Made by a program: the position numbers and the translations under genes. Positions 1-64,000 of a stretch of DNA of 64,000 bases are shown in pieces. The stretch spans positions 5,952,001 through 6,016,000 of the forward strand of contig NZ_JBGEDP010000001.1 in the NCBI RefSeq assembly GCF_041206865.1. The letters run 5' to 3'. Positions within the stretch are counted from its first letter, which is position 1; the number at the start of each line of letters is the position of its first letter. Below the pieces are notes generated by a model that did not search any database, was not told the origin of the DNA, and worked only from the letters and a program-made list of their open reading frames with translations. This DNA comes from Mycobacterium sp. HUMS_12744610 (lineage in GTDB: Bacteria; Actinomycetota; Actinomycetes; Mycobacteriales; Mycobacteriaceae).

Positions 1-264
<264 letters not shown>

Positions 265-371
265 GCTCGAGGCCCGGTCACACTCAGCCGGCGCACGCCA
301 CGGGCGGCTGGCTCATGCCGCGGTCACCTTTCCCGGGACGACGGCCGGCGCCGGCCCGCTGTCGACGACGT

Positions 372-900
372 TCAACCCGGCCAGCCGGCGCGCAGTGCAT
401 TGCCGGCGACGGCGTCCAGGGTGTCCGTGTCCTCGGTGTCGACGAGCGACGTCGACTGGTAAGCGGCCCGGACGGCGTACCTTTCGGCGCTTGCCGACAT
501 CGGCGCACTCACGTCGCGGGCCGCGCGGGAGGCTGCATCCCAGGCCGCGATCGGCGACGTCTCGCCGGGGACCGGGCGGCGATGCAGTTCGGCGATGTCG
601 GTGATGCCTTGTGCCGCAGCACCGTTGGCGTACCGGATCACCAGCCCGGGGCGGGCTGGTCAGCAGTTTGATCGCCCACGTGCGAATGACGTGGTCGGCG
701 ACGTCGGCGGTGCCCACCGTCAGCCAGCCCAGGTCGAGGACGAGGACCGCGTCCGCCGGGGACAGATAGCCGTCCGGTCCGGCCAGTCGTCTTTCGCTTC
801 GCGTGCCGCATTGCGCCTGCGGGACCGGGAGGCGATTGGTTCGCGCCGGTACCGGCCGGGTTGACGGCCCGCGCCGGCATGGGACACGATGGCGGAAAGC
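372..900 (-). pseudogene. Degenerate hypothetical gene with frameshifts
   Basis: No single long frame covers this 600-base stretch, but on the minus strand two frames carry protein-like sequence that join sensibly. One frame holds DGYLSPADAVLVLDLGWLTV and continues to ...TWAIKLLTSPP. The other begins at about position 645 with GLVIRYANGAAAQG and runs to a stop at 372. The switch sits in a C/G run near 645-655. A third frame upstream (about 780-850) also looks coding, suggesting a second shift. I do not recognise the family. It could be a decayed gene or a real gene broken by sequencing indels; the plus-strand frames look like shadows. Confidence 0.35.
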
Positions 901-929
901 CTGAGTGAACCGCAATACCGGGGGTGGGA

Positions 930-1502
930 ATGGCCGACATCACCATGTTGATCCTCGCCGACCATCAACGGTTTCGCGAGCAGTTCGCCGAGCTGGACCT
1001 GCTGCAGGCGCAGCCGGAGGTCGACGGTGCCGCGCTCGAGCGGGTCTGGCGGCCGCTCGCCGACCAACTCGACGTGCACGCCTACATCGAGGAGAAGATC
1101 TTCTACCCGCAGCTCCTGCGGCGCGGCGCCGACGACCCCGAGGGCGAGACGCTCGACGCCATCGGCGATCACAACGACATCCGCGACGCGGTGCGCGCCG
1201 CCGACTCGGCGGAGGCCGGCTCCGCGGAGTGGTGGGACGCGGTCGGCCGCGCGCGCCAGGCCAACGACGAGCACATGGGCGAAGAGGAGCGAGAAGGGCT
1301 CTCCGATTTCCGGCGCCATGCCCCGATCGGCCTTCGCGAGGCACTCGGCCGGCAGTACAGCGAGTTCGTGGCCGAGCATCCCACCACCGAGGGGGTGCCG
1401 GTCGTCGACCGCGACCCCGAAGGCTACGTCGAAGACGTCGCGAACGCGCGGCCACGGCGCAGTGACTATTCGCTCGGCATCGGCAGCCTGAAGGGCGAGT
1501 GA
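930..1502 (+). CDS. Hemerythrin (HHE) domain protein
   Basis: A 190-residue cytoplasmic protein with the non-haem di-iron hemerythrin cation-binding fold in its first ~140 residues. Visible candidate ligands are His in LADHQRF, His and Glu in VHAYIEEKIFYP, His in GDHNDIRD, and His plus the following acidic residues in NDEHMGEEE. Such proteins bind O2, NO or iron, or sense redox state; the specific role here is not determinable. The C-terminal ~50 residues are acidic and probably flexible. ATG at 930 is chosen because a G-rich run at 920-924 sits 5 bases upstream; a GTG at 924 in the same frame is the alternative. It stands alone, convergent with the PIG-L gene. Confidence 0.85.
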   Translation: MADITMLILADHQRFREQFAELDLLQAQPEVDGAALERVWRPLADQLDVHAYIEEKIFYPQLLRRGADDPEGETLDAIGDHNDIRDAVRAADSAEAGSAEWWDAVGRARQANDEHMGEEEREGLSDFRRHAPIGLREALGRQYSEFVAEHPTTEGVPVVDRDPEGYVEDVANARPRRSDYSLGIGSLKGE

Positions 1503-1523
1503 GCGCCGGGCGGGGACGGGCCC

Positions 1524-2300
1524 TCAGGTGGCGAAGATGTCGTCGCGCACCGCGGTCGTGTCCCGCACCGCGGGATCGACGAACCATTCGCGCCCCGCGA
1601 CCAACCCGTACGCCGCCGACGGCAGCAGCGCCAACAGCGGTCGCGCCGGCCCGGGCAGCTGGGACCGGTGCTGCGCGATCGCCCGCTTCTTCTGCGCCAC
1701 GAACGGTCGCACGTCGATCCGGTGGGTGATCGAGGACCGCGGGCTGTACGCGGAGGGAACGATTGCTGCGTCGTAGAAGTAGGGCAGGCGCAGGCGCTGG
1801 GCGATCCGGAGCCCGCGCATGAGCAGTTCACGCGGCATCGTCGCGTACACGATCCGCGGCGTGGCCGCCAACCGGGCGGCACGCTCACCGACCTCGTGCA
1901 CCTTGACGTGGTCGCGGTGGCCGTACCCGCCGTTGGCCTCGTAGCTGATGAGCAGGTCCGCGTGCTCTTCCCGCAGGACGTCGGCCAGCCGCCGCGCGGC
2001 CTCGTCGGCGTCGGCCCGCGCGAACCGGATGCGGCCGGGCGGATCGGGGAACAGGACCGGCCCGTAACCGCTGTCGGCATAGCCGAGGTGCGCCACCCGA
2101 TGCACACCGAGCACCCCCGCGCTCGCACGCAACTCCACCATGCGATCCACGGCCGGCCGGTCGCCGGGCCCGCCCACGGATCCGTCCGTGGCGACGACGA
2201 CGACAACCCGGTGGCCCTCGGCCGCCGCGCGGGCGAGCGTTCCGCCGGTCAGCAGCACCTCATCGTCGGGATGCGCGTGGAACGCGACGACGGTGGCCAT
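1524..2300 (-). CDS. PIG-L family deacetylase (LmbE-like, zinc-dependent)
   Basis: A 258-residue protein of the PIG-L/LmbE family, which in actinobacteria includes MshB (GlcNAc-Ins deacetylase of mycothiol synthesis) and Mca (mycothiol conjugate amidase). The N-terminus has the zinc/catalytic motif AHPDDE at residues 9-14 followed by a Rossmann-like strand-turn (TGGTLARAAAEGH). The third metal ligand is in GYGHRDHVKVHE, about residues 125-136. The sequence is not close enough to what I remember of MshB or Mca to assign either, so the substrate (an N-acetyl sugar or amide) is open. ATG start. It is convergent with the hemerythrin gene and co-directional with the downstream-numbered methyltransferase gene, 37 bases apart. 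Confidence 0.85.
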   Translation of the reverse strand: MATVVAFHAHPDDEVLLTGGTLARAAAEGHRVVVVVATDGSVGGPGDRPAVDRMVELRASAGVLGVHRVAHLGYADSGYGPVLFPDPPGRIRFARADADEAARRLADVLREEHADLLISYEANGGYGHRDHVKVHEVGERAARLAATPRIVYATMPRELLMRGLRIAQRLRLPYFYDAAIVPSAYSPRSSITHRIDVRPFVAQKKRAIAQHRSQLPGPARPLLALLPSAAYGLVAGREWFVDPAVRDTTAVRDDIFAT

Positions 2301-2336
2301 AGCGCACCCTATCGAGCGAACGCGGCCGGTGGTTGC

Positions 2337-3224
2337 TCAACGGATGCGGGTGGCGGTGAAGAACTTGCTGCCGAGGAGGCGCTCGAAGACCGGTGGCAGA
2401 CCCTGGAACGGCCGTCCGTACTCGTTGGCGGCCTTGTCCACCAGGTCGACGCCGGTGACCTCCCAATCCCGTTCGGCGAGCCAGCTTTTGGTGTCCCGGC
2501 GCGGATCGTCGTACCAGAGGTCGGCGACCGGCGGCTGGGTGCCGTCGTCGCTGGGCGGCATGCTCGCGGCGAACTCGGCCAGCTCCCCGGGCCGTGGGCC
2601 CAGTTCGGCCGCGACGTGACTGCCCGCGGCCGACAGTTCGTGCAACTTTTCGAACAGCGCGTCCTGGGCGGGCCCGGGCAGGTAGGGCAGCAGGCCCTCC
2701 AACGCCCACGCCGTCGGTTGGCCGGGGTCGAAGCCGGCCGCGGTGAGCGCACCCGCCCAGTCCTCCCGCAGGTCGACGGCGACGGGGACGCGCGGTGCCG
2801 CCGGGACGGCGCCGCGCCCGTCCAGCACCTGCTGCTTGAACTCGAGCACCCGGGGCTGGTCGACCTCGAAGACCGTGCACCCCGCCGGCCACGACAACCG
2901 GTAGGCGCGACTGTCCAGACCCGCCGCCAGGATCACCGCCTGGCGCGTTCCGCCCCGCCCGGCGCCGGCGAAGAAGTCGTCGAAGAATCGGGTGCGCACA
3001 CCCACCCACTGGGCGTTGACTCCCGCCGTGCTCGACAGGTCCGTGTCGGCCACTGCCGCAGCGAGATTGGGCTCGCCGGCGGCGGCGACGAAGCCGGCCG
3101 CGAAGGCGTCGTCCGCCAGCGGCGGGTCCAGCGCGGCATCGAGCGCCCGCGCCGCACACACGGCCAGCGCCGTGAAGCCGACGCTCGTGACGATGTCCCA
3201 GGTGTCACCGGCAGTGCGGGCCAC
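2337..3224 (-). CDS. TIGR00027-type SAM-dependent methyltransferase
   Basis: A 295-residue member of the large mycobacterial family of putative S-adenosylmethionine methyltransferases (TIGR00027, related to leucine carboxyl methyltransferases). Signature blocks are DTWDIVTSVG at the N-terminus, VGVRTRFFDDFF, QAVILAAGLDSRAYRL (SAM-binding strand-loop), VFEVDQP and the LEGLLPYLP block. Substrates of this family are largely unknown; a few act in lipid or methyl-ester formation. GTG at 3224 is preferred: AGGGGAGG lies 5 bases upstream and translation gives the usual M-A-R-T-x-x-D-T-W start. A GTG three bases earlier is in frame. A paralogue lies at 22051-22950. Upstream (3301-3310) is an AT-rich patch with the palindrome TTAGCTAA that may hold its promoter or operator. 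Confidence 0.87.
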   Translation of the reverse strand: MARTAGDTWDIVTSVGFTALAVCAARALDAALDPPLADDAFAAGFVAAAGEPNLAAAVADTDLSSTAGVNAQWVGVRTRFFDDFFAGAGRGGTRQAVILAAGLDSRAYRLSWPAGCTVFEVDQPRVLEFKQQVLDGRGAVPAAPRVPVAVDLREDWAGALTAAGFDPGQPTAWALEGLLPYLPGPAQDALFEKLHELSAAGSHVAAELGPRPGELAEFAASMPPSDDGTQPPVADLWYDDPRRDTKSWLAERDWEVTGVDLVDKAANEYGRPFQGLPPVFERLLGSKFFTATRIR

Positions 3225-3429
3225 CACGACCTCCCCTCTTCGCCGGTACCGCGCGGGTCTGCGCGCGCAGCACCACACACGGCAACCGGCATTTCGTTTG
3301 TTTAGCTAACGACAGCGTACGCCCGATTCCGTCGCGGTCGCCGCCGGGCGTGCCGGTGTGCGACGACGGTCACGAGCCGCGCATGATCTCGCAGGTTTGG
3401 CATCCGCGGGTGGGGGGGATTATCCCGTC

Positions 3430-4183
3430 ATGATCGCACGCCACATCGCTCGTTTTCTCGGTCCGGCCGTCGTCGCCGCCTCCGGACTCAGCGCCTCCGC
3501 CCTCACCTCTGCCGCCGTCCCGTTCGCCGCCGCCGCCGGCTGCCCCGACGTCCAGGTGGTCGCCGCCCGCGGCACCGGGGAAGACCCCGGCCCCGGCCCG
3601 ACCGTGCAGGCCTTCATCGACAACCTGCGCCCCCGCGTGGCCGGCAAGTCCTTCGACGTCTACTCGGTCAACTACCCCGCCAGCGACCAATGGGACACCG
3701 GGGTCGAGGGCGTCAAAGACGCTGGGGCACACGTCCTCTCCATGCCAACAATGCCCCAACACCAAGATGGTGCTCAGCGGCTACTCCCAGGGCGCGGCCA
3801 TCATGGGCTTCGTCACCTCCCCCGCCGTACCCGACGGCATCGACCCCACCAGCGTGCCCAAACCCCTGAGCCCCGAGATCGCCAACCACGTCTCCTCGGT
3901 CGTGCTGTTCGGCACCCCCAACGAGCGCGCCATGAACTTCCTCGGCGAGCCGCCGCTGGCCATCGGCCCGCTGTATCAGGCCAAGACCATCAAGGTCTGC
4001 GTCCAGGACGACCCGGTGTGCTCCGACGGGCTCAACTTCGCCGCCCACAACACCTACATCGACGACGTCAGCATGATCGACAAGGGCGCCGCCTTCGCCG
4101 CCAGCCGCATCAACGGCACCCCCGACCCCCAGGCACCGGTCTCGGTGGCCGGCGCCACCACCGGCGGCGGCTTCGGCGACTGA
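3430..4183 (+). pseudogene. Cutinase family secreted esterase, frameshifted
   Basis: A cutinase-like serine esterase (culp family, secreted lipolytic enzymes of mycobacteria) split over two frames. The first frame, from ATG 3430, gives a signal peptide (MIARHIARFLGP plus a hydrophobic core ending in AAAA), then GCPDVQVVAARGTGE, the cutinase N-terminal block, and continues to about 3745. The second frame picks up at about 3749 with CPNTKMVLSGYSQGAA, which contains the nucleophile Ser, then the Asp block CVQDDPVC and the His block FAAHNTY, and stops at 4183. One extra base (or two missing) at about 3740-3755 explains it. All catalytic residues survive, so the frameshift is recent or a sequencing indel. 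An intact paralogue is at 19516-20259. Confidence 0.8.
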
Positions 4184-4267
4184 GACCCATCGGCCGCGGC
4201 GCCTCCGGAATGACAGGTCCCCGTTCGCGTTGACTAGTGCGGGTGAACGCGACAGCCAGGAGGTGGC

Positions 4268-5311
4268 GTGAAGGTCATCGGTTTCGAGGAGCACTACAAG
4301 CTTGCGGCCGTGTCGGAGGAACATCGCAGGCGGGGCAGCACGTCGGCGACCGACCTGCTCGGGGCAGCCGGTTACGGGGGCACCGGCACCCAGGGCGAGT
4401 GGCCACCGGGCATCTACGACCTGGGTGCGGGGCGGATCGCGGCCATGGACGCCGCGGGCATCGACATGCAGATCCTCTCGCACAGCGTCCCGGGACCCGA
4501 GACCCTCGAGCCGCCGGTGGCGGTCGAGCTGGCCAGGCAGGCCAATGACGCCGTGGCCGCCGCGGTCGGCGAGTACCCCGACCGGTTCCGTGGCTTCGCC
4601 ACGCTGCCGATGCTCGCCCCGGAAGCGGCCGCGGCCGAACTCGAACGCACTGTCCGCGAGGGCGGCTTCGTCGGGGCGTTGGTCAACGGTCACGTCAACG
4701 GCCGCTATCTCGACGACCGCTTCTTCTGGCCGGTCTTCGAGGCCGCCGAAAGTCTGGGCGTGCCAATCTATTTGCATCCAACCATCCCGCCGCAGCCGGT
4801 GATCGACGCGTGCTACGGCGGCTTCGACCCGAAGATATCGGCGCGGTTGGCGGCCGCCGGCGTCGGCTGGCACATCGACACCGGGATCCACTGCCTGCGC
4901 CTGATCCTGGGCGGGGTGTTCGACCGGTTCCCGACGCTGCAGGTCATCGTCGGACACCATTTCGAGGCGCTGACCTGGATGGGCTGGCGCGCCGACTACT
5001 CGTTCCCGCGCGAAGCGACCGGCCTCGAGCGCACCGTCAAGGACTACCTTCGGGAGAACTTCTACGGCGGCATCCTCGCCGGCGACTTCTACAGCCAGGA
5101 TCCCGGCGCGATGGACCCGACGTGGAGCCTGTCCTTCACCGCCTATCGGGCCATGGTCGACGCCATCGGCATCGACCGCATCGTGTTCACCGCCGACTAT
5201 CCCTACGGCAACATGACCGCGTGCCGGCGGTTTCTCGACCAGATGCCGATCAGCCCCGCCGACAAGGAGAAGATCGCCCACCGCAACGCCGAGCGCCTGC
5301 TCGGGCTGTGA
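4268..5311 (+). CDS. Amidohydrolase-2 family protein (decarboxylase-like)
   Basis: A 347-residue TIM-barrel metal-dependent hydrolase/decarboxylase of the Amidohydro_2 family (ACMSD, gamma-resorcylate and related decarboxylases). Metal-ligand candidates are E and H in GFEEHYK (residues 6-10; the E-x-H variant seen in gamma-resorcylate-type enzymes), His in IYLHPTIPP, His in IVGHHFEAL and Asp in FTADYPYG. Family knowledge points to non-oxidative decarboxylation of an aromatic or heteroaromatic acid, but hydrolases share the fold. GTG 4268 is preceded by AGGAGGTGG. It is first in an operon with the three subunits of a molybdenum hydroxylase; its stop overlaps the next start, so the two activities probably serve one pathway. 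Confidence 0.82.
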   Translation: MKVIGFEEHYKLAAVSEEHRRRGSTSATDLLGAAGYGGTGTQGEWPPGIYDLGAGRIAAMDAAGIDMQILSHSVPGPETLEPPVAVELARQANDAVAAAVGEYPDRFRGFATLPMLAPEAAAAELERTVREGGFVGALVNGHVNGRYLDDRFFWPVFEAAESLGVPIYLHPTIPPQPVIDACYGGFDPKISARLAAAGVGWHIDTGIHCLRLILGGVFDRFPTLQVIVGHHFEALTWMGWRADYSFPREATGLERTVKDYLRENFYGGILAGDFYSQDPGAMDPTWSLSFTAYRAMVDAIGIDRIVFTADYPYGNMTACRRFLDQMPISPADKEKIAHRNAERLLGL

Positions 5312-7545
5312 GCCGACGGCCGATGGCCCGGCTGATCGGCGCCCGCCTGCAGCGCCGCGAGGATCCGCCCCTGGTGCGCGGGGCCGGCGCCTACGTCGGG
5401 GACCTGCGCGTGCCCGGCTGCCTGGAGGCCGCGTTCGTGCGCAGCGACGTCGCCCACGGTGAGCTGCGCGCGGTGGACCTGGCGCCGGCCCGGCGGCTGC
5501 CGGAGGTGGCCGGCGCCTGGTCGCACGCCGACCTGCCGGCCCTGCCCGACACCCCGCCGATGCTGGATCGGGAGTCCGTGCGCGGGCGCCCCTGGCCGGC
5601 CCTGGCCACCGGGCGCGTGCGCTACGTCGGGGAGCCGCTGGCGATCGTCGTCGCCGCCGACCGCTACCTGGCCGAGGACGCCCGCGACGCCGCACGGATC
5701 GACATCGCGCCGCTGCCGGTCGTCCTCGACCCGACCGAGGCCGCCGCGAGCGCCGTGCGGCTGTTCCCCGGCTCCGACAACGTGGCGCTGCAGCGGGATT
5801 TCGGCGAGCCGATCGGCGACCCGGTGTGGCGCGCCGCGGCCGTGGTGGTCGAGGCCCGCTACCGCCAGCAATTGCTCGCCCACACCTATCTGGAGGCCAG
5901 GGCGATCCTGGTCAGTCCCCGCCCCGACGGCGGACTGACCGTCTGGGCGTCGCACCAGGCGCCGCACCGGCTGCGCGGCGACCTGGCCGGCGCGTTCGGG
6001 CTGCGGACCGAACAGGTCCGCGTCATCGTGCCCGACGTGGGCGGCGCCTTCGGCGGGAAGAGCCAGACCTGGCCCGAATACCTCGCGGTGGCGGCGGCGG
6101 CGCTCCAGCTGGGCCGGCCGGTGCGGTGGACGGAGGATCGCGCCGAGGCCCTGGCCGGCCCCCCGCACGGACGCGGCCAGAACCAGTGGGCCCGCATGGC
6201 CGCCGACGCCGACGGCCGCATCCTGGCCTACGAGCTGCACATCGACGCCGACGTGGGCGCCTATCCGCACACCGGCGCGTTCGTGCCGGTGATCTCGGCG
6301 ATGATCGCCACCGGCGCCTACTCGATCCCCCAGGTGCACGTGAAGACCCGCTCGGTCGTCACCAACACCGCCCCGACCAGCCCCTACCGGGGCGCCGGGC
6401 GACCGGAGGCCGCGGCGGCGATCGAGCGCACCGTCGAATTGCTGGCCCGGCGGCTGGGCATTGACCCGGCGGAGCTGCGGCGGCGCAATTTCATTGCGCC
6501 GCAGGACTTTCCCTATACCACCCCGACCGGGTTCACCTACGACAGCGGCGACTACGCGGCCGCCCTGGACGTGGCCCTGCGGGAACTGGGCTACGACCGG
6601 TGGCGCGCCGAGCAGGCCCGCCGCCGCGACACCGCCGCGCCACCCCTCGGCATCGGGCTGTGCGCCTATGTCGAACGCTCGGGCATCGGCGAGGAATTCG
6701 GTGCCGTCGAGGCGTGCCCCGACGGCACCTTCGTGGCGTTGTCGGGTTGCTGTTCCACCGGCCAGGGCCACGCGACGTCGTTCCCGCAGGTTGTCGCCGA
6801 CGTGCTGGACGTCGACGTCGACCGGGTGCGGCTGGTCGAGCGCGACACCGCCGTGATCCCGCGGGGCACCGGCTCGTTCGCCAGCCGGTCGATGCAGATC
6901 GGGGGCGCCGCGCTGTACCGGGCGGCCGGTGAGCTCATCGACCTCGCCCGGCGGCGGGCGGCCGAGAAGTGGGCGGTGCCAGTCGACGACGTCGGCTACG
7001 ACGGCGGCGAGTTGGTCGCCGGGGACCGGCGGATGCCGCTGGGCGAGCTGGCCGGTGCCGCGCAGCTGCGGGCGGAAGTGACCACCTCGGCGCCGGAGGC
7101 CTTCCCCTTCGGCGCCTACGCCGCAGTGGTGGAGGTGGACCCGGAGCTGGGCGACGTCACGGTGTTGCGGATCGTCGCCGTGGACGACTACGGCGTCGTG
7201 GTCAACCCGCTGATCGTCGACGGGCAGGCCTACGGCTCGACCATGCAGGGCCTCGGCCAGGCGCTCTACGAGGACGTCCGCTACGAACGCGACGGCACCC
7301 CCGCCGCCCGCAGCCTGCTCGACTACCTCATCCCCACGGTGTCCGAGCTGCCGCCGCTGGCCTTCGCCGAAACGTGCACCCCGAACCCGAACACGCCGCT
7401 GGGCGCCAAGGGCGCCGGCGAGTCCGGCTGCATCGGGGTGCCCCCGGCGATCGTCAACGCCGTCGTCGACGCGCTCGGCCTCGACGACCCGTCGGCGCTG
7501 CAGATGCCCCTGACCCCGTACACCTGCTGGAGCGCCGCGCAATGA
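5308..7545 (+). CDS. Molybdenum hydroxylase large subunit (CoxL/XdhB type)
   Basis: A 745-residue molybdopterin-binding large subunit of the xanthine oxidase/CO dehydrogenase family. It contains the a/b hammerhead domain at the N-terminus (about residues 20-130), then the Mo-cofactor domains with GGAFGGKSQ (about 245-255), the active-site loop SPYRGAGRPE (about 357-366) and the catalytic Glu in KGAGESGCIG (Glu705). The loop reads PYRGAGR, like form II or other hydroxylases, not the AYxCSFR loop of true form I CO dehydrogenase, so CO is an unlikely substrate; an aromatic or N-heterocyclic substrate is more likely. Start GTG 5308 overlaps the upstream stop (GTGA); an in-frame ATG at 5323 is possible. 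Its own stop overlaps the next ATG. Confidence 0.9.
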   Translation: MSRRPMARLIGARLQRREDPPLVRGAGAYVGDLRVPGCLEAAFVRSDVAHGELRAVDLAPARRLPEVAGAWSHADLPALPDTPPMLDRESVRGRPWPALATGRVRYVGEPLAIVVAADRYLAEDARDAARIDIAPLPVVLDPTEAAASAVRLFPGSDNVALQRDFGEPIGDPVWRAAAVVVEARYRQQLLAHTYLEARAILVSPRPDGGLTVWASHQAPHRLRGDLAGAFGLRTEQVRVIVPDVGGAFGGKSQTWPEYLAVAAAALQLGRPVRWTEDRAEALAGPPHGRGQNQWARMAADADGRILAYELHIDADVGAYPHTGAFVPVISAMIATGAYSIPQVHVKTRSVVTNTAPTSPYRGAGRPEAAAAIERTVELLARRLGIDPAELRRRNFIAPQDFPYTTPTGFTYDSGDYAAALDVALRELGYDRWRAEQARRRDTAAPPLGIGLCAYVERSGIGEEFGAVEACPDGTFVALSGCCSTGQGHATSFPQVVADVLDVDVDRVRLVERDTAVIPRGTGSFASRSMQIGGAALYRAAGELIDLARRRAAEKWAVPVDDVGYDGGELVAGDRRMPLGELAGAAQLRAEVTTSAPEAFPFGAYAAVVEVDPELGDVTVLRIVAVDDYGVVVNPLIVDGQAYGSTMQGLGQALYEDVRYERDGTPAARSLLDYLIPTVSELPPLAFAETCTPNPNTPLGAKGAGESGCIGVPPAIVNAVVDALGLDDPSALQMPLTPYTCWSAAQ

Positions 7546-8399
7546 AGCCCGCGCCGTTCGACTACGTCGCCGCGCAGAGCCCCGACGACGCCGTGGCCAC
7601 CCTCGCCGACGGCAACACCCACGTGCTGGCGGGCGGGCAGAGCCTGGTGCTGGAGATGAACTTCCGCCGCGCGCGGCCGCGCCGGCTCGTCGACATCAAC
7701 GGCGTAGCCGGCTTCGGCGCCATCGCCGTGGACGGGTCGGTCCTGCGGGTCGGCCCGCTGGCGCGCCACCGCGCCTTCGAGTCCGCCCCGTTAGCCGGTC
7801 CGCTGGGCGCGCTGCTGCAGCGGGTCGCCCACCACATCGCCCATCCGCCCATCCGCGCCCGTGGCACGATGGCGGGGAGCCTCGCCTACGCCCACCCGGC
7901 CGCCGAGTGGCCCGCGGTCGCCGCCGCGCTGGACGCCGAGATCGAGTTGCGCGGCCCCGGCGGCAGTCGCCTCGTGCGGGCCGGCGAGTTCTTCACCGGC
8001 CCGTTCCGCACCGCCCGACGCCCCGACGAACTGCTCGCCGAGGTGCGCCTGCCGTTGCTGCCGCCCGGCACCGGCGTGGGTTTCGTCGAACACCGGCGGA
8101 CCCACGCCGGCTTCGCCGAGCTCGCGGTGCTGGCCGCGGTCACCGTCGGCGACGGCCGTGTCGTGTCCGCCTCGGTGGGGTTGGTCAACGCCGCCGATCG
8201 CCCGGTGCGGGCGGCGTCGGCCGAGGCGGCGCTGATCGGCCGGCCGTTCGACGACGACGCCATCGCCGGCGCGGCGGCGGCCGCCGCCGCGCACGACGCC
8301 GACCCGCGCCCGCAGCCCCACGCCGACATCGCCTACCAGCGCCACGCGGTGGCCGTGCTCACCCGGCGCGCGCTCACCCAGGCCCGGGACGGAGACTGA
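7542..8399 (+). CDS. Molybdenum hydroxylase FAD-binding subunit (CoxM type)
   Basis: A 285-residue FAD-binding medium subunit. It shows the PCMH-type FAD motif LAGGQSLVLEMN (about residues 29-40), the second FAD loop TMAGSLAYAHPAAEWP (about 108-123) and the C-terminal CO-dehydrogenase flavoprotein domain ending near residue 280. The second loop reads AGS where many homologues have GGS. It passes electrons from the 2Fe-2S subunit to an acceptor. ATG 7542 overlaps the large-subunit stop by four bases (ATGA), which implies translational coupling. The small subunit starts five bases after its stop. Confidence 0.9.
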   Translation: MKPAPFDYVAAQSPDDAVATLADGNTHVLAGGQSLVLEMNFRRARPRRLVDINGVAGFGAIAVDGSVLRVGPLARHRAFESAPLAGPLGALLQRVAHHIAHPPIRARGTMAGSLAYAHPAAEWPAVAAALDAEIELRGPGGSRLVRAGEFFTGPFRTARRPDELLAEVRLPLLPPGTGVGFVEHRRTHAGFAELAVLAAVTVGDGRVVSASVGLVNAADRPVRAASAEAALIGRPFDDDAIAGAAAAAAAHDADPRPQPHADIAYQRHAVAVLTRRALTQARDGD

Positions 8400-8403
8400 C
8401 GGG

Positions 8404-8880
8404 ATGCGAATAGCGTTGCGGGTCAACGGGGCCGGTTACGACATCGAGGTGCCGCCGCGCCGCACGCTGGCCGACGCGCTGCGCGAGGAGTGCGGGTTGA
8501 CCGGAACCCACCTCGGCTGCGAGCACGGCGTCTGCGGAGCGTGCACGGTGCTGGTGGACGGCGACGCGGTGCGCTCGTGCCTGATGTTCGCCGTGCAGTG
8601 CGACGGCCGGCAGGTCCGCACCGTGGAGGGGCTGGCCGCGGCGGACGGTTCCGAGCACCCGCTGCAGGCGGCGTTCACGGCCGAACACGCTTTGCAGTGC
8701 GGCTTCTGCACGCCGGGCTTCCTGATGCTGGCCGCGGGCGCGCTGGAAGCCGATCCGGGCGTCGCCGAGGATCCCGAGCGGCTGCGGGAGCTGCTCACCT
8801 CCAACCTGTGCCGCTGCACCGGTTACGAGGCGATCCGCCGCGCCGTCATCCGCGCCGCCCGCGATACCCTGAGCCGGTGA
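8404..8880 (+). CDS. Molybdenum hydroxylase [2Fe-2S] subunit (CoxS type)
   Basis: A 158-residue iron-sulphur subunit with two [2Fe-2S] clusters. The N-terminal plant-ferredoxin-type cluster is bound by GCEHGVCGACTVL and the later Cys of RSCLMF; the C-terminal helical cluster by QCGFCTPGF and NLCRCTGYE. Length and motifs match the small subunits of CO dehydrogenase/nicotinate/aldehyde hydroxylases. It links the Mo centre to FAD. The order large, FAD, small is a rearrangement of the M-S-L order seen in canonical cox operons. Its TGA overlaps the GTG of the following small gene. Confidence 0.92.
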   Translation: MRIALRVNGAGYDIEVPPRRTLADALREECGLTGTHLGCEHGVCGACTVLVDGDAVRSCLMFAVQCDGRQVRTVEGLAAADGSEHPLQAAFTAEHALQCGFCTPGFLMLAAGALEADPGVAEDPERLRELLTSNLCRCTGYEAIRRAVIRAARDTLSR

Positions 8881-9143
8881 GCGACCAGCGGGTGCTCGGC
8901 GGGGTGGTCCACGAACTCCCCGCGGACCTGCGCGACTCGCTCGTGGCCAACCCGACGGCACTCGCGGCGTGGCAGGACATCACCCCGCTGGCGCGCAACG
9001 AGTTCATCTGCTGGGTCGAGGACGCCAAGCAGGAGAAGACCCGGCAGCGCCGCATCCGCCGCACCGGCGAGGAGCTGGAGGAGGACAAGCGCCGGCCCTG
9101 CTGCTGGCCCGGCTGCAACCACCGTGAGCGCACCAGACGGTAG
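8877..9143 (+). CDS. YdeI/OmpD-associated family protein
   Basis: An 88-residue basic protein of the YdeI/OmdA family (bacteriocin-protection-like domain). Recognisable blocks are ELPADLRDSLVANPTA, WQDITPLARNEFICWVEDAK and TRQRRIRRTGEEL. The C-terminus has two Cys in RPCCWPGCNHR, a mycobacterial variant feature that could bind a metal. The molecular function of the family is poorly defined. GTG 8877 overlaps the stop of the [2Fe-2S] subunit, so it is co-transcribed with the hydroxylase operon, though a link in function is not implied by the family. Confidence 0.78.
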   Translation: MSDQRVLGGVVHELPADLRDSLVANPTALAAWQDITPLARNEFICWVEDAKQEKTRQRRIRRTGEELEEDKRRPCCWPGCNHRERTRR

Positions 9144-9156
9144 CCGTCCCCGTCGG

Positions 9157-10041
9157 TCAGCCCTTGGCGAGTGTGAACTGCGCGACGTCGGTGTAGCCCT
9201 CGCGGAACAGGTCGGCGCAACCGGTCAGGTACTTCATGTACCGGTCGTAGACCTCCTGGGACTGGATCGCGACGGCCTCGTCGCGGTGCGACTCGAGCGC
9301 GACCGCCCAGGTGTCCAGGGTGCGCGCGTAGTGCAGGCGCAGCTGCTGGATCCGCGTGACGGCGAAACCGGCGGCCTGCGCGTGGTCCACGACGGCCTTG
9401 GCATTGGGCAGGTCTCCGCCCGGAAAGATCTCGTCCATGATGAATTTCATGAACCGGATCTTGGTCATGGTGATGGGCAGGCCGCGCTCGGCGAACTCCT
9501 CGTCGCTGGGCTTGATGATGGTGTGCAGCAGCATCACGCCGTCAGCGGGAAGCGCCTCGTAGGCCATCTTGAAGAAGTCGGTGTAGCGGTCGCGCCCGAA
9601 GTGCTCGAAGGCCCCGATCGACACGATCCGGTCCACCTTGTCGCCGAACTGCTCCCAGCCTTGCAGGAGCACCCGCTTGTCGCGTGCGGACGGATGCTGG
9701 TCGAGGCGTTGCTGCACATGGGCCTGCTGGTTCCGGCTCAGCGTCAGGCCGATCACGTTGACGTCGTGGCGCTCGAGCGCGCGGACCATCGTGGTGCCCC
9801 ACCCGCAACCGACGTCGAGGAGGGTCATCCCCGGCTGCAGCCCCAGCTTGCCCAGTGAGAGGTCGACCTTGGCGAGCTGCGCCTCCTCCAGCGTCATGTC
9901 GTCGCGCTCGAAATAGGCACAGCTGTAGGTCTGCGTCGGGTCCAGGAACAGCCGGTAGAACTCGTCGGAGAGGTCGTAATGGGCTTGTACGTCCTCGAAA
10001 TGCGGTTCCAGGCTGTCGGATTCGCTGCGTTCGTCGGGCAA
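9157..10041 (-). CDS. Cyclopropane/mycolic acid-type methyltransferase
   Basis: A 294-residue SAM-dependent methyltransferase of the CFA synthase family, which in mycobacteria modifies double bonds of meromycolic acids (CmaA, MmaA, PcaA, UmaA). Signature blocks are VQAHYDLSDEFYRLFLDP, TYSCAYFERDDMTLEEAQ, LLDVGCGWGTTMVRALE (SAM motif I), IGLTLSRNQ and GAFEHFG. The size is that of the mycolate enzymes rather than the longer CFA synthases. The exact member cannot be assigned. TTG 10041 is chosen because it gives the family length and is preceded by an AGAGG about eight bases upstream; the frame is open further out to 10209 without a better start. It is divergent from mscS. Confidence 0.88.
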   Translation of the reverse strand: MPDERSESDSLEPHFEDVQAHYDLSDEFYRLFLDPTQTYSCAYFERDDMTLEEAQLAKVDLSLGKLGLQPGMTLLDVGCGWGTTMVRALERHDVNVIGLTLSRNQQAHVQQRLDQHPSARDKRVLLQGWEQFGDKVDRIVSIGAFEHFGRDRYTDFFKMAYEALPADGVMLLHTIIKPSDEEFAERGLPITMTKIRFMKFIMDEIFPGGDLPNAKAVVDHAQAAGFAVTRIQQLRLHYARTLDTWAVALESHRDEAVAIQSQEVYDRYMKYLTGCADLFREGYTDVAQFTLAKG

Positions 10042-10264
10042 GTCACAACCTCTGGTTTCGTGTCGGGTACGGCCGCGCGCGCTCGAAGCCGGCCGGCGCT
10101 GCCGTGCTAGTCTATCTGGCCCGTTCGACCAGGCCAGAGGCCGCGACCGGTGTGACCCCGGTCTCGATCGCGAAACACCTCCGCCCGACGTTTTCTTGTT
10201 CGCGCACAACGGGAACGTCTATCTGCGGACCATGCCCACCCCCGATCCAGGAGCAGACTTCTTC

Positions 10265-11512
10265 ATGCCCCAAGCGATCCAGCTCGAACCGGTAACCCAC
10301 GTCGCCATCAACGTCGCCTGGGTGGTCGGCGCCGTGGCGGTCGCCTACGGCCTCGGCATGGCGCTGTCGTGGCTGCTGCAGCGCATCCACGGCCGCAGCG
10401 CCGTCGTCGACGACATCGAGGAACTGACGCGGCGCCCGCTGCGCGCGACACTGATGGTGATCGCCGCCAAGACCGCGGTGCACCACACCTCGGATCCGTC
10501 TTCGGTGTGGCGCGAAGGAATCGACCACGCGCTGGTCATCGCGCTGATGGCGACCAACACCTGGCTGGTCGCCAGCCTGATCCTGGTCGTCGAGCGGCGC
10601 GCGATCGCCAGTTTCGCCGGTGGGGACAAGGCGATGACCGACGCCGACCGGCACCGGCGCAAGGTCCGGACCCAGATCACGGTGCTGCGCCGGCTGGTCG
10701 TCGCACTGGTCGTGGTGTTCGGTCTGGCGTCGGTGCTGATGACGTTCCCGGCCTTCACCAACATCGGCAAGACGCTGTTCGCCTCGGCCGGCGTGTTCTC
10801 GGTGGTCGCCGGCCTGGCCGCGCAGACCTCGCTCGGTGCCGCGTTCGCGGGAATCCAGATCTCGTTCTCCGATGCCATTCGCGTCGGCGACGTCGTGGTG
10901 GTGGAAGGCGAATGGGGCCGCATCGAGGAGATCACGCTGACCTACGTGGTCGTGCACATCTGGGACGAACGGCGCCTGGTGCTGCCGTGCACCTACTTCA
11001 TCAAGACGCCGTTCCAGAACTGGACCCGCAACGCCACCGCGCTATTGGGCACGGTCCAGCTCGACGTCGACTTCACGGTGCCGCTGGAGGCCATGCGCGC
11101 CGAACTGGACCGCCTCCTGCGCGCCGACGAGCTGTGGGACGGCCGCGCCGGCGTGCTGCAGGTCATCGATGCGGTGGACGGCTCGGTGCGGGTGCGCATC
11201 CTGGTCAGCGCCGCCGACGCGGGTGCGCTGTTCGACCTGCGCTGTCACGTCCGCGAGGGCATGGTCACCTGGCTGCAGCGCACCCAGCCGGGGGCGTTGT
11301 TGCGCCACCGGCTCGAGCACGCGACGGCCCGCACCGCCGACACCGTGCGGCCCCACGTCGGCGCCGGGCAGCCGCGCGCGGATTCCGGTCTGTTCACCGG
11401 CAGCCCCGGGGCCGAGGAACGCGGCCGCGCCTTCGAGGGCCCGGACAGCGCGGATGACGAGGACCGCGCCGACGGCCGGGAGTTCGCGCACGCCCGCTCC
11501 CGCGGCGAGTGA
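10265..11512 (+). CDS. MscS family mechanosensitive channel
   Basis: A 415-residue membrane protein. After three N-terminal hydrophobic helices comes the pore-lining TM3 equivalent (SAGVFSVVAGLAAQTSLGAA), followed by AFAGIQISFSDAIRVGDVVV and the beta domain (WGRIEEITLTYVVVHIWDERR), which are the MscS-fold signature. The last ~70 residues are a charged, probably disordered tail. The family opens under membrane tension and releases solutes in osmotic downshock. ATG 10265 follows AGGAG with a 9-base spacing; a GTG at 10196 in frame would add 23 residues. Monocistronic and divergent from the methyltransferase gene. Confidence 0.9.
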   Translation: MPQAIQLEPVTHVAINVAWVVGAVAVAYGLGMALSWLLQRIHGRSAVVDDIEELTRRPLRATLMVIAAKTAVHHTSDPSSVWREGIDHALVIALMATNTWLVASLILVVERRAIASFAGGDKAMTDADRHRRKVRTQITVLRRLVVALVVVFGLASVLMTFPAFTNIGKTLFASAGVFSVVAGLAAQTSLGAAFAGIQISFSDAIRVGDVVVVEGEWGRIEEITLTYVVVHIWDERRLVLPCTYFIKTPFQNWTRNATALLGTVQLDVDFTVPLEAMRAELDRLLRADELWDGRAGVLQVIDAVDGSVRVRILVSAADAGALFDLRCHVREGMVTWLQRTQPGALLRHRLEHATARTADTVRPHVGAGQPRADSGLFTGSPGAEERGRAFEGPDSADDEDRADGREFAHARSRGE

Positions 11513-11528
11513 GGCCGCGCACCCGCGC

Positions 11529-11554
11529 GGTTGGGGGTTGACCGATCCGGGTAT
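11529..11554 (+). promoter_or_regulatory. Candidate SigF-type promoter upstream of the YihY gene
   Basis: GGTTG at 11529-11533 and GGGTAT at 11549-11554 are separated by 15 bases. This matches what is known of mycobacterial SigF promoters (GGTTT, 15-17 bases, GGGTAT/C). It lies 36 bases upstream of the ATG of the YihY-like gene. The call is from pattern only. Confidence 0.45.
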
Positions 11555-11589
11555 GCCGCGCCCGACCCATCTACGTGCGGGGAAGGGCG

Positions 11590-12567
11590 ATGGTCGGGTG
11601 GCTTGACAGGCTCCAGCGACGGAACCGGGCCGTCGGGCTGATGATCGCCGTCATCTACAAGTACGCCGACGACCAGGGCGGTTATCTGGCCGCGCTGATC
11701 GCCTACTACGGGTTCGTGTCGCTGTTTCCGCTCCTGCTGCTGTTGACCACAGGCCTCGGCGTGGTGCTGGCGGGCCGGCCCGGCCTACAGGAGCAGATCG
11801 TGCACAGCACGCTGAGCCAGTTCCCGGTCATCGGCAGCCAGCTGCACCAACCCGAGGGGCTCAGCGGCGGCGCGGCCGCCGTGATCATCGGCCTGCTGGG
11901 AGCCCTGTACGGCGGCCTGGGCGTCGGCCAGGCGGTACAGAACGCGATGGACTCGATCTGGGCCGTCCCCCGGGACCGGCGCCCCAACCCGATCCGATCG
12001 CGGCTGCGCAGCCTGCTGTTGCTGCTGGTGCTCGGCTCGGCGGCCATCACGGCGACCCTGCTGTCCGCGGTCGGCCAGGTGACCGGAACCCTGGGTGTCT
12101 TCGGCCAGATCGTCGCCACCGTGGCGGCGGTGGTGATCAACGCCTTCATCTGCCTGGTCGCCTACCGGGTCACGACCGCGCGCGACCTCACCTACCGCCA
12201 GGTGCTGCCCGGGGCGCTGGCGGCCGCGTTCGTCTGGCAGCTGCTGCAGTCGTTCGGAGCCGGATTCGTCGGTCACACCGTGAAGAAGGCCAGCGCCATC
12301 AACAGCGTCTTCGCGTTGGTGCTCGGGTTGCTGGGCTTCCTTTTTCTGGTGTCGGTGACGCTGGTGCTGTGCGCCGAGATCAACGTCGTCCTGGTGGAGC
12401 GACTACACCCCCGGGCGTTGCTGAGCCCGTTCACCGGCGACGCGGACCTGACCCCCGCCGACCGCAGGATCTACGCCAAGAAGGTCCGGGCCGAACGGCT
12501 CAAGGGTTTTCAGCGCGTCAGCGTCAGGTTCGGCGACCTCGACGACAGACCGACCCGCGTGCGGTGA
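11590..12567 (+). CDS. YihY/BrkB family inner membrane protein
   Basis: A 325-residue polytopic membrane protein of the YihY/virulence-factor BrkB family (once mis-named RNase BN). About six hydrophobic helices are visible, starting with LIAYYGFVSLFPLLLLL and including LLGALYGGLGVGQAVQNAM, a family block with the small-residue G motif. The C-terminus is a short charged cytoplasmic tail. Transport or membrane-shaping function is unproven for the family. ATG 11590 is preferred over a GTG at 11575 because the GGGGAAGGG run then acts as ribosome-binding site. A SigF-like promoter lies just upstream. Confidence 0.85.
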   Translation: MVGWLDRLQRRNRAVGLMIAVIYKYADDQGGYLAALIAYYGFVSLFPLLLLLTTGLGVVLAGRPGLQEQIVHSTLSQFPVIGSQLHQPEGLSGGAAAVIIGLLGALYGGLGVGQAVQNAMDSIWAVPRDRRPNPIRSRLRSLLLLLVLGSAAITATLLSAVGQVTGTLGVFGQIVATVAAVVINAFICLVAYRVTTARDLTYRQVLPGALAAAFVWQLLQSFGAGFVGHTVKKASAINSVFALVLGLLGFLFLVSVTLVLCAEINVVLVERLHPRALLSPFTGDADLTPADRRIYAKKVRAERLKGFQRVSVRFGDLDDRPTRVR

Positions 12568-12976
12568 GCCGAAGGACCCGCCGAATCCGCTGCGGCAGAA
12601 AGCCTTCGGCATGCGCCCGCGGTGGGCCGGTCACCGACGGGCCGGTCGGCGAGGCCATGCGACGGTCGGGGCCGGCCCGGCGGCGAGCGTCCGGGGCTGC
12701 GCTCCTGCCAACCCGGCGACCGCCATCGTGACCCGCTGACGGGGTGATCTCCAGCAAACGGATCGCCCCGTGGCATGCGGCGCCGGAGACCGCGCCCTCG
12801 GGGCCGGTGGGCCACATCCGGCGAGGGCCGGCGTGGCAGCGTCGATCGTGTGGAAAATTCCCACGCGGGTATACCACTCGGGTGTCGACCGCTCAGGATC
12901 GTGCCAGCTCCCACGTCGTGTCCCCGAACAGCATGGCGCCGGCCGCCGCCGTCGCCGTGCCGGTGCGGACGCGGTG
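12568..12976. other. Intergenic stretch between the YihY gene and malQ
   Basis: About 400 bases with no frame that resembles a protein. The stretch around 12848-12872 has a small inverted repeat (GTGTGGAAAATTCCCACGC) followed by GGGTATAC, which could be a promoter or operator for malQ, but spacing does not fit a known consensus well. Nothing else was recognised. Confidence 0.4.
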
Positions 12977-14973
12977 ATGGCAAATCCCCGACCGGTCTCC
13001 GACGAGCTGCGCCGGCTGGCCGCGGCGCACGGGGTGGCGACCTCCTACCGCAACGAGCGCCGCGAACCGGTCGAGGTCGACGCCGACGTGGTGGTCCGGG
13101 TCCTCGGGCTGCTCGAGGTCGACGCCGGCACCGACGCCGGCCGGCGCCGCGAGTTGGCCCGCCTGGTCGAGCGCGACCGGGCGGGGGCGTTGCCGCCGAC
13201 CGTAGCCGTGCGGGTGGACGGCCGCCCCCGTCCGATGCCCGGGGCCGCCGCGCTGGTGCGCGAGGACGGCTACCGGTTCGAGGTGCGCGACGAGATACCG
13301 GCGGGGCTGTTGCCCGGCTGGTACCGGCTGCACACGGGCGACGGCCGGGAGTCCACCCTGGTGGCCGCCCCGCCACAGGTGCCCACGGCCCCGGCCGCCT
13401 GGGGCTGGATGCTGCAGCTGTATGCGCTGCGCTCGGCCCGCTCATGGGGCGTCGGCGACCTGGGCGACCTGCGGGAGTTCGTCGAGTGGACCGCCGCCGA
13501 GCACGGGGCCGGCGCGGTGCTGCTCAACCCGCTGCATGCGCCCGGGCCGACGCACCCCGTGCAGCCTTCGCCCTACACGCCGTCGAGCCGGCGGTTCGCC
13601 AACCCGCTCGCCCTGCGCGTCGAGGACCTCGACGCCTACCGGCGAGCCGATCCGGTCACGCGCGCCGAGGTGGACGCGCTGCGGGTCTCGCCCACGACCG
13701 AGCGGATCGACTACGACCTGGTGTGGGCCGCCAAGCGGTCGGCGCGGAGTTGCTCTGGCGCGCCGAGGGCCGCCCCGACCCGTTCGACGCGACGCCGGTC
13801 GGCGCGGCCGCGCTGGCCGACTTCGCCACCTACTGCGCGCTGGCCGAGCGGCACGGCGGCCGGTGGTCCCGGTGGCCGCAGCCGCTGCGCGACGTCGCGG
13901 GGCCCGCAGTGGCCGCCGCGCGCCGGGAGCTGGCGCCGAGGGTGGCGTTTCACGCGTGGGTCCAGCAACGCTGCGCCGAGCAGCTGGTCGCGGTGCGCGA
14001 CGCGGCACAGGGCGCGGGCATGGCCCTGGGCGTGCTGCACGACCTCGCGGTGGGAGTCGACGCCGACGGCGCCGACGCGTGGGCGCTGGCCGACGTGCTC
14101 GCCACCGGGGCGAGCGTGGGGGCGCCGCCGGACAACTTCACCCCGCGCGGCCAGGACTGGGGGCTGCCGCCGTGGCGGCCGGATCGCCTGGCGCGCACGG
14201 GCTATGCGGCGCTGCGCGACATGCTGCGCGCAGTCCTGTCCCACGCCGACGGTCTGCGGATCGACCACGTCGCCGGTTTGTGGCGGCTGTGGTGGATCCC
14301 GCCGGGCGACGGCCCGGACCGCGGCACCTACGTGCACTACGACGCCGACGTGATGCTCGCGGTGCTGGCGCTGGAGGCGCACCGGGCCGGCGCCACCGTC
14401 GTCGGCGAGGATTTGGGCACCGTCGAACCTGAGGTCACCGACGCGCTGGCCGGCAACGGGATGCTCGGGTGCGCGGTGTCGTGGTTCACCCGCGACGACA
14501 CCGCGCCCGGCGAGCCGCTGCTGCCGCCGCAGCGGTGGCCGTCGCGAGCGGCCGCCAGCCTATCCACCCACGACCTGCCCACCGCGGCGGGATTCCTGCG
14601 GGGCGAGCACGTGCGGGCGCGCGCCGATCTGGGGCTGCTCGACGACGTGCCGGCCGAACGGGCCGCGGCCGACCGGGAGCGGGCCGAGTGGCTGGCGTTG
14701 CTGCGCTCCGAGGGCCTGCTGCCGGATGCCGGCGAGCCCGACGAGCCGGCGATCATCGCCGCGATGCACAGGCTGCTGGCGGCGACCCCGTGCCGGCTCA
14801 AGTTCGTCTCGCCCTACGACGTGCTCGCCGAACCCCGCCAGCCAAACCTGCCCGGCACGGTCGACGCGTACCCGAACTGGCGGTTGCCGCTGCCGCAAAC
14901 CCTCGAGCAGCTGCGCGCCGATCCCCGGGTCGCCGAGATCGTCGACGCGTTCGCGGCCCGCGACAGCCCCTAG
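12977..14973 (+). pseudogene. malQ: 4-alpha-glucanotransferase (amylomaltase), frameshifted
   Basis: A GH77 amylomaltase, which transfers alpha-1,4-glucan segments in maltodextrin/glycogen metabolism, interrupted by one frameshift. From ATG 12977 the first frame gives an N-terminal domain and the barrel start WGVGDLGDLREFVEW, SPYTPSSRRFANPLALRVED and ERIDYDLVWAAKRSA to about 13745. The frame one base off then continues ELLWRAEGRPDPFD to the stop at 14973. That half carries the GH77 nucleophile in LRIDHVAGLWRLWW, the acid/base Glu in VVGEDLGTVEPEV and the third Asp in STHDLPTAAGF. One missing base near 13743-13748 accounts for the break. Everything else looks intact (about 665 residues), so a sequencing error is as likely as true loss. 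Confidence 0.85.
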
Positions 14974-15089
14974 GGCGGCCCGGAAAGTCCGTTGCGGCAT
15001 TCGCGTGTAGCCGGCGCCCGCATTGGCTAAAGGTGAGTAGAGCGGTTCTGCGGTGGACGGCTCAGCCCGAGGGAATGGGGTCGACAACG

Positions 15090-16448
15090 ATGAAACCGAT
15101 ATCGCCCATGGACGCCATGTTCCTGCTCGGCGAGTCGCGCGAACACCCGATGCACGTGGGGTCGTTGCAACTGTTCAAGCCCCCTGAGGACGCCGGACCC
15201 CACTTCGTGCGCGAGTCCTATCAGGCCCTGCTCGAACGCACGCAGATCCAGCCGACTTTCCGCAAGCATCCGGCGTTCTTCGGCGGCGTCACCAACTTCG
15301 CCTGGTCCTCGGACAAGGATGTCGAACTCGACTACCACCTGCGCCGCTCCGCCCTGCCCGAGCCGGGCCGCGTCCGCGACCTGCTCGAGTTGGCTTCCCG
15401 GCTGCACGGCAGCCTGCTCGACCGGCACCGCCCCCTGTGGGAGGCGCACCTCATCGAGGGCCTGCGCGACGGGCGCTACGCGGTGTACACGAAGTTCCAT
15501 CACTCCCTCATGGACGGGGTGTCGGCGCTGCGGTTGATGCAGCGCGCGTTCACCACCGATCCCGACGACGACGAGATCCGGGCGCCGTGGAGCCTGGGCC
15601 CGCGCCAACGCAAGGCGCTCCGGCGGCGGCCGTCGCTGCTCGGGCAGGCCGGCCGCACGGCGGGTTCGGCGTTCGCGCTGGCGCCGTCCACGCTGCGGCT
15701 CGCGCGGGCCGCGCTGCTCGAACAGCAACTGACCCTGCCGTTTCGGGCGCCGCGCACGATGTTCAACGTGCGCATCGGCGGCGCGCGCCGGGTCGCCGCG
15801 CAGTCCTGGTCGCTGGACCGCATCAAGGCGGTCAAGTCCGCGGCCGGCGTGACGGTCAACGACGTCGTGCTGGCCATGTCGGCCGGGGCGCTGCGCGCCT
15901 ATCTGCTGGAGCAGGGCGCCCTGCCGGACGGCCCGCTGACCGCGATGGTGCCGGTCAACCTGCGCAAAGAGGACGACGACCGCGGCGGCAACATGGTTGG
16001 CACGTTCCTGTGCAACCTGGCCACCGACCTCGACGATCCCGCCAAGCGACTCGAGGTCATCAGCGCGTCGATCCGCGACACCAAGGACGTGTTCGGCCGG
16101 CTGCCCCGGGTGCAGCAGTTGGCCCTGTCGGCGTGCAACGTCGGGGGCCTCGTCTTCGGGCTGATTCCCGGATACCTCGCCAACGCCGCACCGCCGTTCA
16201 ACATCGTCATCTCCAACGTCTCGGCCGGGCGCTCCGCGCCGCTGTACTGGCGGGGCGCGCGACTGGACGGCAACTATCCGCTGTCGATCGCGCTCGACGG
16301 GCAGGCGATGAACATCACCGTGACCAACAACGCCGACAACCTCGACTTCGGGCTGGTCGGCTGCCGCCGCAGCGTCCCGCACCTACAGCGGCTGTTGGGC
16401 CACCTGGAGACGTCGCTGAAAGACCTGGAACGCGCCGCCGGCGCGTGA
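15090..16448 (+). CDS. Wax ester synthase/diacylglycerol acyltransferase (WS/DGAT)
   Basis: A 452-residue bifunctional acyltransferase of the mycobacterial Tgs family, which makes triacylglycerol or wax esters from acyl-CoA. The catalytic HHxxxDG motif is present as HHSLMDG at residues 137-143. Other family blocks are ISPMDAMFLLGESREHPMH at the N-terminus, MVPVNLRKEDD, NMVGTFLCNLATD and PPFNIVISNVSAG near the C-terminus. Which Tgs paralogue this is cannot be told. ATG 15090 matches the usual start of the family; an ATG five codons upstream is in frame but too close to the purine run. It stands alone, 117 bases after malQ. Confidence 0.92.
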   Translation: MKPISPMDAMFLLGESREHPMHVGSLQLFKPPEDAGPHFVRESYQALLERTQIQPTFRKHPAFFGGVTNFAWSSDKDVELDYHLRRSALPEPGRVRDLLELASRLHGSLLDRHRPLWEAHLIEGLRDGRYAVYTKFHHSLMDGVSALRLMQRAFTTDPDDDEIRAPWSLGPRQRKALRRRPSLLGQAGRTAGSAFALAPSTLRLARAALLEQQLTLPFRAPRTMFNVRIGGARRVAAQSWSLDRIKAVKSAAGVTVNDVVLAMSAGALRAYLLEQGALPDGPLTAMVPVNLRKEDDDRGGNMVGTFLCNLATDLDDPAKRLEVISASIRDTKDVFGRLPRVQQLALSACNVGGLVFGLIPGYLANAAPPFNIVISNVSAGRSAPLYWRGARLDGNYPLSIALDGQAMNITVTNNADNLDFGLVGCRRSVPHLQRLLGHLETSLKDLERAAGA

Positions 16449-16473
16449 GACGACCCGATACCGAGACGGCGAC

Positions 16474-16968
16474 TCAGGGCACCAACATGGCCGACCCGGA
16501 CACTCCCCCGGACGCCACCCCGCCGGTGGACCCGGTGGCGTAGTCCAGGCACACCGTGGTGCCGCCGGGCCGGGCGCTGATGGTGCAGTGGTCGGCGAGG
16601 GTGTGCATCAGCATGATTCCGCGCGACGCGCCGGGGTCGGCGGGTTTCCTCGTCCGGGGCCGGTGCCAGGTTCCGCGGTCACTGACGCGCACGCTGATGC
16701 AGTGCGCGGACGGGTCGTGGCTGGCCTCGAGCCGCATGGTGCCGACCGTGTCCTGGGCGCAGTAGGCATGTTCGACGCAGTTGGCCAGCGCCTCGTTGAC
16801 GCTGAGGATGATGCCCTCGCGGACCTCGGCGGAGGGCCGCGCCACCTCCTGGAGCCAGCGCCGCAGGGCGCGGCGCAGCTGCGCCGCGGTCGTGGCGTCC
16901 GCGGCGCCGGCGCAGACCAGCCGCCCGGGGGCGGCCATCGGTGAACGTCGATCCATGCCGGTGGACAT
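16474..16968 (-). CDS. Anti-sigma factor-type ATP-binding (HATPase) protein
   Basis: A 164-residue GHKL-fold ATPase of the RsbW/SpoIIAB-like class that binds sigma or anti-anti-sigma factors. The N box is visible in LSVNEALANCVEHAY (E, N and H positions), the G1 box in VRVSDRGTWHRP and the G2 box in SRGIMLMHTLAD. The N-terminal 40 residues hold the usual helix with LRRALRRWLQ. The last 15 residues are low-complexity Gly/Thr/Pro. The partner sigma factor is not encoded next to it, although a SigF-like promoter lies 5 kb away. ATG 16968 gives the longest plausible protein; in-frame ATGs at 16956 and 16939 are alternatives. Confidence 0.8.
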   Translation of the reverse strand: MSTGMDRRSPMAAPGRLVCAGAADATTAAQLRRALRRWLQEVARPSAEVREGIILSVNEALANCVEHAYCAQDTVGTMRLEASHDPSAHCISVRVSDRGTWHRPRTRKPADPGASRGIMLMHTLADHCTISARPGGTTVCLDYATGSTGGVASGGVSGSAMLVP

Positions 16969-17070
16969 ACCCAGTTGCGGCCCGGGCGCTAACGTTCCAA
17001 GTCTCGGTTTGGACACAGTTGGGTACAGGTTCAAGATCGGTCGCACCCCCACGAGACACAGAAGGATGCC

Positions 17071-18003
17071 ATGGAGTTCCGCGTTTTCGTCGAGCCGCAG
17101 CAGGGCGCACGCTACTCCGACCAGCTCGCCGTCGCCCGCGCCGCCGAACAACTCGGCTTCGCTGCCTTCTTCCGCTCCGACCACTATGTGGCGATGAGCG
17201 GCGACGGCCTGCCCGGGCCGACAGATTCCTGGGTGACGCTCGGCGCCCTCGCGCGCGAGACCTCGAGCATCCGGCTGGGCACCCTGGTGAGCTCCGCGAC
17301 GTTCCGCTACCCGGGCCCGCTGGCCATCGCGGTGGCCCAGGTCGACGAGATGAGCGGCGGGCGCGTCGAACTGGGCCTGGGCAGCGGCTGGTTCGAGAAG
17401 GAGCACCGGGCCTACGGCATCCCCTTCCCGCCGCTGCGGGAGCGCTTCGACCGGCTCGCCGAACAGCTGGCGATCGTCACCGGTTTGTGGACGGCCGAAC
17501 CGGGCACGACGTTCGACCACACCGGCAAGTACTACACGATCGCCGGCTCACCGGCGCTGCCCAAGCCGGTCCAGCGTCCACACCCGCCGATCGTGATCGG
17601 CGGCCTCGGCGCCAACCGCACCCCCCGGCTGGCCGCGCAGTACGCGGCCGAGTTCAACGTGCCGTTCCAGCCGCTGGACGCCGTCGCGACGCAGTTCGGG
17701 CGGGTGGCCGAGGCGGTCGTCGCGGCGGGCCGGCCGGCCGACTCGATCGTCTACTCGTGCGCGTTCGTGGTCTGCGCCGGACGCGACGACGCCGAGATCG
17801 CGCGGCGCGCCGCGGCGATCGGCCGCGACGTCGACGAGCTGCGCTCCAACAGCCCGCTGGTCGGCACGCCCGGCGAGATCGTCGAGAAGCTGGCGCCGTG
17901 GCGGGACATCGGCGTGCGCCGCGTCTACACGCAGCTGCTCGACCTGTCCGACCTGGAGCACCTGGAACTGCTGGCGGGTGAGGTCATTCCCCAGCTGCGC
18001 TGA
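17071..18003 (+). CDS. LLM class F420-dependent oxidoreductase
   Basis: A 310-residue TIM-barrel luciferase-like monooxygenase-family protein of the F420-dependent subgroup. Blocks include MEFRVFVEPQQGARYSDQL, AFFRSDHYVAM, GTLVSSATFRYPGPLA, ELGLGSGWFEKEH and PPIVIGGLGANRTPRLAA. Mycobacteria have many such enzymes, using F420 to reduce or oxidise varied substrates; the substrate here is unknown. ATG 17071 follows AGAAGGA with six bases between. A second, less similar LLM enzyme is at 21097-21969. Confidence 0.87.
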   Translation: MEFRVFVEPQQGARYSDQLAVARAAEQLGFAAFFRSDHYVAMSGDGLPGPTDSWVTLGALARETSSIRLGTLVSSATFRYPGPLAIAVAQVDEMSGGRVELGLGSGWFEKEHRAYGIPFPPLRERFDRLAEQLAIVTGLWTAEPGTTFDHTGKYYTIAGSPALPKPVQRPHPPIVIGGLGANRTPRLAAQYAAEFNVPFQPLDAVATQFGRVAEAVVAAGRPADSIVYSCAFVVCAGRDDAEIARRAAAIGRDVDELRSNSPLVGTPGEIVEKLAPWRDIGVRRVYTQLLDLSDLEHLELLAGEVIPQLR

Positions 18004-18016
18004 CGCCCCGCCGCCG

Positions 18017-18240
18017 TCACGCGCCGTTGGTCGCCTCGGCGCGTTCTTCCTGCAGCCGCTCCTTGTTGCGCAGCAGGCGCAGCAGCGTCACGAAGCCCAG
18101 CCCGCCCGCGACGTTGGCGACCACGGTGTAGCTGAACCAGCGGAGCCAGTCCAGGTAGCCGAACGGCGCCTGCTTGGTGTCGAGCGCCCCGAAGATCAGC
18201 AGCGAGTCCAGGATCGAGTGGAACAGCTGCAGGCCGGTGC
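18017..18240 (-). pseudogene. C-terminal remnant of a formate/nitrite transporter family protein
   Basis: On the minus strand one frame reads in order HSILDSLLIFGAL, APFGYLDWLRWFSYTVVANV and AGGLGFVTLLRLLRN, then a charged tail and a TGA at 18017-18019. This resembles the last two helices of FNT (FocA/NirC-like) channels, where the G-Y-x-D-W-x-R-W loop and the following V-A-N-x-x-G-G helix are typical. No start codon with the missing four helices is found beyond 18240, where the similarity stops abruptly. The fragment is therefore a truncated gene end left between the LLM gene and the SDR gene, probably after a deletion or insertion joint near 18240. Confidence 0.6.
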
Positions 18241-18397
18241 GTTATGCGCCGGTGCGGCCACATGCCCGCGCTGCGAGGCGCCCGGCAGGTGCGCTGCGGG
18301 TGGGTCCGCGTCGCCGATGGCGCGGTCGGCGGCGATGCCGGTTCGGCGGCCTCGTAGCGTGGCTCACCAAATCCGTCGACGAACCGAGGAGCACCCG

Positions 18398-19144
18398 TTG
18401 AACACGGCCACCTTCGACTTCAGCGGGTCCCACGTCCTGGTCACCGGCGGCACCTCCGGGATCGGCAACGGCATCGCCACCGCCTTCGCCGACGCCGGCG
18501 CAGCGGTGACCATCACCGGTACCCGGTCGTCGGCGGCCGACTACGACGACGACCTGAGCGCGTTCACCTATCGGCAGTGCCAGATGCGGGACCCGGAAAC
18601 CATTGACGTCCTTGCTGATTCGCTTGGCGACCTCGACGTCCTAGTGAACAACGCCGGCGGCCCCTACCCGGCCGGTGACGAGTACGACCCCGACGGCTAC
18701 GTCGCCTCGGTCACCCAGAACATGTTCGGGCCGATGCGGCTGACCATGAGATGCCACGAGCGGCTCAAAGCCAGCGACGCCCCCGGCGGCGCGAGCGTGG
18801 TCAACATCGCGTCCATGTCGGCGTTCCGCTCGGCGACCCTGGTGCCGGGCTACGCCTCCTCGAAGATGGGCCTGCTCGCGCTCACCATCAACCTGGCCCG
18901 CCGCTGGGCCGGCGAGGGCATCCGGGTCAACGCCGTCGCACCCGGCATCATCGGCACCCGCATGACCCAACCGATGATGAGCATCCCCGAGATCGTGGAC
19001 GCCGAGATCGGCTTCCACACCCCGCTGGGCAGGCCCGGCACCCCCCAGGATTGCGCCGGGGCGGTGCTCTTCCTGTGCACCGGGGCCGCCTCCTACATCA
19101 CCGGCACCAGCATCGCCGTCGACGGCGGCTACCTGACCGTCTGA
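18398..19144 (+). CDS. Short-chain dehydrogenase/reductase (SDR)
   Basis: A 248-residue classical SDR. The NAD(P)-binding motif is TGGTSGIGNG (residues 16-25), the NNAG motif is in VLVNNAGGP, the active-site Ser is in NIASMSAF and the Tyr-x3-Lys in GYASSKMG. The C-terminus ends in the common SDR block TGTSIAVDGGYL. The substrate is unknown. TTG 18398 is chosen because GAGGAG lies seven bases upstream and the product then begins at the usual place; the frame is open much further up but runs over the transporter remnant. A TAGCGT hexamer at about 18356 may be its -10 box. Confidence 0.87.
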   Translation: MNTATFDFSGSHVLVTGGTSGIGNGIATAFADAGAAVTITGTRSSAADYDDDLSAFTYRQCQMRDPETIDVLADSLGDLDVLVNNAGGPYPAGDEYDPDGYVASVTQNMFGPMRLTMRCHERLKASDAPGGASVVNIASMSAFRSATLVPGYASSKMGLLALTINLARRWAGEGIRVNAVAPGIIGTRMTQPMMSIPEIVDAEIGFHTPLGRPGTPQDCAGAVLFLCTGAASYITGTSIAVDGGYLTV

Positions 19145-19515
19145 CCCCAACCCCCCCGGAAGACAGTGCCGGCGGGCGAATTCGGCGACCCGCTCGCCCG
19201 CAAGTCAGCGACCGGCGCCGACCCCCGGCGGAATAACCGCGCGCGGCGCGTCGTTGTCCAGCGCGACGGTGCCGGGCTATCCCCCGGGTACCACACCATG
19301 ACCGTCGCTGCGAGCGACCACTTGCCGAGAGGCGTGAAGCCGGCACCGTCGCCCCGCCACCCGGCGGGGGCCGCAGTCGCCGCAGTTGCCGACGTCACCG
19401 CGCACACACCGTTTGTGAGCATTATTCTTCGGCAATCCCCCCTTATCGGCGACGACGCCGGGAACGCAGCGCCCGGCTGGCCTCTGATCGCCCGCAGACA
19501 CGGAAAGAGACCCGA
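19145..19515. other. Intergenic stretch upstream of the cutinase gene
   Basis: About 370 bases. The plus-strand frame across it has no recognisable similarity and the minus-strand frames look random. A GGGTAC at about 19285 lacks a matching -35 box. Nothing functional could be supported. Confidence 0.35.
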
Positions 19516-20259
19516 GTGAACACCGCAACCCCGCCACGCGACACCACGCCCCGACTCACCGGCACGATCAAGACCCTGGCCGCGTGGGTGTTCGCGGTGG
19601 TGACGGCCGCGGCGGGCATGGTGGTGACTGCCGCGGCCAGCGCCGCCGCGGACGGCGACCCGTGTCCCGATGTCCAGGTCATCTTCGCCCGCGGCACCGG
19701 AGAACCACCCGGTCCCGGCGCGACCGGTCAGGCGTTCACCGATGCGCTGAGCGCCCGACTGCCCAACACCTCCATCGACGTCTACCCGGTCGACTACCCG
19801 GCATCGCTCGATTTCAACAGGGCCGCCGACGGCGTCGCCGACGCCAGCCACAAAGTCATCGACACGGCCGCCGGTTGCCCCAACACCAAGATCGTGGTGG
19901 GCGGCTACTCGCAGGGCGCCGCGATCGCGGCCTATCTCACCGCCGACAGCATCCCGCCCGGATACCCGCTACCGCCTGGGATCAGCGGCCCGTTGCCGGC
20001 GAGCACCGCGCGGCATGTGTCGGCGGTGACGCTGTTCGCCAAGCCGTCCAACCGCTTCCTCGACATCGTCGACCGCAGCGCCCCGCCCATGTCCATCGGG
20101 CATCTCTACGCCGGCAAGACCCTCGAATTGTGCGCCACCGACGATCCGGTGTGCTCGGCCACGGGATTCAACCGTGCCGCCCACAGCTCCTACCGGTTCA
20201 ACGGAATGACCGACCAGGCGGCCGACTTCGCCGCATCGGCGATTCACGGCAACCGCTGA
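19516..20259 (+). CDS. Cutinase family secreted esterase
   Basis: A 247-residue secreted serine esterase of the mycobacterial culp/cutinase family. An N-terminal signal region (hydrophobic segment about residues 22-45, ending in AAASAAADG) precedes the mature block DPCPDVQVIFARGTGEPPGP. The catalytic Ser is in VVGGYSQGAAIA, the Asp in LCATDDPVCS and the His in NRAAHSSYR; four Cys sit where the two family disulfides form. Such enzymes hydrolyse short- to medium-chain esters or lipids outside the cell. GTG 19516 follows GAAAGAG. It is an intact paralogue of the frameshifted gene at 3430-4183. Confidence 0.9.
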   Translation: MNTATPPRDTTPRLTGTIKTLAAWVFAVVTAAAGMVVTAAASAAADGDPCPDVQVIFARGTGEPPGPGATGQAFTDALSARLPNTSIDVYPVDYPASLDFNRAADGVADASHKVIDTAAGCPNTKIVVGGYSQGAAIAAYLTADSIPPGYPLPPGISGPLPASTARHVSAVTLFAKPSNRFLDIVDRSAPPMSIGHLYAGKTLELCATDDPVCSATGFNRAAHSSYRFNGMTDQAADFAASAIHGNR

Positions 20260-20300
20260 GCAACCCGCGCGTCCGGCAACGCGGGACGGGTCGATCCGCC

Positions 20301-21039
<739 letters not shown>

Positions 21040-21096
21040 CCGACTGCCGATTGCCCCGCCCCGAAAGCGGGTAGGGGGAAGCAATGGCGGTGCGGC

Positions 21097-21969
21097 ATGG
21101 TTGAACCTCGGGTGCGTATCGGAGTGGTATTCCCCCAGACGGAACTCGGCGGCGATCGGGCGGCCGTCCGCGCCTACGGCCGGCGCGTCGAAGAACTCGG
21201 CTTCACCCACATTCTCGCCTACGACCACGTGGTGGGCGCCGACCCGCGGGTGCACCGGGACTGGCAGGGCCCCTACGACATCGACTCGACGTTTCACGAG
21301 CCGTTCGTCATGTTCGGATACCTGGCCGCGGTGACCTCCCTGGAGCTCGTGACCGGCATCATCATCCTGCCGCAGCGCCAGACGGTGCTGGTGGCCAAGC
21401 AGGCCGCCGAAGTCGACCTGCTGACCGGGGGGCGCTTTCGGCTCGGTGTCGGCCTGGGCTGGAACGCCGTCGAATACGAGGCCCTCGGCGAGAGCTTCAC
21501 CAACCGCGGCAGGCGCTCGGAGGAGCAGGTCGAGCTCATGCGCAGGCTGTGGACCGAGCGCTCGGTCACGTTCTCCGGGAAGTACCACACCATGACCGCG
21601 GCGGGTCTGGCCCCGCTGCCCACCCAACGGCCCATCCCGGTGTGGTTCGGCGCCGCCTCCGACCGCGCGTACGAACGTGCCGGACGCCTCGGCGACGGCT
21701 GGTTTCCGATGGTGGAGCCCGGCCCCAAACTCGACCACGCACGCGATCGCGTGAACGCCGCCGCGGCGGCCGCCGGTCGCGACGTCGACGGCCTGGGGAT
21801 GGAGGGCCGGGTCAGCTGGACCGGCGACCCCGACAAGGTCGCCCGCGACCTCGAGGCCTGGAAGGCGGCCGGGGCCACCCATGTCTCGGTCAACACCATG
21901 AACGCCGGCCTGGCGACCGTCGACGACCATCTCGCCGCGCTGGAACGCGTCGCCGCCGACCTGATGTAG
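21097..21969 (+). CDS. LLM class F420-dependent oxidoreductase
   Basis: A 290-residue luciferase-like oxidoreductase of the TIGR03619 type. Signature blocks are RIGVVFPQTELGGD, ILAYDHVVGADPR, GIIILPQRQTVLVAKQAAE, LLTGGRFRLGVGLGWNAVEYE and IPVWFGAASDRAYERAG. The barrel is expected to bind F420; substrate unknown. ATG 21097 has only a weak purine run upstream. It is 57 bases downstream of the methyltransferase gene, same strand, and could share its transcript. Confidence 0.87.
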   Translation: MVEPRVRIGVVFPQTELGGDRAAVRAYGRRVEELGFTHILAYDHVVGADPRVHRDWQGPYDIDSTFHEPFVMFGYLAAVTSLELVTGIIILPQRQTVLVAKQAAEVDLLTGGRFRLGVGLGWNAVEYEALGESFTNRGRRSEEQVELMRRLWTERSVTFSGKYHTMTAAGLAPLPTQRPIPVWFGAASDRAYERAGRLGDGWFPMVEPGPKLDHARDRVNAAAAAAGRDVDGLGMEGRVSWTGDPDKVARDLEAWKAAGATHVSVNTMNAGLATVDDHLAALERVAADLM

Positions 21970-21998
21970 CGCCGCCGCGCCGCGCTCCCCGCTCTCGG

Positions 21999-22004
21999 TA
22001 TACT
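21999..22004 (+). promoter_or_regulatory. Candidate -10 box and AT-rich operator region
   Basis: TATACT at 21999-22004 is followed by the AT-rich run TTAACTCAACTAATTAATT (22004-22022), strikingly AT-rich for this genome and partly palindromic. It lies 47 bases upstream of the TIGR00027 gene, so it is probably its promoter with a regulator site. No good -35 box is seen. Confidence 0.4.
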
Positions 22005-22050
22005 TAACTCAACTAATTAATTCGCGTGGCCGCAGAGAGGGGTACGGCAG

Positions 22051-22950
22051 ATGAGCCGCACGGAAAACGACACCTGGGATCTGGCGTCCAGCGTCGGCGC
22101 CACCGCCACGGCGGTCGCCGCATCGCGCGCGACGGCGTCCCAGGGCCCAAACGCGTTGCTGAACGACCCGTGGGCTGACCCGCTGGTCCGGGCGGTGGGC
22201 ATCGACACGTTCATCAAGCTCATCGACGGCGAGATCCAGCGCTCCGACGATCCCCTGCTGAACCGCCAGGCCATGAACGAGCAGATCACCGTGCGCACCC
22301 GGTTCTTCGACGACTTCTTCATCCAGGCCACGGGCTCCGGCATCAAACAGGCGGTGATCCTGGCGTCCGGGCTCGACACCAGGGCCTACCGGCTGCCGTG
22401 GCCGGCCGACACGGTCGTCTACGAGATCGACCAGCCCCAGGTCATCGAATTCAAGACGCGGACGCTGGCCGGGTTGGGCGCCGAACCCGCCGCGCAGCGG
22501 CGCACCGTCGCGATCGACCTGCGCGGCGACTGGCCGGCCGCGCTGCAAGCGGCCGGCTTCGACGCCGGGCGACCGACGGCGTGGAGCGCCGAAGGCCTGC
22601 TGGTGTACCTGCCGCCCGAGGCGCAGGACCGCCTGTTCGACAACATCGCCGCGCTGTCGGCACCGGGCAGCCGGATCGCCACCGAACACCTGGACCTGCG
22701 CAACATCCCGTCGGACTGGGCGCAAAAGCTCACCGAGCGGTCGCGGCGGCTGGGTTCCAACATCAACCTGGCCGAGTTGTTCTACACCGGCGACCGCAAC
22801 ACCGCCGCCGAGTACCTCGCCGGCCACGGCTGGCGGGTCGACATCCGAACGACCGAGCAGGCCTACGCCGAGAACGGCTTCGATCTGCCGAACGACGACC
22901 TGGCCTCGTTCGGCGACGCGTCCGGCTACCTGACGGCAACCCTGACCTAA
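22051..22950 (+). CDS. TIGR00027-type SAM-dependent methyltransferase
   Basis: A 299-residue paralogue of the enzyme at 2337-3224. It has DTWDLASSVGATATAVAASR at the N-terminus, GPNALLNDPWADPLVRA, VRTRFFDDFF, QAVILASGLDTRAYRLPWP (SAM site), VYEIDQPQVIEFK and AEGLLVYLPPEAQDRLF. The family is expanded in mycobacteria and its substrates are mostly unknown. ATG 22051 follows GAGAGGGG at a suitable distance. An AT-rich putative control region lies upstream. Confidence 0.9.
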   Translation: MSRTENDTWDLASSVGATATAVAASRATASQGPNALLNDPWADPLVRAVGIDTFIKLIDGEIQRSDDPLLNRQAMNEQITVRTRFFDDFFIQATGSGIKQAVILASGLDTRAYRLPWPADTVVYEIDQPQVIEFKTRTLAGLGAEPAAQRRTVAIDLRGDWPAALQAAGFDAGRPTAWSAEGLLVYLPPEAQDRLFDNIAALSAPGSRIATEHLDLRNIPSDWAQKLTERSRRLGSNINLAELFYTGDRNTAAEYLAGHGWRVDIRTTEQAYAENGFDLPNDDLASFGDASGYLTATLT

Positions 22951-22965
22951 CGTCTCCCCGCGCAA

Positions 22966-22971
22966 TACGCT
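22966..22971 (+). promoter_or_regulatory. -10 box of a leaderless ctaG-like gene
   Basis: TACGCT at 22966-22971 is seven bases before the ATG at 22979, the spacing that yields leaderless transcripts in mycobacteria. CTGACC at 22942-22947 could act as a weak -35 box (18-base spacer). Confidence 0.5.
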
Positions 22972-22978
22972 GTTGGCC

Positions 22979-23920
22979 ATGCACGTCGATCCGGGACCAT
23001 TGACGTGGGGCGCCACGGTGCACACCTGGCATCTGGACCTGGTGTCCGCGGTGCTGATCGCCGTGCTGGGGACCGTATACGCGTGGTGCTACCGGCGCGG
23101 CGGCGACGCCGCCGAACGCCCGGCCGGCCCCGCGCAGGCGGTGTGTTTCGGCGCGGGGATCGCGCTGTGGGTGCTGGCCACGACGAGCGCGATCGGCGCC
23201 TATTCCTATGCTCTGTTCTGGGTGCGTGCCCTGCAGGTTCTGCTGCTGCTCTACGTCGCGCCGTTGTTCCTCGCCCTGGGCAGACCGGTCACCGTGGTGC
23301 GCGGCGCGCTGGGGCAGGCCGGGCGGGCGCGCGCCGATCGGTTGCTGGCCTCGCCGATCGCCCGGGTGCTCGCGCACCCGGCGACCACGTCGCTGGCGAT
23401 GCTGGGCACGCCGTGGCTGCTCTACCTGACGCCCTGGTACACCTCGGCCCTGGTGACCGAGTGGATTGGCGCTCCGACCCGGATCCTGTTGGTGGCGCTG
23501 GGCTTCGGCTACTTCTACGCCCGGCTGCAAGCCGACCCGGTGCCCCGCAGGTACTCGCAGCTGATCTCGCTGCTGATCACCGTCGGCGAAGCGCTGGGCG
23601 ACGGCGTGTTGGGGTTGGTCATCTGGCAGGGGCCGCTGATCGGTGCGTCGTATTACGCGGGGCTGCACCGCTCCTGGGGCCCCGACCAGCGGCTGGATCA
23701 GACGATCGGCGCCGGCATCCTGTGGATACTCGGCGACGTGGTCGGGTTGCCGTTCGTGCTGTTGCTGATGCGCGCGCTGGCACGCGACGAGAAGGCCCAC
23801 GCGGTCCGGGTCGACGCCGAGCTGGACGCGACCGAAGACGCCGGCGGGCAGGCCGCCGCCCCGTCCGGGTTGTGGTGGGAGAACGACCCGCAACTGCGCG
23901 AGCGGTTCGGTCGCGGTTGA
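22979..23920 (+). CDS. Cytochrome c oxidase assembly protein, CtaG (caa3) family
   Basis: A 313-residue membrane protein with about seven hydrophobic helices. The N-terminal WHLDLVSAVLIAVLGTVYAW, the VRALQVLLLLYVAPLFLALG helix, SLAMLGTPWLLYLTPWY and the late helix ending in GDVVGLPFVLLLMRAL fit the CtaG_Cox11-unrelated caa3_CtaG family, whose members help copper insertion or assembly of haem-copper oxidases. No Shine-Dalgarno is visible; the gene appears leaderless. The C-terminal 40 residues are acidic and cytoplasmic. Its presence may relate to the extra ctaD copy at the left edge, but they are 22 kb apart. Confidence 0.75.
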   Translation: MHVDPGPLTWGATVHTWHLDLVSAVLIAVLGTVYAWCYRRGGDAAERPAGPAQAVCFGAGIALWVLATTSAIGAYSYALFWVRALQVLLLLYVAPLFLALGRPVTVVRGALGQAGRARADRLLASPIARVLAHPATTSLAMLGTPWLLYLTPWYTSALVTEWIGAPTRILLVALGFGYFYARLQADPVPRRYSQLISLLITVGEALGDGVLGLVIWQGPLIGASYYAGLHRSWGPDQRLDQTIGAGILWILGDVVGLPFVLLLMRALARDEKAHAVRVDAELDATEDAGGQAAAPSGLWWENDPQLRERFGRG

Positions 23921-24015
23921 CGCCTTCGACGACCATTGCCGCGGAAAATTGAGCGTGCAATCATATTGCGGGCTCAATGCTTCGCCGGGAAGCATCGGCC
24001 GGAAGGACGGGCGCG

Positions 24016-24888
24016 ATGGGCGACGGGACACCGCTGGAGGGCAAGGTCGCCATCGTCACGGGAACGAGCCGCGGCGTCGGGATCGGCATCGCACACGAAC
24101 TGCTGCGGGCCGGGGCGACCGTCGTCGGCTGCTCCCGCGGCGCACTGGACGCGATGCCGGGGGTGAGCGACAACCCGGACTGGGCGCGGCGCTCCTCGCA
24201 GCGGGCCTGCGACCAGGGCGACTACCGCGCGATCGACGAGTTCGTCTCGGGGGTGGTGGCCGACTACGGCCGCATCGACATCCTGGTCAACAACGCCGGC
24301 GGCACGGTCCCCACCCCGCACGTCGAGGATGTCCCCGAACTGGTCCAGCGCATCCAGGGCGCACCCCAGGGGGCCGACGACCTCGAACGCACGATGTTGT
24401 TCCACGCGTTCGCGATCCAGATGAACCTGATCAGTCCCCTGTGGTTCGCGATCAGGGTATTCCGCCAGATGCGCACGCAGGACGGGGTGGGTTCGATCGT
24501 CAACATCTCCAGCGGGGCGGGTCATCCCGCGGGTTCGCCGACGCTGGTCTCCTACGGCGCCGCCAAATCCGGGCTCAACCACATGACCCGGTCGCTGGCC
24601 CAGGAGTGGGGGCCCAAGGCGCGGGTGAATTGTCTGGCGCTGGGGCCGACGATGACCGACAACTTCAAGTCGTTCGTGCTGCCCAAGGACGACCCCGACG
24701 GCGCCCGGTACTTCGCCGACGTGCCGCTGCACCGCGCCGGCGAGCCGGCCGAGGTCGGGCGCGCCACGGTGTTCCTGTGCAGCGGCGCAGCCGATTTCAT
24801 CAACGGCACCACGATCGAGATCGACGGGGGCATGCTGCCGGGCGTGCTCTACGAGGCGGGCCTCAAGACGATCACGGACCTGCTCTGA
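24016..24888 (+). CDS. Short-chain dehydrogenase/reductase (SDR)
   Basis: A 290-residue SDR with TGTSRGVGIGIAHELLRAGA (cofactor motif, residues about 16-35), ILVNNAGGTVPTP, catalytic Ser in NISSGAGHP and Tyr-x3-Lys in SYGAAKSGLNHM. The C-terminus has the usual FINGTTIEIDGGML. An insertion around residues 105-125 (VEDVPELVQRIQGAPQGADD) lengthens it relative to the average SDR. ATG 24016 follows GGAAGGA. The next gene starts within its stop, so the two form an operon, probably acting on one metabolite. Confidence 0.87.
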   Translation: MGDGTPLEGKVAIVTGTSRGVGIGIAHELLRAGATVVGCSRGALDAMPGVSDNPDWARRSSQRACDQGDYRAIDEFVSGVVADYGRIDILVNNAGGTVPTPHVEDVPELVQRIQGAPQGADDLERTMLFHAFAIQMNLISPLWFAIRVFRQMRTQDGVGSIVNISSGAGHPAGSPTLVSYGAAKSGLNHMTRSLAQEWGPKARVNCLALGPTMTDNFKSFVLPKDDPDGARYFADVPLHRAGEPAEVGRATVFLCSGAADFINGTTIEIDGGMLPGVLYEAGLKTITDLL

Positions 24889-25916
24889 AGAGCGTCGTCC
24901 AGTACTCCACCGGCAACGTCGGCCGGCACGCCCTGCAGATGATCGTCGAGCGTCCCGACCTTCGCCTGGCCGGCGTGCACGCCCACGGCGCCGACAAGGT
25001 GGGCCGCGACGCGGCACGGCTGTGCGGGCTGGCCGAGCCGACGGGGATCGTCGCCACCGACGACGTGGACGCGCTGGTGGCGCTGGGCGCCGACTGCGTG
25101 GTGTACACCGCCCAGGCCGAGACCCGCCCCCATCAGGCAATCGACGAGATCTGCCGTTTCCTGCGCGCGGGCACCAATGTGGTTGGCACATCGATGGTTT
25201 GGCTGGTCGCCCCGCGGCACGCCGACGCGTGGCTGACCGATCCGCTGACCAGCGCGTGCCGGGACGGCGGCACGTCGCTGTACATCAACGGCGTCGACCC
25301 GGGTTTCTCCGGGGACAGCCTGGTTTACACCGCGTTGACGCTGGCGGGGTGGGCCACCGCGATCACGGTGTCGGAGATCTGTGACTACGGCAGTTACGAC
25401 GACGCCGAGTTCACCGGCGTCAGTTTCGGTTTCGGGTTCGCCCCGGATCAGCGTCCGATCATGTTCGAGCCGGGCGTGCTGGCCTCGCTGTGGGGCGGGC
25501 AGGTGCGGTCGCTGGCCGCCCTGCTCGGCGTCGCCCTCGGCGAGGTGCGCGAGCGGCACGAGAACTGGGTGACACCGACGCAGATCGACTGCACGATGAT
25601 GACCGTCCCGCCCGGGCGGGTGGCCGCGGTCCGGTTCGCGGTGGAGGGGATCCACCGCGGCGAGCCGGTGATCACCATGGAGCACGTCAACCGGCTCACC
25701 GCCGCGGCGGCCCCCGACTGGCCCTACCCGCCCGACGGCAGGCCGGGCGTGCACCGCGTGGTGGTCCGGGGAAATCCGGGGGTGGAGATCAACACCCATC
25801 TGGGCCTCGACGGCGTCGACCACAACCAGGGCGGGGTCGTCGCCACCGCCGCGCCGCCGGGACTACTTGCCGCGCAGGATCTTCCGGCGGCCCATGCGCG
25901 CACCGCGATGTGGTGA
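24885..25916 (+). CDS. DapB-like (dihydrodipicolinate reductase-type) NAD(P)-binding protein, probable CTG start
   Basis: A ~343-residue protein with an N-terminal Rossmann fold (VVQYSTGNVGRHALQMIVE, then LAGVHAHGADKVGRDAA) and a C-terminal domain with NGVDPGFSGD and SEICDYGSYDDAEFTGVSFG. Mycobacteria carry many such DapB-like proteins of unknown substrate. The Rossmann strand begins three codons after CTG 24885, which overlaps the upstream stop (CTCTGA); no ATG, GTG or TTG occurs at a sensible place in frame. CTG is therefore the likely, rare, start, with translation coupled to the SDR. The first ATG (24939) would delete the nucleotide-binding strand. Its stop overlaps the GTG of the TetR gene. 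Confidence 0.75.
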   Translation: MKSVVQYSTGNVGRHALQMIVERPDLRLAGVHAHGADKVGRDAARLCGLAEPTGIVATDDVDALVALGADCVVYTAQAETRPHQAIDEICRFLRAGTNVVGTSMVWLVAPRHADAWLTDPLTSACRDGGTSLYINGVDPGFSGDSLVYTALTLAGWATAITVSEICDYGSYDDAEFTGVSFGFGFAPDQRPIMFEPGVLASLWGGQVRSLAALLGVALGEVRERHENWVTPTQIDCTMMTVPPGRVAAVRFAVEGIHRGEPVITMEHVNRLTAAAAPDWPYPPDGRPGVHRVVVRGNPGVEINTHLGLDGVDHNQGGVVATAAPPGLLAAQDLPAAHARTAMW

Positions 25917-26545
25917 GCGTGGCGGGCAAGATCGCGCCCCGCCGGCCACCCGGCGGCGGTCAGGAGCGCGCAGACCGCACCCGCGATCGGGTGCTCGACG
26001 AAACCGTGCGCTGCGTCAACGAGGAGGGCTTCGCCGCCGCCAGCGCCCGCCACATCGCCGAGCGGGCCGGGGTCACGTGGGGCGTGGTGCAGTACCACTT
26101 CGGTGACCGGGACGGACTGCTGATGGCGGTCGCCGACCGCGGGCTGGCCGATCTCGTCGGCGCCCTGCGCACCCTGCCGCCCGCCACGGCGGGCGCCACC
26201 CGCCACGAGCGGGTGCGCCTGGTCATCGACGCGGCCTGGGAGGTGTTCTCCAGCCCGACGACGCGGGCGTCGCTGGAAATCCTGATCGCCACCAGGGCGC
26301 GTCGCGACCGACGTGCCACCGTGCACCTGCGCCGGTTGCAGCAGGCCGTCAACGACCTGAGTCGCGCCGTCGCCGCGGGCCTCGACAGCCCGCACGCCTC
26401 CGCGATCGGCGACCTGATCTGGGCGGCGATGCGCGGGCTGGTGGTCTCTCAGCTCGTCGCCGGGATACCGGTCGACACCACCGCCGAACGGCAGGCGCTC
26501 GTCGAGGTGATCTGCGCCTACCTCGACCGGCATCGCGCGGATTGA
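25913..26545 (+). CDS. TetR family transcriptional regulator
   Basis: A 210-residue TetR-type repressor. The N-terminal helix-turn-helix is clear: TRDRVLDETVRCVNEEGFAAA, ARHIAERAGVTWGVVQYHFGDRDGLL (residues about 20-70). The ligand domain follows. GTG 25913 overlaps the stop of the DapB-like gene, so it is the last gene of the SDR-DapB-TetR operon and probably controls it. A second in-frame GTG (25919) is equally possible. It converges on the NUDIX gene with a one-base gap. Confidence 0.88.
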   Translation: MSVAGKIAPRRPPGGGQERADRTRDRVLDETVRCVNEEGFAAASARHIAERAGVTWGVVQYHFGDRDGLLMAVADRGLADLVGALRTLPPATAGATRHERVRLVIDAAWEVFSSPTTRASLEILIATRARRDRRATVHLRRLQQAVNDLSRAVAAGLDSPHASAIGDLIWAAMRGLVVSQLVAGIPVDTTAERQALVEVICAYLDRHRAD

Positions 26546-26546
26546 C

Positions 26547-27266
26547 CTACTTCCAGGCGAACACCGGTTGTTCGAGCTCGTCGACCGGGTCGTGCCGCCC
26601 CTCCAGGCCCAGCCACCGCAGTTGCAGCAGCACCGCGCCCGTGGGCGCGTGGATCAGGTCGTTGCCCAACGGGATCTGCACGACAGGGCGCGGGCTTTCG
26701 GGGATGGAGACGAAGCGCGGCGAGTCGTCGCGTTGCAGCTGGTGCAGCCCCACCCGGTAGACCGCGACCACCTCCTCGGGCGCCGGTCGCGGGTCGAGCC
26801 GGCCGCCGCCCCAGATCACCACCGGGGTGATGACGTAGCCCGACCGCGTCGGGTAGTCGTCGAGCAGCCCCAGCACGGCCGACCCGGGCAGCGCGATGCC
26901 CACCTCCTCGTCCAGCTCCCGCAGCGCGGCGTCGACCGCCGTTTCGCCGCGGTCGAGGCGGCCACCCGGCAGGGCCCACTGCGCAGAATGAGAAGACAGC
27001 CGAATAGCCCTGCGGCACAACAGGAAAGCGGCACCGCCCGACACGTCGACCATGCGGCCGTCGAGGTTGGCCTCGGGCATCGGCCGCCCACCGATCCACT
27101 CGTCGACCGGCGCCGGATCAACCCGGTCCTCGCCGACCTCGGAGTCGACCAGCACCACCGCGACGGCCGCGTGCCGCTTGCTCGGATCGGTCACGGTTCG
27201 GCGCTGGTGACAGGCCACGTGCGCGCGAATCCGCTCCCGCAGCGCCTCGTCGTAGCTGATCGTCAC
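26547..27266 (-). CDS. NUDIX hydrolase
   Basis: A 239-residue NUDIX protein. The Nudix box (GX5EX7REUXEEXGU) is complete as GGRLDRGETAVDAALRELDEEVGI. An N-terminal segment (KRHAAVAVVLVDSE) and SGGAAFLLCRRA form the leading beta strands. Similar proteins hydrolyse CoA or nucleoside diphosphate derivatives; there is no UPF0035 motif I can point to, so the substrate is open. GTG 27266 is six bases from a TAGGGT -10 box, which predicts a leaderless transcript. Confidence 0.87.
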   Translation of the reverse strand: MTISYDEALRERIRAHVACHQRRTVTDPSKRHAAVAVVLVDSEVGEDRVDPAPVDEWIGGRPMPEANLDGRMVDVSGGAAFLLCRRAIRLSSHSAQWALPGGRLDRGETAVDAALRELDEEVGIALPGSAVLGLLDDYPTRSGYVITPVVIWGGGRLDPRPAPEEVVAVYRVGLHQLQRDDSPRFVSIPESPRPVVQIPLGNDLIHAPTGAVLLQLRWLGLEGRHDPVDELEQPVFAWK

Positions 27267-27272
27267 CGCTCG

Positions 27273-27278
27273 ACCCTA
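27273..27278 (-). promoter_or_regulatory. -10 box of the NUDIX gene (leaderless)
   Basis: On the minus strand TAGGGT occupies 27278-27273, six bases before GTG 27266. This spacing places the transcription start at the start codon. Confidence 0.5.
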
Positions 27279-27282
27279 TCGT

Positions 27283-28140
27283 TCAGCCCTTGCCCCGGCC
27301 GAAGTAGAGCTCCTGGGTGGCGATGCAGACCAGCTGGCCGGCGCGGTTGTACATGGTCGACGTCGCAAGCCCGCGTCCCGCGACGCCGCTCGGCGAAACC
27401 TGATCGGAGAGCACCCAATCGGACAGGTCGATCGGCCGGTGAAACCACAGCGCGTGGTCGATCAACGCGTTGAACGTAGTCGGCGGGGTGGCCCGCCGCA
27501 TCGCGAGCGCGGTCTCGAGCATCGTCGTGCCCGACAGGTAGGTCAGCAGGCAGCAGTGCAGCATCTCGTCGTCCGGCACGGGTTCGGTTGGCCGCCACCA
27601 CATGCGGATGCGCGGCGAGGGTACCGGCGCCTCGATAGCGAGCCGCGGTGGCGCGTCGACGTAGCGCAGCTCGAACGGCTGCTCCCTGACCCAGTGCCCG
27701 CCCAGCTCGTCGGCATATTCGGCCAGCTGCTCCTGCACGGGCACCAGCGTGTCCGGGTCGGGCACCCCGGGCATGGGCTGCTGGTAGTCGAACGACTCGA
27801 CCGGCGCGCTGAACGACGCGAGCGCCTCCAACAGGATCTGGCCGTCCTGACGCGCCGTGACCTGCCGGGTCGAGAGCGTGCCCCCGTCGCGTGCGACGTC
27901 GACGTGCAGGTCGACCGGCAGCCGGGCATCCCCGGCACGCACGTAGTAGACGTGGACGCTGTGGGGCATGCGGCCCGGCGCGGTCAGCCCGGCCGCCATC
28001 AGCGCCTGCCCGGCGATGTGGCCGCCGACGATGTGGTGCGCCGGGTTGTCGAGCTGGGCGGCGACGTAGTGCCGCTCGCCCGTGCGGTCGACCCGCAGCG
28101 TGGCGATGACGTCGGCGAGGGACGGCGAACGGTAGGTCAC
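27283..28140 (-). CDS. Acyl-CoA thioesterase II (TesB family)
   Basis: A 285-residue double-hotdog thioesterase that releases fatty acids from acyl-CoA. TesB blocks are HIVGGHIAGQALMAAGLT (first hotdog; catalytic-network region), SVHVYYVRAGD, SFDYQQPMPGVP and, in the second half, SGTTMLETALAMRR, NALIDHALWFHRPIDLSDWVL (Asp region) and GRGLATSTMYNRAGQLVC. GTG 28140 is the only good start; upstream codons in frame do not resemble the family. It is in the same direction as the NUDIX gene, 17 bases before that gene's start. Confidence 0.9.
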   Translation of the reverse strand: MTYRSPSLADVIATLRVDRTGERHYVAAQLDNPAHHIVGGHIAGQALMAAGLTAPGRMPHSVHVYYVRAGDARLPVDLHVDVARDGGTLSTRQVTARQDGQILLEALASFSAPVESFDYQQPMPGVPDPDTLVPVQEQLAEYADELGGHWVREQPFELRYVDAPPRLAIEAPVPSPRIRMWWRPTEPVPDDEMLHCCLLTYLSGTTMLETALAMRRATPPTTFNALIDHALWFHRPIDLSDWVLSDQVSPSGVAGRGLATSTMYNRAGQLVCIATQELYFGRGKG

Positions 28141-28205
28141 CCTGGCATCATGCCGTAGGCGACCGGAGCGCCCGCATGTTGAGCGGCTTGAACACATATC
28201 GCTAA

Positions 28206-28516
28206 CGTGCGCAAATACCGTTCGATGCGGCCCCGGACACCAAGCCCGTGCCGAGCGCCGCCACCGGCACGCTGCGCCACCTCGGGCCGCGGGGATTCAG
28301 CCTGACCGCGGCCGGATTCATCGACACCATGGCCGACGAGGTGGCCAAGGAGGCGACCCTGGCCGGTCGGGTGGCGGCCGTGGCGGTGCTCATCTGCTGC
28401 TCGAACACGCCGGCGACGAGTTGATGCGCCGCTCGGTCGAGTTGTGGCGGCCGTTGGTCAAAGCCGCCCAGGGGGATGCCGATGCGATGCCCGACCCGGC
28501 GCGCGCCAGCGAATAG
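28206..28516 (+). pseudogene. Unrecognised gene fragment with a frameshift
   Basis: Two adjacent plus-strand frames read as protein. The first contains TLRHLGPRGFSLTAAGFIDT and MADEVAKEATLAGRV to about 28390; the second, one base on, contains AHLLLEHAGDELMRRSVELW and RPLVKAAQGDADAMPDPARA up to TAG 28514-28516. Codon bias (C/G third positions) supports both. A single-base indel near 28390-28396 would join them into about 100 residues. No start codon with a ribosome site is seen and I do not recognise the family; it may be the 3' end of a lost gene. Confidence 0.35.
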
Positions 28517-28666
28517 CCCGGCGCTGCCGTCAGCCAGGATCGGCAGGACGGCCCCGCCGTATCGCCATGAAGTTCCATCCCGCCGGGCTTGAACCACAAC
28601 GCGTTCAGCATCGCGATCGGTGCGCCGGAGCCGGCGTTCGGTACGGACAAGTCGCTCACCTGGACT

Positions 28667-29194
28667 TCAGCGGCGGAACACGATCCATCGCATCGCACAG
28701 TACATGTAGGCCGCCTCGCAGGTCCCCGCCACCAGCCGCGACAGCTGGTACTGCACGCCGACGGCCGCCAGCAGGCTGGTGACCCCGAGGATGAACGCCA
28801 GATAGTTTACGACGACCACCGCGGCATACACCGCGATCTGCGGCCCGACGGGCGCGTGGGACCGGAAGTTGGCGCTGCGGTTGAGCGCATAGCCGAGGGC
28901 GAAGGCGCACACGTAGGCGAGCGTGACGGCGACCGGTACCGGAACGCCGAGCCCGCTGTGCAGTCCGGTGAGCAGCGAGAGATCCGCGCCGAAGCTCAGA
29001 CCGTTGATCAGGCAGTACCCGACGAACGTCGGCGCAACGATCGAGCTGAGCCCCAACGGGAGGCGCGCGACGAACGCCTCACACCCGCCGTGGAATCGCT
29101 CGACCAGGGGCAGCCGGCCGACATTCACGTCGGATTGCACGTGTGTACCGTGCCACGCCCGGGTAGCGGCCGTGTGATCAGCTGGCCAACTCAT
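28667..29194 (-). CDS. GtrA-like small membrane protein
   Basis: A 175-residue protein with four hydrophobic helices in the GtrA pattern: APTFVGYCLINGLSFGADLS, VAVTLAYVCAFALGYALNRS, QIAVYAAVVVVNYLAFILGV and a final helix ending MRWIVFRR. The LNRSANFR motif after helix 2 corresponds to the LNRRFVF-type motif of the family. GtrA proteins are thought to flip or present lipid-linked sugars; in mycobacteria some act in arabinogalactan or lipid-linked glycan assembly. About 45 soluble residues precede the first helix. ATG 29194 has no clear Shine-Dalgarno. Confidence 0.8.
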   Translation of the reverse strand: MSWPADHTAATRAWHGTHVQSDVNVGRLPLVERFHGGCEAFVARLPLGLSSIVAPTFVGYCLINGLSFGADLSLLTGLHSGLGVPVPVAVTLAYVCAFALGYALNRSANFRSHAPVGPQIAVYAAVVVVNYLAFILGVTSLLAAVGVQYQLSRLVAGTCEAAYMYCAMRWIVFRR

Positions 29195-29868
29195 CGCGAC
29201 GCGCTCGGCCCGGTGTGCCCTAGTAGCCCTCGCCGTCGTCGGCCAGGTAGCTGACTGAATACCACCGGCCGGGCGGTCGGGTGCCCGGGTCGTACTCCTC
29301 GGTCGCGGCGGCGTCCTCCAACCGGACGTCCGTGAGCGCCGGATTCTGCGCGCGGATACGGTCCTCGAGCGCAGCCAACAGCGCATCGCCGCTCAGGGTG
29401 GCATCCACCAGCGCGCGTCCCTCGTGCCTCGCCCAACTCACGCGTTACATCTTGCTCCGGCCTTCGCGGTTCAGGGCAGTCGGTCGCGAGGAACGTCAGG
29501 GGCAGCCCCAGCACCGTCAGCTCGGATTCGTCCAGTGCGAAACCCTCGCCCTCCCGGTGCTGACGAAACTTCGTCACCGCGCCGTAGCGCGCGGCCACTT
29601 GCTCGGCGGCCGCCATGTCTGCCACGCGAACCGCGATGGAGAAGACACCGTCACCGTGCTCCGCCAGGAATTCGGCCACCGCACTGCCGCGTCCCGCCTC
29701 GGTGTCCAGGGGGCTCACCAACTCCACGCCGCCCGCCCAGTCCATCGACCCGAAGCCCCAGTTCGGCCAGTTCGAGGACCCGAGTTCGGTGAAGAACGCG
29801 GCGGCCGCGTCGAGCCGATCCGGGGCGACGGCGTAGACGACGTGGTGCATCTGCGGCAATCGGCTCAT
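29191..29868 (-). CDS. VOC (glyoxalase/dioxygenase-fold) protein with run-on C-terminus
   Basis: From ATG 29868 (AAAGGGG upstream) the first ~135 residues form a vicinal-oxygen-chelate domain: MHHVVYAVAPDRLDAAAAFF, WAGGVELVSPLDTEAG, FSIAVRVADMAAAEQVAARY and the closing strand VLGLPLTFLATD. The remaining ~85 residues are Arg/Gly-rich and lie over the small gene 29220-29441 in another frame, so they look like out-of-frame read-through. A one-base shift near 29470 would end the protein at a TAA at 29445-29447 after NREGRSKM, just before the next GTG. I infer a C-terminal frameshift; function of the VOC domain is unknown. Confidence 0.65.
   Translation of the reverse strand: MSRLPQMHHVVYAVAPDRLDAAAAFFTELGSSNWPNWGFGSMDWAGGVELVSPLDTEAGRGSAVAEFLAEHGDGVFSIAVRVADMAAAEQVAARYGAVTKFRQHREGEGFALDESELTVLGLPLTFLATDCPEPRRPEQDVTRELGEARGTRAGGCHPERRCAVGCARGPYPRAESGAHGRPVGGRRRDRGVRPGHPTARPVVFSQLPGRRRRGLLGHTGPSASR
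29220..29441 (-). CDS. Small hypothetical protein
   Basis: A 73-residue acidic protein with a GTG start. Its sequence (ALLAALEDRIRAQNPALTDV, then TEEYDPGTRPPGRWYSVSYL) has normal codon bias and balanced composition, unlike the overlapping frame of the VOC gene. No family recognised. It would follow the VOC gene by a few bases if that gene ends at the TAA proposed at 29445-29447, making a two-gene operon. Confidence 0.5.
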   Translation of the reverse strand: MSWARHEGRALVDATLSGDALLAALEDRIRAQNPALTDVRLEDAAATEEYDPGTRPPGRWYSVSYLADDGEGY

Positions 29869-30124
29869 ACCGGCCCCTTTGGAGGACGTCGCACCGTCAG
29901 CGGCTTTCACCGGCGCTCACCCCGGCTATCGCACGCCGCTCAGCCTAATCGCGGGCCGGCGCGCAACGCGTGGCCGCGGGAAGCCTGCGCCAAGATGGCG
30001 GTGGCGCGACTCTGCAGGGAAACAAACCGCCGAAGCGGTTCGGCACGCGTTGCCGCGGCGTCCGCACGCTAGTGTGCATGGGTCTGCCTCAGCGAACAGG
30101 CCGATAGAAGAGTTGAGCAAATTC

Positions 30125-31156
30125 ATGACCGCAACAACCGAAGCGTCGGTGCTGGAATCCCGGGTCGGCCACTACTACCAGATGGACGGCACCTACCTGG
30201 TCGGCCGCGAAAAGGTGCGCGAGTACGCCCGCGCCGTACAGGACTACCACCCCGCGCACTGGGATGTCGCCGCCGCCGCCGACCTGGGGTATGCGGGTCT
30301 GGTGGCGCCGCTGACGTTCACCTCGGTGCCGGGCATGGCCTGTAATCGCCGCATGTTCGAGTCGGTGGTCGTCGGTTACGACACCTACATGCAGACCGAA
30401 GAGGTCTTCGAGCAGCACCGCCCGATCGTGGACGGTGACGAACTGCACGTCGACGTCGAACTGACGTCGGTGCGCCGCTTCGCCGGCCGAGACCTGATCA
30501 CCGTCACCAACACCTTCACCGACACCGCCGGCGAGCGGGTGCACACCCTGCACACCACCGTCGTCGGTGTCACCGCCGAGGACGTCGACCCGGCGGTCAA
30601 ATTGGCCGCGCCGAAGATCATGATGCATGACGTGGACCTCGTGGCGATCGGCAACTCCAGCGTCGCATACGAGAAGACGGTCCGTCCCGAAGGCGAGGTC
30701 CGGATCGCCGAGGCGGGCACTGCCCGCACGCCGGGGACGCGGTCCTTCGACGAACTCAAGGTCGGAGACGAGCTGCCGGTGCGGCATGCCCGGCTGTCCC
30801 GCGGAGACCTGGTCAACTATTCCGGCGTGGCCGGCGACGCCAACCCCATTCACTGGGACGAGGGCATCGCGAAGCTGGCCGGGCTGCCCGACGTGATCGC
30901 CCACGGGATGCTCACCATGGGCTTGGGCGCCGGCTTCGCCTCCGCGTGGTCGGGCGACCCCGGCGCGGTCACCCGCTACGCGGTCCGGCTGTCCCAGCCC
31001 GCGATCGTGTCCGCCGCCGAGGGTGCGGACATCGAATTCAGCGGCCGGATCAAGTCGCTGGACCCCGAGACCCGCTCCGGTGTGATCATCGTCGCCGCGA
31101 AGTCCGGCGGCCGAAAGATCTTCGGCCTGGCGACGTTGAACGTCCGCTTTTCCTGA
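30125..31156 (+). CDS. Fused MaoC-type (3R)-hydroxyacyl-ACP dehydratase (HadA/HadB-like)
   Basis: A 343-residue protein made of two hotdog domains, like a fusion of the FAS-II dehydratase subunits HadA and HadB. The N-terminal half has YYQMDGTYLVGREKVREYAR and DYHPAHWDVAAAADLGYAGL; the C-terminal half has the hydratase-2 motif DANPIHWDEGIAKLAGLPDV followed by IAHGMLTMGLG, with catalytic Asp and His present. Such enzymes dehydrate (3R)-hydroxyacyl thioesters in fatty or mycolic acid synthesis or hydrate enoyl-CoA in lipid breakdown. ATG 30125 follows GAAGAGTTGAG. The TAGTGT at 30070-30075 may be its -10 box. No partner genes adjoin it. Confidence 0.85.
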   Translation: MTATTEASVLESRVGHYYQMDGTYLVGREKVREYARAVQDYHPAHWDVAAAADLGYAGLVAPLTFTSVPGMACNRRMFESVVVGYDTYMQTEEVFEQHRPIVDGDELHVDVELTSVRRFAGRDLITVTNTFTDTAGERVHTLHTTVVGVTAEDVDPAVKLAAPKIMMHDVDLVAIGNSSVAYEKTVRPEGEVRIAEAGTARTPGTRSFDELKVGDELPVRHARLSRGDLVNYSGVAGDANPIHWDEGIAKLAGLPDVIAHGMLTMGLGAGFASAWSGDPGAVTRYAVRLSQPAIVSAAEGADIEFSGRIKSLDPETRSGVIIVAAKSGGRKIFGLATLNVRFS

Positions 31157-31303
31157 ATCGGCCATGCGCTGGTGACAGCCGCCCGGCGCGCTCGCCGTGC
31201 GCGGGTCACGACCGTAAGCCCGTGCCTGCTTGCCCTCCTTCCCCCTGACACGGGCGCGTCGGGCGCCTACCGTCGGAGTGACGAGCGCACGCTAACTGAA
31301 GGG

Positions 31304-31625
31304 ATGGTGGCCCTGCTCGCGATTACCGATCCAGCCGCCGAGGCGATCAGCGCGTTGACCAAACCAGCAAGGCAAGCAGGAGTCCGCGGGACTGCGCTTC
31401 GCGGTGCAGGAGCACCCGGAGGGCGCTCGGCTCACGTTGTCCGTGACCGACCGGCCCGAGGCCGGTGACCAGGTCCTCGGCACCCAGAACGGTGCCAAAG
31501 TTTTTCTGGGACCGCAGGCCACCGCGTTCCGCGACGCCAAGGTCCTCGACGTCCAGCAGGACGCCCAGGGCCAGCTGAGCTTCGCGGTCACACCGCAGTC
31601 GGACAATCAGGCGCCTACGGTCTGA
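31304..31625 (+). pseudogene. HesB/IscA-fold protein, frameshifted
   Basis: The start MVALLAITDPAAEAISALTK (from 31304) resembles mycobacterial HesB/IscA-like proteins. The frame is then lost, and the frame one base off continues SAGLRFAVQEHPEGARLTLS, then LGTQNGAKVFLGPQATAFRD up to TGA 31623-31625. One extra A near 31366-31370 explains the break. The cysteines that bind Fe-S in true A-type carriers are absent, as in several mycobacterial family members, so an Fe-S role is doubtful even before the frameshift. If repaired it would be about 106 residues. Confidence 0.6.
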
Positions 31626-31799
31626 GACCGGTCGGAACGGTCCTGGTGCCGGCGACGGTGTTGCCGATTCGCATCGAACGACGCCGCGCCATACAGGCGG
31701 CCGCCAGCCGTAGACACTAAGGTCCTTGGGCGTAGCACATATTCACGAGTCCGACCGAATAGCTTGAAGCCATGTTGGATCAGAACCAAAAGGCGTTGG

Positions 31800-32125
31800 C
31801 GAAAGTCGTACTGTTTTTGCAGCGTATGTGCGGAGTCACCAAGCTCGGGCGGTTCGACGACGACCACGAGCACCTCGACGCTGGCGAACCGGATTGTGCG
31901 CGGCGTGAACCGCGGTGTCGCGGCGTACGTCTTGATCCCCGGTGCGAGGTCGGCGTGGTCGATAGCGGGGATTCCAGCCGCCGCGCTGGGTTCCACCCCC
32001 ACGACCATGTACGCGACGCCGCCGAAGTTGAGCCGAGCGTCTTCGACGGAGCGGTTTGCGAAGCCGGATTCCCACGGCAGTGGCGAGAGCGACATGCAGT
32101 CTCGACACCTGACCACGCCCACCAA
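31800..32125 (-). pseudogene. Fragment of an AlbA_2 (Schlafen-type) DNA-binding domain protein
   Basis: The minus-strand frame reads CMSLSPLPWESGFANRSVED, FGGVAYMVVGVEPSAAAGIP, FTPRTIRFASVEVLVVVVEP and then HTLQKQYD. This resembles the AlbA_2 putative DNA-binding domain found in actinobacterial ATP-binding and helicase-like proteins, often on mobile islands. Both the N-terminus and the long C-terminal part are missing; after about 31800 the frame drifts into unrelated sequence. I take it as a remnant, not a gene. Confidence 0.5.
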
Positions 32126-32210
32126 GGTGGGAACTTCTCGCGGCTAATTCCCCTGATATCGCGGTGTTTCGGAGGTCGGAGACGGCAGTGCTGGGCCCGG
32201 CTGTCCGCGG

Positions 32211-32598
32211 TCACGTGCGGACGGTCTTGAGCTCCGTCGTCGCGGGTTCGCTCCACACCTCGTAGCGCCATCCACGCCGGTCGACAAGCGTCCTCGTCCA
32301 GTCGAGAGTGAACCTGACTTTGGTTTGTCGAGTTGAGAGCTCGGCTTCACATCAACGACCACTGGTCCCTCGTCTGTCAGCAGCAGGTAGTCGGCTACGT
32401 GCTTGCGCACACGCTTGTCGATGGCGGCGCGAATCAGGGGCCCCGGGATCGAACAGTTGCGCCAGCTTGAACGACAGGTCGACCGAGTGACACGCCTCCT
32501 TCGGGACGACGATGTCAGGATCGAGTCGCCGATCTTGGCGGCGAAAAACACCGCGGGACTGCGGGACTCGAGCAACCCGCTCAGCGCGACATGTGGAC
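32211..32598 (-). pseudogene. TnsA-like transposase endonuclease remnant
   Basis: Minus-strand frames carry RVRKHVADYLLLTDEGPVVV, then DVKPSSQLDKPK, and after a one-base shift near 32318 FTLDWTRTLVDRRGWRYEVW up to a TGA at 32211-32213. The H-x-x-D-Y/F-L...V-x-V-K-P...GWRYEVWS pattern is that of TnsA-like heteromeric transposase endonuclease subunits (restriction-endonuclease fold; the Asp-x-Lys of VDVKP is catalytic). Upstream, SLxLAQLFDP-like residues are spread over two other frames, so at least two indels are present. It starts right behind the eccC2 stop. It marks a past Tn7-like or related element at this edge of the ESX segment. Confidence 0.6.
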
Positions 32599-35500
32599 TC
32601 ACTGGGGCGGGATCGCCGTCGACGGCATCCCGACCAGGACGCCCTCGACGTCCCCGTCGGCGCTGAGCAGCAGCCCCCGTCCGGGTGGCAGCGCCTGGGC
32701 GCGAACGACGCGGTTGATCCTGTTCTGCGGGTCGTTGTCCATGTAGAGCTGCGACACCTTGGCCGAGTTCTGGAACCGCATCCACGGATCCATCTGCAGC
32801 GTCGCCCAGTTCGAGCTGTTACGCGTGGTGAACACATGCAAACCGATCTGGCGGGCCCGTTCGATCAGCTTCCACAGCGCCGCCCCCACCGGCGGTTTGG
32901 GCGGGTAGCTCTGATCCGGCCGCAGATCCTGCACGTCGTCGATGAGCACGAAGTGCCGTGGACCCTCCCACGGCTTGAGGGCCCGTAATTCCTCCTGGCT
33001 CAAACCTTTCGGTGGTAGCCGGGGCAACAACACCTGCTGGGCGAGCTCGGTGATCACCTCGTCGATCTCGTCCTGGTCGTAGGCGTATGCGCGCACATAC
33101 CCCGGGCCGTTCAAATCCCGCAGACCGTGCGGGGCCGTCTTGGGGTCGATGAGCGTCAGTTGGGCCTCGTCGGGGCTGAACCGGCTCATGATCGCCTCAC
33201 CGATGGCCACCAGCGACAACGTCTTTCCGCAGCCCTGCCTGCCCAGAATCATCAGGCCGGGGCTTTCCCGCAGCTTCAGCGGGACCGGGCCCAACTCGTG
33301 GCGCTCGCCGATGGCGAAGGCGATCGAGAGGTCGTCACCGCTCGGGTGTGCTGCCTCGTAGTCGAGGATTGCCCTGAGCTCGACCCGTTGCGGCAGCCGT
33401 TGCAGCGTCGCATGCTTGGTCACTCCGGCGACCTCGGCGATGCGGCCGCCGACCTCGGTGATCCCCACCAGCGTGCCGGTGGCGGGATCCGCGAGGGCCG
33501 GCACGCCGACGCGCAGCTCGTGCAGGCTGTCGGTCAGACCGAAGCCGGGCCGATTCACTGTCCGCCGCGCCGCTTCCCGCGACTCGATCGACGAGTGCCC
33601 CATCTGGCTCTCGCTGGGGTCAGCCAACCTCAACTGGATTCGGGCCGTGGCATTTTGCAGCAGGCTCTGGCGCTGCCCGTGGATCCAGCCGCCGGCGCTG
33701 CAGATCACGTGCACCCCGTATTCCGGGCCGCGGCTGCTCAGCGAGATGATCCGGTCACCCAACAGGGTGTCCTTCGAATACAGGTCGTCGTAGTCGTCGA
33801 GGACCACGAACACGTCGCCGAACGGGTCGGTGGGATCGGTGCCGCCCAGGCCGTCGCTGCCGGGACCGAACCGGCGCTCGCGGAAGCCGTCGAGGTCGAT
33901 CTTGAGGTGGCGGAACGAGTTCTCACGCGCGTCGATCAGCGCGTCCATGCTGCTCAGGATGCGTTCGATGCCCTCGTTGTCCTTCGGCGACACGATGTCG
34001 GTGACGTGGGGCAGCGACGCCACCTGCGCCATGGTGGCCCCGCCGATGCAGAAGAACGTCACCCGTGCCGGGCTGTACATCGTTGCGGCCGAACACATCA
34101 GCGTCATCAAGGTGGTGGTCTTGCCGCGCTGCTTGGCGCCGACCACGACGATGTTGCTGCGCAGCGCGTCGACCGCGTACACGACCTGGCGGGATTCCTC
34201 CGGAATGTCCATCACGCCCACCGGGAACATCAGACCGGTGTTGCGGCCGTAGTCGATGTGCCAGGGCTTGCCCCGGTATCCCGCCACCAGCACGTCGACG
34301 GGCTCGGGGTCTTCCAGCGGTTCCAGCCACGGCCGCCGCGGCGCCCGGTGCGGCACGGCGTGCAGCGACTCGCGCAACACGTCCACGATCTTCTTCCTCT
34401 TGAAACCGTCTTCGTGGTAGAGGAATTCGTCGGGCTCCGCATCCACGGCCGCGGCGGCTTCCAGTGCCGACGCGTCGGCCGAGTCCAGCGGCTGGTACTG
34501 CCAGTTGTACAGCCGCGGCTTGGTCAGGGTCATGTCGACCGTCGTGGCCACCTGCGCCGTCTTGGGCACCACGAACGGTGCCGACAGGTAGAAGCAGCGG
34601 AACGGTTCCAGATCCCGTGGTCCCACCTTCAGCAGCGCGAAACCGTTCTCCTTCGACGGCAGGTGGTAGGCGGCGTCCGAGCCGATCACCTCGCGGCTGT
34701 CGTCGCCGGACTCGGCGCGGAGTGCGATGCGGAACGCGATGTTGGACTTGACCTTCTGCAGCGACGACAGGTCGAGCCGCTGACCGCCCAGCATGAAGAA
34801 GACGTTGGCGCCGCGGCCCTCCTGCCCGATGTGGATGATGAGGTTGATCCACTTTTCGTGGTTGGCGAACAACTCCAGGTATTCGTCGACGATGACCAGT
34901 AAGACCGGCACCGGGGGCAGGTCGCGTCCGGCGAGCCGGATCTCTTCGTAGTCGTTGGCGTCGCGTGCGCCCACCGACGTGAACAGCTCGTAACGCTGCT
35001 TGATCTCGCCGTCGATGACGCGGCGCATCCGTTCGGCCAGGTGGCGCTCGTCCTTGCCGAGGTTGGACAGCGCGGCCACCACATGCGGGATGCCCAGGAT
35101 GTCTTGAGCCGCCGACTCGAACTTCATGTCGACGAAGATGACGTTGAACGCCTCCGGCGAGTGCGTCAGCGCGATCCCGTAAACAAGCGACAAGAAGAAC
35201 TCCGACTTGCCCGAGCCGCTGGTTCCGATTACCACGGAGTGAAAACCGAAGCCGCCGAAGTCTTTCGCCCGCAGGATGATGTTCTGCAGCTCGCCGTTGG
35301 GTTTGGCGCCGACGGGGATCTCGCACCACCGCTCGTCGCCGCGGCCGCGCCGCTCCGCCCACAACCGGTCGACGTCCAGCTCCCGGGGGTCAACGATGCT
35401 CAGCGCCCGCAGCAGTTCTGCGGCTCCGCTGGTCGAGTCGGCAGCGTCGCTGCGGCTGGTCGGCGACCACCGCGCCATCGCGCGCGCATAGCGGTACGCC

Positions 35501-36813
35501 CGGTGAAGCGACAACTGGTCGGCATGCGCGAAAAACTTCCCACGCAGCCGAAGTAGCGGCGCCGGGCAGTCGTCGTCGTCAGGGTCCGATCCGTTCGTAA
35601 CGGCCTTCCGCTGCTTGTTTACCGAAACCTTTGGTGCGCTGTGGCGCTCGCGCATCTCGAAGACCTGGTCGTCGGCGAAGCCCACGCCGGCGCCCACCCG
35701 GGAGGCGATGCGCAGCACGGAGATGCCGGCCTTGCCGACCTGGCCGACCACGCTCTCCCACGCGTCGGGGCTGCCGGTGTTGTCGTCGACGATCACCAGG
35801 TGCGGGCCCAAATCTGCCGCGTCGGCCCCCTGACCGGTTTCCAGTGCCGAGCCCATCGCGGTCGGGCTCGCCACCACCGGCGGCGTCCAGGCGCCCCGCT
35901 TGCCCTTCATGTGCAGCTCGGCGCCCAGGGCCGCTTCCAGTTCCTCCGGCGTGGCGAAAATCAGGCGTCGCCAACCACATGCGTCGAACAGCTCATCATG
36001 CAGGTTGTGCGGCAGCCACACCATCCACGACCACACCTCCGGATTGCGGGTCACCACCATCAATTTCATGTCGTGGGGATTGTGGAACACCGCCAGCGAA
36101 CACAACACCGAGCGAAGCAGCGACCGCAGCCGGTCCAGATCCTCGCCCACGAAGCTGAATCCCGGCGCCGACCGCAGGTTCACCACCTTGGCGATGTCGC
36201 GAATCTTGCGCTGCTCCAAGATGAAGTCGCGCAGAGCCTGGCCGGTCACGGGTTCGAGCTCCTCGTCGGAGGAGATGTCGGGCCAGGTCACCGACAGCAC
36301 CGAGTCCGGCGCGTGCTGCACCCCGGTGCCCAGCCGCACCTCCAGGAAGTCGGCATCCCCGCGGCCGCGCTCCCACATCCGCGGGCCACCGATGATCGCC
36401 CCGAGCCCCTGCGGGTCGGAATGCAGAGCATGCTGCCATTCGCGTTGGGCGCACACCGCGTTCTGGATCTCGTCCCGGTTGACGTCGAGGTCACGCAGGT
36501 AGCGGCGGCGCCCGCGTTCCATTTCGCCCCAGGTGATCTTGCGGGCACGCCCGAACCGCCCGGAGAAGGCCAGCATGCTGAAGGCGCCGATGCCCATCAG
36601 CGGAAAGAAGCCGGTGGTCAAACTGCGCACACCAGAGACATAGAGCATCACCACCGTGCCGATGAGCGCCACGATCAGCGCCGGCACGCCGATCATCACC
36701 CAGATGTTGCGCGGCTCGCGTTCCGGAAGCGCGATCGGCGCGCTGGGCGCCACCCGTACCGGTATGGGCGGATCGATCTTGACACGGTTGATGGCAAATG
36801 CCCTCTTCGACAT
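32599..36813 (-). CDS. eccC2: Type VII secretion ATPase EccC (ESX-2 type)
   Basis: A 1404-residue FtsK/SpoIIIE-type ATPase, the motor of an ESX secretion machine, in one polypeptide. Two N-terminal membrane helices (IWVMIGVPALIVALIGTVVM and TTGFFPLMGIGAFSMLAF) are followed by three ATPase domains with Walker A GTSGSGKSE (~residue 526), GAKQRGKTT (~889) and GRQGCGKTL (~1187). Walker B-like VLLVIVDEYLEL and VFVVLDDYDDL are seen. The start MSKRAFAIN and the single-chain form match M. tuberculosis EccC2 (Rv3894c) better than the split EccCa1/Cb1. ATG 36813 is two bases from the eccB2 stop. Downstream, where PE/PPE and esx genes should follow, only a transposase remnant is found. Confidence 0.93.
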   Translation of the reverse strand: MSKRAFAINRVKIDPPIPVRVAPSAPIALPEREPRNIWVMIGVPALIVALIGTVVMLYVSGVRSLTTGFFPLMGIGAFSMLAFSGRFGRARKITWGEMERGRRRYLRDLDVNRDEIQNAVCAQREWQHALHSDPQGLGAIIGGPRMWERGRGDADFLEVRLGTGVQHAPDSVLSVTWPDISSDEELEPVTGQALRDFILEQRKIRDIAKVVNLRSAPGFSFVGEDLDRLRSLLRSVLCSLAVFHNPHDMKLMVVTRNPEVWSWMVWLPHNLHDELFDACGWRRLIFATPEELEAALGAELHMKGKRGAWTPPVVASPTAMGSALETGQGADAADLGPHLVIVDDNTGSPDAWESVVGQVGKAGISVLRIASRVGAGVGFADDQVFEMRERHSAPKVSVNKQRKAVTNGSDPDDDDCPAPLLRLRGKFFAHADQLSLHRAYRYARAMARWSPTSRSDAADSTSGAAELLRALSIVDPRELDVDRLWAERRGRGDERWCEIPVGAKPNGELQNIILRAKDFGGFGFHSVVIGTSGSGKSEFFLSLVYGIALTHSPEAFNVIFVDMKFESAAQDILGIPHVVAALSNLGKDERHLAERMRRVIDGEIKQRYELFTSVGARDANDYEEIRLAGRDLPPVPVLLVIVDEYLELFANHEKWINLIIHIGQEGRGANVFFMLGGQRLDLSSLQKVKSNIAFRIALRAESGDDSREVIGSDAAYHLPSKENGFALLKVGPRDLEPFRCFYLSAPFVVPKTAQVATTVDMTLTKPRLYNWQYQPLDSADASALEAAAAVDAEPDEFLYHEDGFKRKKIVDVLRESLHAVPHRAPRRPWLEPLEDPEPVDVLVAGYRGKPWHIDYGRNTGLMFPVGVMDIPEESRQVVYAVDALRSNIVVVGAKQRGKTTTLMTLMCSAATMYSPARVTFFCIGGATMAQVASLPHVTDIVSPKDNEGIERILSSMDALIDARENSFRHLKIDLDGFRERRFGPGSDGLGGTDPTDPFGDVFVVLDDYDDLYSKDTLLGDRIISLSSRGPEYGVHVICSAGGWIHGQRQSLLQNATARIQLRLADPSESQMGHSSIESREAARRTVNRPGFGLTDSLHELRVGVPALADPATGTLVGITEVGGRIAEVAGVTKHATLQRLPQRVELRAILDYEAAHPSGDDLSIAFAIGERHELGPVPLKLRESPGLMILGRQGCGKTLSLVAIGEAIMSRFSPDEAQLTLIDPKTAPHGLRDLNGPGYVRAYAYDQDEIDEVITELAQQVLLPRLPPKGLSQEELRALKPWEGPRHFVLIDDVQDLRPDQSYPPKPPVGAALWKLIERARQIGLHVFTTRNSSNWATLQMDPWMRFQNSAKVSQLYMDNDPQNRINRVVRAQALPPGRGLLLSADGDVEGVLVGMPSTAIPPQ

Positions 36814-36815
36814 CG

Positions 36816-38303
36816 CTAGCCTCCGGCCTTCGCTGTTGTCGTCACCACGGCCACCCTTCCGAGCGCGGGCACGGTATCCCGAGCCACCAACGCCGCCTGC
36901 TGCGACAACGCCGGTCCCGCAGCGAAAGTCCGCAACAGCGGCCACGGCGCCTGGACCGCAGCGGCCGGGTCGAGGCCCAACGCACGCAACGTCGTGTCGT
37001 CGGCGGCGATCCCGAACCGCACCCCGTTGGGGGAAACCCAGAACAACGATTCGCGGGAATCGGAGGTGATCACCCCGCTGGTCGACGTCACGAAGTTCGC
37101 CGCCCCGGGTAGCACCAGGACATGGTCGGCCACCACCGACGCCGGGCCACGGTCATCACGGACCAGGTGCACGATCCGGTCGTCCATCGACGCTGAGACC
37201 GGAAGGCCCCGGCCGTTGTAGACGGCCACCCGGGCCTGCGGGTCCGTCGAGGCCTTCTCCCAGCCCACGCACGTCGTCGGATTCGCCTCGGTGTCAATGA
37301 AATTCAGTCGCCCGCTCGGGTAGTAGTCCACCGGCAGGGTGTTGACCTCCGGGGTGTTTACCAGCACGTCGGGAGTCACCACTCGCGGCGCCGTCGACCC
37401 GTAGGAGTTCGCACTGCGCAGCAGATCGGCCACGAAGCTGTCGATCTTCTGCACCCCGTCGGGCAGCAGCACATAGAACTGGCTTCCCCCGCCGGCGGTT
37501 TGGGCTTGCAGCACCGCACCGACCTGGGAGCCCGCCACCCATTTCGACGGAGTGCCCGCCTCGGGAACCTGCGGAACGCTCAGCGGCTCGGTCGCCGGCA
37601 GCGCGTCGAACAGCGCCCGGGAGATCTCGACCGGTGACGTGACGCCGGGATCGAGGCCCAGGCTCAGCGTGACCGCCCGATTGGTGGGATCGATCCGCGA
37701 GCGCTTGTCGCCCCAGATCACATAGGTGTTGCTCTGGAAGGTGACCAGCAGTCCCGCGTCGCGCCGCAAAGGTGTCGCGCGGGCAACACCGTTGAGCCGG
37801 CCCGCGATCGAGGTCACCACCGGTTTGTCCCCGCTGCGCGGCCGGCCCGCCGTGTCGCACACTGACCACGCCGAAATGGCGCCGCGGTTCACCGGCATGG
37901 CCGCCGGCGCTCCCGGGATGCCGATCAGCGGTCCCGACGGATATTTCGCGATCTCGGCGGGTTTGACCCACGTCGGCTGCGCCGCCGATCCCGTCGCCAG
38001 GCGCGCCGAGGTCAGATTCAACGCCGGATAGAGCCGGCCGTCGATGCGGGCGTAGACCGCCCCGGAGTCACGGTCGCCGATGATTGCCGAATCCCCCACC
38101 ACGCCCGTGGGTTTGAGCACGTTCAGCAGAATCATCCAGCCCCCGGCGATGGCCACCAACACCACCGAGAGCACCAGCGCGGCGGTCTGCTTGCGGTCGT
38201 CGTGCTTCATCCGCACCGAGAAGCGGGTGGTGGCGGCCCGCAGCCGGCGGTTGTAGAACAGGTGCCCGGAATTCTGTTCGCGGTTGGACAAACTCAGCGG
38301 CAT
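36816..38303 (-). CDS. eccB2: Type VII secretion core protein EccB (ESX-2 type)
   Basis: A 495-residue EccB, equal in length to EccB2 (Rv3895c) as remembered. The N-terminus MPLSLSNREQNSGHLFYNRR is cytoplasmic; one membrane helix follows (TAALVLSVVLVAIAGGWMIL), then a periplasmic domain with repeats such as GAVYARIDGRLYPALNLTSA and paired Cys (VCDTAGRP and TTCVGWEK). EccB is part of the ESX membrane complex with EccC, D and E. ATG 38303 overlaps the TGA of the transglycosylase-like gene (ATGA). Intact, although EccD, EccE and MycP are not in the window. Confidence 0.93.
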   Translation of the reverse strand: MPLSLSNREQNSGHLFYNRRLRAATTRFSVRMKHDDRKQTAALVLSVVLVAIAGGWMILLNVLKPTGVVGDSAIIGDRDSGAVYARIDGRLYPALNLTSARLATGSAAQPTWVKPAEIAKYPSGPLIGIPGAPAAMPVNRGAISAWSVCDTAGRPRSGDKPVVTSIAGRLNGVARATPLRRDAGLLVTFQSNTYVIWGDKRSRIDPTNRAVTLSLGLDPGVTSPVEISRALFDALPATEPLSVPQVPEAGTPSKWVAGSQVGAVLQAQTAGGGSQFYVLLPDGVQKIDSFVADLLRSANSYGSTAPRVVTPDVLVNTPEVNTLPVDYYPSGRLNFIDTEANPTTCVGWEKASTDPQARVAVYNGRGLPVSASMDDRIVHLVRDDRGPASVVADHVLVLPGAANFVTSTSGVITSDSRESLFWVSPNGVRFGIAADDTTLRALGLDPAAAVQAPWPLLRTFAAGPALSQQAALVARDTVPALGRVAVVTTTAKAGG

Positions 38304-39160
38304 CAGTACCCCCTGGGCGATCGGCGAGGGTCGGCCTGCTGGATCCGATCGGCCAGATTCGACCCGTCGGCGGCCACTCCGTAGCGGCCCCGCGCATAGT
38401 TGATGAACGCGCAGGCCTGCGCCACCAGATCGTGAATGTTGGTCGATGTTCCGGGCTCGTGATATGCCGCGAATGTTGGCGCGATGAACTGCCACGCTCC
38501 GCAACTCGGTGTACCGTTGGCCGCGTTGGCATCCCAGATGTTGACCGCGCCGGCGTCGTAGCCGGATTCGCGCCGGGCAACCAGGTCCATGCCGCGTCGC
38601 CAGCGGACCCGCGCGATGGGGTCGTGAATGCCCTTGATGTCCAAGGCTTTACCGATGGCCGCCTGCACGGCGGTGCGGCCGCTGGGGTGGCGGTGTCGGT
38701 GCTGCTGTAGGTAGCGCAAATGGCGCAGCCGATGCGCCAGCAGCCGTGACCGCTGCCGCGACCGAGTGATGTGCCGGTGCTGTGCCCGCAGTCGCGCCGC
38801 CATCCGGGTGATCGCCTCGCGCCGACCCACCGGGGTGTCGGCGCCCGAGGCCGCATCGGCCGTGGCCGCGTCCAGAATCATTCGAGTCACCGCTCTGGTG
38901 TGCGCGTGATCGGCCCGCGCCGCCGCCACGACCCGTTTCAGCGCCACGTCGTCGTACGCGATGCGGCGCAGCGCTTGCGTTGACCTGTTCGATCGGGCGG
39001 CCGCTGTCGGGATATTGGGCGCCGCCGATATCGAATCGGCGTGGGCGTGAATTCGCGCGGGCACGTCACCGACATCGCTGCCGGTGACTTCTCCGGCGAA
39101 TAGGGAATGGCCGCGGGATAAGGCCGCCACGGCTTCGGTGATAAACGGCTCGGTCAACAA
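38303..39160 (-). CDS. Lytic transglycosylase-like (SLT domain) protein, Rv3896c-type
   Basis: A 285-residue protein whose C-terminal ~110 residues form a lysozyme-like SLT domain: MDLVARRESGYDAGAVNIWD with the catalytic Glu in RRESGYD, then TPSCGAWQFIAPTFAAY and ACAFINYARGRYG. The N-terminal part is helical and His/Arg-rich (LRAQHRHITRSRQRSRLLAH), with no signal peptide seen. It matches the position and size of Rv3896c next to eccB2 and could open peptidoglycan for the secretion machine. The start is a TTG (39160, or 39157); an ATG at 39173 is out of frame. Overlaps eccB2 by four bases. Confidence 0.75.
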   Translation of the reverse strand: MLTEPFITEAVAALSRGHSLFAGEVTGSDVGDVPARIHAHADSISAAPNIPTAAARSNRSTQALRRIAYDDVALKRVVAAARADHAHTRAVTRMILDAATADAASGADTPVGRREAITRMAARLRAQHRHITRSRQRSRLLAHRLRHLRYLQQHRHRHPSGRTAVQAAIGKALDIKGIHDPIARVRWRRGMDLVARRESGYDAGAVNIWDANAANGTPSCGAWQFIAPTFAAYHEPGTSTNIHDLVAQACAFINYARGRYGVAADGSNLADRIQQADPRRSPRGY

Positions 39161-39406
39161 CGCGCCCGTTCATGCCGTGTTGTCGTCGCGCCCCCGCGCA
39201 CCCTATCCATACCGGGCAACTCCCACATTTTCCCGCCGGCGCCGTCACCTAACAGCATGCCTGAGACGGCGACGCTCTTGTCTAGAACGGGCAATCCCAG
39301 CCCAGCCGATCCCGTCGGGTTTTACGTGGCGAGACTACTGCCGTTCGGAGCGGCTCACCACTCACCCCCGGTGCCAGCGATTGCGCCGGTCACGGCGCTG
39401 AAGCGG

Positions 39407-40453
39407 CTATTCTTTCGCCTCGTCCTCGCTCGGCATGATCACGATCCGCCGATTGGGCCTGTTGGTTACCACGGTCGGTTTCCCGTCGGCATGCTTGGCG
39501 ACAGGCGCGCTCGGCGGCAGCGCCGTCAAGCGGCCCTTGACCGGCTGGCCGTTGGGCACCCCGGGCGCCGAAACCCGCTTTTCGACCGGCTTGTCTTTTG
39601 CGCCCTCGCCGCCAGCGCCGGCGACACCCGGCATCATCGGCATGCCGGTCATCCCCGTGGAACCCCTGGCCGGGGCGGTGCCGTCGGCCGGTGGCATCGC
39701 GACGGGCTTCGCCGGCGCCCCGGCGGGGCTCGTCGGCGGCGACGATCCCGGCACGGGCGGGGGACCCAGCGATGCAGCCGGTGTCGTGCCGCCGAGGCCG
39801 CCGATTCCGCCGCCACCACCACCGGCACCCAGCTCCGAGCCGGAGCCGACGCTGTCCACCAGCGTGGGATCCCCGGCCGCCAGCGCCTCGGCACCGTGAG
39901 AGGCCTGCTGGACCGCGCTCATCAGCGGCTGCATCGCGCTTTGGCCGGCCTGCATGGCCTGCTGCGGAAGCTGCGTCAGCGGGCCCATGATGCCGCCGAG
40001 GGCACCGGTGAGCGCGCCGGTGACGCTCGAGACCATCTGCTGAACCATTTGCATGCCCTGCTGACCGCCCGCCTGCGCACCGACAGCTTGCATCTGCTGC
40101 GCCGAATTCGCTTCATTGGCAGGGAATTTCGCCAGCGCATCCGCCGCGTGCGCCCGGCGGTCGGCGTCCGCTTCGGTGCTGGACGCCACGTCACCCGGCA
40201 CGCCGGCGTTGCTTGCGGCGACCAGAGCGCCGGACGCCGCATCGGCGGGTGAGGTTCCGGTCGGAGGCGCCGGAGTCGGTGCGATCGGGGGCGGCAGCGG
40301 TACCCCGTACAAGGCCTGCGACAGCGTGTCCGGCGTGACCTTGATCGTGGTACCGGGCGGGAGGTTGGGGCCTGGGATGGAGGACAGGAGCGACGGGTTA
40401 GGGCCTCCCGGCGCTCCTGGTGCGGGGACCGGCGCGGAATTGTCTCCGGTCAT
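39407..40453 (-). CDS. Pro/Ala/Gly-rich ESX-2-associated protein
   Basis: A 348-residue protein with an N-terminal proline-rich segment (PVPAPGAPGGPNPSL), a central alpha-helical Gln/Met/Ala-rich part (AQQMQAVGAQAGGQQGMQMV, QQMVSSVTGALTGALGGIMG, LPQQAMQAGQSAMQPLMSAV) and a Gly/Pro-rich C-terminal half ending PNRRIVIMPSEDE. The central stretch resembles the C-terminal parts of PPE-like or EspE/EspF-like ESX-associated proteins. No signal peptide; secretion through a type VII system is an inference from context. ATG 40453 has GAGGTG six bases upstream. Lies between the transglycosylase gene and the larger substrate-like gene, roughly where Rv3897c/Rv3898c sit. Confidence 0.65.
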   Translation of the reverse strand: MTGDNSAPVPAPGAPGGPNPSLLSSIPGPNLPPGTTIKVTPDTLSQALYGVPLPPPIAPTPAPPTGTSPADAASGALVAASNAGVPGDVASSTEADADRRAHAADALAKFPANEANSAQQMQAVGAQAGGQQGMQMVQQMVSSVTGALTGALGGIMGPLTQLPQQAMQAGQSAMQPLMSAVQQASHGAEALAAGDPTLVDSVGSGSELGAGGGGGGIGGLGGTTPAASLGPPPVPGSSPPTSPAGAPAKPVAMPPADGTAPARGSTGMTGMPMMPGVAGAGGEGAKDKPVEKRVSAPGVPNGQPVKGRLTALPPSAPVAKHADGKPTVVTNRPNRRIVIMPSEDEAKE

Positions 40454-40571
40454 GTGTTCACCTCATCCCTGCCGTTCAGAGCCTGGGGCCCGCCATGCGC
40501 ATAGTCGGCCGTCTAGGCCATTTTGGCACAGCACGAGTCTCACGGTATTCACGTCGACCGAGGCAGATGGC

Positions 40572-42740
40572 CTACGAGACGCAGCGGCGGGTAAGTGCGT
40601 TGAACCAGGCCAGGTGGTAGTTCGCCAGGTACTCGTGGTCGTCGATGAGCGCCTCGATTGCGGCCAGCAGCATCCAGTCCGCCACGGCGGCCGGGTCGTG
40701 GCGGGGGTATGCACTCGACACCGAGTGCCGGACGTCGCTCAGGCATGCGCGCAAGAGTTTGGCTTCGTTGGCCAGCACACCCGTCTTGCGCACTGCCGGG
40801 CTCGCGACTGCTTGAGCTATCCGCGGCAGGCCGTCGCGGCGCCGCACGGCGTCCACGAGGCTGGGCCCGAGTTCGTCGACCCTGGGTGCGGCGGAGCGCG
40901 CCGCCCGGTCACCACTCAACACCGGTGCGTCCGGGCCGGGCTCGGCGACGTAGGCATCGGGCTCATGTGCGGCCGCGGTCACTACGGCTCCCAACAGATC
41001 GACGACGCTGGCATCGCCGCGCCGCGCCGCCGGTTCGAGCACCGTCACGTGGGCAGGCAGGCGGACGTGCGGCGGAATCCACCCGCCGGCCAGATCGGTG
41101 ACCAGCAGGCTCGTCGTGCCGTCATCGCGCAGCCCCGCCGCCCACGACAGACGCGGTTCCTGGCGCGCCACTGCGTCAACAATGCGCTGTAGGCGTTGTT
41201 GTTCGGCGGCCCGGCTCGAGGCCGCGCCGGCAGTCGCTCCGGTCGCAGTCGACGCCGCCGATGCACCGGCCAGCGCGGGGGAACTCGCGCCGGCCTGGCC
41301 CGCTGCGGTTTGGGAGGCGGCCCGTTCCACCGGAGAAACCATTGGCCCGCCCGCTGACGGGGACGACGGTGCCGAAGGTGCGACTGCGGCCCCCGAGACC
41401 GGTGCGGTCGGGGCCGAAGCCACGGCGGGCGGCGCGACCATCGACGGCCGCAGATCCGATCCGTACGCGGGCAGCGGTCCAGCGGGGACGACGGGGCCGC
41501 CGGCCACCGGCGCCGCGGGCGTCGACCACGAGCCGCCTGTCATCACCGCGGGCGCCACCGGCACACCGCCGCCGGTCGTCGGCGCCAGCGGAGGTGAAGT
41601 GACTGCGGCGTCTACGGGAGTGCTTGCGGCAGTGAACGATTCACCACCGGCCATGGGGATGGACGGCGCGACGGGCGGCACCAGCGGTGGCGAGGCCTGC
41701 GGCGGCGGCGCCGACCCTGTTCCCATCGCCTGCATCGCGCCCGAGGACAACGACTGCGCGCCAGCGCCCGCTGGTTGACCTGTCGCCATTCCGGACATGA
41801 ACGACTGGCTTAAAGAGTTGGGCGACAAGCCTTGGCCTAGGGATGCTGGGGATACGCCCATCCCCGGTAGCGGCGGACCAGTTAGCGAACCGCTGGGTAC
41901 GTGTACACCCCCAGACGGAACAGCCGTAACCTGTCCGCTTGCGCCGACACCACCAAACCCAGAGCCGTTCCCTTGGCTACCTAAGCTCGGCCCGCCGAGA
42001 GTAGGCCCGTTACCGGCATGCGGGCTGCTTGCCCTTCCGCCCGAGTCGGATCCTTGAGCGGTGCCACCCAACGCACTACTCGTTTCGAGCTGTCCGCTGC
42101 GAGCGTTAGGACCGTTTCCTTGGCTTCCAAGCGCTGCTCCGCCATTATTATTCTCAACCGCCTGGCTGGAATTCGGGGCCGTCGGCATGGCGGTCCTTAA
42201 CTCGTGGTGGTTACCGTATTGCTGCGCTGATGCCGCAATGCCTTCGGCGTTGAGTACCTTCTGAGTTGCGTCCGCGATTGATGCAACCGCGACACCTGAT
42301 TTATGCGCCGCGAATCCGTTAGCTTCAGTAACAAGGGCCGATATTTCCGCCGCTTTCACAGGCTCGGGCTGCTTCGAATTTTCGACCTCAGCAATTCGTC
42401 GATTATATTCATCGGCAACCCCACGCAGGCCTTCTCGAAGGCCATCGACAGCATCAGCGCCCTTGGAAAAGGCGTCGGCTTTTGCTTTATATTTTTCGGC
42501 TAAGTCAAGATGGCTTTTTTCGCCCCGTTGGAAACGGGATACCAGATCATCTATGGTCTGTCCCTGGTTCCTTGACGCCAGCTGGGACCACTGCATATGC
42601 AGTTCCTGTGCATAATGCTCTTGCTCCTGCTGCTGCATCCGCCAATGCTCAGCGGCGGTGTGCAACGCTGACGACGGCTGCGGGTACCATGTGCCGATAA
42701 GCAGCGCTGTGTATTTTCCCGAAGGCAAGTCCCCCGTCAT
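40572..42740 (-). CDS. Large ESX-2-associated protein with helical N-terminus and DUF5631-like C-terminus
   Basis: A 722-residue three-part protein. Residues 1-175 are a helical hairpin-like domain (TAAEHWRMQQQEQEHYAQEL, DDLVSRFQRGEKSHLDLAEK, GLREGLRGVADEYNRRIAEV) resembling WXG100-like substrate domains. Residues 175-520 are Gly/Ser/Pro/Ala-rich linker. The last ~200 residues are globular (RLSWAAGLRDDGTTSLLVTD, GGWIPPHVRLPAHVTVLEPA, DPAAVADWMLLAAIEALIDD), resembling the C-terminal part of Rv3899c (DUF5631/5632). ATG 42740 has GAGGAGGG upstream. Codons 1-300 are markedly richer in A/T than the rest, suggesting that the N-terminal half came by recombination. Probable type VII substrate. Confidence 0.65.
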   Translation of the reverse strand: MTGDLPSGKYTALLIGTWYPQPSSALHTAAEHWRMQQQEQEHYAQELHMQWSQLASRNQGQTIDDLVSRFQRGEKSHLDLAEKYKAKADAFSKGADAVDGLREGLRGVADEYNRRIAEVENSKQPEPVKAAEISALVTEANGFAAHKSGVAVASIADATQKVLNAEGIAASAQQYGNHHELRTAMPTAPNSSQAVENNNGGAALGSQGNGPNARSGQLETSSALGGTAQGSDSGGRASSPHAGNGPTLGGPSLGSQGNGSGFGGVGASGQVTAVPSGGVHVPSGSLTGPPLPGMGVSPASLGQGLSPNSLSQSFMSGMATGQPAGAGAQSLSSGAMQAMGTGSAPPPQASPPLVPPVAPSIPMAGGESFTAASTPVDAAVTSPPLAPTTGGGVPVAPAVMTGGSWSTPAAPVAGGPVVPAGPLPAYGSDLRPSMVAPPAVASAPTAPVSGAAVAPSAPSSPSAGGPMVSPVERAASQTAAGQAGASSPALAGASAASTATGATAGAASSRAAEQQRLQRIVDAVARQEPRLSWAAGLRDDGTTSLLVTDLAGGWIPPHVRLPAHVTVLEPAARRGDASVVDLLGAVVTAAAHEPDAYVAEPGPDAPVLSGDRAARSAAPRVDELGPSLVDAVRRRDGLPRIAQAVASPAVRKTGVLANEAKLLRACLSDVRHSVSSAYPRHDPAAVADWMLLAAIEALIDDHEYLANYHLAWFNALTRRCVS

Positions 42741-42889
42741 GAGCCCTCCTCGCAAGCCGCCGGTTTCGAGACAACTCAGAGCACCGGTTAACGTTGCGGT
42801 TTCTATGTTGAACCATCCCAAGATGAGAAGCAAATCACGCAACGCGTGTGTGCAGGCAGATCAACTTATGGCCGTGTGGTCCGACGAAT

Positions 42890-43422
42890 TCACGCGCACG
42901 CTTCACGAAGTGCCGATGTCGCTGACTCCACATCACCTCCATCGGCTTTTTCTTCTGCAAACGCGGTAATTACGTAGTTCAAGTAGGCATCAGCCAATTT
43001 TCTAGCCAATGTGGTTAGAGTTGTCGGCGTTGCTGGTTCTATCGAGGTAGTCAGTGCGAGCGCACCACCAACCAGAGCCGCACGCGCATTCGCGGCGGCT
43101 GCTACCGGTTCCGCCCCGTCTGGCGCAGACGTCGCTACCTTGACCGCCTTGCTTACACTCTGGAACGTCGAACACAACCGCTTATTGGCCGCCGCTACGT
43201 CCGCCGCACTGAAGCTCGAGGGCATCGAGGAGGTTGTCGGGGGGTGCTGCGCCCTGTTGCCCCCGGACTCGGCTGAGTCAGAGAAATGATGCCGACGGCA
43301 AGCGCAGCCAACGAAATCAGCGCAATAGCGGCGATGACGCTTATTAGACCGTTCCCTAAAGTACGCCGGGGGCGCCCTGGTGTCCCATCTTGTCCAGCGG
43401 CGGGAGTTTGAGGATTCGTCAC
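42890..43422 (-). pseudogene. Membrane-anchored Ala-rich protein, frameshifted in a homopolymer
   Basis: From ATG 43422 one frame gives a proline-rich tail (MTNPQTPAAGQDGTPGRPRR), one membrane helix (LISVIAAIALISLAALAVGI) and SLTQPSPGATG. The frame is lost in a run of six G (43239-43244, C on the coding strand). The next frame continues PTTSSMPSSFSAADVAAANK, RLCSTFQSVSKAVKVATS and a helical domain to the stop at 42890. The joined product matches a mycobacterial group of small proteins with an N-terminal anchor and a conserved A-D-V-A-A-A-N-K-x-L-C start of the external domain. One missing base in the run explains it. Likely extracytoplasmic; function unknown. Confidence 0.65.
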
Positions 43423-43579
43423 GACACCAGGCTAATCGCAGCTTTGCGTCGTTATCATCCGAATCTCTGCGTTAGCAACGATCGCTTGTTGCAGCGCGAG
43501 GCGGCATCTCAGCTTGAATCTCCTGTCGCACGTAGCCGATCAACTCGACCCGCCAACGGCTCGATTTGGACCCAGCCCT

Positions 43580-44143
43580 TCATCCCCCAACCAATTGGTC
43601 CTTCACGCTGAACCCGCTGTCACGGCGGTGGTCATTCATATTGCGGCACTGGCCCAGAAGCTTTACGGACCCATCGGCGTCGGGGTAGGGACTGATGCCG
43701 ATCGTGGCCATCACGTCGTCTTGGTGGATCACCGTGCCGGTCGCGTGCTGCCCATGGGGCGGACCCGCAGACCAGCCGTTGGACTCCATCGTGTTGGCGA
43801 TCCGCTGGAAGTACGCACTGTGGTCGGAGCCCTGCGGCACGACGAACGTCATGTCGAGCCGGCCTCGATAAGGCTTCTCCCCCTGGTCATTACACGACTC
43901 CCAGCGAAAGCTGCCCGAAACATCCTGCAACCGAGACACATCGGCGATCTGCTTGGCCGCAGCGACCACCTGGGCGACGGATTGGCCGTCCGACAGCGGC
44001 TGCTCGGGCTTATCGGCCTGGTGTCGGGACGGGAACCGCACCGAACACCCCCCGAGCATCAAGGCGCTTGCGATCAGCACCGCGACCCCGACCGCGAGCC
44101 GCGCGGGCCATCGCCGAAGACGCTTACCCAACACCGTGGTCAC
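43580..44143 (-). CDS. Probable lipoprotein
   Basis: A 187-residue protein with a basic N-terminus (KRLRRWPARL), a hydrophobic core and the lipobox LMLGGCS (Cys about residue 33), so it should be lipid-anchored outside the membrane. The mature part has two further Cys (WESCNDQGE and GQCRNMND) that may pair, and blocks FVVPQGSDHSAYFQRIANTM and DDVMATIGISPYPDADG. No family recognised. GTG 44143. It sits upstream of the anchored protein gene and downstream of the small helical gene at 44236, within the ESX-2 flank. Confidence 0.7.
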   Translation of the reverse strand: MTTVLGKRLRRWPARLAVGVAVLIASALMLGGCSVRFPSRHQADKPEQPLSDGQSVAQVVAAAKQIADVSRLQDVSGSFRWESCNDQGEKPYRGRLDMTFVVPQGSDHSAYFQRIANTMESNGWSAGPPHGQHATGTVIHQDDVMATIGISPYPDADGSVKLLGQCRNMNDHRRDSGFSVKDQLVGG

Positions 44144-44235
44144 TTAGCACAGCAATCACCCTAGCGGCCCGGTTATTCCATTCCGGGTAGCCGTTCGCCG
44201 AATCGGCGCAGCAGTGCGATGGCCCGGAAACCTAG

Positions 44236-44550
44236 CTAGCTCACGGACTTGTCCCGCACCGCGCGCAGCTGCTCGGCGCCGCGTTCGTCCATCCCGGTGA
44301 ACTCCGCGGCGGCGTAGGCCGCCTTGGAGCCCACCGCGGAAAGCGCCTCGTAGTGGACCTGCAGGCTCCTCAACTGCTCGGCGTGGGCCGCGCTGAGGGC
44401 CTCGTGAAAGGTCTCGGCGGCGGCGAAGTCGCCGAACATGCCCGCGGCGAGCGGCCCCCGGGCAAGGTGATCGGCCCCGTCGCGGGCGTGCCCTCCGGCG
44501 CGGTGGGACTCGTTGGCTCCCAGCCGCAGCAATCCCGGGTCGACGAACAT
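44236..44550 (-). CDS. Small helical ESX-associated-type protein (DUF2563-like)
   Basis: A 104-residue helical protein beginning MFVDPGLLRLGANESHRAGG and containing GMFGDFAAAETFHEALSAAH and LRSLQVHYEALSAVGSKAAY. Mycobacteria have a group of ~100-residue proteins with this M-F-V-D-P-x-L-L start (DUF2563), related in size and helix pattern to EspC/WXG100 proteins. Whether it is secreted is unknown; there is no WXG and no clear YxxxD/E tail. ATG 44550 has AAAGGGGG upstream. Confidence 0.65.
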   Translation of the reverse strand: MFVDPGLLRLGANESHRAGGHARDGADHLARGPLAAGMFGDFAAAETFHEALSAAHAEQLRSLQVHYEALSAVGSKAAYAAAEFTGMDERGAEQLRAVRDKSVS

Positions 44551-44624
44551 CGTGGCCCCCTTTCCGCGCCGTGCCGACCAGGCTAACCACGACGCCAGTG
44601 CCGATCAATTCACCGAAGCGGTCC

Positions 44625-45134
44625 TCACAACGGGCTGGCGCCGTCGGCCAGGCCGTCGCCGTCGCTGTCGGTCAGCCGCACGTTCCACTTGCCGTCGCCG
44701 TCGGTGTCGACGTAACCGGTCACCCCGTTCTCCCCCGGGCACAACACCCGGTCGGCCACGCCGTCGCCGTCGGTGTCGAGCAGCCGGTCGTCGGCGCCGC
44801 CATGCCCGTCGAAGTCCACCAGGGGGCCGCCGGTGTGCTCCACGCCGTCCAGCCCGTACCAGCGCAGCTGCCCGCTTCGGTCCACGGCGACCGACCACAT
44901 GCCCGTCCCGTCGTCGGTGAACGACGCCTCGCGCGTGCCGTCGTTGTCGACATCGAGCCATGCGTGGTCGGCCACCCCGTCACCGTCGAGGTCGGCCAGG
45001 GCGTCGTCGCGCAGCCCGTCGCCGTCGAGATCCACGCCTACCGCGTCGAAGTGGCCGTCGCCGTCCAGATCCACGTCAGGCGTGCCGTGCAGCATCGACG
45101 CTGTGCCGTCGTCTCCACCGATGCAGTAGTCCAC
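44625..45134 (-). CDS. Calcium-binding-repeat protein, Rv3906c-like
   Basis: A 169-residue acidic protein built of repeated D-x-D-x-D-G loops (DVDLDGDGHFDAVGVDLDGD, ADLDGDGVADHAWLDVDNDG, DTDGDGVADRVLCPG, DTDGDGKWNVRLTDSDGDGL), like dockerin/EF-hand-type calcium sites. The size and position next to pcnA match Rv3906c, which has been labelled pullulanase-like without enzymatic evidence. No glycosidase motif is visible here, so a calcium-binding or structural role is more supportable. No signal peptide. GTG 45134; stop 24 bases... downstream lies an intergenic gap before the small helical gene. Confidence 0.75.
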   Translation of the reverse strand: MDYCIGGDDGTASMLHGTPDVDLDGDGHFDAVGVDLDGDGLRDDALADLDGDGVADHAWLDVDNDGTREASFTDDGTGMWSVAVDRSGQLRWYGLDGVEHTGGPLVDFDGHGGADDRLLDTDGDGVADRVLCPGENGVTGYVDTDGDGKWNVRLTDSDGDGLADGASPL

Positions 45135-45158
45135 GACTACTCCGACGCCGGCCCGCCG

Positions 45159-46595
45159 CTAGGGGTTCCCGCGGGACTGCCACCACGACAGCAGCTCGGC
45201 GGTGGCCTCCTCGGTGCTCAGCGGCCCGCGCTCGAGCCGCAGCTCCTTGAGAAAGCGCCACGCCTCGCCCACCTGCGGGCCGGCCGGGATGCCGAGCAGC
45301 TCCATGATCTGGTTGCCGTCGAGGTCGGGGCGCACCCGCGCCAGATCCTCCTGCGCGGCCAACTCGGCGATCCGCGCTTCCAGCCGGTCATAGCTGGCCT
45401 GCAGCCGCGCCGCCCGGCGCTTGTTGCGGGTGGTGCAGTCCGCGCGCACCAGCTTGTGCAGGCGCGGCAGCAGCGGACCGGCGTCGGTGACGTAGCGGCG
45501 CACCGCCGAATCGGTCCACGTGCCGTCGCCATACCCGTGGAAACGCAGATGCAGATACACCAGGTGCGCGACGTCCTCGACCATCTGTTTGGAAAACTTC
45601 AACGCCCGCAAGCGCTTTCGCACCATCTTCGCCCCGACCACCTCGTGGTGGTGAAAGCTGACGCCGCCGTTGGGTTCGTGGCGCCGCGTCGCCGGCTTGC
45701 CGATGTCGTGCAGCAGCGCCGCCCAGCGCAGCACCAGATCCGGGCCCTCATCCTCCAGTGCGATCGCCTGGCGCAGCACCGTCAGCGAATGCTGGTAGAC
45801 GTCCTTGTGCTGGTGGTGCTCGTCGATGGCCATCTGCATGCCGCCGACCTCGGGCAGCACCACCTCACCCATCCCGGTCTGCACCAGCAGGTCGATGCCG
45901 GCCACCGGGTCGGCGCCGAGTAGCAGCTTGTCCAGTTCGGTCGCGACCCGTTCGGCGCTGACCCGGCCCAGCTGCGGGGCCATCTCGGCGATCGCCTCGG
46001 CTACCCGCGGGGCCAGGGTGAATCCCAGCTGCGACACGAAACGCGCGGCCCGCAGCATCCGCAGCGGGTCGTCGCCGAAAGACACCGACGGGGCCGCCGG
46101 GGTATCGAGCGCCTGCTCGCGCAGGGCCGCCAAACCGCCGAGCGGGTCGAGGAATTCGCCCGGCCCGCCGGGCGTCACCCGCACCGCCATCGCGTTGACG
46201 GTGAAGTCGCGGCGCACCAGGTCGTCCTCGAGGCGATCCCCGTAGCGCACCTCGGGGTGACGCGACACCTGGTCGTAGCTGTCGGCGCGGAAGGTGGTGA
46301 TCTCCAGGCGGTGTTCGCCCTTGCCGACGCCTACGGTGCCGAACTCGATGCCGGTATCCCACACCGCGTCAGCCCATCCGCGCATGATCTGCTGCACCTG
46401 CTCGGGGCGGGCGTCGGTGGTGAAGTCCAGGTCGGGACTCAGCCTGCCCAGCAGCGCGTCGCGGACGGACCCGCCGACCAGGTACAGCTCGCGGCCCGCG
46501 GCGTCGAACGCCGTGCCCAGCTCGCGCAGCATGGGGGCGTGCCGATTGAGGGCCACCGCCGCGGCGGTCAACAGGTCGGTATCGGTTTCAGGCAC
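45159..46595 (-). CDS. pcnA: CCA tRNA nucleotidyltransferase / poly(A) polymerase family (PcnA)
   Basis: A 478-residue class II nucleotidyltransferase that adds or repairs the 3'-CCA end of tRNA. The catalytic head has LVGGSVRDALLGR (GGSVRD at residues 41-46) and the metal-binding DLD at 55-57, followed by the FTVNAMAVR block (RRDFTVNAMA) and RMLRAARFVSQLGF (ATP/CTP selection helix region). A C-terminal HD domain is present (ALLHDIGKPATRRHE and FHHHEVVGAKM). Ortholog of Rv3907c. GTG 46595 lies eight bases after a TAGGCT -10 box, so it is probably leaderless. Divergent from the effector-like gene at 46877. Confidence 0.93.
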   Translation of the reverse strand: MPETDTDLLTAAAVALNRHAPMLRELGTAFDAAGRELYLVGGSVRDALLGRLSPDLDFTTDARPEQVQQIMRGWADAVWDTGIEFGTVGVGKGEHRLEITTFRADSYDQVSRHPEVRYGDRLEDDLVRRDFTVNAMAVRVTPGGPGEFLDPLGGLAALREQALDTPAAPSVSFGDDPLRMLRAARFVSQLGFTLAPRVAEAIAEMAPQLGRVSAERVATELDKLLLGADPVAGIDLLVQTGMGEVVLPEVGGMQMAIDEHHQHKDVYQHSLTVLRQAIALEDEGPDLVLRWAALLHDIGKPATRRHEPNGGVSFHHHEVVGAKMVRKRLRALKFSKQMVEDVAHLVYLHLRFHGYGDGTWTDSAVRRYVTDAGPLLPRLHKLVRADCTTRNKRRAARLQASYDRLEARIAELAAQEDLARVRPDLDGNQIMELLGIPAGPQVGEAWRFLKELRLERGPLSTEEATAELLSWWQSRGNP

Positions 46596-46603
46596 GTTCG
46601 ATC

Positions 46604-46609
46604 AGCCTA
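46604..46609 (-). promoter_or_regulatory. -10 box of pcnA (leaderless)
   Basis: TAGGCT on the minus strand (46609-46604) ends eight bases before the pcnA GTG, so transcription should begin at or within a base of the start codon. No -35 box recognised. Confidence 0.45.
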
Positions 46610-46876
46610 GTCGGACGACGATCGCGGCTGGGATGAGCGCTATCCCCGAGGCAGAACTCCCGGGATTTCGATGTTCGGAACCTCTATGAATCGCTTCCGG
46701 CAACTGCGCCGACATCTCAAGAGTGAATTGACCTGGCACCGGGTCCCAGTAGCGTTACGCGAGACAGGGAGGGTCGGCGGTGTTTTCCTACCCACACTGG
46801 TGGGCGGCCCCACATTGGTGGGCTGCGAAGTCGCCTGCGCGAAGGTGCGTGGCGCCGTGACGTTAAGGATGACGCG

Positions 46877-48400
46877 ATGCAGCTTCGGTACATGAGCCAG
46901 GCAGCGCTGATCATGTTCGCCGGCGGCGATCCGTGGAAGGTCAATGCGACCTTGCAAAGCGGGCTGCCGGCTCGAATCTCCGATCTCGCCCAAGCGTTTT
47001 ACGACGCAGGTCTGTCCACGGCCGAAGCTGACGCTGCATTTGGTCGTGCGACGGACCGCTTTCAGAGGTCCTGGACCCACCGGGGCAGGGATAACCCGAT
47101 CAACGGCTCGTTCGAAGTTCGTCGCGCCACCAGAGCGCTGGGGCTTCAAGTGGCCCAGCTTCGCAGGATCGGCGTTGATCTGGAGGAGGTTGCGGCGGCC
47201 CTGGCCGAGGCGCAGCGCGCCGGAAATGACGCGATCTCTTCTCTCGAAGGCCAGCTGCAAAACATCGATGATCAACTGGGGCAAGCCGTAGAGCTCGAGA
47301 AAGACCCTGCCTTGAGCGCGGTGGAACGGCGGCTCCTCGACGAACACATCACCGGACTCGAAGATCGGGCCATCGGTGACACCCAGCAGTCACTCACCAA
47401 GGTCGAGGGGATCCGGGATCAGTATTCGCGGCAACTCCACCTCGCAAAAGTCAACTTGCAGAAGCAGGACGGCTACGACCTGGCGCCGATCGAAGGGTTC
47501 GACGGCGACAAACCGGAAACCGTTCCGGAACAAGACGAACGCCGGCACAACCAGATCGAGGCGTTCAAGCAGATCTTCGGTCGCGAACCGGTTGCGGCCG
47601 CCGACTGGGAGACAGCGGCCGCTCTCGACCCGCACAGTTACGACCCGAAGTTCCAGGGCACCGGACCACAGATCGAAGTGGCGAAAATCCGCACGGTGCC
47701 CGGGCAGGGCCTGGTCCGGGTCTCGCAATGGATCGAGCAGCGGGATGTGACCAGCTTTCCGTTCTGGAGGCGCGACCTCGGGAACAACAGGGTTGCAAAC
47801 GCTCATTTCGACCCAGAGGACACGAAGGTCGCGACCTACATCGACTACGAGAACGGCCTCGTGGTGCTGCGGCAGAATCCGTCCGTCGAGGAGACCTCGA
47901 CCGGTGGACCGGGCACGGTGAAGGTCGGCACACCCAAGGGCAGCGTGACCCAGCTCCCCGACGGTTCGGTCCGGATCAAATACGACGCCGGCAACCCGTT
48001 CGCCCCGGGCATCACAGCCGATCCCACGGGGCCGTTTGCCAATCATACGATCACCGTCAACGGCGATCTGGTGTTCACACCCGGACCGGACGGAGTGCAA
48101 GTCAACGGGACTCGCACCGACTACCCGTCCATGGAGGTGTATCAAGACCTCCCGAACGGCAGCACCCTCACAGCGCTGATCGACCACGCGAAGTCGGGCA
48201 GATCGTGGGGGCCTGCCCTCAACCTCTCCGGCCATCACGACATCGGTCCGCTGGGCGGCAAAGCATTCGCGCCGTTCGACACCGGCGGGTGGAATCCCAC
48301 ATACGATGTGCCTTCTGGGTTGCCGCCCACACAGTTCGGCCCAGCTTCCAACCCGCCGTCGGTGTTTGCCCTGCCCGTCGGTGAGGGTGTACCGGCCTGA
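46877..48400 (+). CDS. Large effector-like protein with ESX-type helical N-terminus and unrecognised C-terminal domain
   Basis: A 507-residue protein without signal peptide. Residues 1-205 are helical: MSQAALIMFAGGDPWKVNAT, ARISDLAQAFYDAGLSTAEA, LEEVAAALAEAQRAGNDAIS and a coiled-coil-like stretch to about 200. This N-terminal type occurs in mycobacterial proteins with swapped C-terminal ends, including putative hydrolases and toxins. Residues 205-507 hold NQIEAFKQIFGREPVAAADW, VAKIRTVPGQGLVRVSQWIE, VANAHFDPEDTKVATYIDYE and a beta-rich part with DGSVRIKYDAGNPFAPG; I recognise no catalytic motif. ATG 46877 follows AAGGA. The two next genes encode small membrane proteins. A secreted toxin is an inference only. 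Confidence 0.7.
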   Translation: MQLRYMSQAALIMFAGGDPWKVNATLQSGLPARISDLAQAFYDAGLSTAEADAAFGRATDRFQRSWTHRGRDNPINGSFEVRRATRALGLQVAQLRRIGVDLEEVAAALAEAQRAGNDAISSLEGQLQNIDDQLGQAVELEKDPALSAVERRLLDEHITGLEDRAIGDTQQSLTKVEGIRDQYSRQLHLAKVNLQKQDGYDLAPIEGFDGDKPETVPEQDERRHNQIEAFKQIFGREPVAAADWETAAALDPHSYDPKFQGTGPQIEVAKIRTVPGQGLVRVSQWIEQRDVTSFPFWRRDLGNNRVANAHFDPEDTKVATYIDYENGLVVLRQNPSVEETSTGGPGTVKVGTPKGSVTQLPDGSVRIKYDAGNPFAPGITADPTGPFANHTITVNGDLVFTPGPDGVQVNGTRTDYPSMEVYQDLPNGSTLTALIDHAKSGRSWGPALNLSGHHDIGPLGGKAFAPFDTGGWNPTYDVPSGLPPTQFGPASNPPSVFALPVGEGVPA

Positions 48401-48428
48401 TCGCACAGGGACAGGGGAGCGATAACGG

Positions 48429-48761
48429 ATGAGATCCTTCGTCAGGCGGTACGGCCTGGACGCCCGGGGGTGGCGCACGGCGACGGTGTCGGCGCCATTC
48501 GTCGTCCAAATTGTCTTGGCCCTGCTTCTCCTCGTCATGTGGGCGTTGGGTAAGTGGCTGTTCACGACCGAAAGTGGGCGCAGCGAACGGGCCTGGATGC
48601 TGACGGCTCTGCTAGTCACGACCGTGGTCACGCTGGCGGTCAGCGGCGCGCTGCTACGGTCACCGTCGCCAGCTCGTCGCGGGCTTTCCCTCAGCATCGC
48701 GGGCTCGTTAGCCATCGTCCTCAGCGGCGGTGCTGTCTACGCGTACATGATCTTGCGGTGA
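48429..48761 (+). CDS. Small three-helix membrane protein
   Basis: A 110-residue protein with three hydrophobic helices (VVQIVLALLLLVMWALGKWL; WMLTALLVTTVVTLAVSGAL; LSLSIAGSLAIVLSGGAVYA) and short basic loops. No family recognised. It starts 28 bases after the effector-like gene and is followed after 10 bases by another three-helix protein, so the three genes form one transcription unit. If the large protein is a toxin, this is a candidate immunity or membrane partner; sequence alone does not show it. Confidence 0.6.
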   Translation: MRSFVRRYGLDARGWRTATVSAPFVVQIVLALLLLVMWALGKWLFTTESGRSERAWMLTALLVTTVVTLAVSGALLRSPSPARRGLSLSIAGSLAIVLSGGAVYAYMILR

Positions 48762-48771
48762 AGGCGTCAGG

Positions 48772-49071
48772 ATGACGAATGACTCTGCCGCCGGCCGCGC
48801 GAACGGTCGCTACGGCCCCCTGAGCTTCACGGTGACGCTGCTGCACATTCTCATCGTGAACGGCGCCACGTGGCTTTTCATGCCCTATTCGATCGTGCTT
48901 GTACTTCCGGCGGTGCTCATCTACATGGGGATTGCGGCCGTTCTCGCGCGGAATCCGGGGAAGGTCGGTCAGATCGGGCGGGGAATGTTCCTCGGCAGCC
49001 TGTCGGCGCCGCTTTCGCTGATCGTCTTCGCTTCGGCCTGGGCTGTCGCAAAGGGGATAGGCGCGCTTTGA
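48772..49071 (+). CDS. Small three-helix membrane protein
   Basis: A 99-residue protein with a short soluble N-terminus (MTNDSAAGRANGRYGPLSFT) and three hydrophobic segments (VTLLHILIVNGATWLFM; YSIVLVLPAVLIYMGIAAVL; FLGSLSAPLSLIVFASAWAV). Not clearly similar in sequence to the preceding 110-residue protein. ATG 48772 is part of AGGATGACG with AGG close by. Last gene of the three-gene cassette; beyond it lies degenerate sequence up to the NUDIX gene. Confidence 0.58.
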   Translation: MTNDSAAGRANGRYGPLSFTVTLLHILIVNGATWLFMPYSIVLVLPAVLIYMGIAAVLARNPGKVGQIGRGMFLGSLSAPLSLIVFASAWAVAKGIGAL

Positions 49072-49077
49072 CCCGCG

Positions 49078-49330
49078 CTTGGCCGAGCTGGCGATGTCGT
49101 CGGCCGCCCCGCCGAACGCATCGCGGCTACCACGGCAAACCCACTGAGCACCAACAGGACCAGCACCGGCAACACGGCGTCGGTGTGCGGCGCGATCTCA
49201 CCGAGCCTCACCCCGGCTGGCGAACGGGGTGGCCGAGGCGGCCGGACGCAGGGGCAGTTCGGCCAGGAGGGTGGGGTCGGCACGGACGGATACGGATGCA
49301 TCGGGAGTCAAGGGAGCGGCATCAGGTTAC
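49078..49330 (-). pseudogene. Minus-strand coding remnant
   Basis: Two minus-strand frames read as protein: one with TPDASVSVRADPTLLAELPL and RPAASATPFASRGEAR (about 49320-49210), and after a shift one with LGEIAPHTDAVLPVLVLLVL and SGFAVVAAMRSAGRPT (about 49210-49080), i.e. a short tail with one hydrophobic helix. No start or family is evident. It may be the broken C-terminus of a membrane-anchored protein lost when the neighbouring cassette was inserted. Confidence 0.3.
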
Positions 49331-49413
49331 GGAAAGCTCAATGAGGGCGCGATCCCGTGATCGGACCGTGACGACAACCGGCGAGGATGCCAAGAGCACC
49401 GGCCCGTGCCAGC

Positions 49414-49419
49414 TACTAT
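49414..49419 (+). promoter_or_regulatory. -10 box of the NUDIX/murJ/sigM gene run (leaderless)
   Basis: TACTAT at 49414-49419 lies seven bases before GTG 49427. This supports that GTG as the start and predicts a leaderless transcript that begins the overlapping NUDIX-DUF6049-murJ operon. Confidence 0.55.
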
Positions 49420-49426
49420 CGCTTGG

Positions 49427-50161
49427 GTGTCCGACGGCGAACAAGCCAAACCGCGTCGGCGCCGGGGCCGGCGCCGACGTCGTGGTGCCGCGGCGCCGTC
49501 GGAGAACCAGGCCGACGGCCAATCGGACGGGGACGCGGCCGCCCCGAAACCGCGGCGCTCCCGCTCGGCCCGCCGCGGGGCGGAGCGGTTACGCACGGTC
49601 CACGAGACCTCGGCCGGGGGGCTGGTCGTCGACGGTCTCGACGGGCCGCGCGACTCTCAGGTGGCGGCGCTGATCGGGCGCGTCGATCGGCGCGGACGAA
49701 TGCTGTGGTCGCTGCCCAAGGGGCACATCGAACTGGGCGAAACCGCGGAACAGACGGCCATGCGTGAGGTCGCCGAGGAGACCGGGATCCGGGGCAGCGT
49801 GCTGGCCGCGCTCGGGCGCATCGACTACTGGTTCGTCACCGACGGCCGCCGGGTGCACAAGACGGTGCACCACTATCTGATGCGCTTCTCCGGCGGCGAA
49901 CTGTCCGACGAGGACCTCGAAGTCGCCGAGGTGGCCTGGGTGCCGGTAGAGGAGCTGCCGTCGCGCCTTGCCTACGCCGACGAACGGCGGCTGGCGCAGG
50001 TGGCCGACGAGCTGATCGACAAGCTGCAGAGCGACGGCCCCTCCTCGCTGCCGCCGCTGCCGCCCAGCTCGCCGCGCCGGCGGCCGCAGACCCATTCGCG
50101 GGCCCGCCACGTCGACAAGCCCGCGACGGGCCGGAAGAACGGCCACGGGCCGGGCCCGTGA
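49427..50161 (+). CDS. mutT4: NUDIX hydrolase, MutT4-type
   Basis: A 244-residue NUDIX enzyme, ortholog of Rv3908. A very basic N-terminus ([13 protein letters not shown]) of ~50 residues precedes the domain [20 protein letters not shown]; the Nudix box is complete in [23 protein letters not shown]. The C-terminal ~40 residues are Pro/Arg-rich. In M. tuberculosis MutT4 is one of four MutT-like proteins considered for removal of damaged or modified nucleotides; its substrate is not settled. GTG 49427 is chosen because the homologue starts MSDGEQAK and a -10 box fits. Its stop overlaps the next start. Confidence 0.9.
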
Positions 50162-52575
50162 CCGCGCCGCGACTCTGCTTGGTCGGCTCGATGCGCCTTG
50201 CCGTGGTGGTCGCCATCGTCGCCGGTTTCAGCGTGCTCACCGGCGCCGCGCCGCCCCGCGCGGCGGCCGGCGAACCCGGGGCCACACCGTTCGTGCGTGT
50301 CCGCATCGATCAGGTCACCCCGGACGTGGTCACCACGACCAGCCCACCCGTGATCACCGTCAGCGGCATGGTCACCAACATCGGGGACCGCCCGGTACGC
50401 GATGTGATGGTCCGGCTCGAGCACGCCGCGGCGGTCACCGCCTCGACGGGCCTGCGCACGTCGCTGGACGGCAGCACCGAGCAGTACCAGCCGGTGTCGG
50501 AGTTCCTGACCGTGGCCCCGGAGTTGCAGCGCGGGCAAGGGGCCGGCTTCACGCTGTCGTCGCCCCTGCGCTCGCTGACCAAGTCGTCGTTCGGCATCGA
50601 CGAACCCGGGATCTACCCGGTGCTGGTCAACGTCAACGGCACGCCGGACTACGGCGCGCCCGCACGCCTGGACAACGCGCGGTTCCTGCTGCCGGTGGTC
50701 GGGGTGCCGCCCGACCGCGCCGACGACCTGGACTCCACCGTCGCCCCCGACACGTCCAAGCCCGTGTGGATCACCATGCTGTGGCCGCTGGCCGACCGGC
50801 CCCGGCTGGCCCCCGGGTTCCCCGGCGGCAGCATCCCGGTCCGGCTGGTCGACGACGACCTGGCCACCTCGCTGGCCACCGGCGGCCGGCTGGACGTCCT
50901 GCTGTCCGCCGTCGAGGTCGCCACCAGCCACGACGTCGACCCCGACGGCGCCGTCGGGCGGGCGCTGTGCCTGGCGGTCGACCCGGACCTGCTGGTCACC
51001 GTCAACGCGATGACGGTCGGCTATGTGGTGTCCGACTCGCCCGACGGACCCGCGCAACGGCCGGGCACCCCGACGCATCCGGGCACCGGCCAGGCCGCGG
51101 CGATCGCGTGGCTGAACCGGCTGCGTGCGCTGGCGCACCGGCTTTGCGTCGCGCCGCTGCCCTACGCCCAGGCCGACCTGGGCGCCCTGCAACGTGTCAA
51201 CGACCCCGGGCTGAGCGCGATCGCCACCACCGGCGTCGGGGGCATCGTCGACCGGATCCTCGACGTCACCGCCACCCGCGGCGCCACGCTGCTGCCGGAC
51301 GGGCCGCTGACCGGCGGCGCGGTGAACCTGCTCAGCGCCGTCGAGGGCGGCGTCAACGGCCACACCGTCGCCATCGCCGCCGCCGATCTGGCCGCGCACG
51401 ACGCGCCGGGCGGGCCGGGAATTCCGCTTCCCGACGCCGCCGACACGGCACCCCGGCGGGTGTCCCCGCAAGTGGTGGTCGCACCGTTCGACCCGGCAGT
51501 CGGCGCCGCGCTGGCCGGGGCGGGAACCAACCCCGCCGTCCCGACCTATGTCGACTCGTCGCTGGCGGTGCGGCTCGCACACGACTCGGCGACCGCGCGC
51601 CGTCAGGACGCCCTGGGTTCGATCTTCTGGCAGGCGCTGCAGCACGACGCCGCGCCGCGCACCCAGTTGCTCGTCCCGCCGCCGTCGTGGAACCTGCAGG
51701 CCGATGACGCGCAGGTGATCCTGACCGCCCTGGCCACCACCATCCGCTCCGGTCTCGGGGTGCCGCGGCCGCTGCCGGCCGTGATCGCCGACGCAGCGGC
51801 ACACACCGAGCCGCCGGAACCCGTGGGTCCGCACCCCGCCGCGCGCGGCCGGTTCACCAAGAACGTCACCAGCGCCATCGCCGGGCAGGTCAGCCGCCTG
51901 TGGGGGCTGACCGCCGCGCTGAGCACCGACGAACGCACCGGGCTGACCGGCATCGGCTACACCGCGCCGCTGCGGGAGGACATGCTGCGCGCACTGAGCC
52001 AGTCCGAACCCCCGGACACCCGCAACGGGCTGGCCGAGCAGCGCCTCGGGATCGTCGGCACCACGATCAACGACCTCTTCGGCGCCGTGACGATCGTGAA
52101 CCCCGGTGGCTCCTACACCCTGGCCACCGAGCACAGCCCGCTGCCGCTGGCCCTGCACAACGGCCTGGCCGTCCCGATCCGGGTGCGCCTGCAAGTCGAC
52201 GCTCCCCCCGGCATGACCGTCACCGACGTCGGGCAGATCGAACTGCCGCCCGGCTACCTGCCGCTGCACGTGCCCATCGAGGTCAACTTCACCAAGCGCG
52301 TCGCCGTCGACGTGACGCTGCGCACCCCCGACGGAATGCGCCTGGGTGACCCGGTGCGGTTGTCGGTGCACTCCAACGCCTACGGGCAGGTGCTGTTCAC
52401 GATCACGCTGAGCGCCGCGGCAGTGCTGGTGCTGCTGGCCGGGCGCCGGCTGTGGCACCGTTTCCGCGGCCAGCCCGACCCGGCCGACCTGGACCGGCCG
52501 GATCCGCCGCACCCGCGACCGGCCGAGTTGCACGACTCGCTCGCCCCGCGGGTCGACCAAGAGCACCGCGTATGA
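50158..52575 (+). CDS. Secreted/membrane-anchored DUF6049-type protein (Rv3909-like)
   Basis: An 805-residue extracytoplasmic protein. A signal peptide ([20 protein letters not shown] region) precedes a long periplasmic part with beta-rich ends: [20 protein letters not shown] at the start and [20 protein letters not shown] near the end. One membrane helix ([20 protein letters not shown]) and a Pro/Asp-rich cytoplasmic tail close it. Conserved in actinobacteria just upstream of murJ, so a role in cell envelope assembly with MurJ is inferred; the activity is unknown. GTG 50158 overlaps the mutT4 stop; its TGA overlaps the murJ ATG. Confidence 0.85.
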
Positions 52576-55500
52576 GATCCGCCTCGCGGCGGGCCTACCC
52601 ACAGCCGCACCCGAACCGGCGGCACCGGCCCGCACCTCCCGCACCACCGGCCGGGCTGGCGGCTCCCCGGCGGCCCGAACTGTCGGACTCCGCGGTGGTC
52701 TCGCGGTCGTGGGCGATCGCCTTCGCCACCCTGGTCAGCCGATTGACCGGCTTCGCGCGGATCGTGTTGCTGGCCGCCATCCTGGGGGCGGCGCTGTCGA
52801 GTGCGTTCGCAGTGGCCAATCAGCTTCCGAACCTCGTCGCGGCCCTGGTGCTCGAGGCGACGTTCACTGCGATCTTCGTGCCGGTGCTCGCCCGCGCCGA
52901 GCAGTCCGACCCCGACGGCGGCGCGGCGTTCGTGCGCCGCCTGGTCACCGTGACGACCGCGCTGCTGCTGGTGGCGACGGCGTTGTCGGTGGCGGCCGCA
53001 CCGCTGCTGGTGCGGCTGATGCTGGGCCGCATCCCGCAGGTCAACGAACCGTTGACCACCGCTTTCGCCTACCTGCTGCTGCCGCAGGTGCTCGCCTACG
53101 GACTCACGTCGGTGTTCATGGCGATCCTGAACACCCGCAACGTGTTCGCGCCGACGGCCTGGGCGCCCGTCGTCAACAACGTCGTCGCGCTCGTGACGCT
53201 GGCGGTCTACGTCGCGGTCCCCGGCGAGCTGTCGGTCGACCCCGTGCGGATGGGCAACACCAAGCTGCTGGTGCTTGGCATCGGTACGACGCTGGGCGTG
53301 TTCGCCCAGGTCGTGGTGCTGCTGGTGGCGCTGCGGCGCGAGCGCGTCAGCCTGCGGCCGCTGTGGGGGATCGACGAACGGCTCAAGCGCTTCGGCACGA
53401 TGGCCGCCGCCATGGTGCTCTACGTGCTGATCAGCCAGCTCGGCCTCGTCGTCGGCAACGAGATCGCCAGCACCGCGGCGGCTTCCGGGCCCGCGATCTA
53501 CAACTACACCTGGCTCGTCCTGATGCTGCCCTACGGCATGATCGGGGTGACGGTGCTGACCGTGGTGATGCCGCGGCTGAGCCGCAACGCCGCGGCCGAT
53601 GACGTCACAGCTGTGCTCGGCGACCTGTCGCTGGCGACCCGGCTCACCCTGGTCACGCTGATCCCGATCGTGGCGTTCATGACCGTCGGCGGCCCGGCCA
53701 TCGGCAGCGCCCTGTTCGCCTACGGCCGGTTCGGCCAGGTCGACGCCGGCTATCTGGGGGCCGCCATCGCGTTGTCGGCCTTCACTCTGATCCCCTACGG
53801 CCTGGTGCTGCTGCAGTTGCGCGTGTTCTACGCGCGTGAGCAGCCGTGGACCCCGATCGTGGTCATCGTCGTCATCACGGCCGTGAAGATCGCCGGCTCG
53901 CTGCTGGTGCCGCACCTGACCGGCGACCCCAAGCTGGTGGCCGGCCTGCTGGGCCTGGCCAACGGCGTCGGTTTCCTGGCCGGGGCGATCGCGGGCTACC
54001 TGCTGCTGCGCCTGGCGTTGCTACCCCGCGGCGGCCATCTGGTCGACGTGTCCACGGTGCGAACCATCCTGGTGACGACGGCCGCATCGCTGCTGGCCGG
54101 CCTGCTCGCCCACGTCGCCGACCGCCTGCTGGGCCTGGGCCGGCTCACCGCGCACGGTGGTGGCGCCGGCTCACTGCTGCGCCTGTTGATCCTGGCAACG
54201 ATCATGCTGCCGATCACGGCGACGTTCATGCTGCGCGCCCGGGTCCCCGAGGCGCAGGCGGCACTGGAGGCGGTCCGGCACCGCGTCGGGCGCCGGACCG
54301 CACACCCGGCGGGCACCGTGCCGGCCAGCAAAGAGGCCGGGCGGGAGGCATCGTCCGGGGCGGGCCCCGTCACGTACCCTGAGCAAAGGTATTCGTCCCC
54401 ACCGCGGGCGAATGCGGTCAACGAGCCGCGCAGGCCGCCGGAGCGGGAAGGCCAAGGCCGGATAAACGGCCGGGCAGCGGGCCGGATAGCGAAAGGACCG
54501 GAGGTGACCGACCGCCCTAGGGAAGGCGCCGCACCGGGCGCTGCGTCAAGCACCGAGCTGCCGCGGCCGGCCGCAGACGACTTCCAGCCCGACATCCCAC
54601 CAGAGCGTGACGCGAACGTGTCGGCACCGCGCCGACGCGACCCGGCCAACGGCGACCAGGCGGCCGAACCGCACCAGGGGCCGATGCCGGTGGACACGCC
54701 CCGCGAGCGTGGCGGGGAGTCCGCGGCGTCCGCGGACGTGCACCTGGTTCCCGGCGCCCGGATCGCCGGTGGGCGCTACCGCCTGCTGGTTTCCCACGGC
54801 GGCGCGCCCCCGCTGCAGTTCTGGCAGGCCCTGGACACCGCGCTGGACCGCCAGGTCGCGCTGACCTTCGTCGATCCGGACGGCACCCTGCCCGACGACA
54901 TGGTGCAGGAGATCTTGTCCCGCACGCTGCGGCTGAGCCGGATCGACAAGCCCGGCGTCGCCCGGGTGCTCGACGTGGTGCACAGCGGGTCCGGCGGCTT
55001 GGTGGTCTCGGAATGGATTCGCGGTGGCTCCCTGCGGGAGGTCGCCGACACCGCGCCCTCGCCCGTCGGCGCCGTCCGGGCGATGCAGTCGCTGGCCGCC
55101 GCCGCCGAAGCGGCGCACCGTGCCGGTGTCGCCCTGTCGATCGACCACCCGAGCCGGGTGCGCGTCAGCATCGACGGCGACGTCGTGCTGGCCTATCCGG
55201 CGACCATGCCCGACGCCGGCCCGCAGGACGACATCCGCGGCATCGGCGCCGCGCTGTACGCCTTGCTGGTCAACCGCTGGCCGCTGCCGGAGTCAGGGGC
55301 ACGCAGCGGGCTCGCCCCGGCCGAACGGGATTCCAACGGCGCGCCCGTCGAGCCCACCGTCATCGACCGCGCCATACCGTTCCAGATATCGGCAGTCGCC
55401 GTGCGGGCGGTGCAGGACGACGGCGGGATACGCAGCGCCTCGACGCTGCTGAACCTGCTGCAACAAGCGACCGCCGTGGCCGACCGCACCGAGGTGCTCG

Positions 55501-56207
55501 GTCCGATCGACGACAACCCGGCGTCGACGCACCGCCCGCCCGCCGCCGACCCCGCCGCCCTCGCGCGCCGGCGCCGCAACCTGCTGATCGGCATCGGCGC
55601 GGGCCTGGCGATCCTCGTGGTCGCCCTGCTGGTACTCGCGTCGGTGGTCAGCAAGATCTTCGGCAATGTCGGCGGCGGTCTGAACAAGGACGAACTCGGG
55701 CTGAACAGCCCCACGTCGTCGACGTCGGCGTCGACGGTCAGCACCGCCCCCGCCGGCAGCGTGGTCAAGCCCACGAAGGCCACCGTGTTCTCCCCCGATG
55801 GGCAAGCCGACAACCCGGGCCAGGCCGGGCTGGCCATCGACGGCGACCCCTCCACCTCGTGGGAAACCGACACCTACACCGACCCCGCCCCGTTCCCCTC
55901 CTTCAAAAACGGGGTCGGGTTGATGCTGCAGCTGCCGCACCCCACGGTGGTCGGCGCCGTCTCCATCGACATCTCCAGCACCGGGACGCAGGTCGAGCTT
56001 CGCTCGTCGCCCACGCCGGACCCGGCGAAGCTGGACGACACCAAGCTGCTGATGCCCGCTGCGGCGCTCAAGCCCGGTCACAACGTCCTCGCGGTCAAGT
56101 CCGCCGCACCGACGTCCAATCTGCTGGTGTGGATCTCCACGTTGGGCAGCACCGACGGCAAGAGTCGCGCGGCGATCTCGGAGATCACGGTTCAGGCCGC
56201 ATCCTGA
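52572..56207 (+). CDS. murJ: Lipid II flippase MurJ fused to a pseudokinase domain (MviN)
   Basis: A 1211-residue protein, Rv3910 type. Residues ~45-560 are the 14-helix MurJ/MVF core (SWAIAFATLVSRLTGFARIV, ANQLPNLVAALVLEATFTAI, YNYTWLVLMLPYGMIGVTVL), which flips lipid II for peptidoglycan synthesis. A charged linker (~560-720) follows, then a kinase-like domain (GARIAGGRYRLLVSHGGAPP to ~965) that lacks HRD and DFG motifs: a pseudokinase, known in mycobacteria to be phosphorylated by PknB and to recruit FhaA. A helix (LLIGIGAGLAILVVALLVLA, ~1002-1025) leads to a C-terminal beta domain outside (FSPDGQADNPGQAGLAIDGD). ATG overlaps the upstream stop. Confidence 0.93.
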   Translation: MRSASRRAYPQPHPNRRHRPAPPAPPAGLAAPRRPELSDSAVVSRSWAIAFATLVSRLTGFARIVLLAAILGAALSSAFAVANQLPNLVAALVLEATFTAIFVPVLARAEQSDPDGGAAFVRRLVTVTTALLLVATALSVAAAPLLVRLMLGRIPQVNEPLTTAFAYLLLPQVLAYGLTSVFMAILNTRNVFAPTAWAPVVNNVVALVTLAVYVAVPGELSVDPVRMGNTKLLVLGIGTTLGVFAQVVVLLVALRRERVSLRPLWGIDERLKRFGTMAAAMVLYVLISQLGLVVGNEIASTAAASGPAIYNYTWLVLMLPYGMIGVTVLTVVMPRLSRNAAADDVTAVLGDLSLATRLTLVTLIPIVAFMTVGGPAIGSALFAYGRFGQVDAGYLGAAIALSAFTLIPYGLVLLQLRVFYAREQPWTPIVVIVVITAVKIAGSLLVPHLTGDPKLVAGLLGLANGVGFLAGAIAGYLLLRLALLPRGGHLVDVSTVRTILVTTAASLLAGLLAHVADRLLGLGRLTAHGGGAGSLLRLLILATIMLPITATFMLRARVPEAQAALEAVRHRVGRRTAHPAGTVPASKEAGREASSGAGPVTYPEQRYSSPPRANAVNEPRRPPEREGQGRINGRAAGRIAKGPEVTDRPREGAAPGAASSTELPRPAADDFQPDIPPERDANVSAPRRRDPANGDQAAEPHQGPMPVDTPRERGGESAASADVHLVPGARIAGGRYRLLVSHGGAPPLQFWQALDTALDRQVALTFVDPDGTLPDDMVQEILSRTLRLSRIDKPGVARVLDVVHSGSGGLVVSEWIRGGSLREVADTAPSPVGAVRAMQSLAAAAEAAHRAGVALSIDHPSRVRVSIDGDVVLAYPATMPDAGPQDDIRGIGAALYALLVNRWPLPESGARSGLAPAERDSNGAPVEPTVIDRAIPFQISAVAVRAVQDDGGIRSASTLLNLLQQATAVADRTEVLGPIDDNPASTHRPPAADPAALARRRRNLLIGIGAGLAILVVALLVLASVVSKIFGNVGGGLNKDELGLNSPTSSTSASTVSTAPAGSVVKPTKATVFSPDGQADNPGQAGLAIDGDPSTSWETDTYTDPAPFPSFKNGVGLMLQLPHPTVVGAVSIDISSTGTQVELRSSPTPDPAKLDDTKLLMPAAALKPGHNVLAVKSAAPTSNLLVWISTLGSTDGKSRAAISEITVQAAS

Positions 56208-56261
56208 CCCTGCCGTGCACAGCCCGCATACGGGTGAAGTGCCGCCGGGTGGGCGATTGGA

Positions 56262-56267
56262 TACTGT
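56262..56267 (+). promoter_or_regulatory. -10 box of sigM (leaderless)
   Basis: TACTGT at 56262-56267 is followed by seven bases and GTG 56275. This supports the shorter sigM start and a leaderless message separate from the murJ transcript. Confidence 0.5.
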
Positions 56268-56274
56268 CCGGGCC

Positions 56275-56853
56275 GTGGGGTGCGGGGGTCAAGACCAGCG
56301 AGAACGCACCGATGCCGAGCTGCTGGCAGCGCACGTCGCCGGCGACCGTAACGCTTTCGGCGAGCTGTTCCTGCGCCATCGGCGCCAGTTGCACCGGCTG
56401 GCGCGGCTCACCACCCGCAGCCCCGAGGACGCCGAGGACGCGCTGCAGGACGCGATGCTCTCGGCGCACCGGGCGGCGAGCGCCTTCCGTCACGACGCCG
56501 CCGTCGGGAGCTGGTTGCATCGCATCGTCGTCAACGCCTGCCTGGACCGGCTGCGCCGCGCCAAATCGCGCCCCCCGACCGCCCCACTAGAAGACGTGCA
56601 CCCGGTTGCGGACCGCACCGCCCAGGTCGATACGGCGATCGTGGTGCAGCGCGCCCTGATGCGGCTTCCTGTCGAGCAGCGGGCGGCAGTGGTTGCCGTC
56701 GACATGCAGGGCTACTCGATCGCCGACACCGCCCGGCTGTTGGGCGTCGCCGAGGGCACGGTCAAGAGCCGGTGCGCCCGCGCGCGGGTACGCCTCGCCG
56801 AGTTGCTGGGATATCTCGCCGCGGGTGCCCACGTGATCCCCGACCAGGCCTGA
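56275..56853 (+). CDS. sigM: ECF RNA polymerase sigma factor SigM
   Basis: A 192-residue ECF sigma factor. Region 2 is AFGELFLRHRRQLHRLARLT and DAEDALQDAMLSAHRAASAF; region 4 with its helix-turn-helix is VQRALMRLPVEQRAAVVAVD, YSIADTARLLGVAEGTVKSR. Ortholog of Rv3911, which in M. tuberculosis directs ESX-related and surface-lipid genes in late stages. GTG 56275 gives the N-terminus V-G-C-G-G...E-R-T-D-A-E-L-L, close to homologues, and fits the -10 box; the frame is open to 56215. RsmA, its anti-sigma factor, follows after 40 bases. Confidence 0.9.
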   Translation: MGCGGQDQRERTDAELLAAHVAGDRNAFGELFLRHRRQLHRLARLTTRSPEDAEDALQDAMLSAHRAASAFRHDAAVGSWLHRIVVNACLDRLRRAKSRPPTAPLEDVHPVADRTAQVDTAIVVQRALMRLPVEQRAAVVAVDMQGYSIADTARLLGVAEGTVKSRCARARVRLAELLGYLAAGAHVIPDQA

Positions 56854-56893
56854 AACGTGGCCGTCGGGCCGTCCATGACGGACACTGGGGCGG

Positions 56894-57661
56894 ATGGACG
56901 AAACGGAGAGCGATCCGGCGCGCCACGGCGACGCGAGAGCCGACCCGCCGTTGCCGGTCGAGGTGCTCGCCGATCTTCAGGCAGGCCTGCTCGACGAAGA
57001 GGAGGCGGCGCGGCTGCGCCAGCAGATCCGCGCCGATCCCTCGGCCCAGGGGGTGCTGCAGGCCCTCAACCGGGTGCGCCGCGACGTCGCCGCCGTGGGC
57101 GCGGACCCGGCGTCGGCACCCGAACCCCCACCCGACGTCACCGCGCGGGTCTCCGCCGCGCTGCGTTCGGCTGGCCCGACACCGGGCCGCTCCCCCGGCC
57201 CCGCGCACTCCGCCCGCCCGCGCGTCCGGCCCGCGCGCGTCGTCGCGGCCTCCGCCGGTCTCATCGCGGCCCTGACCGGGATCGGGCTGGGTACGGCGGC
57301 GCTGATCCATGCGCCGGCACCCATCCCGAGCACCGAGGTCACCGCCGAACACATCACCGTGTCGACACCCCCCATGGCGATCCCGCTGTCAGGGCCGGAG
57401 ATCCTCGACCTGCTCCACCAAACCCCCGATTACGGCCCGCTCGACGATCCGCAGCGGCGGGCCTCCTGCCTCGCCGGCCTCGGCTATCCGGCGTCCACAA
57501 AGGTGCTCGGCGCGCGGCCCGTCCACGTCAACGCCCGGCCCGGCGTCCTGCTGGTGCTGCCCGGCGACCCGCCCGGCGTCCTCGCAGTCTTCGCCGTCGC
57601 CCCGAATTGCAGCGCCGCCGACACCGGGCTGTTGGCCGACACCCGCGTCCCGCGCGCCTAA
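56894..57661 (+). CDS. rsmA: Anti-sigma-M factor RsmA
   Basis: A 255-residue single-pass membrane protein, ortholog of Rv3912. The N-terminal cytoplasmic part (PLPVEVLADLQAGLLDEEEA, RLRQQIRADPSAQGVLQAL) is the sigma-binding region; a helix follows (VVAASAGLIAALTGIGLGTA, about 115-140) and then an outside domain with two Cys (RRASCLAGLGYP, VAPNCSAADTG) that may form a disulfide sensor. It holds SigM inactive until released, by proteolysis or signal not visible here. ATG 56894. Next to trxB/trxA, consistent with thiol-redox control of this block. Confidence 0.88.
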   Translation: MDETESDPARHGDARADPPLPVEVLADLQAGLLDEEEAARLRQQIRADPSAQGVLQALNRVRRDVAAVGADPASAPEPPPDVTARVSAALRSAGPTPGRSPGPAHSARPRVRPARVVAASAGLIAALTGIGLGTAALIHAPAPIPSTEVTAEHITVSTPPMAIPLSGPEILDLLHQTPDYGPLDDPQRRASCLAGLGYPASTKVLGARPVHVNARPGVLLVLPGDPPGVLAVFAVAPNCSAADTGLLADTRVPRA

Positions 57662-57757
57662 TGTGGTGCCATGTGCTGTGCGACACGCCCGGGAACAGGG
57701 CTGCCCGCCGCGGTGTTGAGGTGAATCCATAGGGCATCCGTTCTTCGAGAGGTTCGT

Positions 57758-58762
57758 ATGAGCGCCGACACTGTTCACGACGTGATCGTCATTGGTTCGG
57801 GTCCCGCGGGTTATACCGCGGCGCTTTACACCGCGCGGGCGGAGTTGGCGCCGCTGGTGTTTGAGGGGACGTCGTTTGGTGGCGCGTTGATGACGACCAC
57901 CGAGGTGGAGAATTTTCCGGGTTTTCGTGAGGGGATCATGGGCCCGGCGTTGATGGATGAGATGCGCGAGCAGGCGTTGCGGTTCGGGGCCGATCTGCGC
58001 ATGCAGGACGTCGAGGCGGTGTCGTTGCGGGGTCCGGTCAAGACGGTGACTGCTGAGGGGGTCACGCATCGGGCGCGGGCGGTGATCTTGGCGATGGGGG
58101 CTGCGGCGCGGTATCTGGGGGTGCCCGGGGAGCAGGAGTTGCTGGGCCGGGGTGTGAGTGCGTGTGCGACTTGTGACGGGTTCTTTTTCAAGGAGCAGGA
58201 CATCGCGGTGGTCGGGGGTGGTGACTCGGCGATGGAGGAGGCGACGTTTTTGACCAAGTTCGCGCGCAGTGTGACGTTGGTGCATCGCCGCGAGGAGTTT
58301 CGGGCGTCGCGGATCATGTTGGATCGGGCGCGGGCCAACGACAAGATCCGGTTTTTGACCAACCACACCGTGGAGGCCGTCGAGGGTGGGGACACGATGA
58401 CGGGTTTGCGGGTGCGTGATGTGGTCAGTGGGGCGGAGTCGACGTTGCCGGTGACGGGAATGTTCGTGGCGATCGGGCATGATCCGCGTTCGGAGTTGGT
58501 GCGGGACGTGCTTGAGGTCGACCCGGAGGGGTATGTCCTGGTGCAGGGGCGCTCCACGGCGACTTCGATCGAGGGGGTGTTCGCCTGCGGGGATCTGGTG
58601 GACCGCACCTACCGGCAGGCGATCACCGCGGCCGGCAGCGGCTGCGCGGCGGCCATCGACGCCGAACGCTGGCTCGCCGAGCACGTGAGCACCAGCGAAG
58701 CCGCAGACGGCGATGCGACCGAGATTCCGGACAACACGTTGACGGGGGCCCTCAATGACTGA
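57758..58762 (+). CDS. trxB: Thioredoxin reductase
   Basis: A 334-residue NADPH-dependent flavoenzyme that reduces thioredoxin. The FAD motif is [15 protein letters not shown] (residues ~12-26), the redox-active pair is C136-A-T-C139, the NADPH motif is [13 protein letters not shown] and the final FAD motif [20 protein letters not shown]. Ortholog of Rv3913. ATG 57758 follows GAGAGGTTC. Bases ~57785-58560 use far more G/T-ending codons (TTG, GTG, GGG, TTT) than neighbours, while the last 200 bases return to the usual C-ending style; this suggests an exchanged segment. Its stop overlaps trxA by eight bases. Confidence 0.95.
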
Positions 58763-59093
58763 CAGCACGGTGGACGTGACCGACGCGTCGTTTGCCACGG
58801 AGGTGCTTTCCAGCGACAAGCCTGTGCTGGTTGACTTTTGGGCGACCTGGTGCGGTCCGTGCAAGATGGTGGCCCCGGTGCTCGAGCAGATCGCTTCTGA
58901 GCAGGGCGAGCAGCTGACGGTGGCCAAGCTCGACGTCGACGCCAACCCGCAGACCGCCTCCCAGTTCCAGGTGGTGTCGATCCCCACCATGATCCTGTTC
59001 AAAGGCGGGCAACCGGTGAAACGGATCGTCGGTGCGAAAGGCAAGGCCGCGTTGCTGCGTGAACTTTCCGACGCGGTTCCGGGTCTGAGCTGA
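58755..59093 (+). CDS. trxA: Thioredoxin
   Basis: A 112-residue thioredoxin (TrxC in M. tuberculosis nomenclature, Rv3914). The active site is W32-C-G-P-C36 in [16 protein letters not shown]; the cis-proline loop is [12 protein letters not shown]. It passes electrons from TrxB to protein disulfides. The start ATG lies inside the end of trxB (eight-base overlap), so the two are translationally coupled. Confidence 0.96.
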
Positions 59094-59225
59094 CCGGGTC
59101 TTCTCGCCGCTTCGCGCCTCGCGCTTCGCCTGGGGTTTTCCGGAAATTGAGAAGTATCTGCGACAATAACTGTTAGCTGTCACCCGAAATCGAGCCAGTC
59201 ACCTTGCCACGAAGGGCCCTTTGGT

Positions 59226-60446
59226 ATGTCGAGTCCGCGCCGCGAAGACGGCGACGCGCTGCGCCGTGGTGACCGCAGCGCCGTCGTGACCGAGATCCGG
59301 GCCACGCTGGCTTCGCTGGGCTTGCTCGAGGATTCCGAGGACGAGCCGACGACGGGCCGGCACGTGCCCCTCGAGCTGTTCGACGCCGAGCTCGACCACG
59401 CCGTGCGTGCATTCCAGCAGCAACGCGGACTGCTGGTCGACGGCATCGTCGGCGAAGCCACTTACCGCGCCTTGAAGGAAGCCTCCTACCGGCTCGGCGC
59501 GCGCACCCTCTATCACCAATTCGGGGCCCCTCTCTACGGTGACGACGTCGCCACACTGCAGGCCCGGCTGCAAGACCTCGGCTTCTACACCGGCCTGGTG
59601 GACGGCCACTTCGGGTTGCAGACCCACAACGCGCTGATGTCGTATCAGCGGGAGTACGGCCTTGCCTCCGACGGCATTTGTGGGCCGGAAACGCTGCGCT
59701 CCTTGTACTTTCTGAGTTCGCGGGTCACGGGGGGTTCGCTGCACGCGATCCGCGAGGAGGAACTGGTCCGGCGTTCGGGCCCCAAGCTGTCGGGTAAGCG
59801 GATCATCATCGACCCGGGCCGCGGCGGTGGCGACCACGGACTGATCTCGCAGGGTCCGTCCGGCCCCATCAGCGAAGCAGATGTGCTGTGGGACTTGGCA
59901 AGCCGACTCGAAGGGCGGATGACCGCGATCGGCATGGAGACCTTCCTGTCGCGGCCGACGAATCGCAGCCCGTCGGACGCCGAACGCGCCGCGACCGCCA
60001 ACAACGTCGGTGCGGACCTGATGATCAGCCTGCGCTGCGAAAGCCAGCCCAACCCGGCCGCCAACGGTGTGGCCTCGTTCCATTTCGGGAACTCACACGG
60101 GTCGGTGTCCACCATCGGACGTAATCTGGCCGACTTCATCCAACGAGAAGTGGTGGCCCGCACGGGTTTACGCGATTGCCGCACCCATGGCAGGACGTGG
60201 GACCTGTTGCGGCTGACCAGGATGCCGACCGTGCAGGTCGACGTCGGTTACATCACCAACCCGCGCGACCGCGCCATGCTGGTGTCGACCCAGACCCGCG
60301 ACGCCATCGCCGAAGGTATCCTCGCCGCGGTCAAGCGGCTCTATCTGCTCGGCAAGAACGATCGGCCCACCGGCACATTCACCTTCGCGGAGCTGCTGGC
60401 CCACGAGTTGGCCGTGGAGCGCGCGAGCCGGCTCGGTGGCTCCTAA
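59226..60446 (+). CDS. cwlM: CwlM, peptidoglycan-synthesis regulator (inactive amidase homologue)
   Basis: A 406-residue protein, ortholog of Rv3915. Two peptidoglycan-binding-1 domains (LFDAELDHAVRAFQQQRGLL, about 25-90; DDVATLQARLQDLGFYTGLV, about 105-165) precede an amidase-3 fold (about 195-385). The first zinc ligand of amidase-3 enzymes (DPGHGG) is replaced by Arg in IIIDPGRGGGDHG, so hydrolysis is not expected. In mycobacteria CwlM is phosphorylated by PknB on C-terminal threonines and then stimulates MurA; the Thr-rich tail is present (DRPTGTFTFAELLAHELA). No signal peptide, which fits cytoplasmic action. ATG 59226, with GAAGGG upstream. Confidence 0.93.
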   Translation: MSSPRREDGDALRRGDRSAVVTEIRATLASLGLLEDSEDEPTTGRHVPLELFDAELDHAVRAFQQQRGLLVDGIVGEATYRALKEASYRLGARTLYHQFGAPLYGDDVATLQARLQDLGFYTGLVDGHFGLQTHNALMSYQREYGLASDGICGPETLRSLYFLSSRVTGGSLHAIREEELVRRSGPKLSGKRIIIDPGRGGGDHGLISQGPSGPISEADVLWDLASRLEGRMTAIGMETFLSRPTNRSPSDAERAATANNVGADLMISLRCESQPNPAANGVASFHFGNSHGSVSTIGRNLADFIQREVVARTGLRDCRTHGRTWDLLRLTRMPTVQVDVGYITNPRDRAMLVSTQTRDAIAEGILAAVKRLYLLGKNDRPTGTFTFAELLAHELAVERASRLGGS

Positions 60447-61195
60447 CCGCTTCCGCCGCCGCGCACCGAATTGGTGATCGTCGCGCCCGCCCCGACCGGC
60501 TGCTGGAGCTGAGCGCTCGCCAGGAGGCGTTCCAGCGCCGCCTCGACCTCGGCTTTCCACCCGAGGTCCTTGTCGAGTTCGAGCCGCAGCCGCGGGAAGT
60601 ACCGATGCGGAGCGACCACCACGAAGCCGGCGTCTTTCAAGAAGTCCGCGTCGATGACGCAATGCTCGACCGAGCAGTCCCCGAGGGCTTCCAGCACCGG
60701 GCGCACGTCAGCGTCGACCATTCGCGGATCCTGTAACTCCGCGGCCGCCTGCGTCCGGCCGAACGCCTCCAGCGCCCGGACACCGCGCCGGACCAACTCG
60801 TCGATCACCCCGGCGATGAGCCCGCGCGGCAGGTCGTCCGCCGCCTGTCCCGGCTCGACGCCCATCGAGGTCAACAACACCGCGTCGGCCGACACGGGTG
60901 CCGTGGGAAACCGCTGCGCGCGCGGCACCGCCCGCGGCGGGGCATACAGGACATACCCGATGCATGGTGGCTCGGCGTCGCTGTGCTCGGCCGCAATCGG
61001 CGTCGCGATCTGACCGCAGGAGCCCCACTCCAGCATCACCATCGACAGCCAGGCTTCCTTCTCGAATTCCGGGTCGGCGAGATGCACTTGATCACCGAGC
61101 GTCCCGGGATCGACCTCCCAGAAGACACAGCGGCGCGCATGCTTGGGAAGCTGCTCGAAACCCTCGAGCCGCAGTGGCGTGATTCGAGCAGACAC
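60443..61195 (-). CDS. GNAT-fold-like protein, Rv3916c-type
   Basis: A 250-residue protein conserved next to cwlM and parB in mycobacteria (Rv3916c). Blocks are FEQLPKHARRCVFWEVDP, PCIGYVLYAPPRAVPRAQRF, VLLTSMGVEPGQAADDLPRG and IDADFLKDAGFVVVAPHRYF, which fit an acyl-CoA N-acyltransferase fold; the acetyl-CoA loop is poorly conserved, so activity is uncertain. The C-terminal helix region (EVEAALERLLASAQLQQPVG) ends in a Gly-rich tail. Stop overlaps cwlM's stop (convergent, four bases). ATG 61195. Confidence 0.8.
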   Translation of the reverse strand: MSARITPLRLEGFEQLPKHARRCVFWEVDPGTLGDQVHLADPEFEKEAWLSMVMLEWGSCGQIATPIAAEHSDAEPPCIGYVLYAPPRAVPRAQRFPTAPVSADAVLLTSMGVEPGQAADDLPRGLIAGVIDELVRRGVRALEAFGRTQAAAELQDPRMVDADVRPVLEALGDCSVEHCVIDADFLKDAGFVVVAPHRYFPRLRLELDKDLGWKAEVEAALERLLASAQLQQPVGAGATITNSVRGGGSG

Positions 61196-61390
61196 AAGCC
61201 TCCTGGCTTCCGTGCGTTACTGCAGTCATCTGCGGTCGCATGCACCGGCAACCCCTCCAGGATAGGAGAGTCGGTCACCATCGGGCCAGTATTGCGGCTA
61301 TCGCCCGAGTGGCATTGGCAACACCACCCTCTGCCGCGCGGACCGGGTGCCCAGAAACCCGAAAGCGGTTGGCGTTCAAGGTGTTCGGTT

Positions 61391-61400
61391 GTCACGTGAC
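61391..61400. repeat. Short palindromes beside the parAB terminator
   Basis: GTCACGTGAC (61391-61400) is a perfect 10-base palindrome. On the other side of the hairpin the related CGTCACAGTGACG (61439-61451) is also palindromic around one central base. They may be protein sites or outer parts of the terminator; no known binding motif is matched with certainty. Confidence 0.45.
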
Positions 61401-61408
61401 CCCCGGAT

Positions 61409-61437
61409 CCGGCCGCCCCGCCTCCCGGGGCGGCCGG
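61409..61437 (-). terminator. GC-rich hairpin, probable terminator of parAB
   Basis: CCGGCCGCCCCG (61409-61420) pairs exactly with CGGGGCGGCCGG (61426-61437) around a five-base loop. It begins 35 bases beyond the parB stop in the transcribed direction. No U-tract follows, as is usual for mycobacterial intrinsic terminators. It also lies upstream of the Rv3916c-type gene and would insulate it. Confidence 0.65.
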
Positions 61438-61471
61438 GCGTCACAGTGACGTAATTACACCGGCGCCGGGG

Positions 61472-62455
61472 TCATGCCTCGGCGGTGGTCATCGTGTCGA
61501 CGATGCGCTGCAGATCCTCCACCGAACCGAATTCCACCACGATCTTGCCCTTGCGTTTGCCGAGGCTGACCGTGACCCGGGTGTCGAAGGCGTTCGACAG
61601 CCGCTCGGCGACGTCCTGCAGCCCCGGCATCTGAATCGGCTTCCGGCGCTGCGGTGCCGGCGCGGGAGTGGCGCCCCGGTTGGCCAGGGTGACGGCCTCC
61701 TCGGTCGCCCGGACCGACAGGCCCTCGGCGACGATGCGCCCGGCCAGTTCCTCCTGCGCCTCGGCCCCGGCTTCCAGCGACAGCAACGCCCGGGCATGTC
61801 CGGCCGACAGCACCCCGGCCGCGACGCGGCGCTGCACCGCGATCGGCAGTTTGAGCAACCGGATCATGTTGGTGATCAGCGGGCGAGAGCGCCCGATGCG
61901 CGATGCCAGTTCGTCGTGGGTAACGCCGAACTCCTCGAGCAGCTGCTGGTAGGCGGCCGCCTCTTCCAACGGGTTCAACTGAACCCGGTGAATGTTTTCC
62001 AGCAGGGCGTCGCGCAGCAGGTTGTCGTCGCCGGTCTCCCGCACGATGGCCGGGAGGGTAGCCAGGCCCGCCTCCTGCGCCGCGCGCCACCGGCGCTCCC
62101 CCATCACGATCTGATAGCGCGCTCCGCTCTGCGCCTCGGTCACCGCGCGCACCACGATCGGCTGGAGCAGGCCGAACTCCCGGATCGAGTGCACCAGTTC
62201 GGCCAGCGCCTCGTCGTCGAACACCTGCCGCGGTTGCCGGGGATTCGGCTCGATGTCGGCCGGTGAGATCTCGCGGTACACCGCGCCCATCGGGGCTGCG
62301 CCCTGCGCCGTACCGCCGATCAGGACGTCGGCTGCGGCATCGCCCATCCGCGGTCCGAGGGTCGCGCGCCCGGTGTCGCCATCCGCGGGACCGGTCGGGA
62401 TCAGCGAGGCTAGGCCTCGGCCGAGTCCGCCCTTTTTACGTACTGGCTGCGTCAT
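61472..62455 (-). CDS. parB: Chromosome partitioning protein ParB
   Basis: A 327-residue ParB that binds parS near the origin, loads on DNA as a CTP-dependent clamp and works with ParA in segregation. N-terminal blocks are [18 protein letters not shown] (ParA-contact region) and [20 protein letters not shown]; the CTP-binding loop is [15 protein letters not shown]; the helix-turn-helix is [20 protein letters not shown]; the dimer domain ends near the C-terminus ([20 protein letters not shown]). ATG 62455 follows GAAGGGA. Starts 25 bases after parA's stop; a GC hairpin lies behind its stop. Confidence 0.96.
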
Positions 62456-62480
62456 GGTCGTCCCTTCACGGATGGTGTCT

Positions 62481-64000
<1,520 letters not shown>

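What the first reader, a model, noticed from the sequence alone, without database searches (positions are those of the whole stretch)
32599..44550. Cut-down ESX-2 locus: intact eccB2/eccC2 and substrate-like genes but no esx, PE/PPE, espG, eccD, mycP or eccE
EccC2 (all three Walker A motifs) and EccB2 (full length) are intact, and upstream genes resemble Rv3896c-Rv3900c. In M. tuberculosis, eccC2 is followed by PE36, PPE69, esxD/esxC, espG2, eccD2, mycP2, eccE2 and eccA2. Here the sequence right behind eccC2 is a transposase fragment and then unrelated genes. Either the rest was deleted and the remnants serve another ESX system, or it has moved elsewhere. Intact frames for two membrane components suggest the remaining proteins are still under selection, perhaps as an alternative ATPase/EccB pair.
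Basis: partly seen in the sequence, partly recalled or inferred. Interest (0 to 1): 0.7.

Follow-up and report, generated by a model that had tools for sequence, protein, structure and literature searches.

The report
Secretion operon split by origin inversion
In this mycobacterium the genes of the ESX-2 protein-secretion machine are not missing but lie in two pieces on either side of the chromosome's replication origin, likely pulled apart by a DNA inversion, and related species likely suffered such cuts independently, each just in front of a predicted promoter.

Summary
But nothing was lost. The other ten ESX-2 genes sit at C1:93.0-104.0 kb on the + strand, 128 kb away across oriC (dnaA at C1:4); one of them, eccE2, has a frame change near its start. 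Against intact relatives the layout is one origin-spanning inversion, with breakpoints just behind eccC2 and between two blocks that are still neighbours in intact G017. A species group with M. colombiense, M. scrofulaceum and M. nebraskense is split between the same two genes but with another second breakpoint; each lineage keeps the other's second junction unbroken, so two independent inversions are the simplest reading. A more distant ESX-2-like lineage shows a third origin-spanning split, between PPE and esxD. All three cuts lie upstream of conserved promoter-like elements. Both halves evolve under purifying selection and occur together in 23 of 23 close genus genomes (19 of 20 in a named set). 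Split ESX-2 in the M. avium complex and in M. paragordonae is in print, as transposition or lateral transfer; new here are an independent case, the inversion mechanism and the promoter-boundary pattern. Joint function of the halves is inferred.

The parts
32599..36945 (-). eccC2, ORF of 1448 aa; relatives align from residue ~44, so the true start is probably near 36816 (inferred)
36816..38504 (-). eccB2, ORF of 562 aa; Pfam EccB match at residues 71-546, so the true start is probably near 38300 (inferred)
38303..39160 (-). gene directly upstream of eccB2, no Pfam match; conserved next to eccB2 in most relatives of the 86-95% group
39407..40453 (-). upstream gene, no Pfam match, conserved in position
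40572..42842 (-). DUF5632/DUF5631 protein; C-terminal part matches solved structure 5imu
43580..44143 (-). upstream ORF without Pfam match; 91% match at the same place in M. helveticum
44236..44550 (-). DUF2563 gene
32439..32602 (-). remnant of a glycosyltransferase-9 gene directly behind the eccC2 stop; marks junction 1 of the inversion
31157..32438 (.). stretch between the last M-side gene and the remnant; no protein family found; junction 1 lies in or beside it
30125..31156 (+). fused HadA/HadB-type dehydratase gene, last gene of block M, which continues into block R in intact G017 and in G046

Best explanation
All twelve ESX-2 genes are in this genome in two pieces, eccB2-eccC2 on one side of the replication origin and PE to eccA2 on the other, most likely parted by an inversion that spans the origin, and the two pieces are predicted still to build one secretion machine. 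Shown by sequence: gene content, positions, opposite strands, dnaA between the halves, and blocks in the order +, -, + against an intact relative, the signature of one inversion. One breakpoint lies between the eccC2 stop and a conserved promoter-like element about 70 bp in front of PE (GAATAC-N19-TASACT in this genome); the other joins positions about 36 kb left and 77 kb right of dnaA, the latter now followed by a 16-kb IS/recombinase island. Inferred: PE-eccA2 kept its own promoter and eccB2-eccC2 theirs, so the cut cost little; turning a segment that contains oriC leaves both halves near the origin and transcribed in the direction of replication; EccB2/EccC2 and EccD2/EccE2/MycP2 then assemble in trans. 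The species group around M. colombiense and M. scrofulaceum most likely underwent an independent inversion that shares only the eccC2|PE breakpoint.
For: Ten-gene run at C1:93017-104012. dnaA at C1:4-1374. Blocks against G017: -84.9..-36.5 kb (+), -35.0..77.0 kb (-), 92.9 kb onward (+); G074 agrees where it aligns; dnaA lies in the inverted block. G046, of the other split group, has its own +, -, + pattern with another far breakpoint and keeps the M|R junction that this genome broke; this genome keeps the X|P junction that G046 broke. Tree of 68 EccC2 genes: this genome with M. helveticum (100), then the intact contig L032 (100); X group separate (98). GT9 on one side and DUF4254 on the other side of the cut, neighbours in G110. 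PE motif: 27 of 28 loci in degenerate form, 22 exactly. dN/dS in both halves 0-0.19 between this genome and M. helveticum. Same 23 of 118 genomes hold both halves.
Against: eccE2 has its first ~25 residues in another frame than its body, while M. helveticum has it continuous. One named split genome, M. colombiense GF76, gave no EccD2 (19 of 20). G100 shows eccC2 in two overlapping frames. EccB dN/dS for the sister pair (0.19) is above the intact mean (0.10), though the ORF compared includes an upstream extension. M. helveticum has other outer flanks than this genome. On the tree alone, one split with a return to intact in L032 is as short as two splits (3 changes in all); the junctions decide. 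L032 is a short contig of a low-coverage MAG. No transcript or protein data.
Confidence: 0.8

Rival explanations
1. The split arose once in the common ancestor with the M. colombiense/M. scrofulaceum group, and this genome was rearranged again afterwards.
For: Same gene boundary cut; the two groups join on the tree (86); two splits and one split plus a return to intact are equally short on the tree.
Against: X|P is unbroken here and M|R is unbroken in G046; going from one state to the other would need at least two more inversions re-using breakpoints; L032 next to this genome is intact.
Confidence: 0.12
2. The two halves are kept but no longer form a working machine; eccE2 is broken here and the system is starting to decay.
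For: Frame change at the start of eccE2; two-frame eccC2 in G100; published mutations in PPE69 and EccC2 of M. avium 104 (PMC3749206, passages).
Against: Low dN/dS in both halves after the split; eccE body of 513 codons is open and matches TIGR03923 31-344; the lesion may be a sequencing error.
Confidence: 0.15
3. eccB2-eccC2 serve another ESX system of this genome as an alternative ATPase/EccB pair.
For: The genome has six EccB and six EccD places.
Against: Each of the six EccB can be given an EccD, including the ESX-2 one at C1:97386; co-occurrence of the halves in the same 23 genomes.
Confidence: 0.04
4. Transposition or lateral transfer moved eccB2-eccC2 or the PE half, as published for other species.
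For: IS copies and a recombinase-like gene beside the PE half; published readings (PMC4791881, PMC6616192, passages).
Against: Not only the genes but about 110 kb around dnaA changed orientation as one block; both halves are 95% identical to M. helveticum (EccC2, EccD2).
Confidence: 0.04
5. Assembly artefact: the halves are adjacent in the real chromosome.
For: Near-identical IS copies lie near one junction.
Against: Three contigs, 99.99% complete; no repeat shared by the window and the PE-side stretches in that comparison; the separate M. helveticum assembly has GT9 behind eccC2 and DUF4254 before PE.
Confidence: 0.02

Closest known systems
ESX-2 type VII secretion locus of M. tuberculosis (Rv3884c-Rv3895c; layout as given in the finding and PMC6616192)
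   Same: Same gene set; within each half the same order and orientation; EccC matches solved EccC2 domain 6jd5
   Different: One cluster there, two pieces on opposite sides of oriC here
Relocated EccB2/EccC2 of the M. avium complex (PMC4791881, passages: 'transposition of EccB2 and EccC2')
   Same: Same two genes parted from the rest at the same boundary; loci named M. colombiense, M. arosiense, M. vulneris carry it
   Different: Other second breakpoint: block X behind eccC2 and P before PE there, M and N/IS island here; explained here by inversion
Split ESX-2 of M. paragordonae (PMC6616192, passages; ascribed to lateral transfer)
   Same: ESX-2 genes in two distant regions
   Different: pe36 stays with eccC2/eccB2 there. 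My third lineage (G110, G006) is cut between PPE and esxD; that M. paragordonae belongs to it was not tested

Membership tests
ESX-2 type VII secretion system (gene content) | EccB, EccC, EccD, EccE, MycP and EccA present | tested here: met
ESX-2 type VII secretion system (gene content) | PE, PPE, Esx pair, EspG and Rv3888c-like ATPase in the same run | tested here: met
   (second Esx has no WxG by regular expression; both WXG100 matches are over the Pfam cut-off)
ESX-2 type VII secretion system (gene content) | EccC on the ESX-2 branch, not ESX-1/3/4/5 | tested here: met
   6jd5 (EccC2) 522.9 bits over 268 residues against 554.8 bits over ~1375 residues for full-length EccC5
ESX-2 type VII secretion system (gene content) | Uninterrupted frames in all twelve genes | tested here: inconclusive
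   eccE2 start is in another frame; the other eleven are open
ESX-2 type VII secretion system (function) | ESX-2-dependent secretion | not testable with these tools
   none
Contiguous ESX-2 locus as in M. tuberculosis (layout only, not a condition for being ESX-2) | PE directly behind eccC2 | tested here: not met
Split ESX-2 of the M. colombiense/M. scrofulaceum group, by descent | Block X behind eccC2 and block P before PE | tested here: not met
Origin-spanning inversion | +, -, + blocks against an unsplit relative with dnaA in the inverted block | tested here: met

The most novel reading that the evidence does not exclude
Origin-centred inversions have cut the ESX-2 operon at least three separate times, and each surviving cut lies just upstream of a conserved internal promoter: in front of PE twice, in front of esxD once, in a lineage where the esxD element is conserved but none was found in front of PE. 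One big secretion operon is thereby turned into two co-directional operons, one on each replichore, that still build one machine in trans. Internal promoters would be the fault lines along which machine operons can break.
Probability: 0.5. Interest if true: 0.62.

Novelty: new member of a known kind. Interest (0 to 1): 0.5.

Why it matters
It turns a reading of gene loss into one of rearrangement and warns that 'partial' ESX loci seen in a window or contig may be split, not degraded. It gives a mechanism, origin-spanning inversion, for splits that were published as transposition or lateral transfer, points to promoter-like elements in front of PE and esxD that can be tested directly, and offers natural cases for asking whether a membrane-spanning secretion machine needs its genes side by side. 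ESX-2 has a reported role in phagosome rupture by M. tuberculosis (PMC8593097, passages), so knowing where its genes lie in other mycobacteria matters for annotation.

Tried and rejected
Transposase fragment behind eccC2: not found. Recombination between repeats shared by both junctions: none between the window and the PE-side stretches compared, so what caused the inversion is unknown. A motif common to both halves: the PE motif has one exact hit in the own genome. Searches covered a mis-spaced form of it (one base too long), found nothing, and are not used. The EccE query was a shadow frame (C1:100534-102171); the real body is C1:100592-102133, so the EccE rows of those calls are discarded. 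In one search the 14 intact names include two duplicate pairs (G017/L042, G074/L048), i.e. 12 genomes, and the EccA and MycP values rest partly on cut sequences. A first alignment in front of group-3 esxD failed through a wrong program option and was redone: TGAAGTGACA is in 11 of 11 rows (two rows identical), but a TANACT at 16 bp only in 7 of 11 (8 of 11 with a looser TAnnnT at 16-17), and TGAAGTGACA also occurs elsewhere (23 hits, some kilobases from esxD), so this third promoter is the weakest. Against G017 the origin region of G110 looks collinear with the eccB-PPE piece dropped in, which speaks against one inversion; the comparison with the nearer intact G012 resolves it as one inversion, with G012 itself inverted against G017. 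Of 80 loci 20 stayed unclassified. I did not look for conserved promoters in the other spacers of the operon. M. simiae (L041) is unresolved.

Full report
Observation. In the window, eccC2 (32599-36945, minus strand) and eccB2 (36816-38504, minus strand) are open and complete by profile, and I found nothing of ESX-2 behind eccC2 there. EccC is of the ESX-2 branch: the solved M. tuberculosis EccC2 domain 6jd5 matches with 522.9 bits over 268 residues.

The missing genes. The window is C1:5952001-6016000 of a three-contig genome; C1 has 6019647 bp. Six EccB and six YukD/EccD places exist. One EccD, at C1:97386, lies in a + strand run: PE 93017-93316, PPE 93332-94522, esxD-like 94596-94943, esxC-like 94981-95268, espG 95369-96199, Rv3888c-like 96286-97353, eccD 97374-98876, mycP to 100537, eccE body 100592-102133, eccA 102168-104012 (start codons are my choice). 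dnaA is at C1:4-1374. So eccC2 ends 35 kb left of dnaA on the - strand and PE starts 93 kb right of it on the + strand.

How it came about. Counted from the start of C1, blocks of this genome map to intact G017 as -84.9..-36.5 kb to 82.0-141.7 kb (+), -35.0..77.0 kb to 247.9-143.7 kb (-), and 92.9 kb onward to 248.1 kb onward (+); G074 agrees where it aligns. dnaA of G017 lies in the inverted block. That is one inversion of about 104 kb on the G017 scale. Its breakpoints are between the eccC2 stop and PE, and between blocks that I call M and R. An island of about 16 kb with IS3-type transposase genes, a DDE_Tnp_1_4 transposase gene and a tyrosine-recombinase-like gene now lies between R and PE.

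An independent split. Of the 80 named loci kept, 22 have a conserved block X behind eccC2 (21, L101), 35 are intact, 3 are cut behind PPE by the script's thresholds and 20 are unclassified. In the split genomes compared, PE is preceded by a conserved block P. X was found in 13 and P in 12 of 16 genomes; they lie 5-17 kb apart in intact G017, G074, G057 and G097, on different contigs in intact G091 and G051 (drafts, uninformative), 159-180 kb apart in split G046, G036, G080 and G100, and 7 kb apart in this genome (C1:5936767-5946954), where they touch neither half. G046 maps to G017 as X (+), then 247.85 down to 97.6 kb (-), then 248.15 kb (+), and keeps M and R 0.2 kb apart. Each lineage keeps the other's second junction. 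On a tree of 68 EccC2 genes (of 90 rows considered; dropped were short matches, two duplicates and most of the 59% group), this genome and M. helveticum join (100), with the intact MAG contig L032 next (100); the X group is a clade (98); both together have 86. The split/intact label needs 3 changes, which does not by itself tell two gains from one gain and one loss. The junctions favour two inversions.

The place of the cut. In front of PE, 27 of 28 loci (13 split, 15 intact) match GA[AG][TC]A[CG]-N19-TA[GC]ACT, 39-68 bp from the estimated PE start; 22 of 28 have exactly GAATAC, and M. helveticum has GCATAC. The exact form has 30 hits in 3.48 Mb of fetched loci (overlapping fetches included, 27 distinct places), each in front of PE; spacings 15-18 and 20-23 give one hit in all. 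The own genome has one hit, C1:92947-92977. TASACT fits a mycobacterial sigma-A -10 (TAnnnT, recalled); GAATAC is not a usual -35. A second element, TCGACA-N17-TACACT, is in all 12 ESX-2 loci aligned in front of esxD, with 42 hits in the fetched loci, each shortly before esxD by the coordinates, and none at spacings 14-16 or 18-20. The eccC2|PE spacer also holds different inserts elsewhere: a ~650-aa gene plus a lipoprotein-like gene in G029 and G105, related DNA in L035, L038 and L048, and a VapC-like ORF in M. gastri (names by eye). In this genome and in M. helveticum GT9 stays with eccC2 and a DUF4254 gene with PE; in G110 GT9-GT9-DUF4254 stand in tandem, so the cassette was likely inserted first and then cut.

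A third case. In a lineage whose EccC is about 59% identical to the window's, G110 has eccB-eccC-PE-PPE on one side of dnaA and esxD to eccA on the other, on opposite strands; G006 has the same two pieces near opposite contig ends, dnaA not located. Intact G012 maps to G110 as -54.3..-19.8 kb (+), -19.7..65.4 kb (-, with dnaA), 68.1-76.5 kb (+): one inversion with breakpoints PPE|esxD and a sharp point at -19.8 kb. Against G017 the origin region of G110 is collinear and the eccB-PPE piece sits inside it; G012 explains this, being itself inverted against G017 with a breakpoint at the same point, so two successive inversions re-using one breakpoint are likely. In front of esxD 11 of 11 rows share TGAAGTGACA (10 distinct); no conserved block was seen in front of PE.

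Selection and retention. Between this genome and M. helveticum (dS 0.16-0.31) dN/dS is 0.092 (EccC), 0.19 (EccB), 0.127 (PPE), 0.124 (EsxD), 0 (EsxC), 0.153 (EspG), 0.046 (Rv3888c-like), 0.113 (EccD), 0.083 (MycP); intact pairs average 0.086, 0.100, 0.157, 0.118, 0.152, 0.158, 0.080, 0.119, 0.131 (up to 89 pairs from 12 distinct genomes). Of 118 genus genomes, the same 23 have EccC2 at 86% or more and EccD2 at 82% or more. In a named set 19 of 20 have EccD2; M. colombiense GF76, a draft, does not.

Results against. The start of eccE2 is in another frame than the body, while M. helveticum has it continuous. G100 shows eccC2 in two overlapping frames. PMC3749206 (passages) reports mutations in the PPE69 and EccC2 regions of M. 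avium 104. M. helveticum has other outer flanks than this genome. A working machine is therefore a prediction.

What is in print. PMC4791881 (passages): the M. [quoted passage not shown] PMC6616192 (passages): M. paragordonae ESX-2 in two distant regions, one part ascribed to lateral transfer. PMC3749206 (passages): M. avium TH135 EccC2 is MAH_4605 and the PPE69 homologue MAH_0168; no remark on the distance in the passages seen. PMC10619280, PMC8025370, PMC8593097 and PMC4894912 were seen as passages too. Four of five answered literature searches listed papers; the one joining ESX-2, mycobacteria, origin of replication, inversion and operon found none. In what I saw there is no account of origin-spanning inversion or promoter boundaries for ESX-2; subscription papers, preprints and supplements are not covered.

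Noticed in passing
G000 C1:89127-90824 and C1:107552-109249 (L013, L014): Two direct copies of an IS with a DDE_Tnp_1_4 transposase (IS1380-like, name recalled), 99.94% identical over 1698 bp, bracket the PE-eccA2 half; recombination between them would delete it.
   Followed up: partly
L103:12534-12620 (C1:100534-100620): The first ~25 residues of eccE2 lie in another frame than the rest; M. helveticum has the gene in one frame. Real lesion or sequence error not told apart.
   Followed up: partly
L023:14347-22359: In M. helveticum eccC2 is followed by GT9, an integrase-like fragment and a hisC-like gene whose relative lies at C1:223 kb in this genome, so that species has another arrangement.
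   Followed up: partly
L102: M. montefiorense: esxC-espG-...-eccA stand in front of eccB-eccC-PE-PPE, a circular permutation of the cluster.
   Followed up: no
L095 and L097 (NZ_FUEZ01000004.1): M. numidiamassiliense holds two EccC2-like loci in opposite orientation within about 40 kb of one contig.
   Followed up: no
L125:7606-11037, L127, L048, L038, L035: The eccC2|PE spacer of intact loci carries a ~650-aa gene and a lipoprotein-like gene, or decayed versions of them; M. gastri (L067) has a VapC-like ORF there.
   Followed up: partly
G000 C2:52653-62649 and C3:103420-116155 (L021, L022): Two smaller contigs, possibly plasmids, each carry an EccB and an EccD gene.
   Followed up: no
G012, G017, G110 near dnaA: G012 is inverted around the origin against G017, and the same breakpoint (G017 ~176.13 kb) is used again in G110: breakpoint re-use near oriC.
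   Followed up: partly
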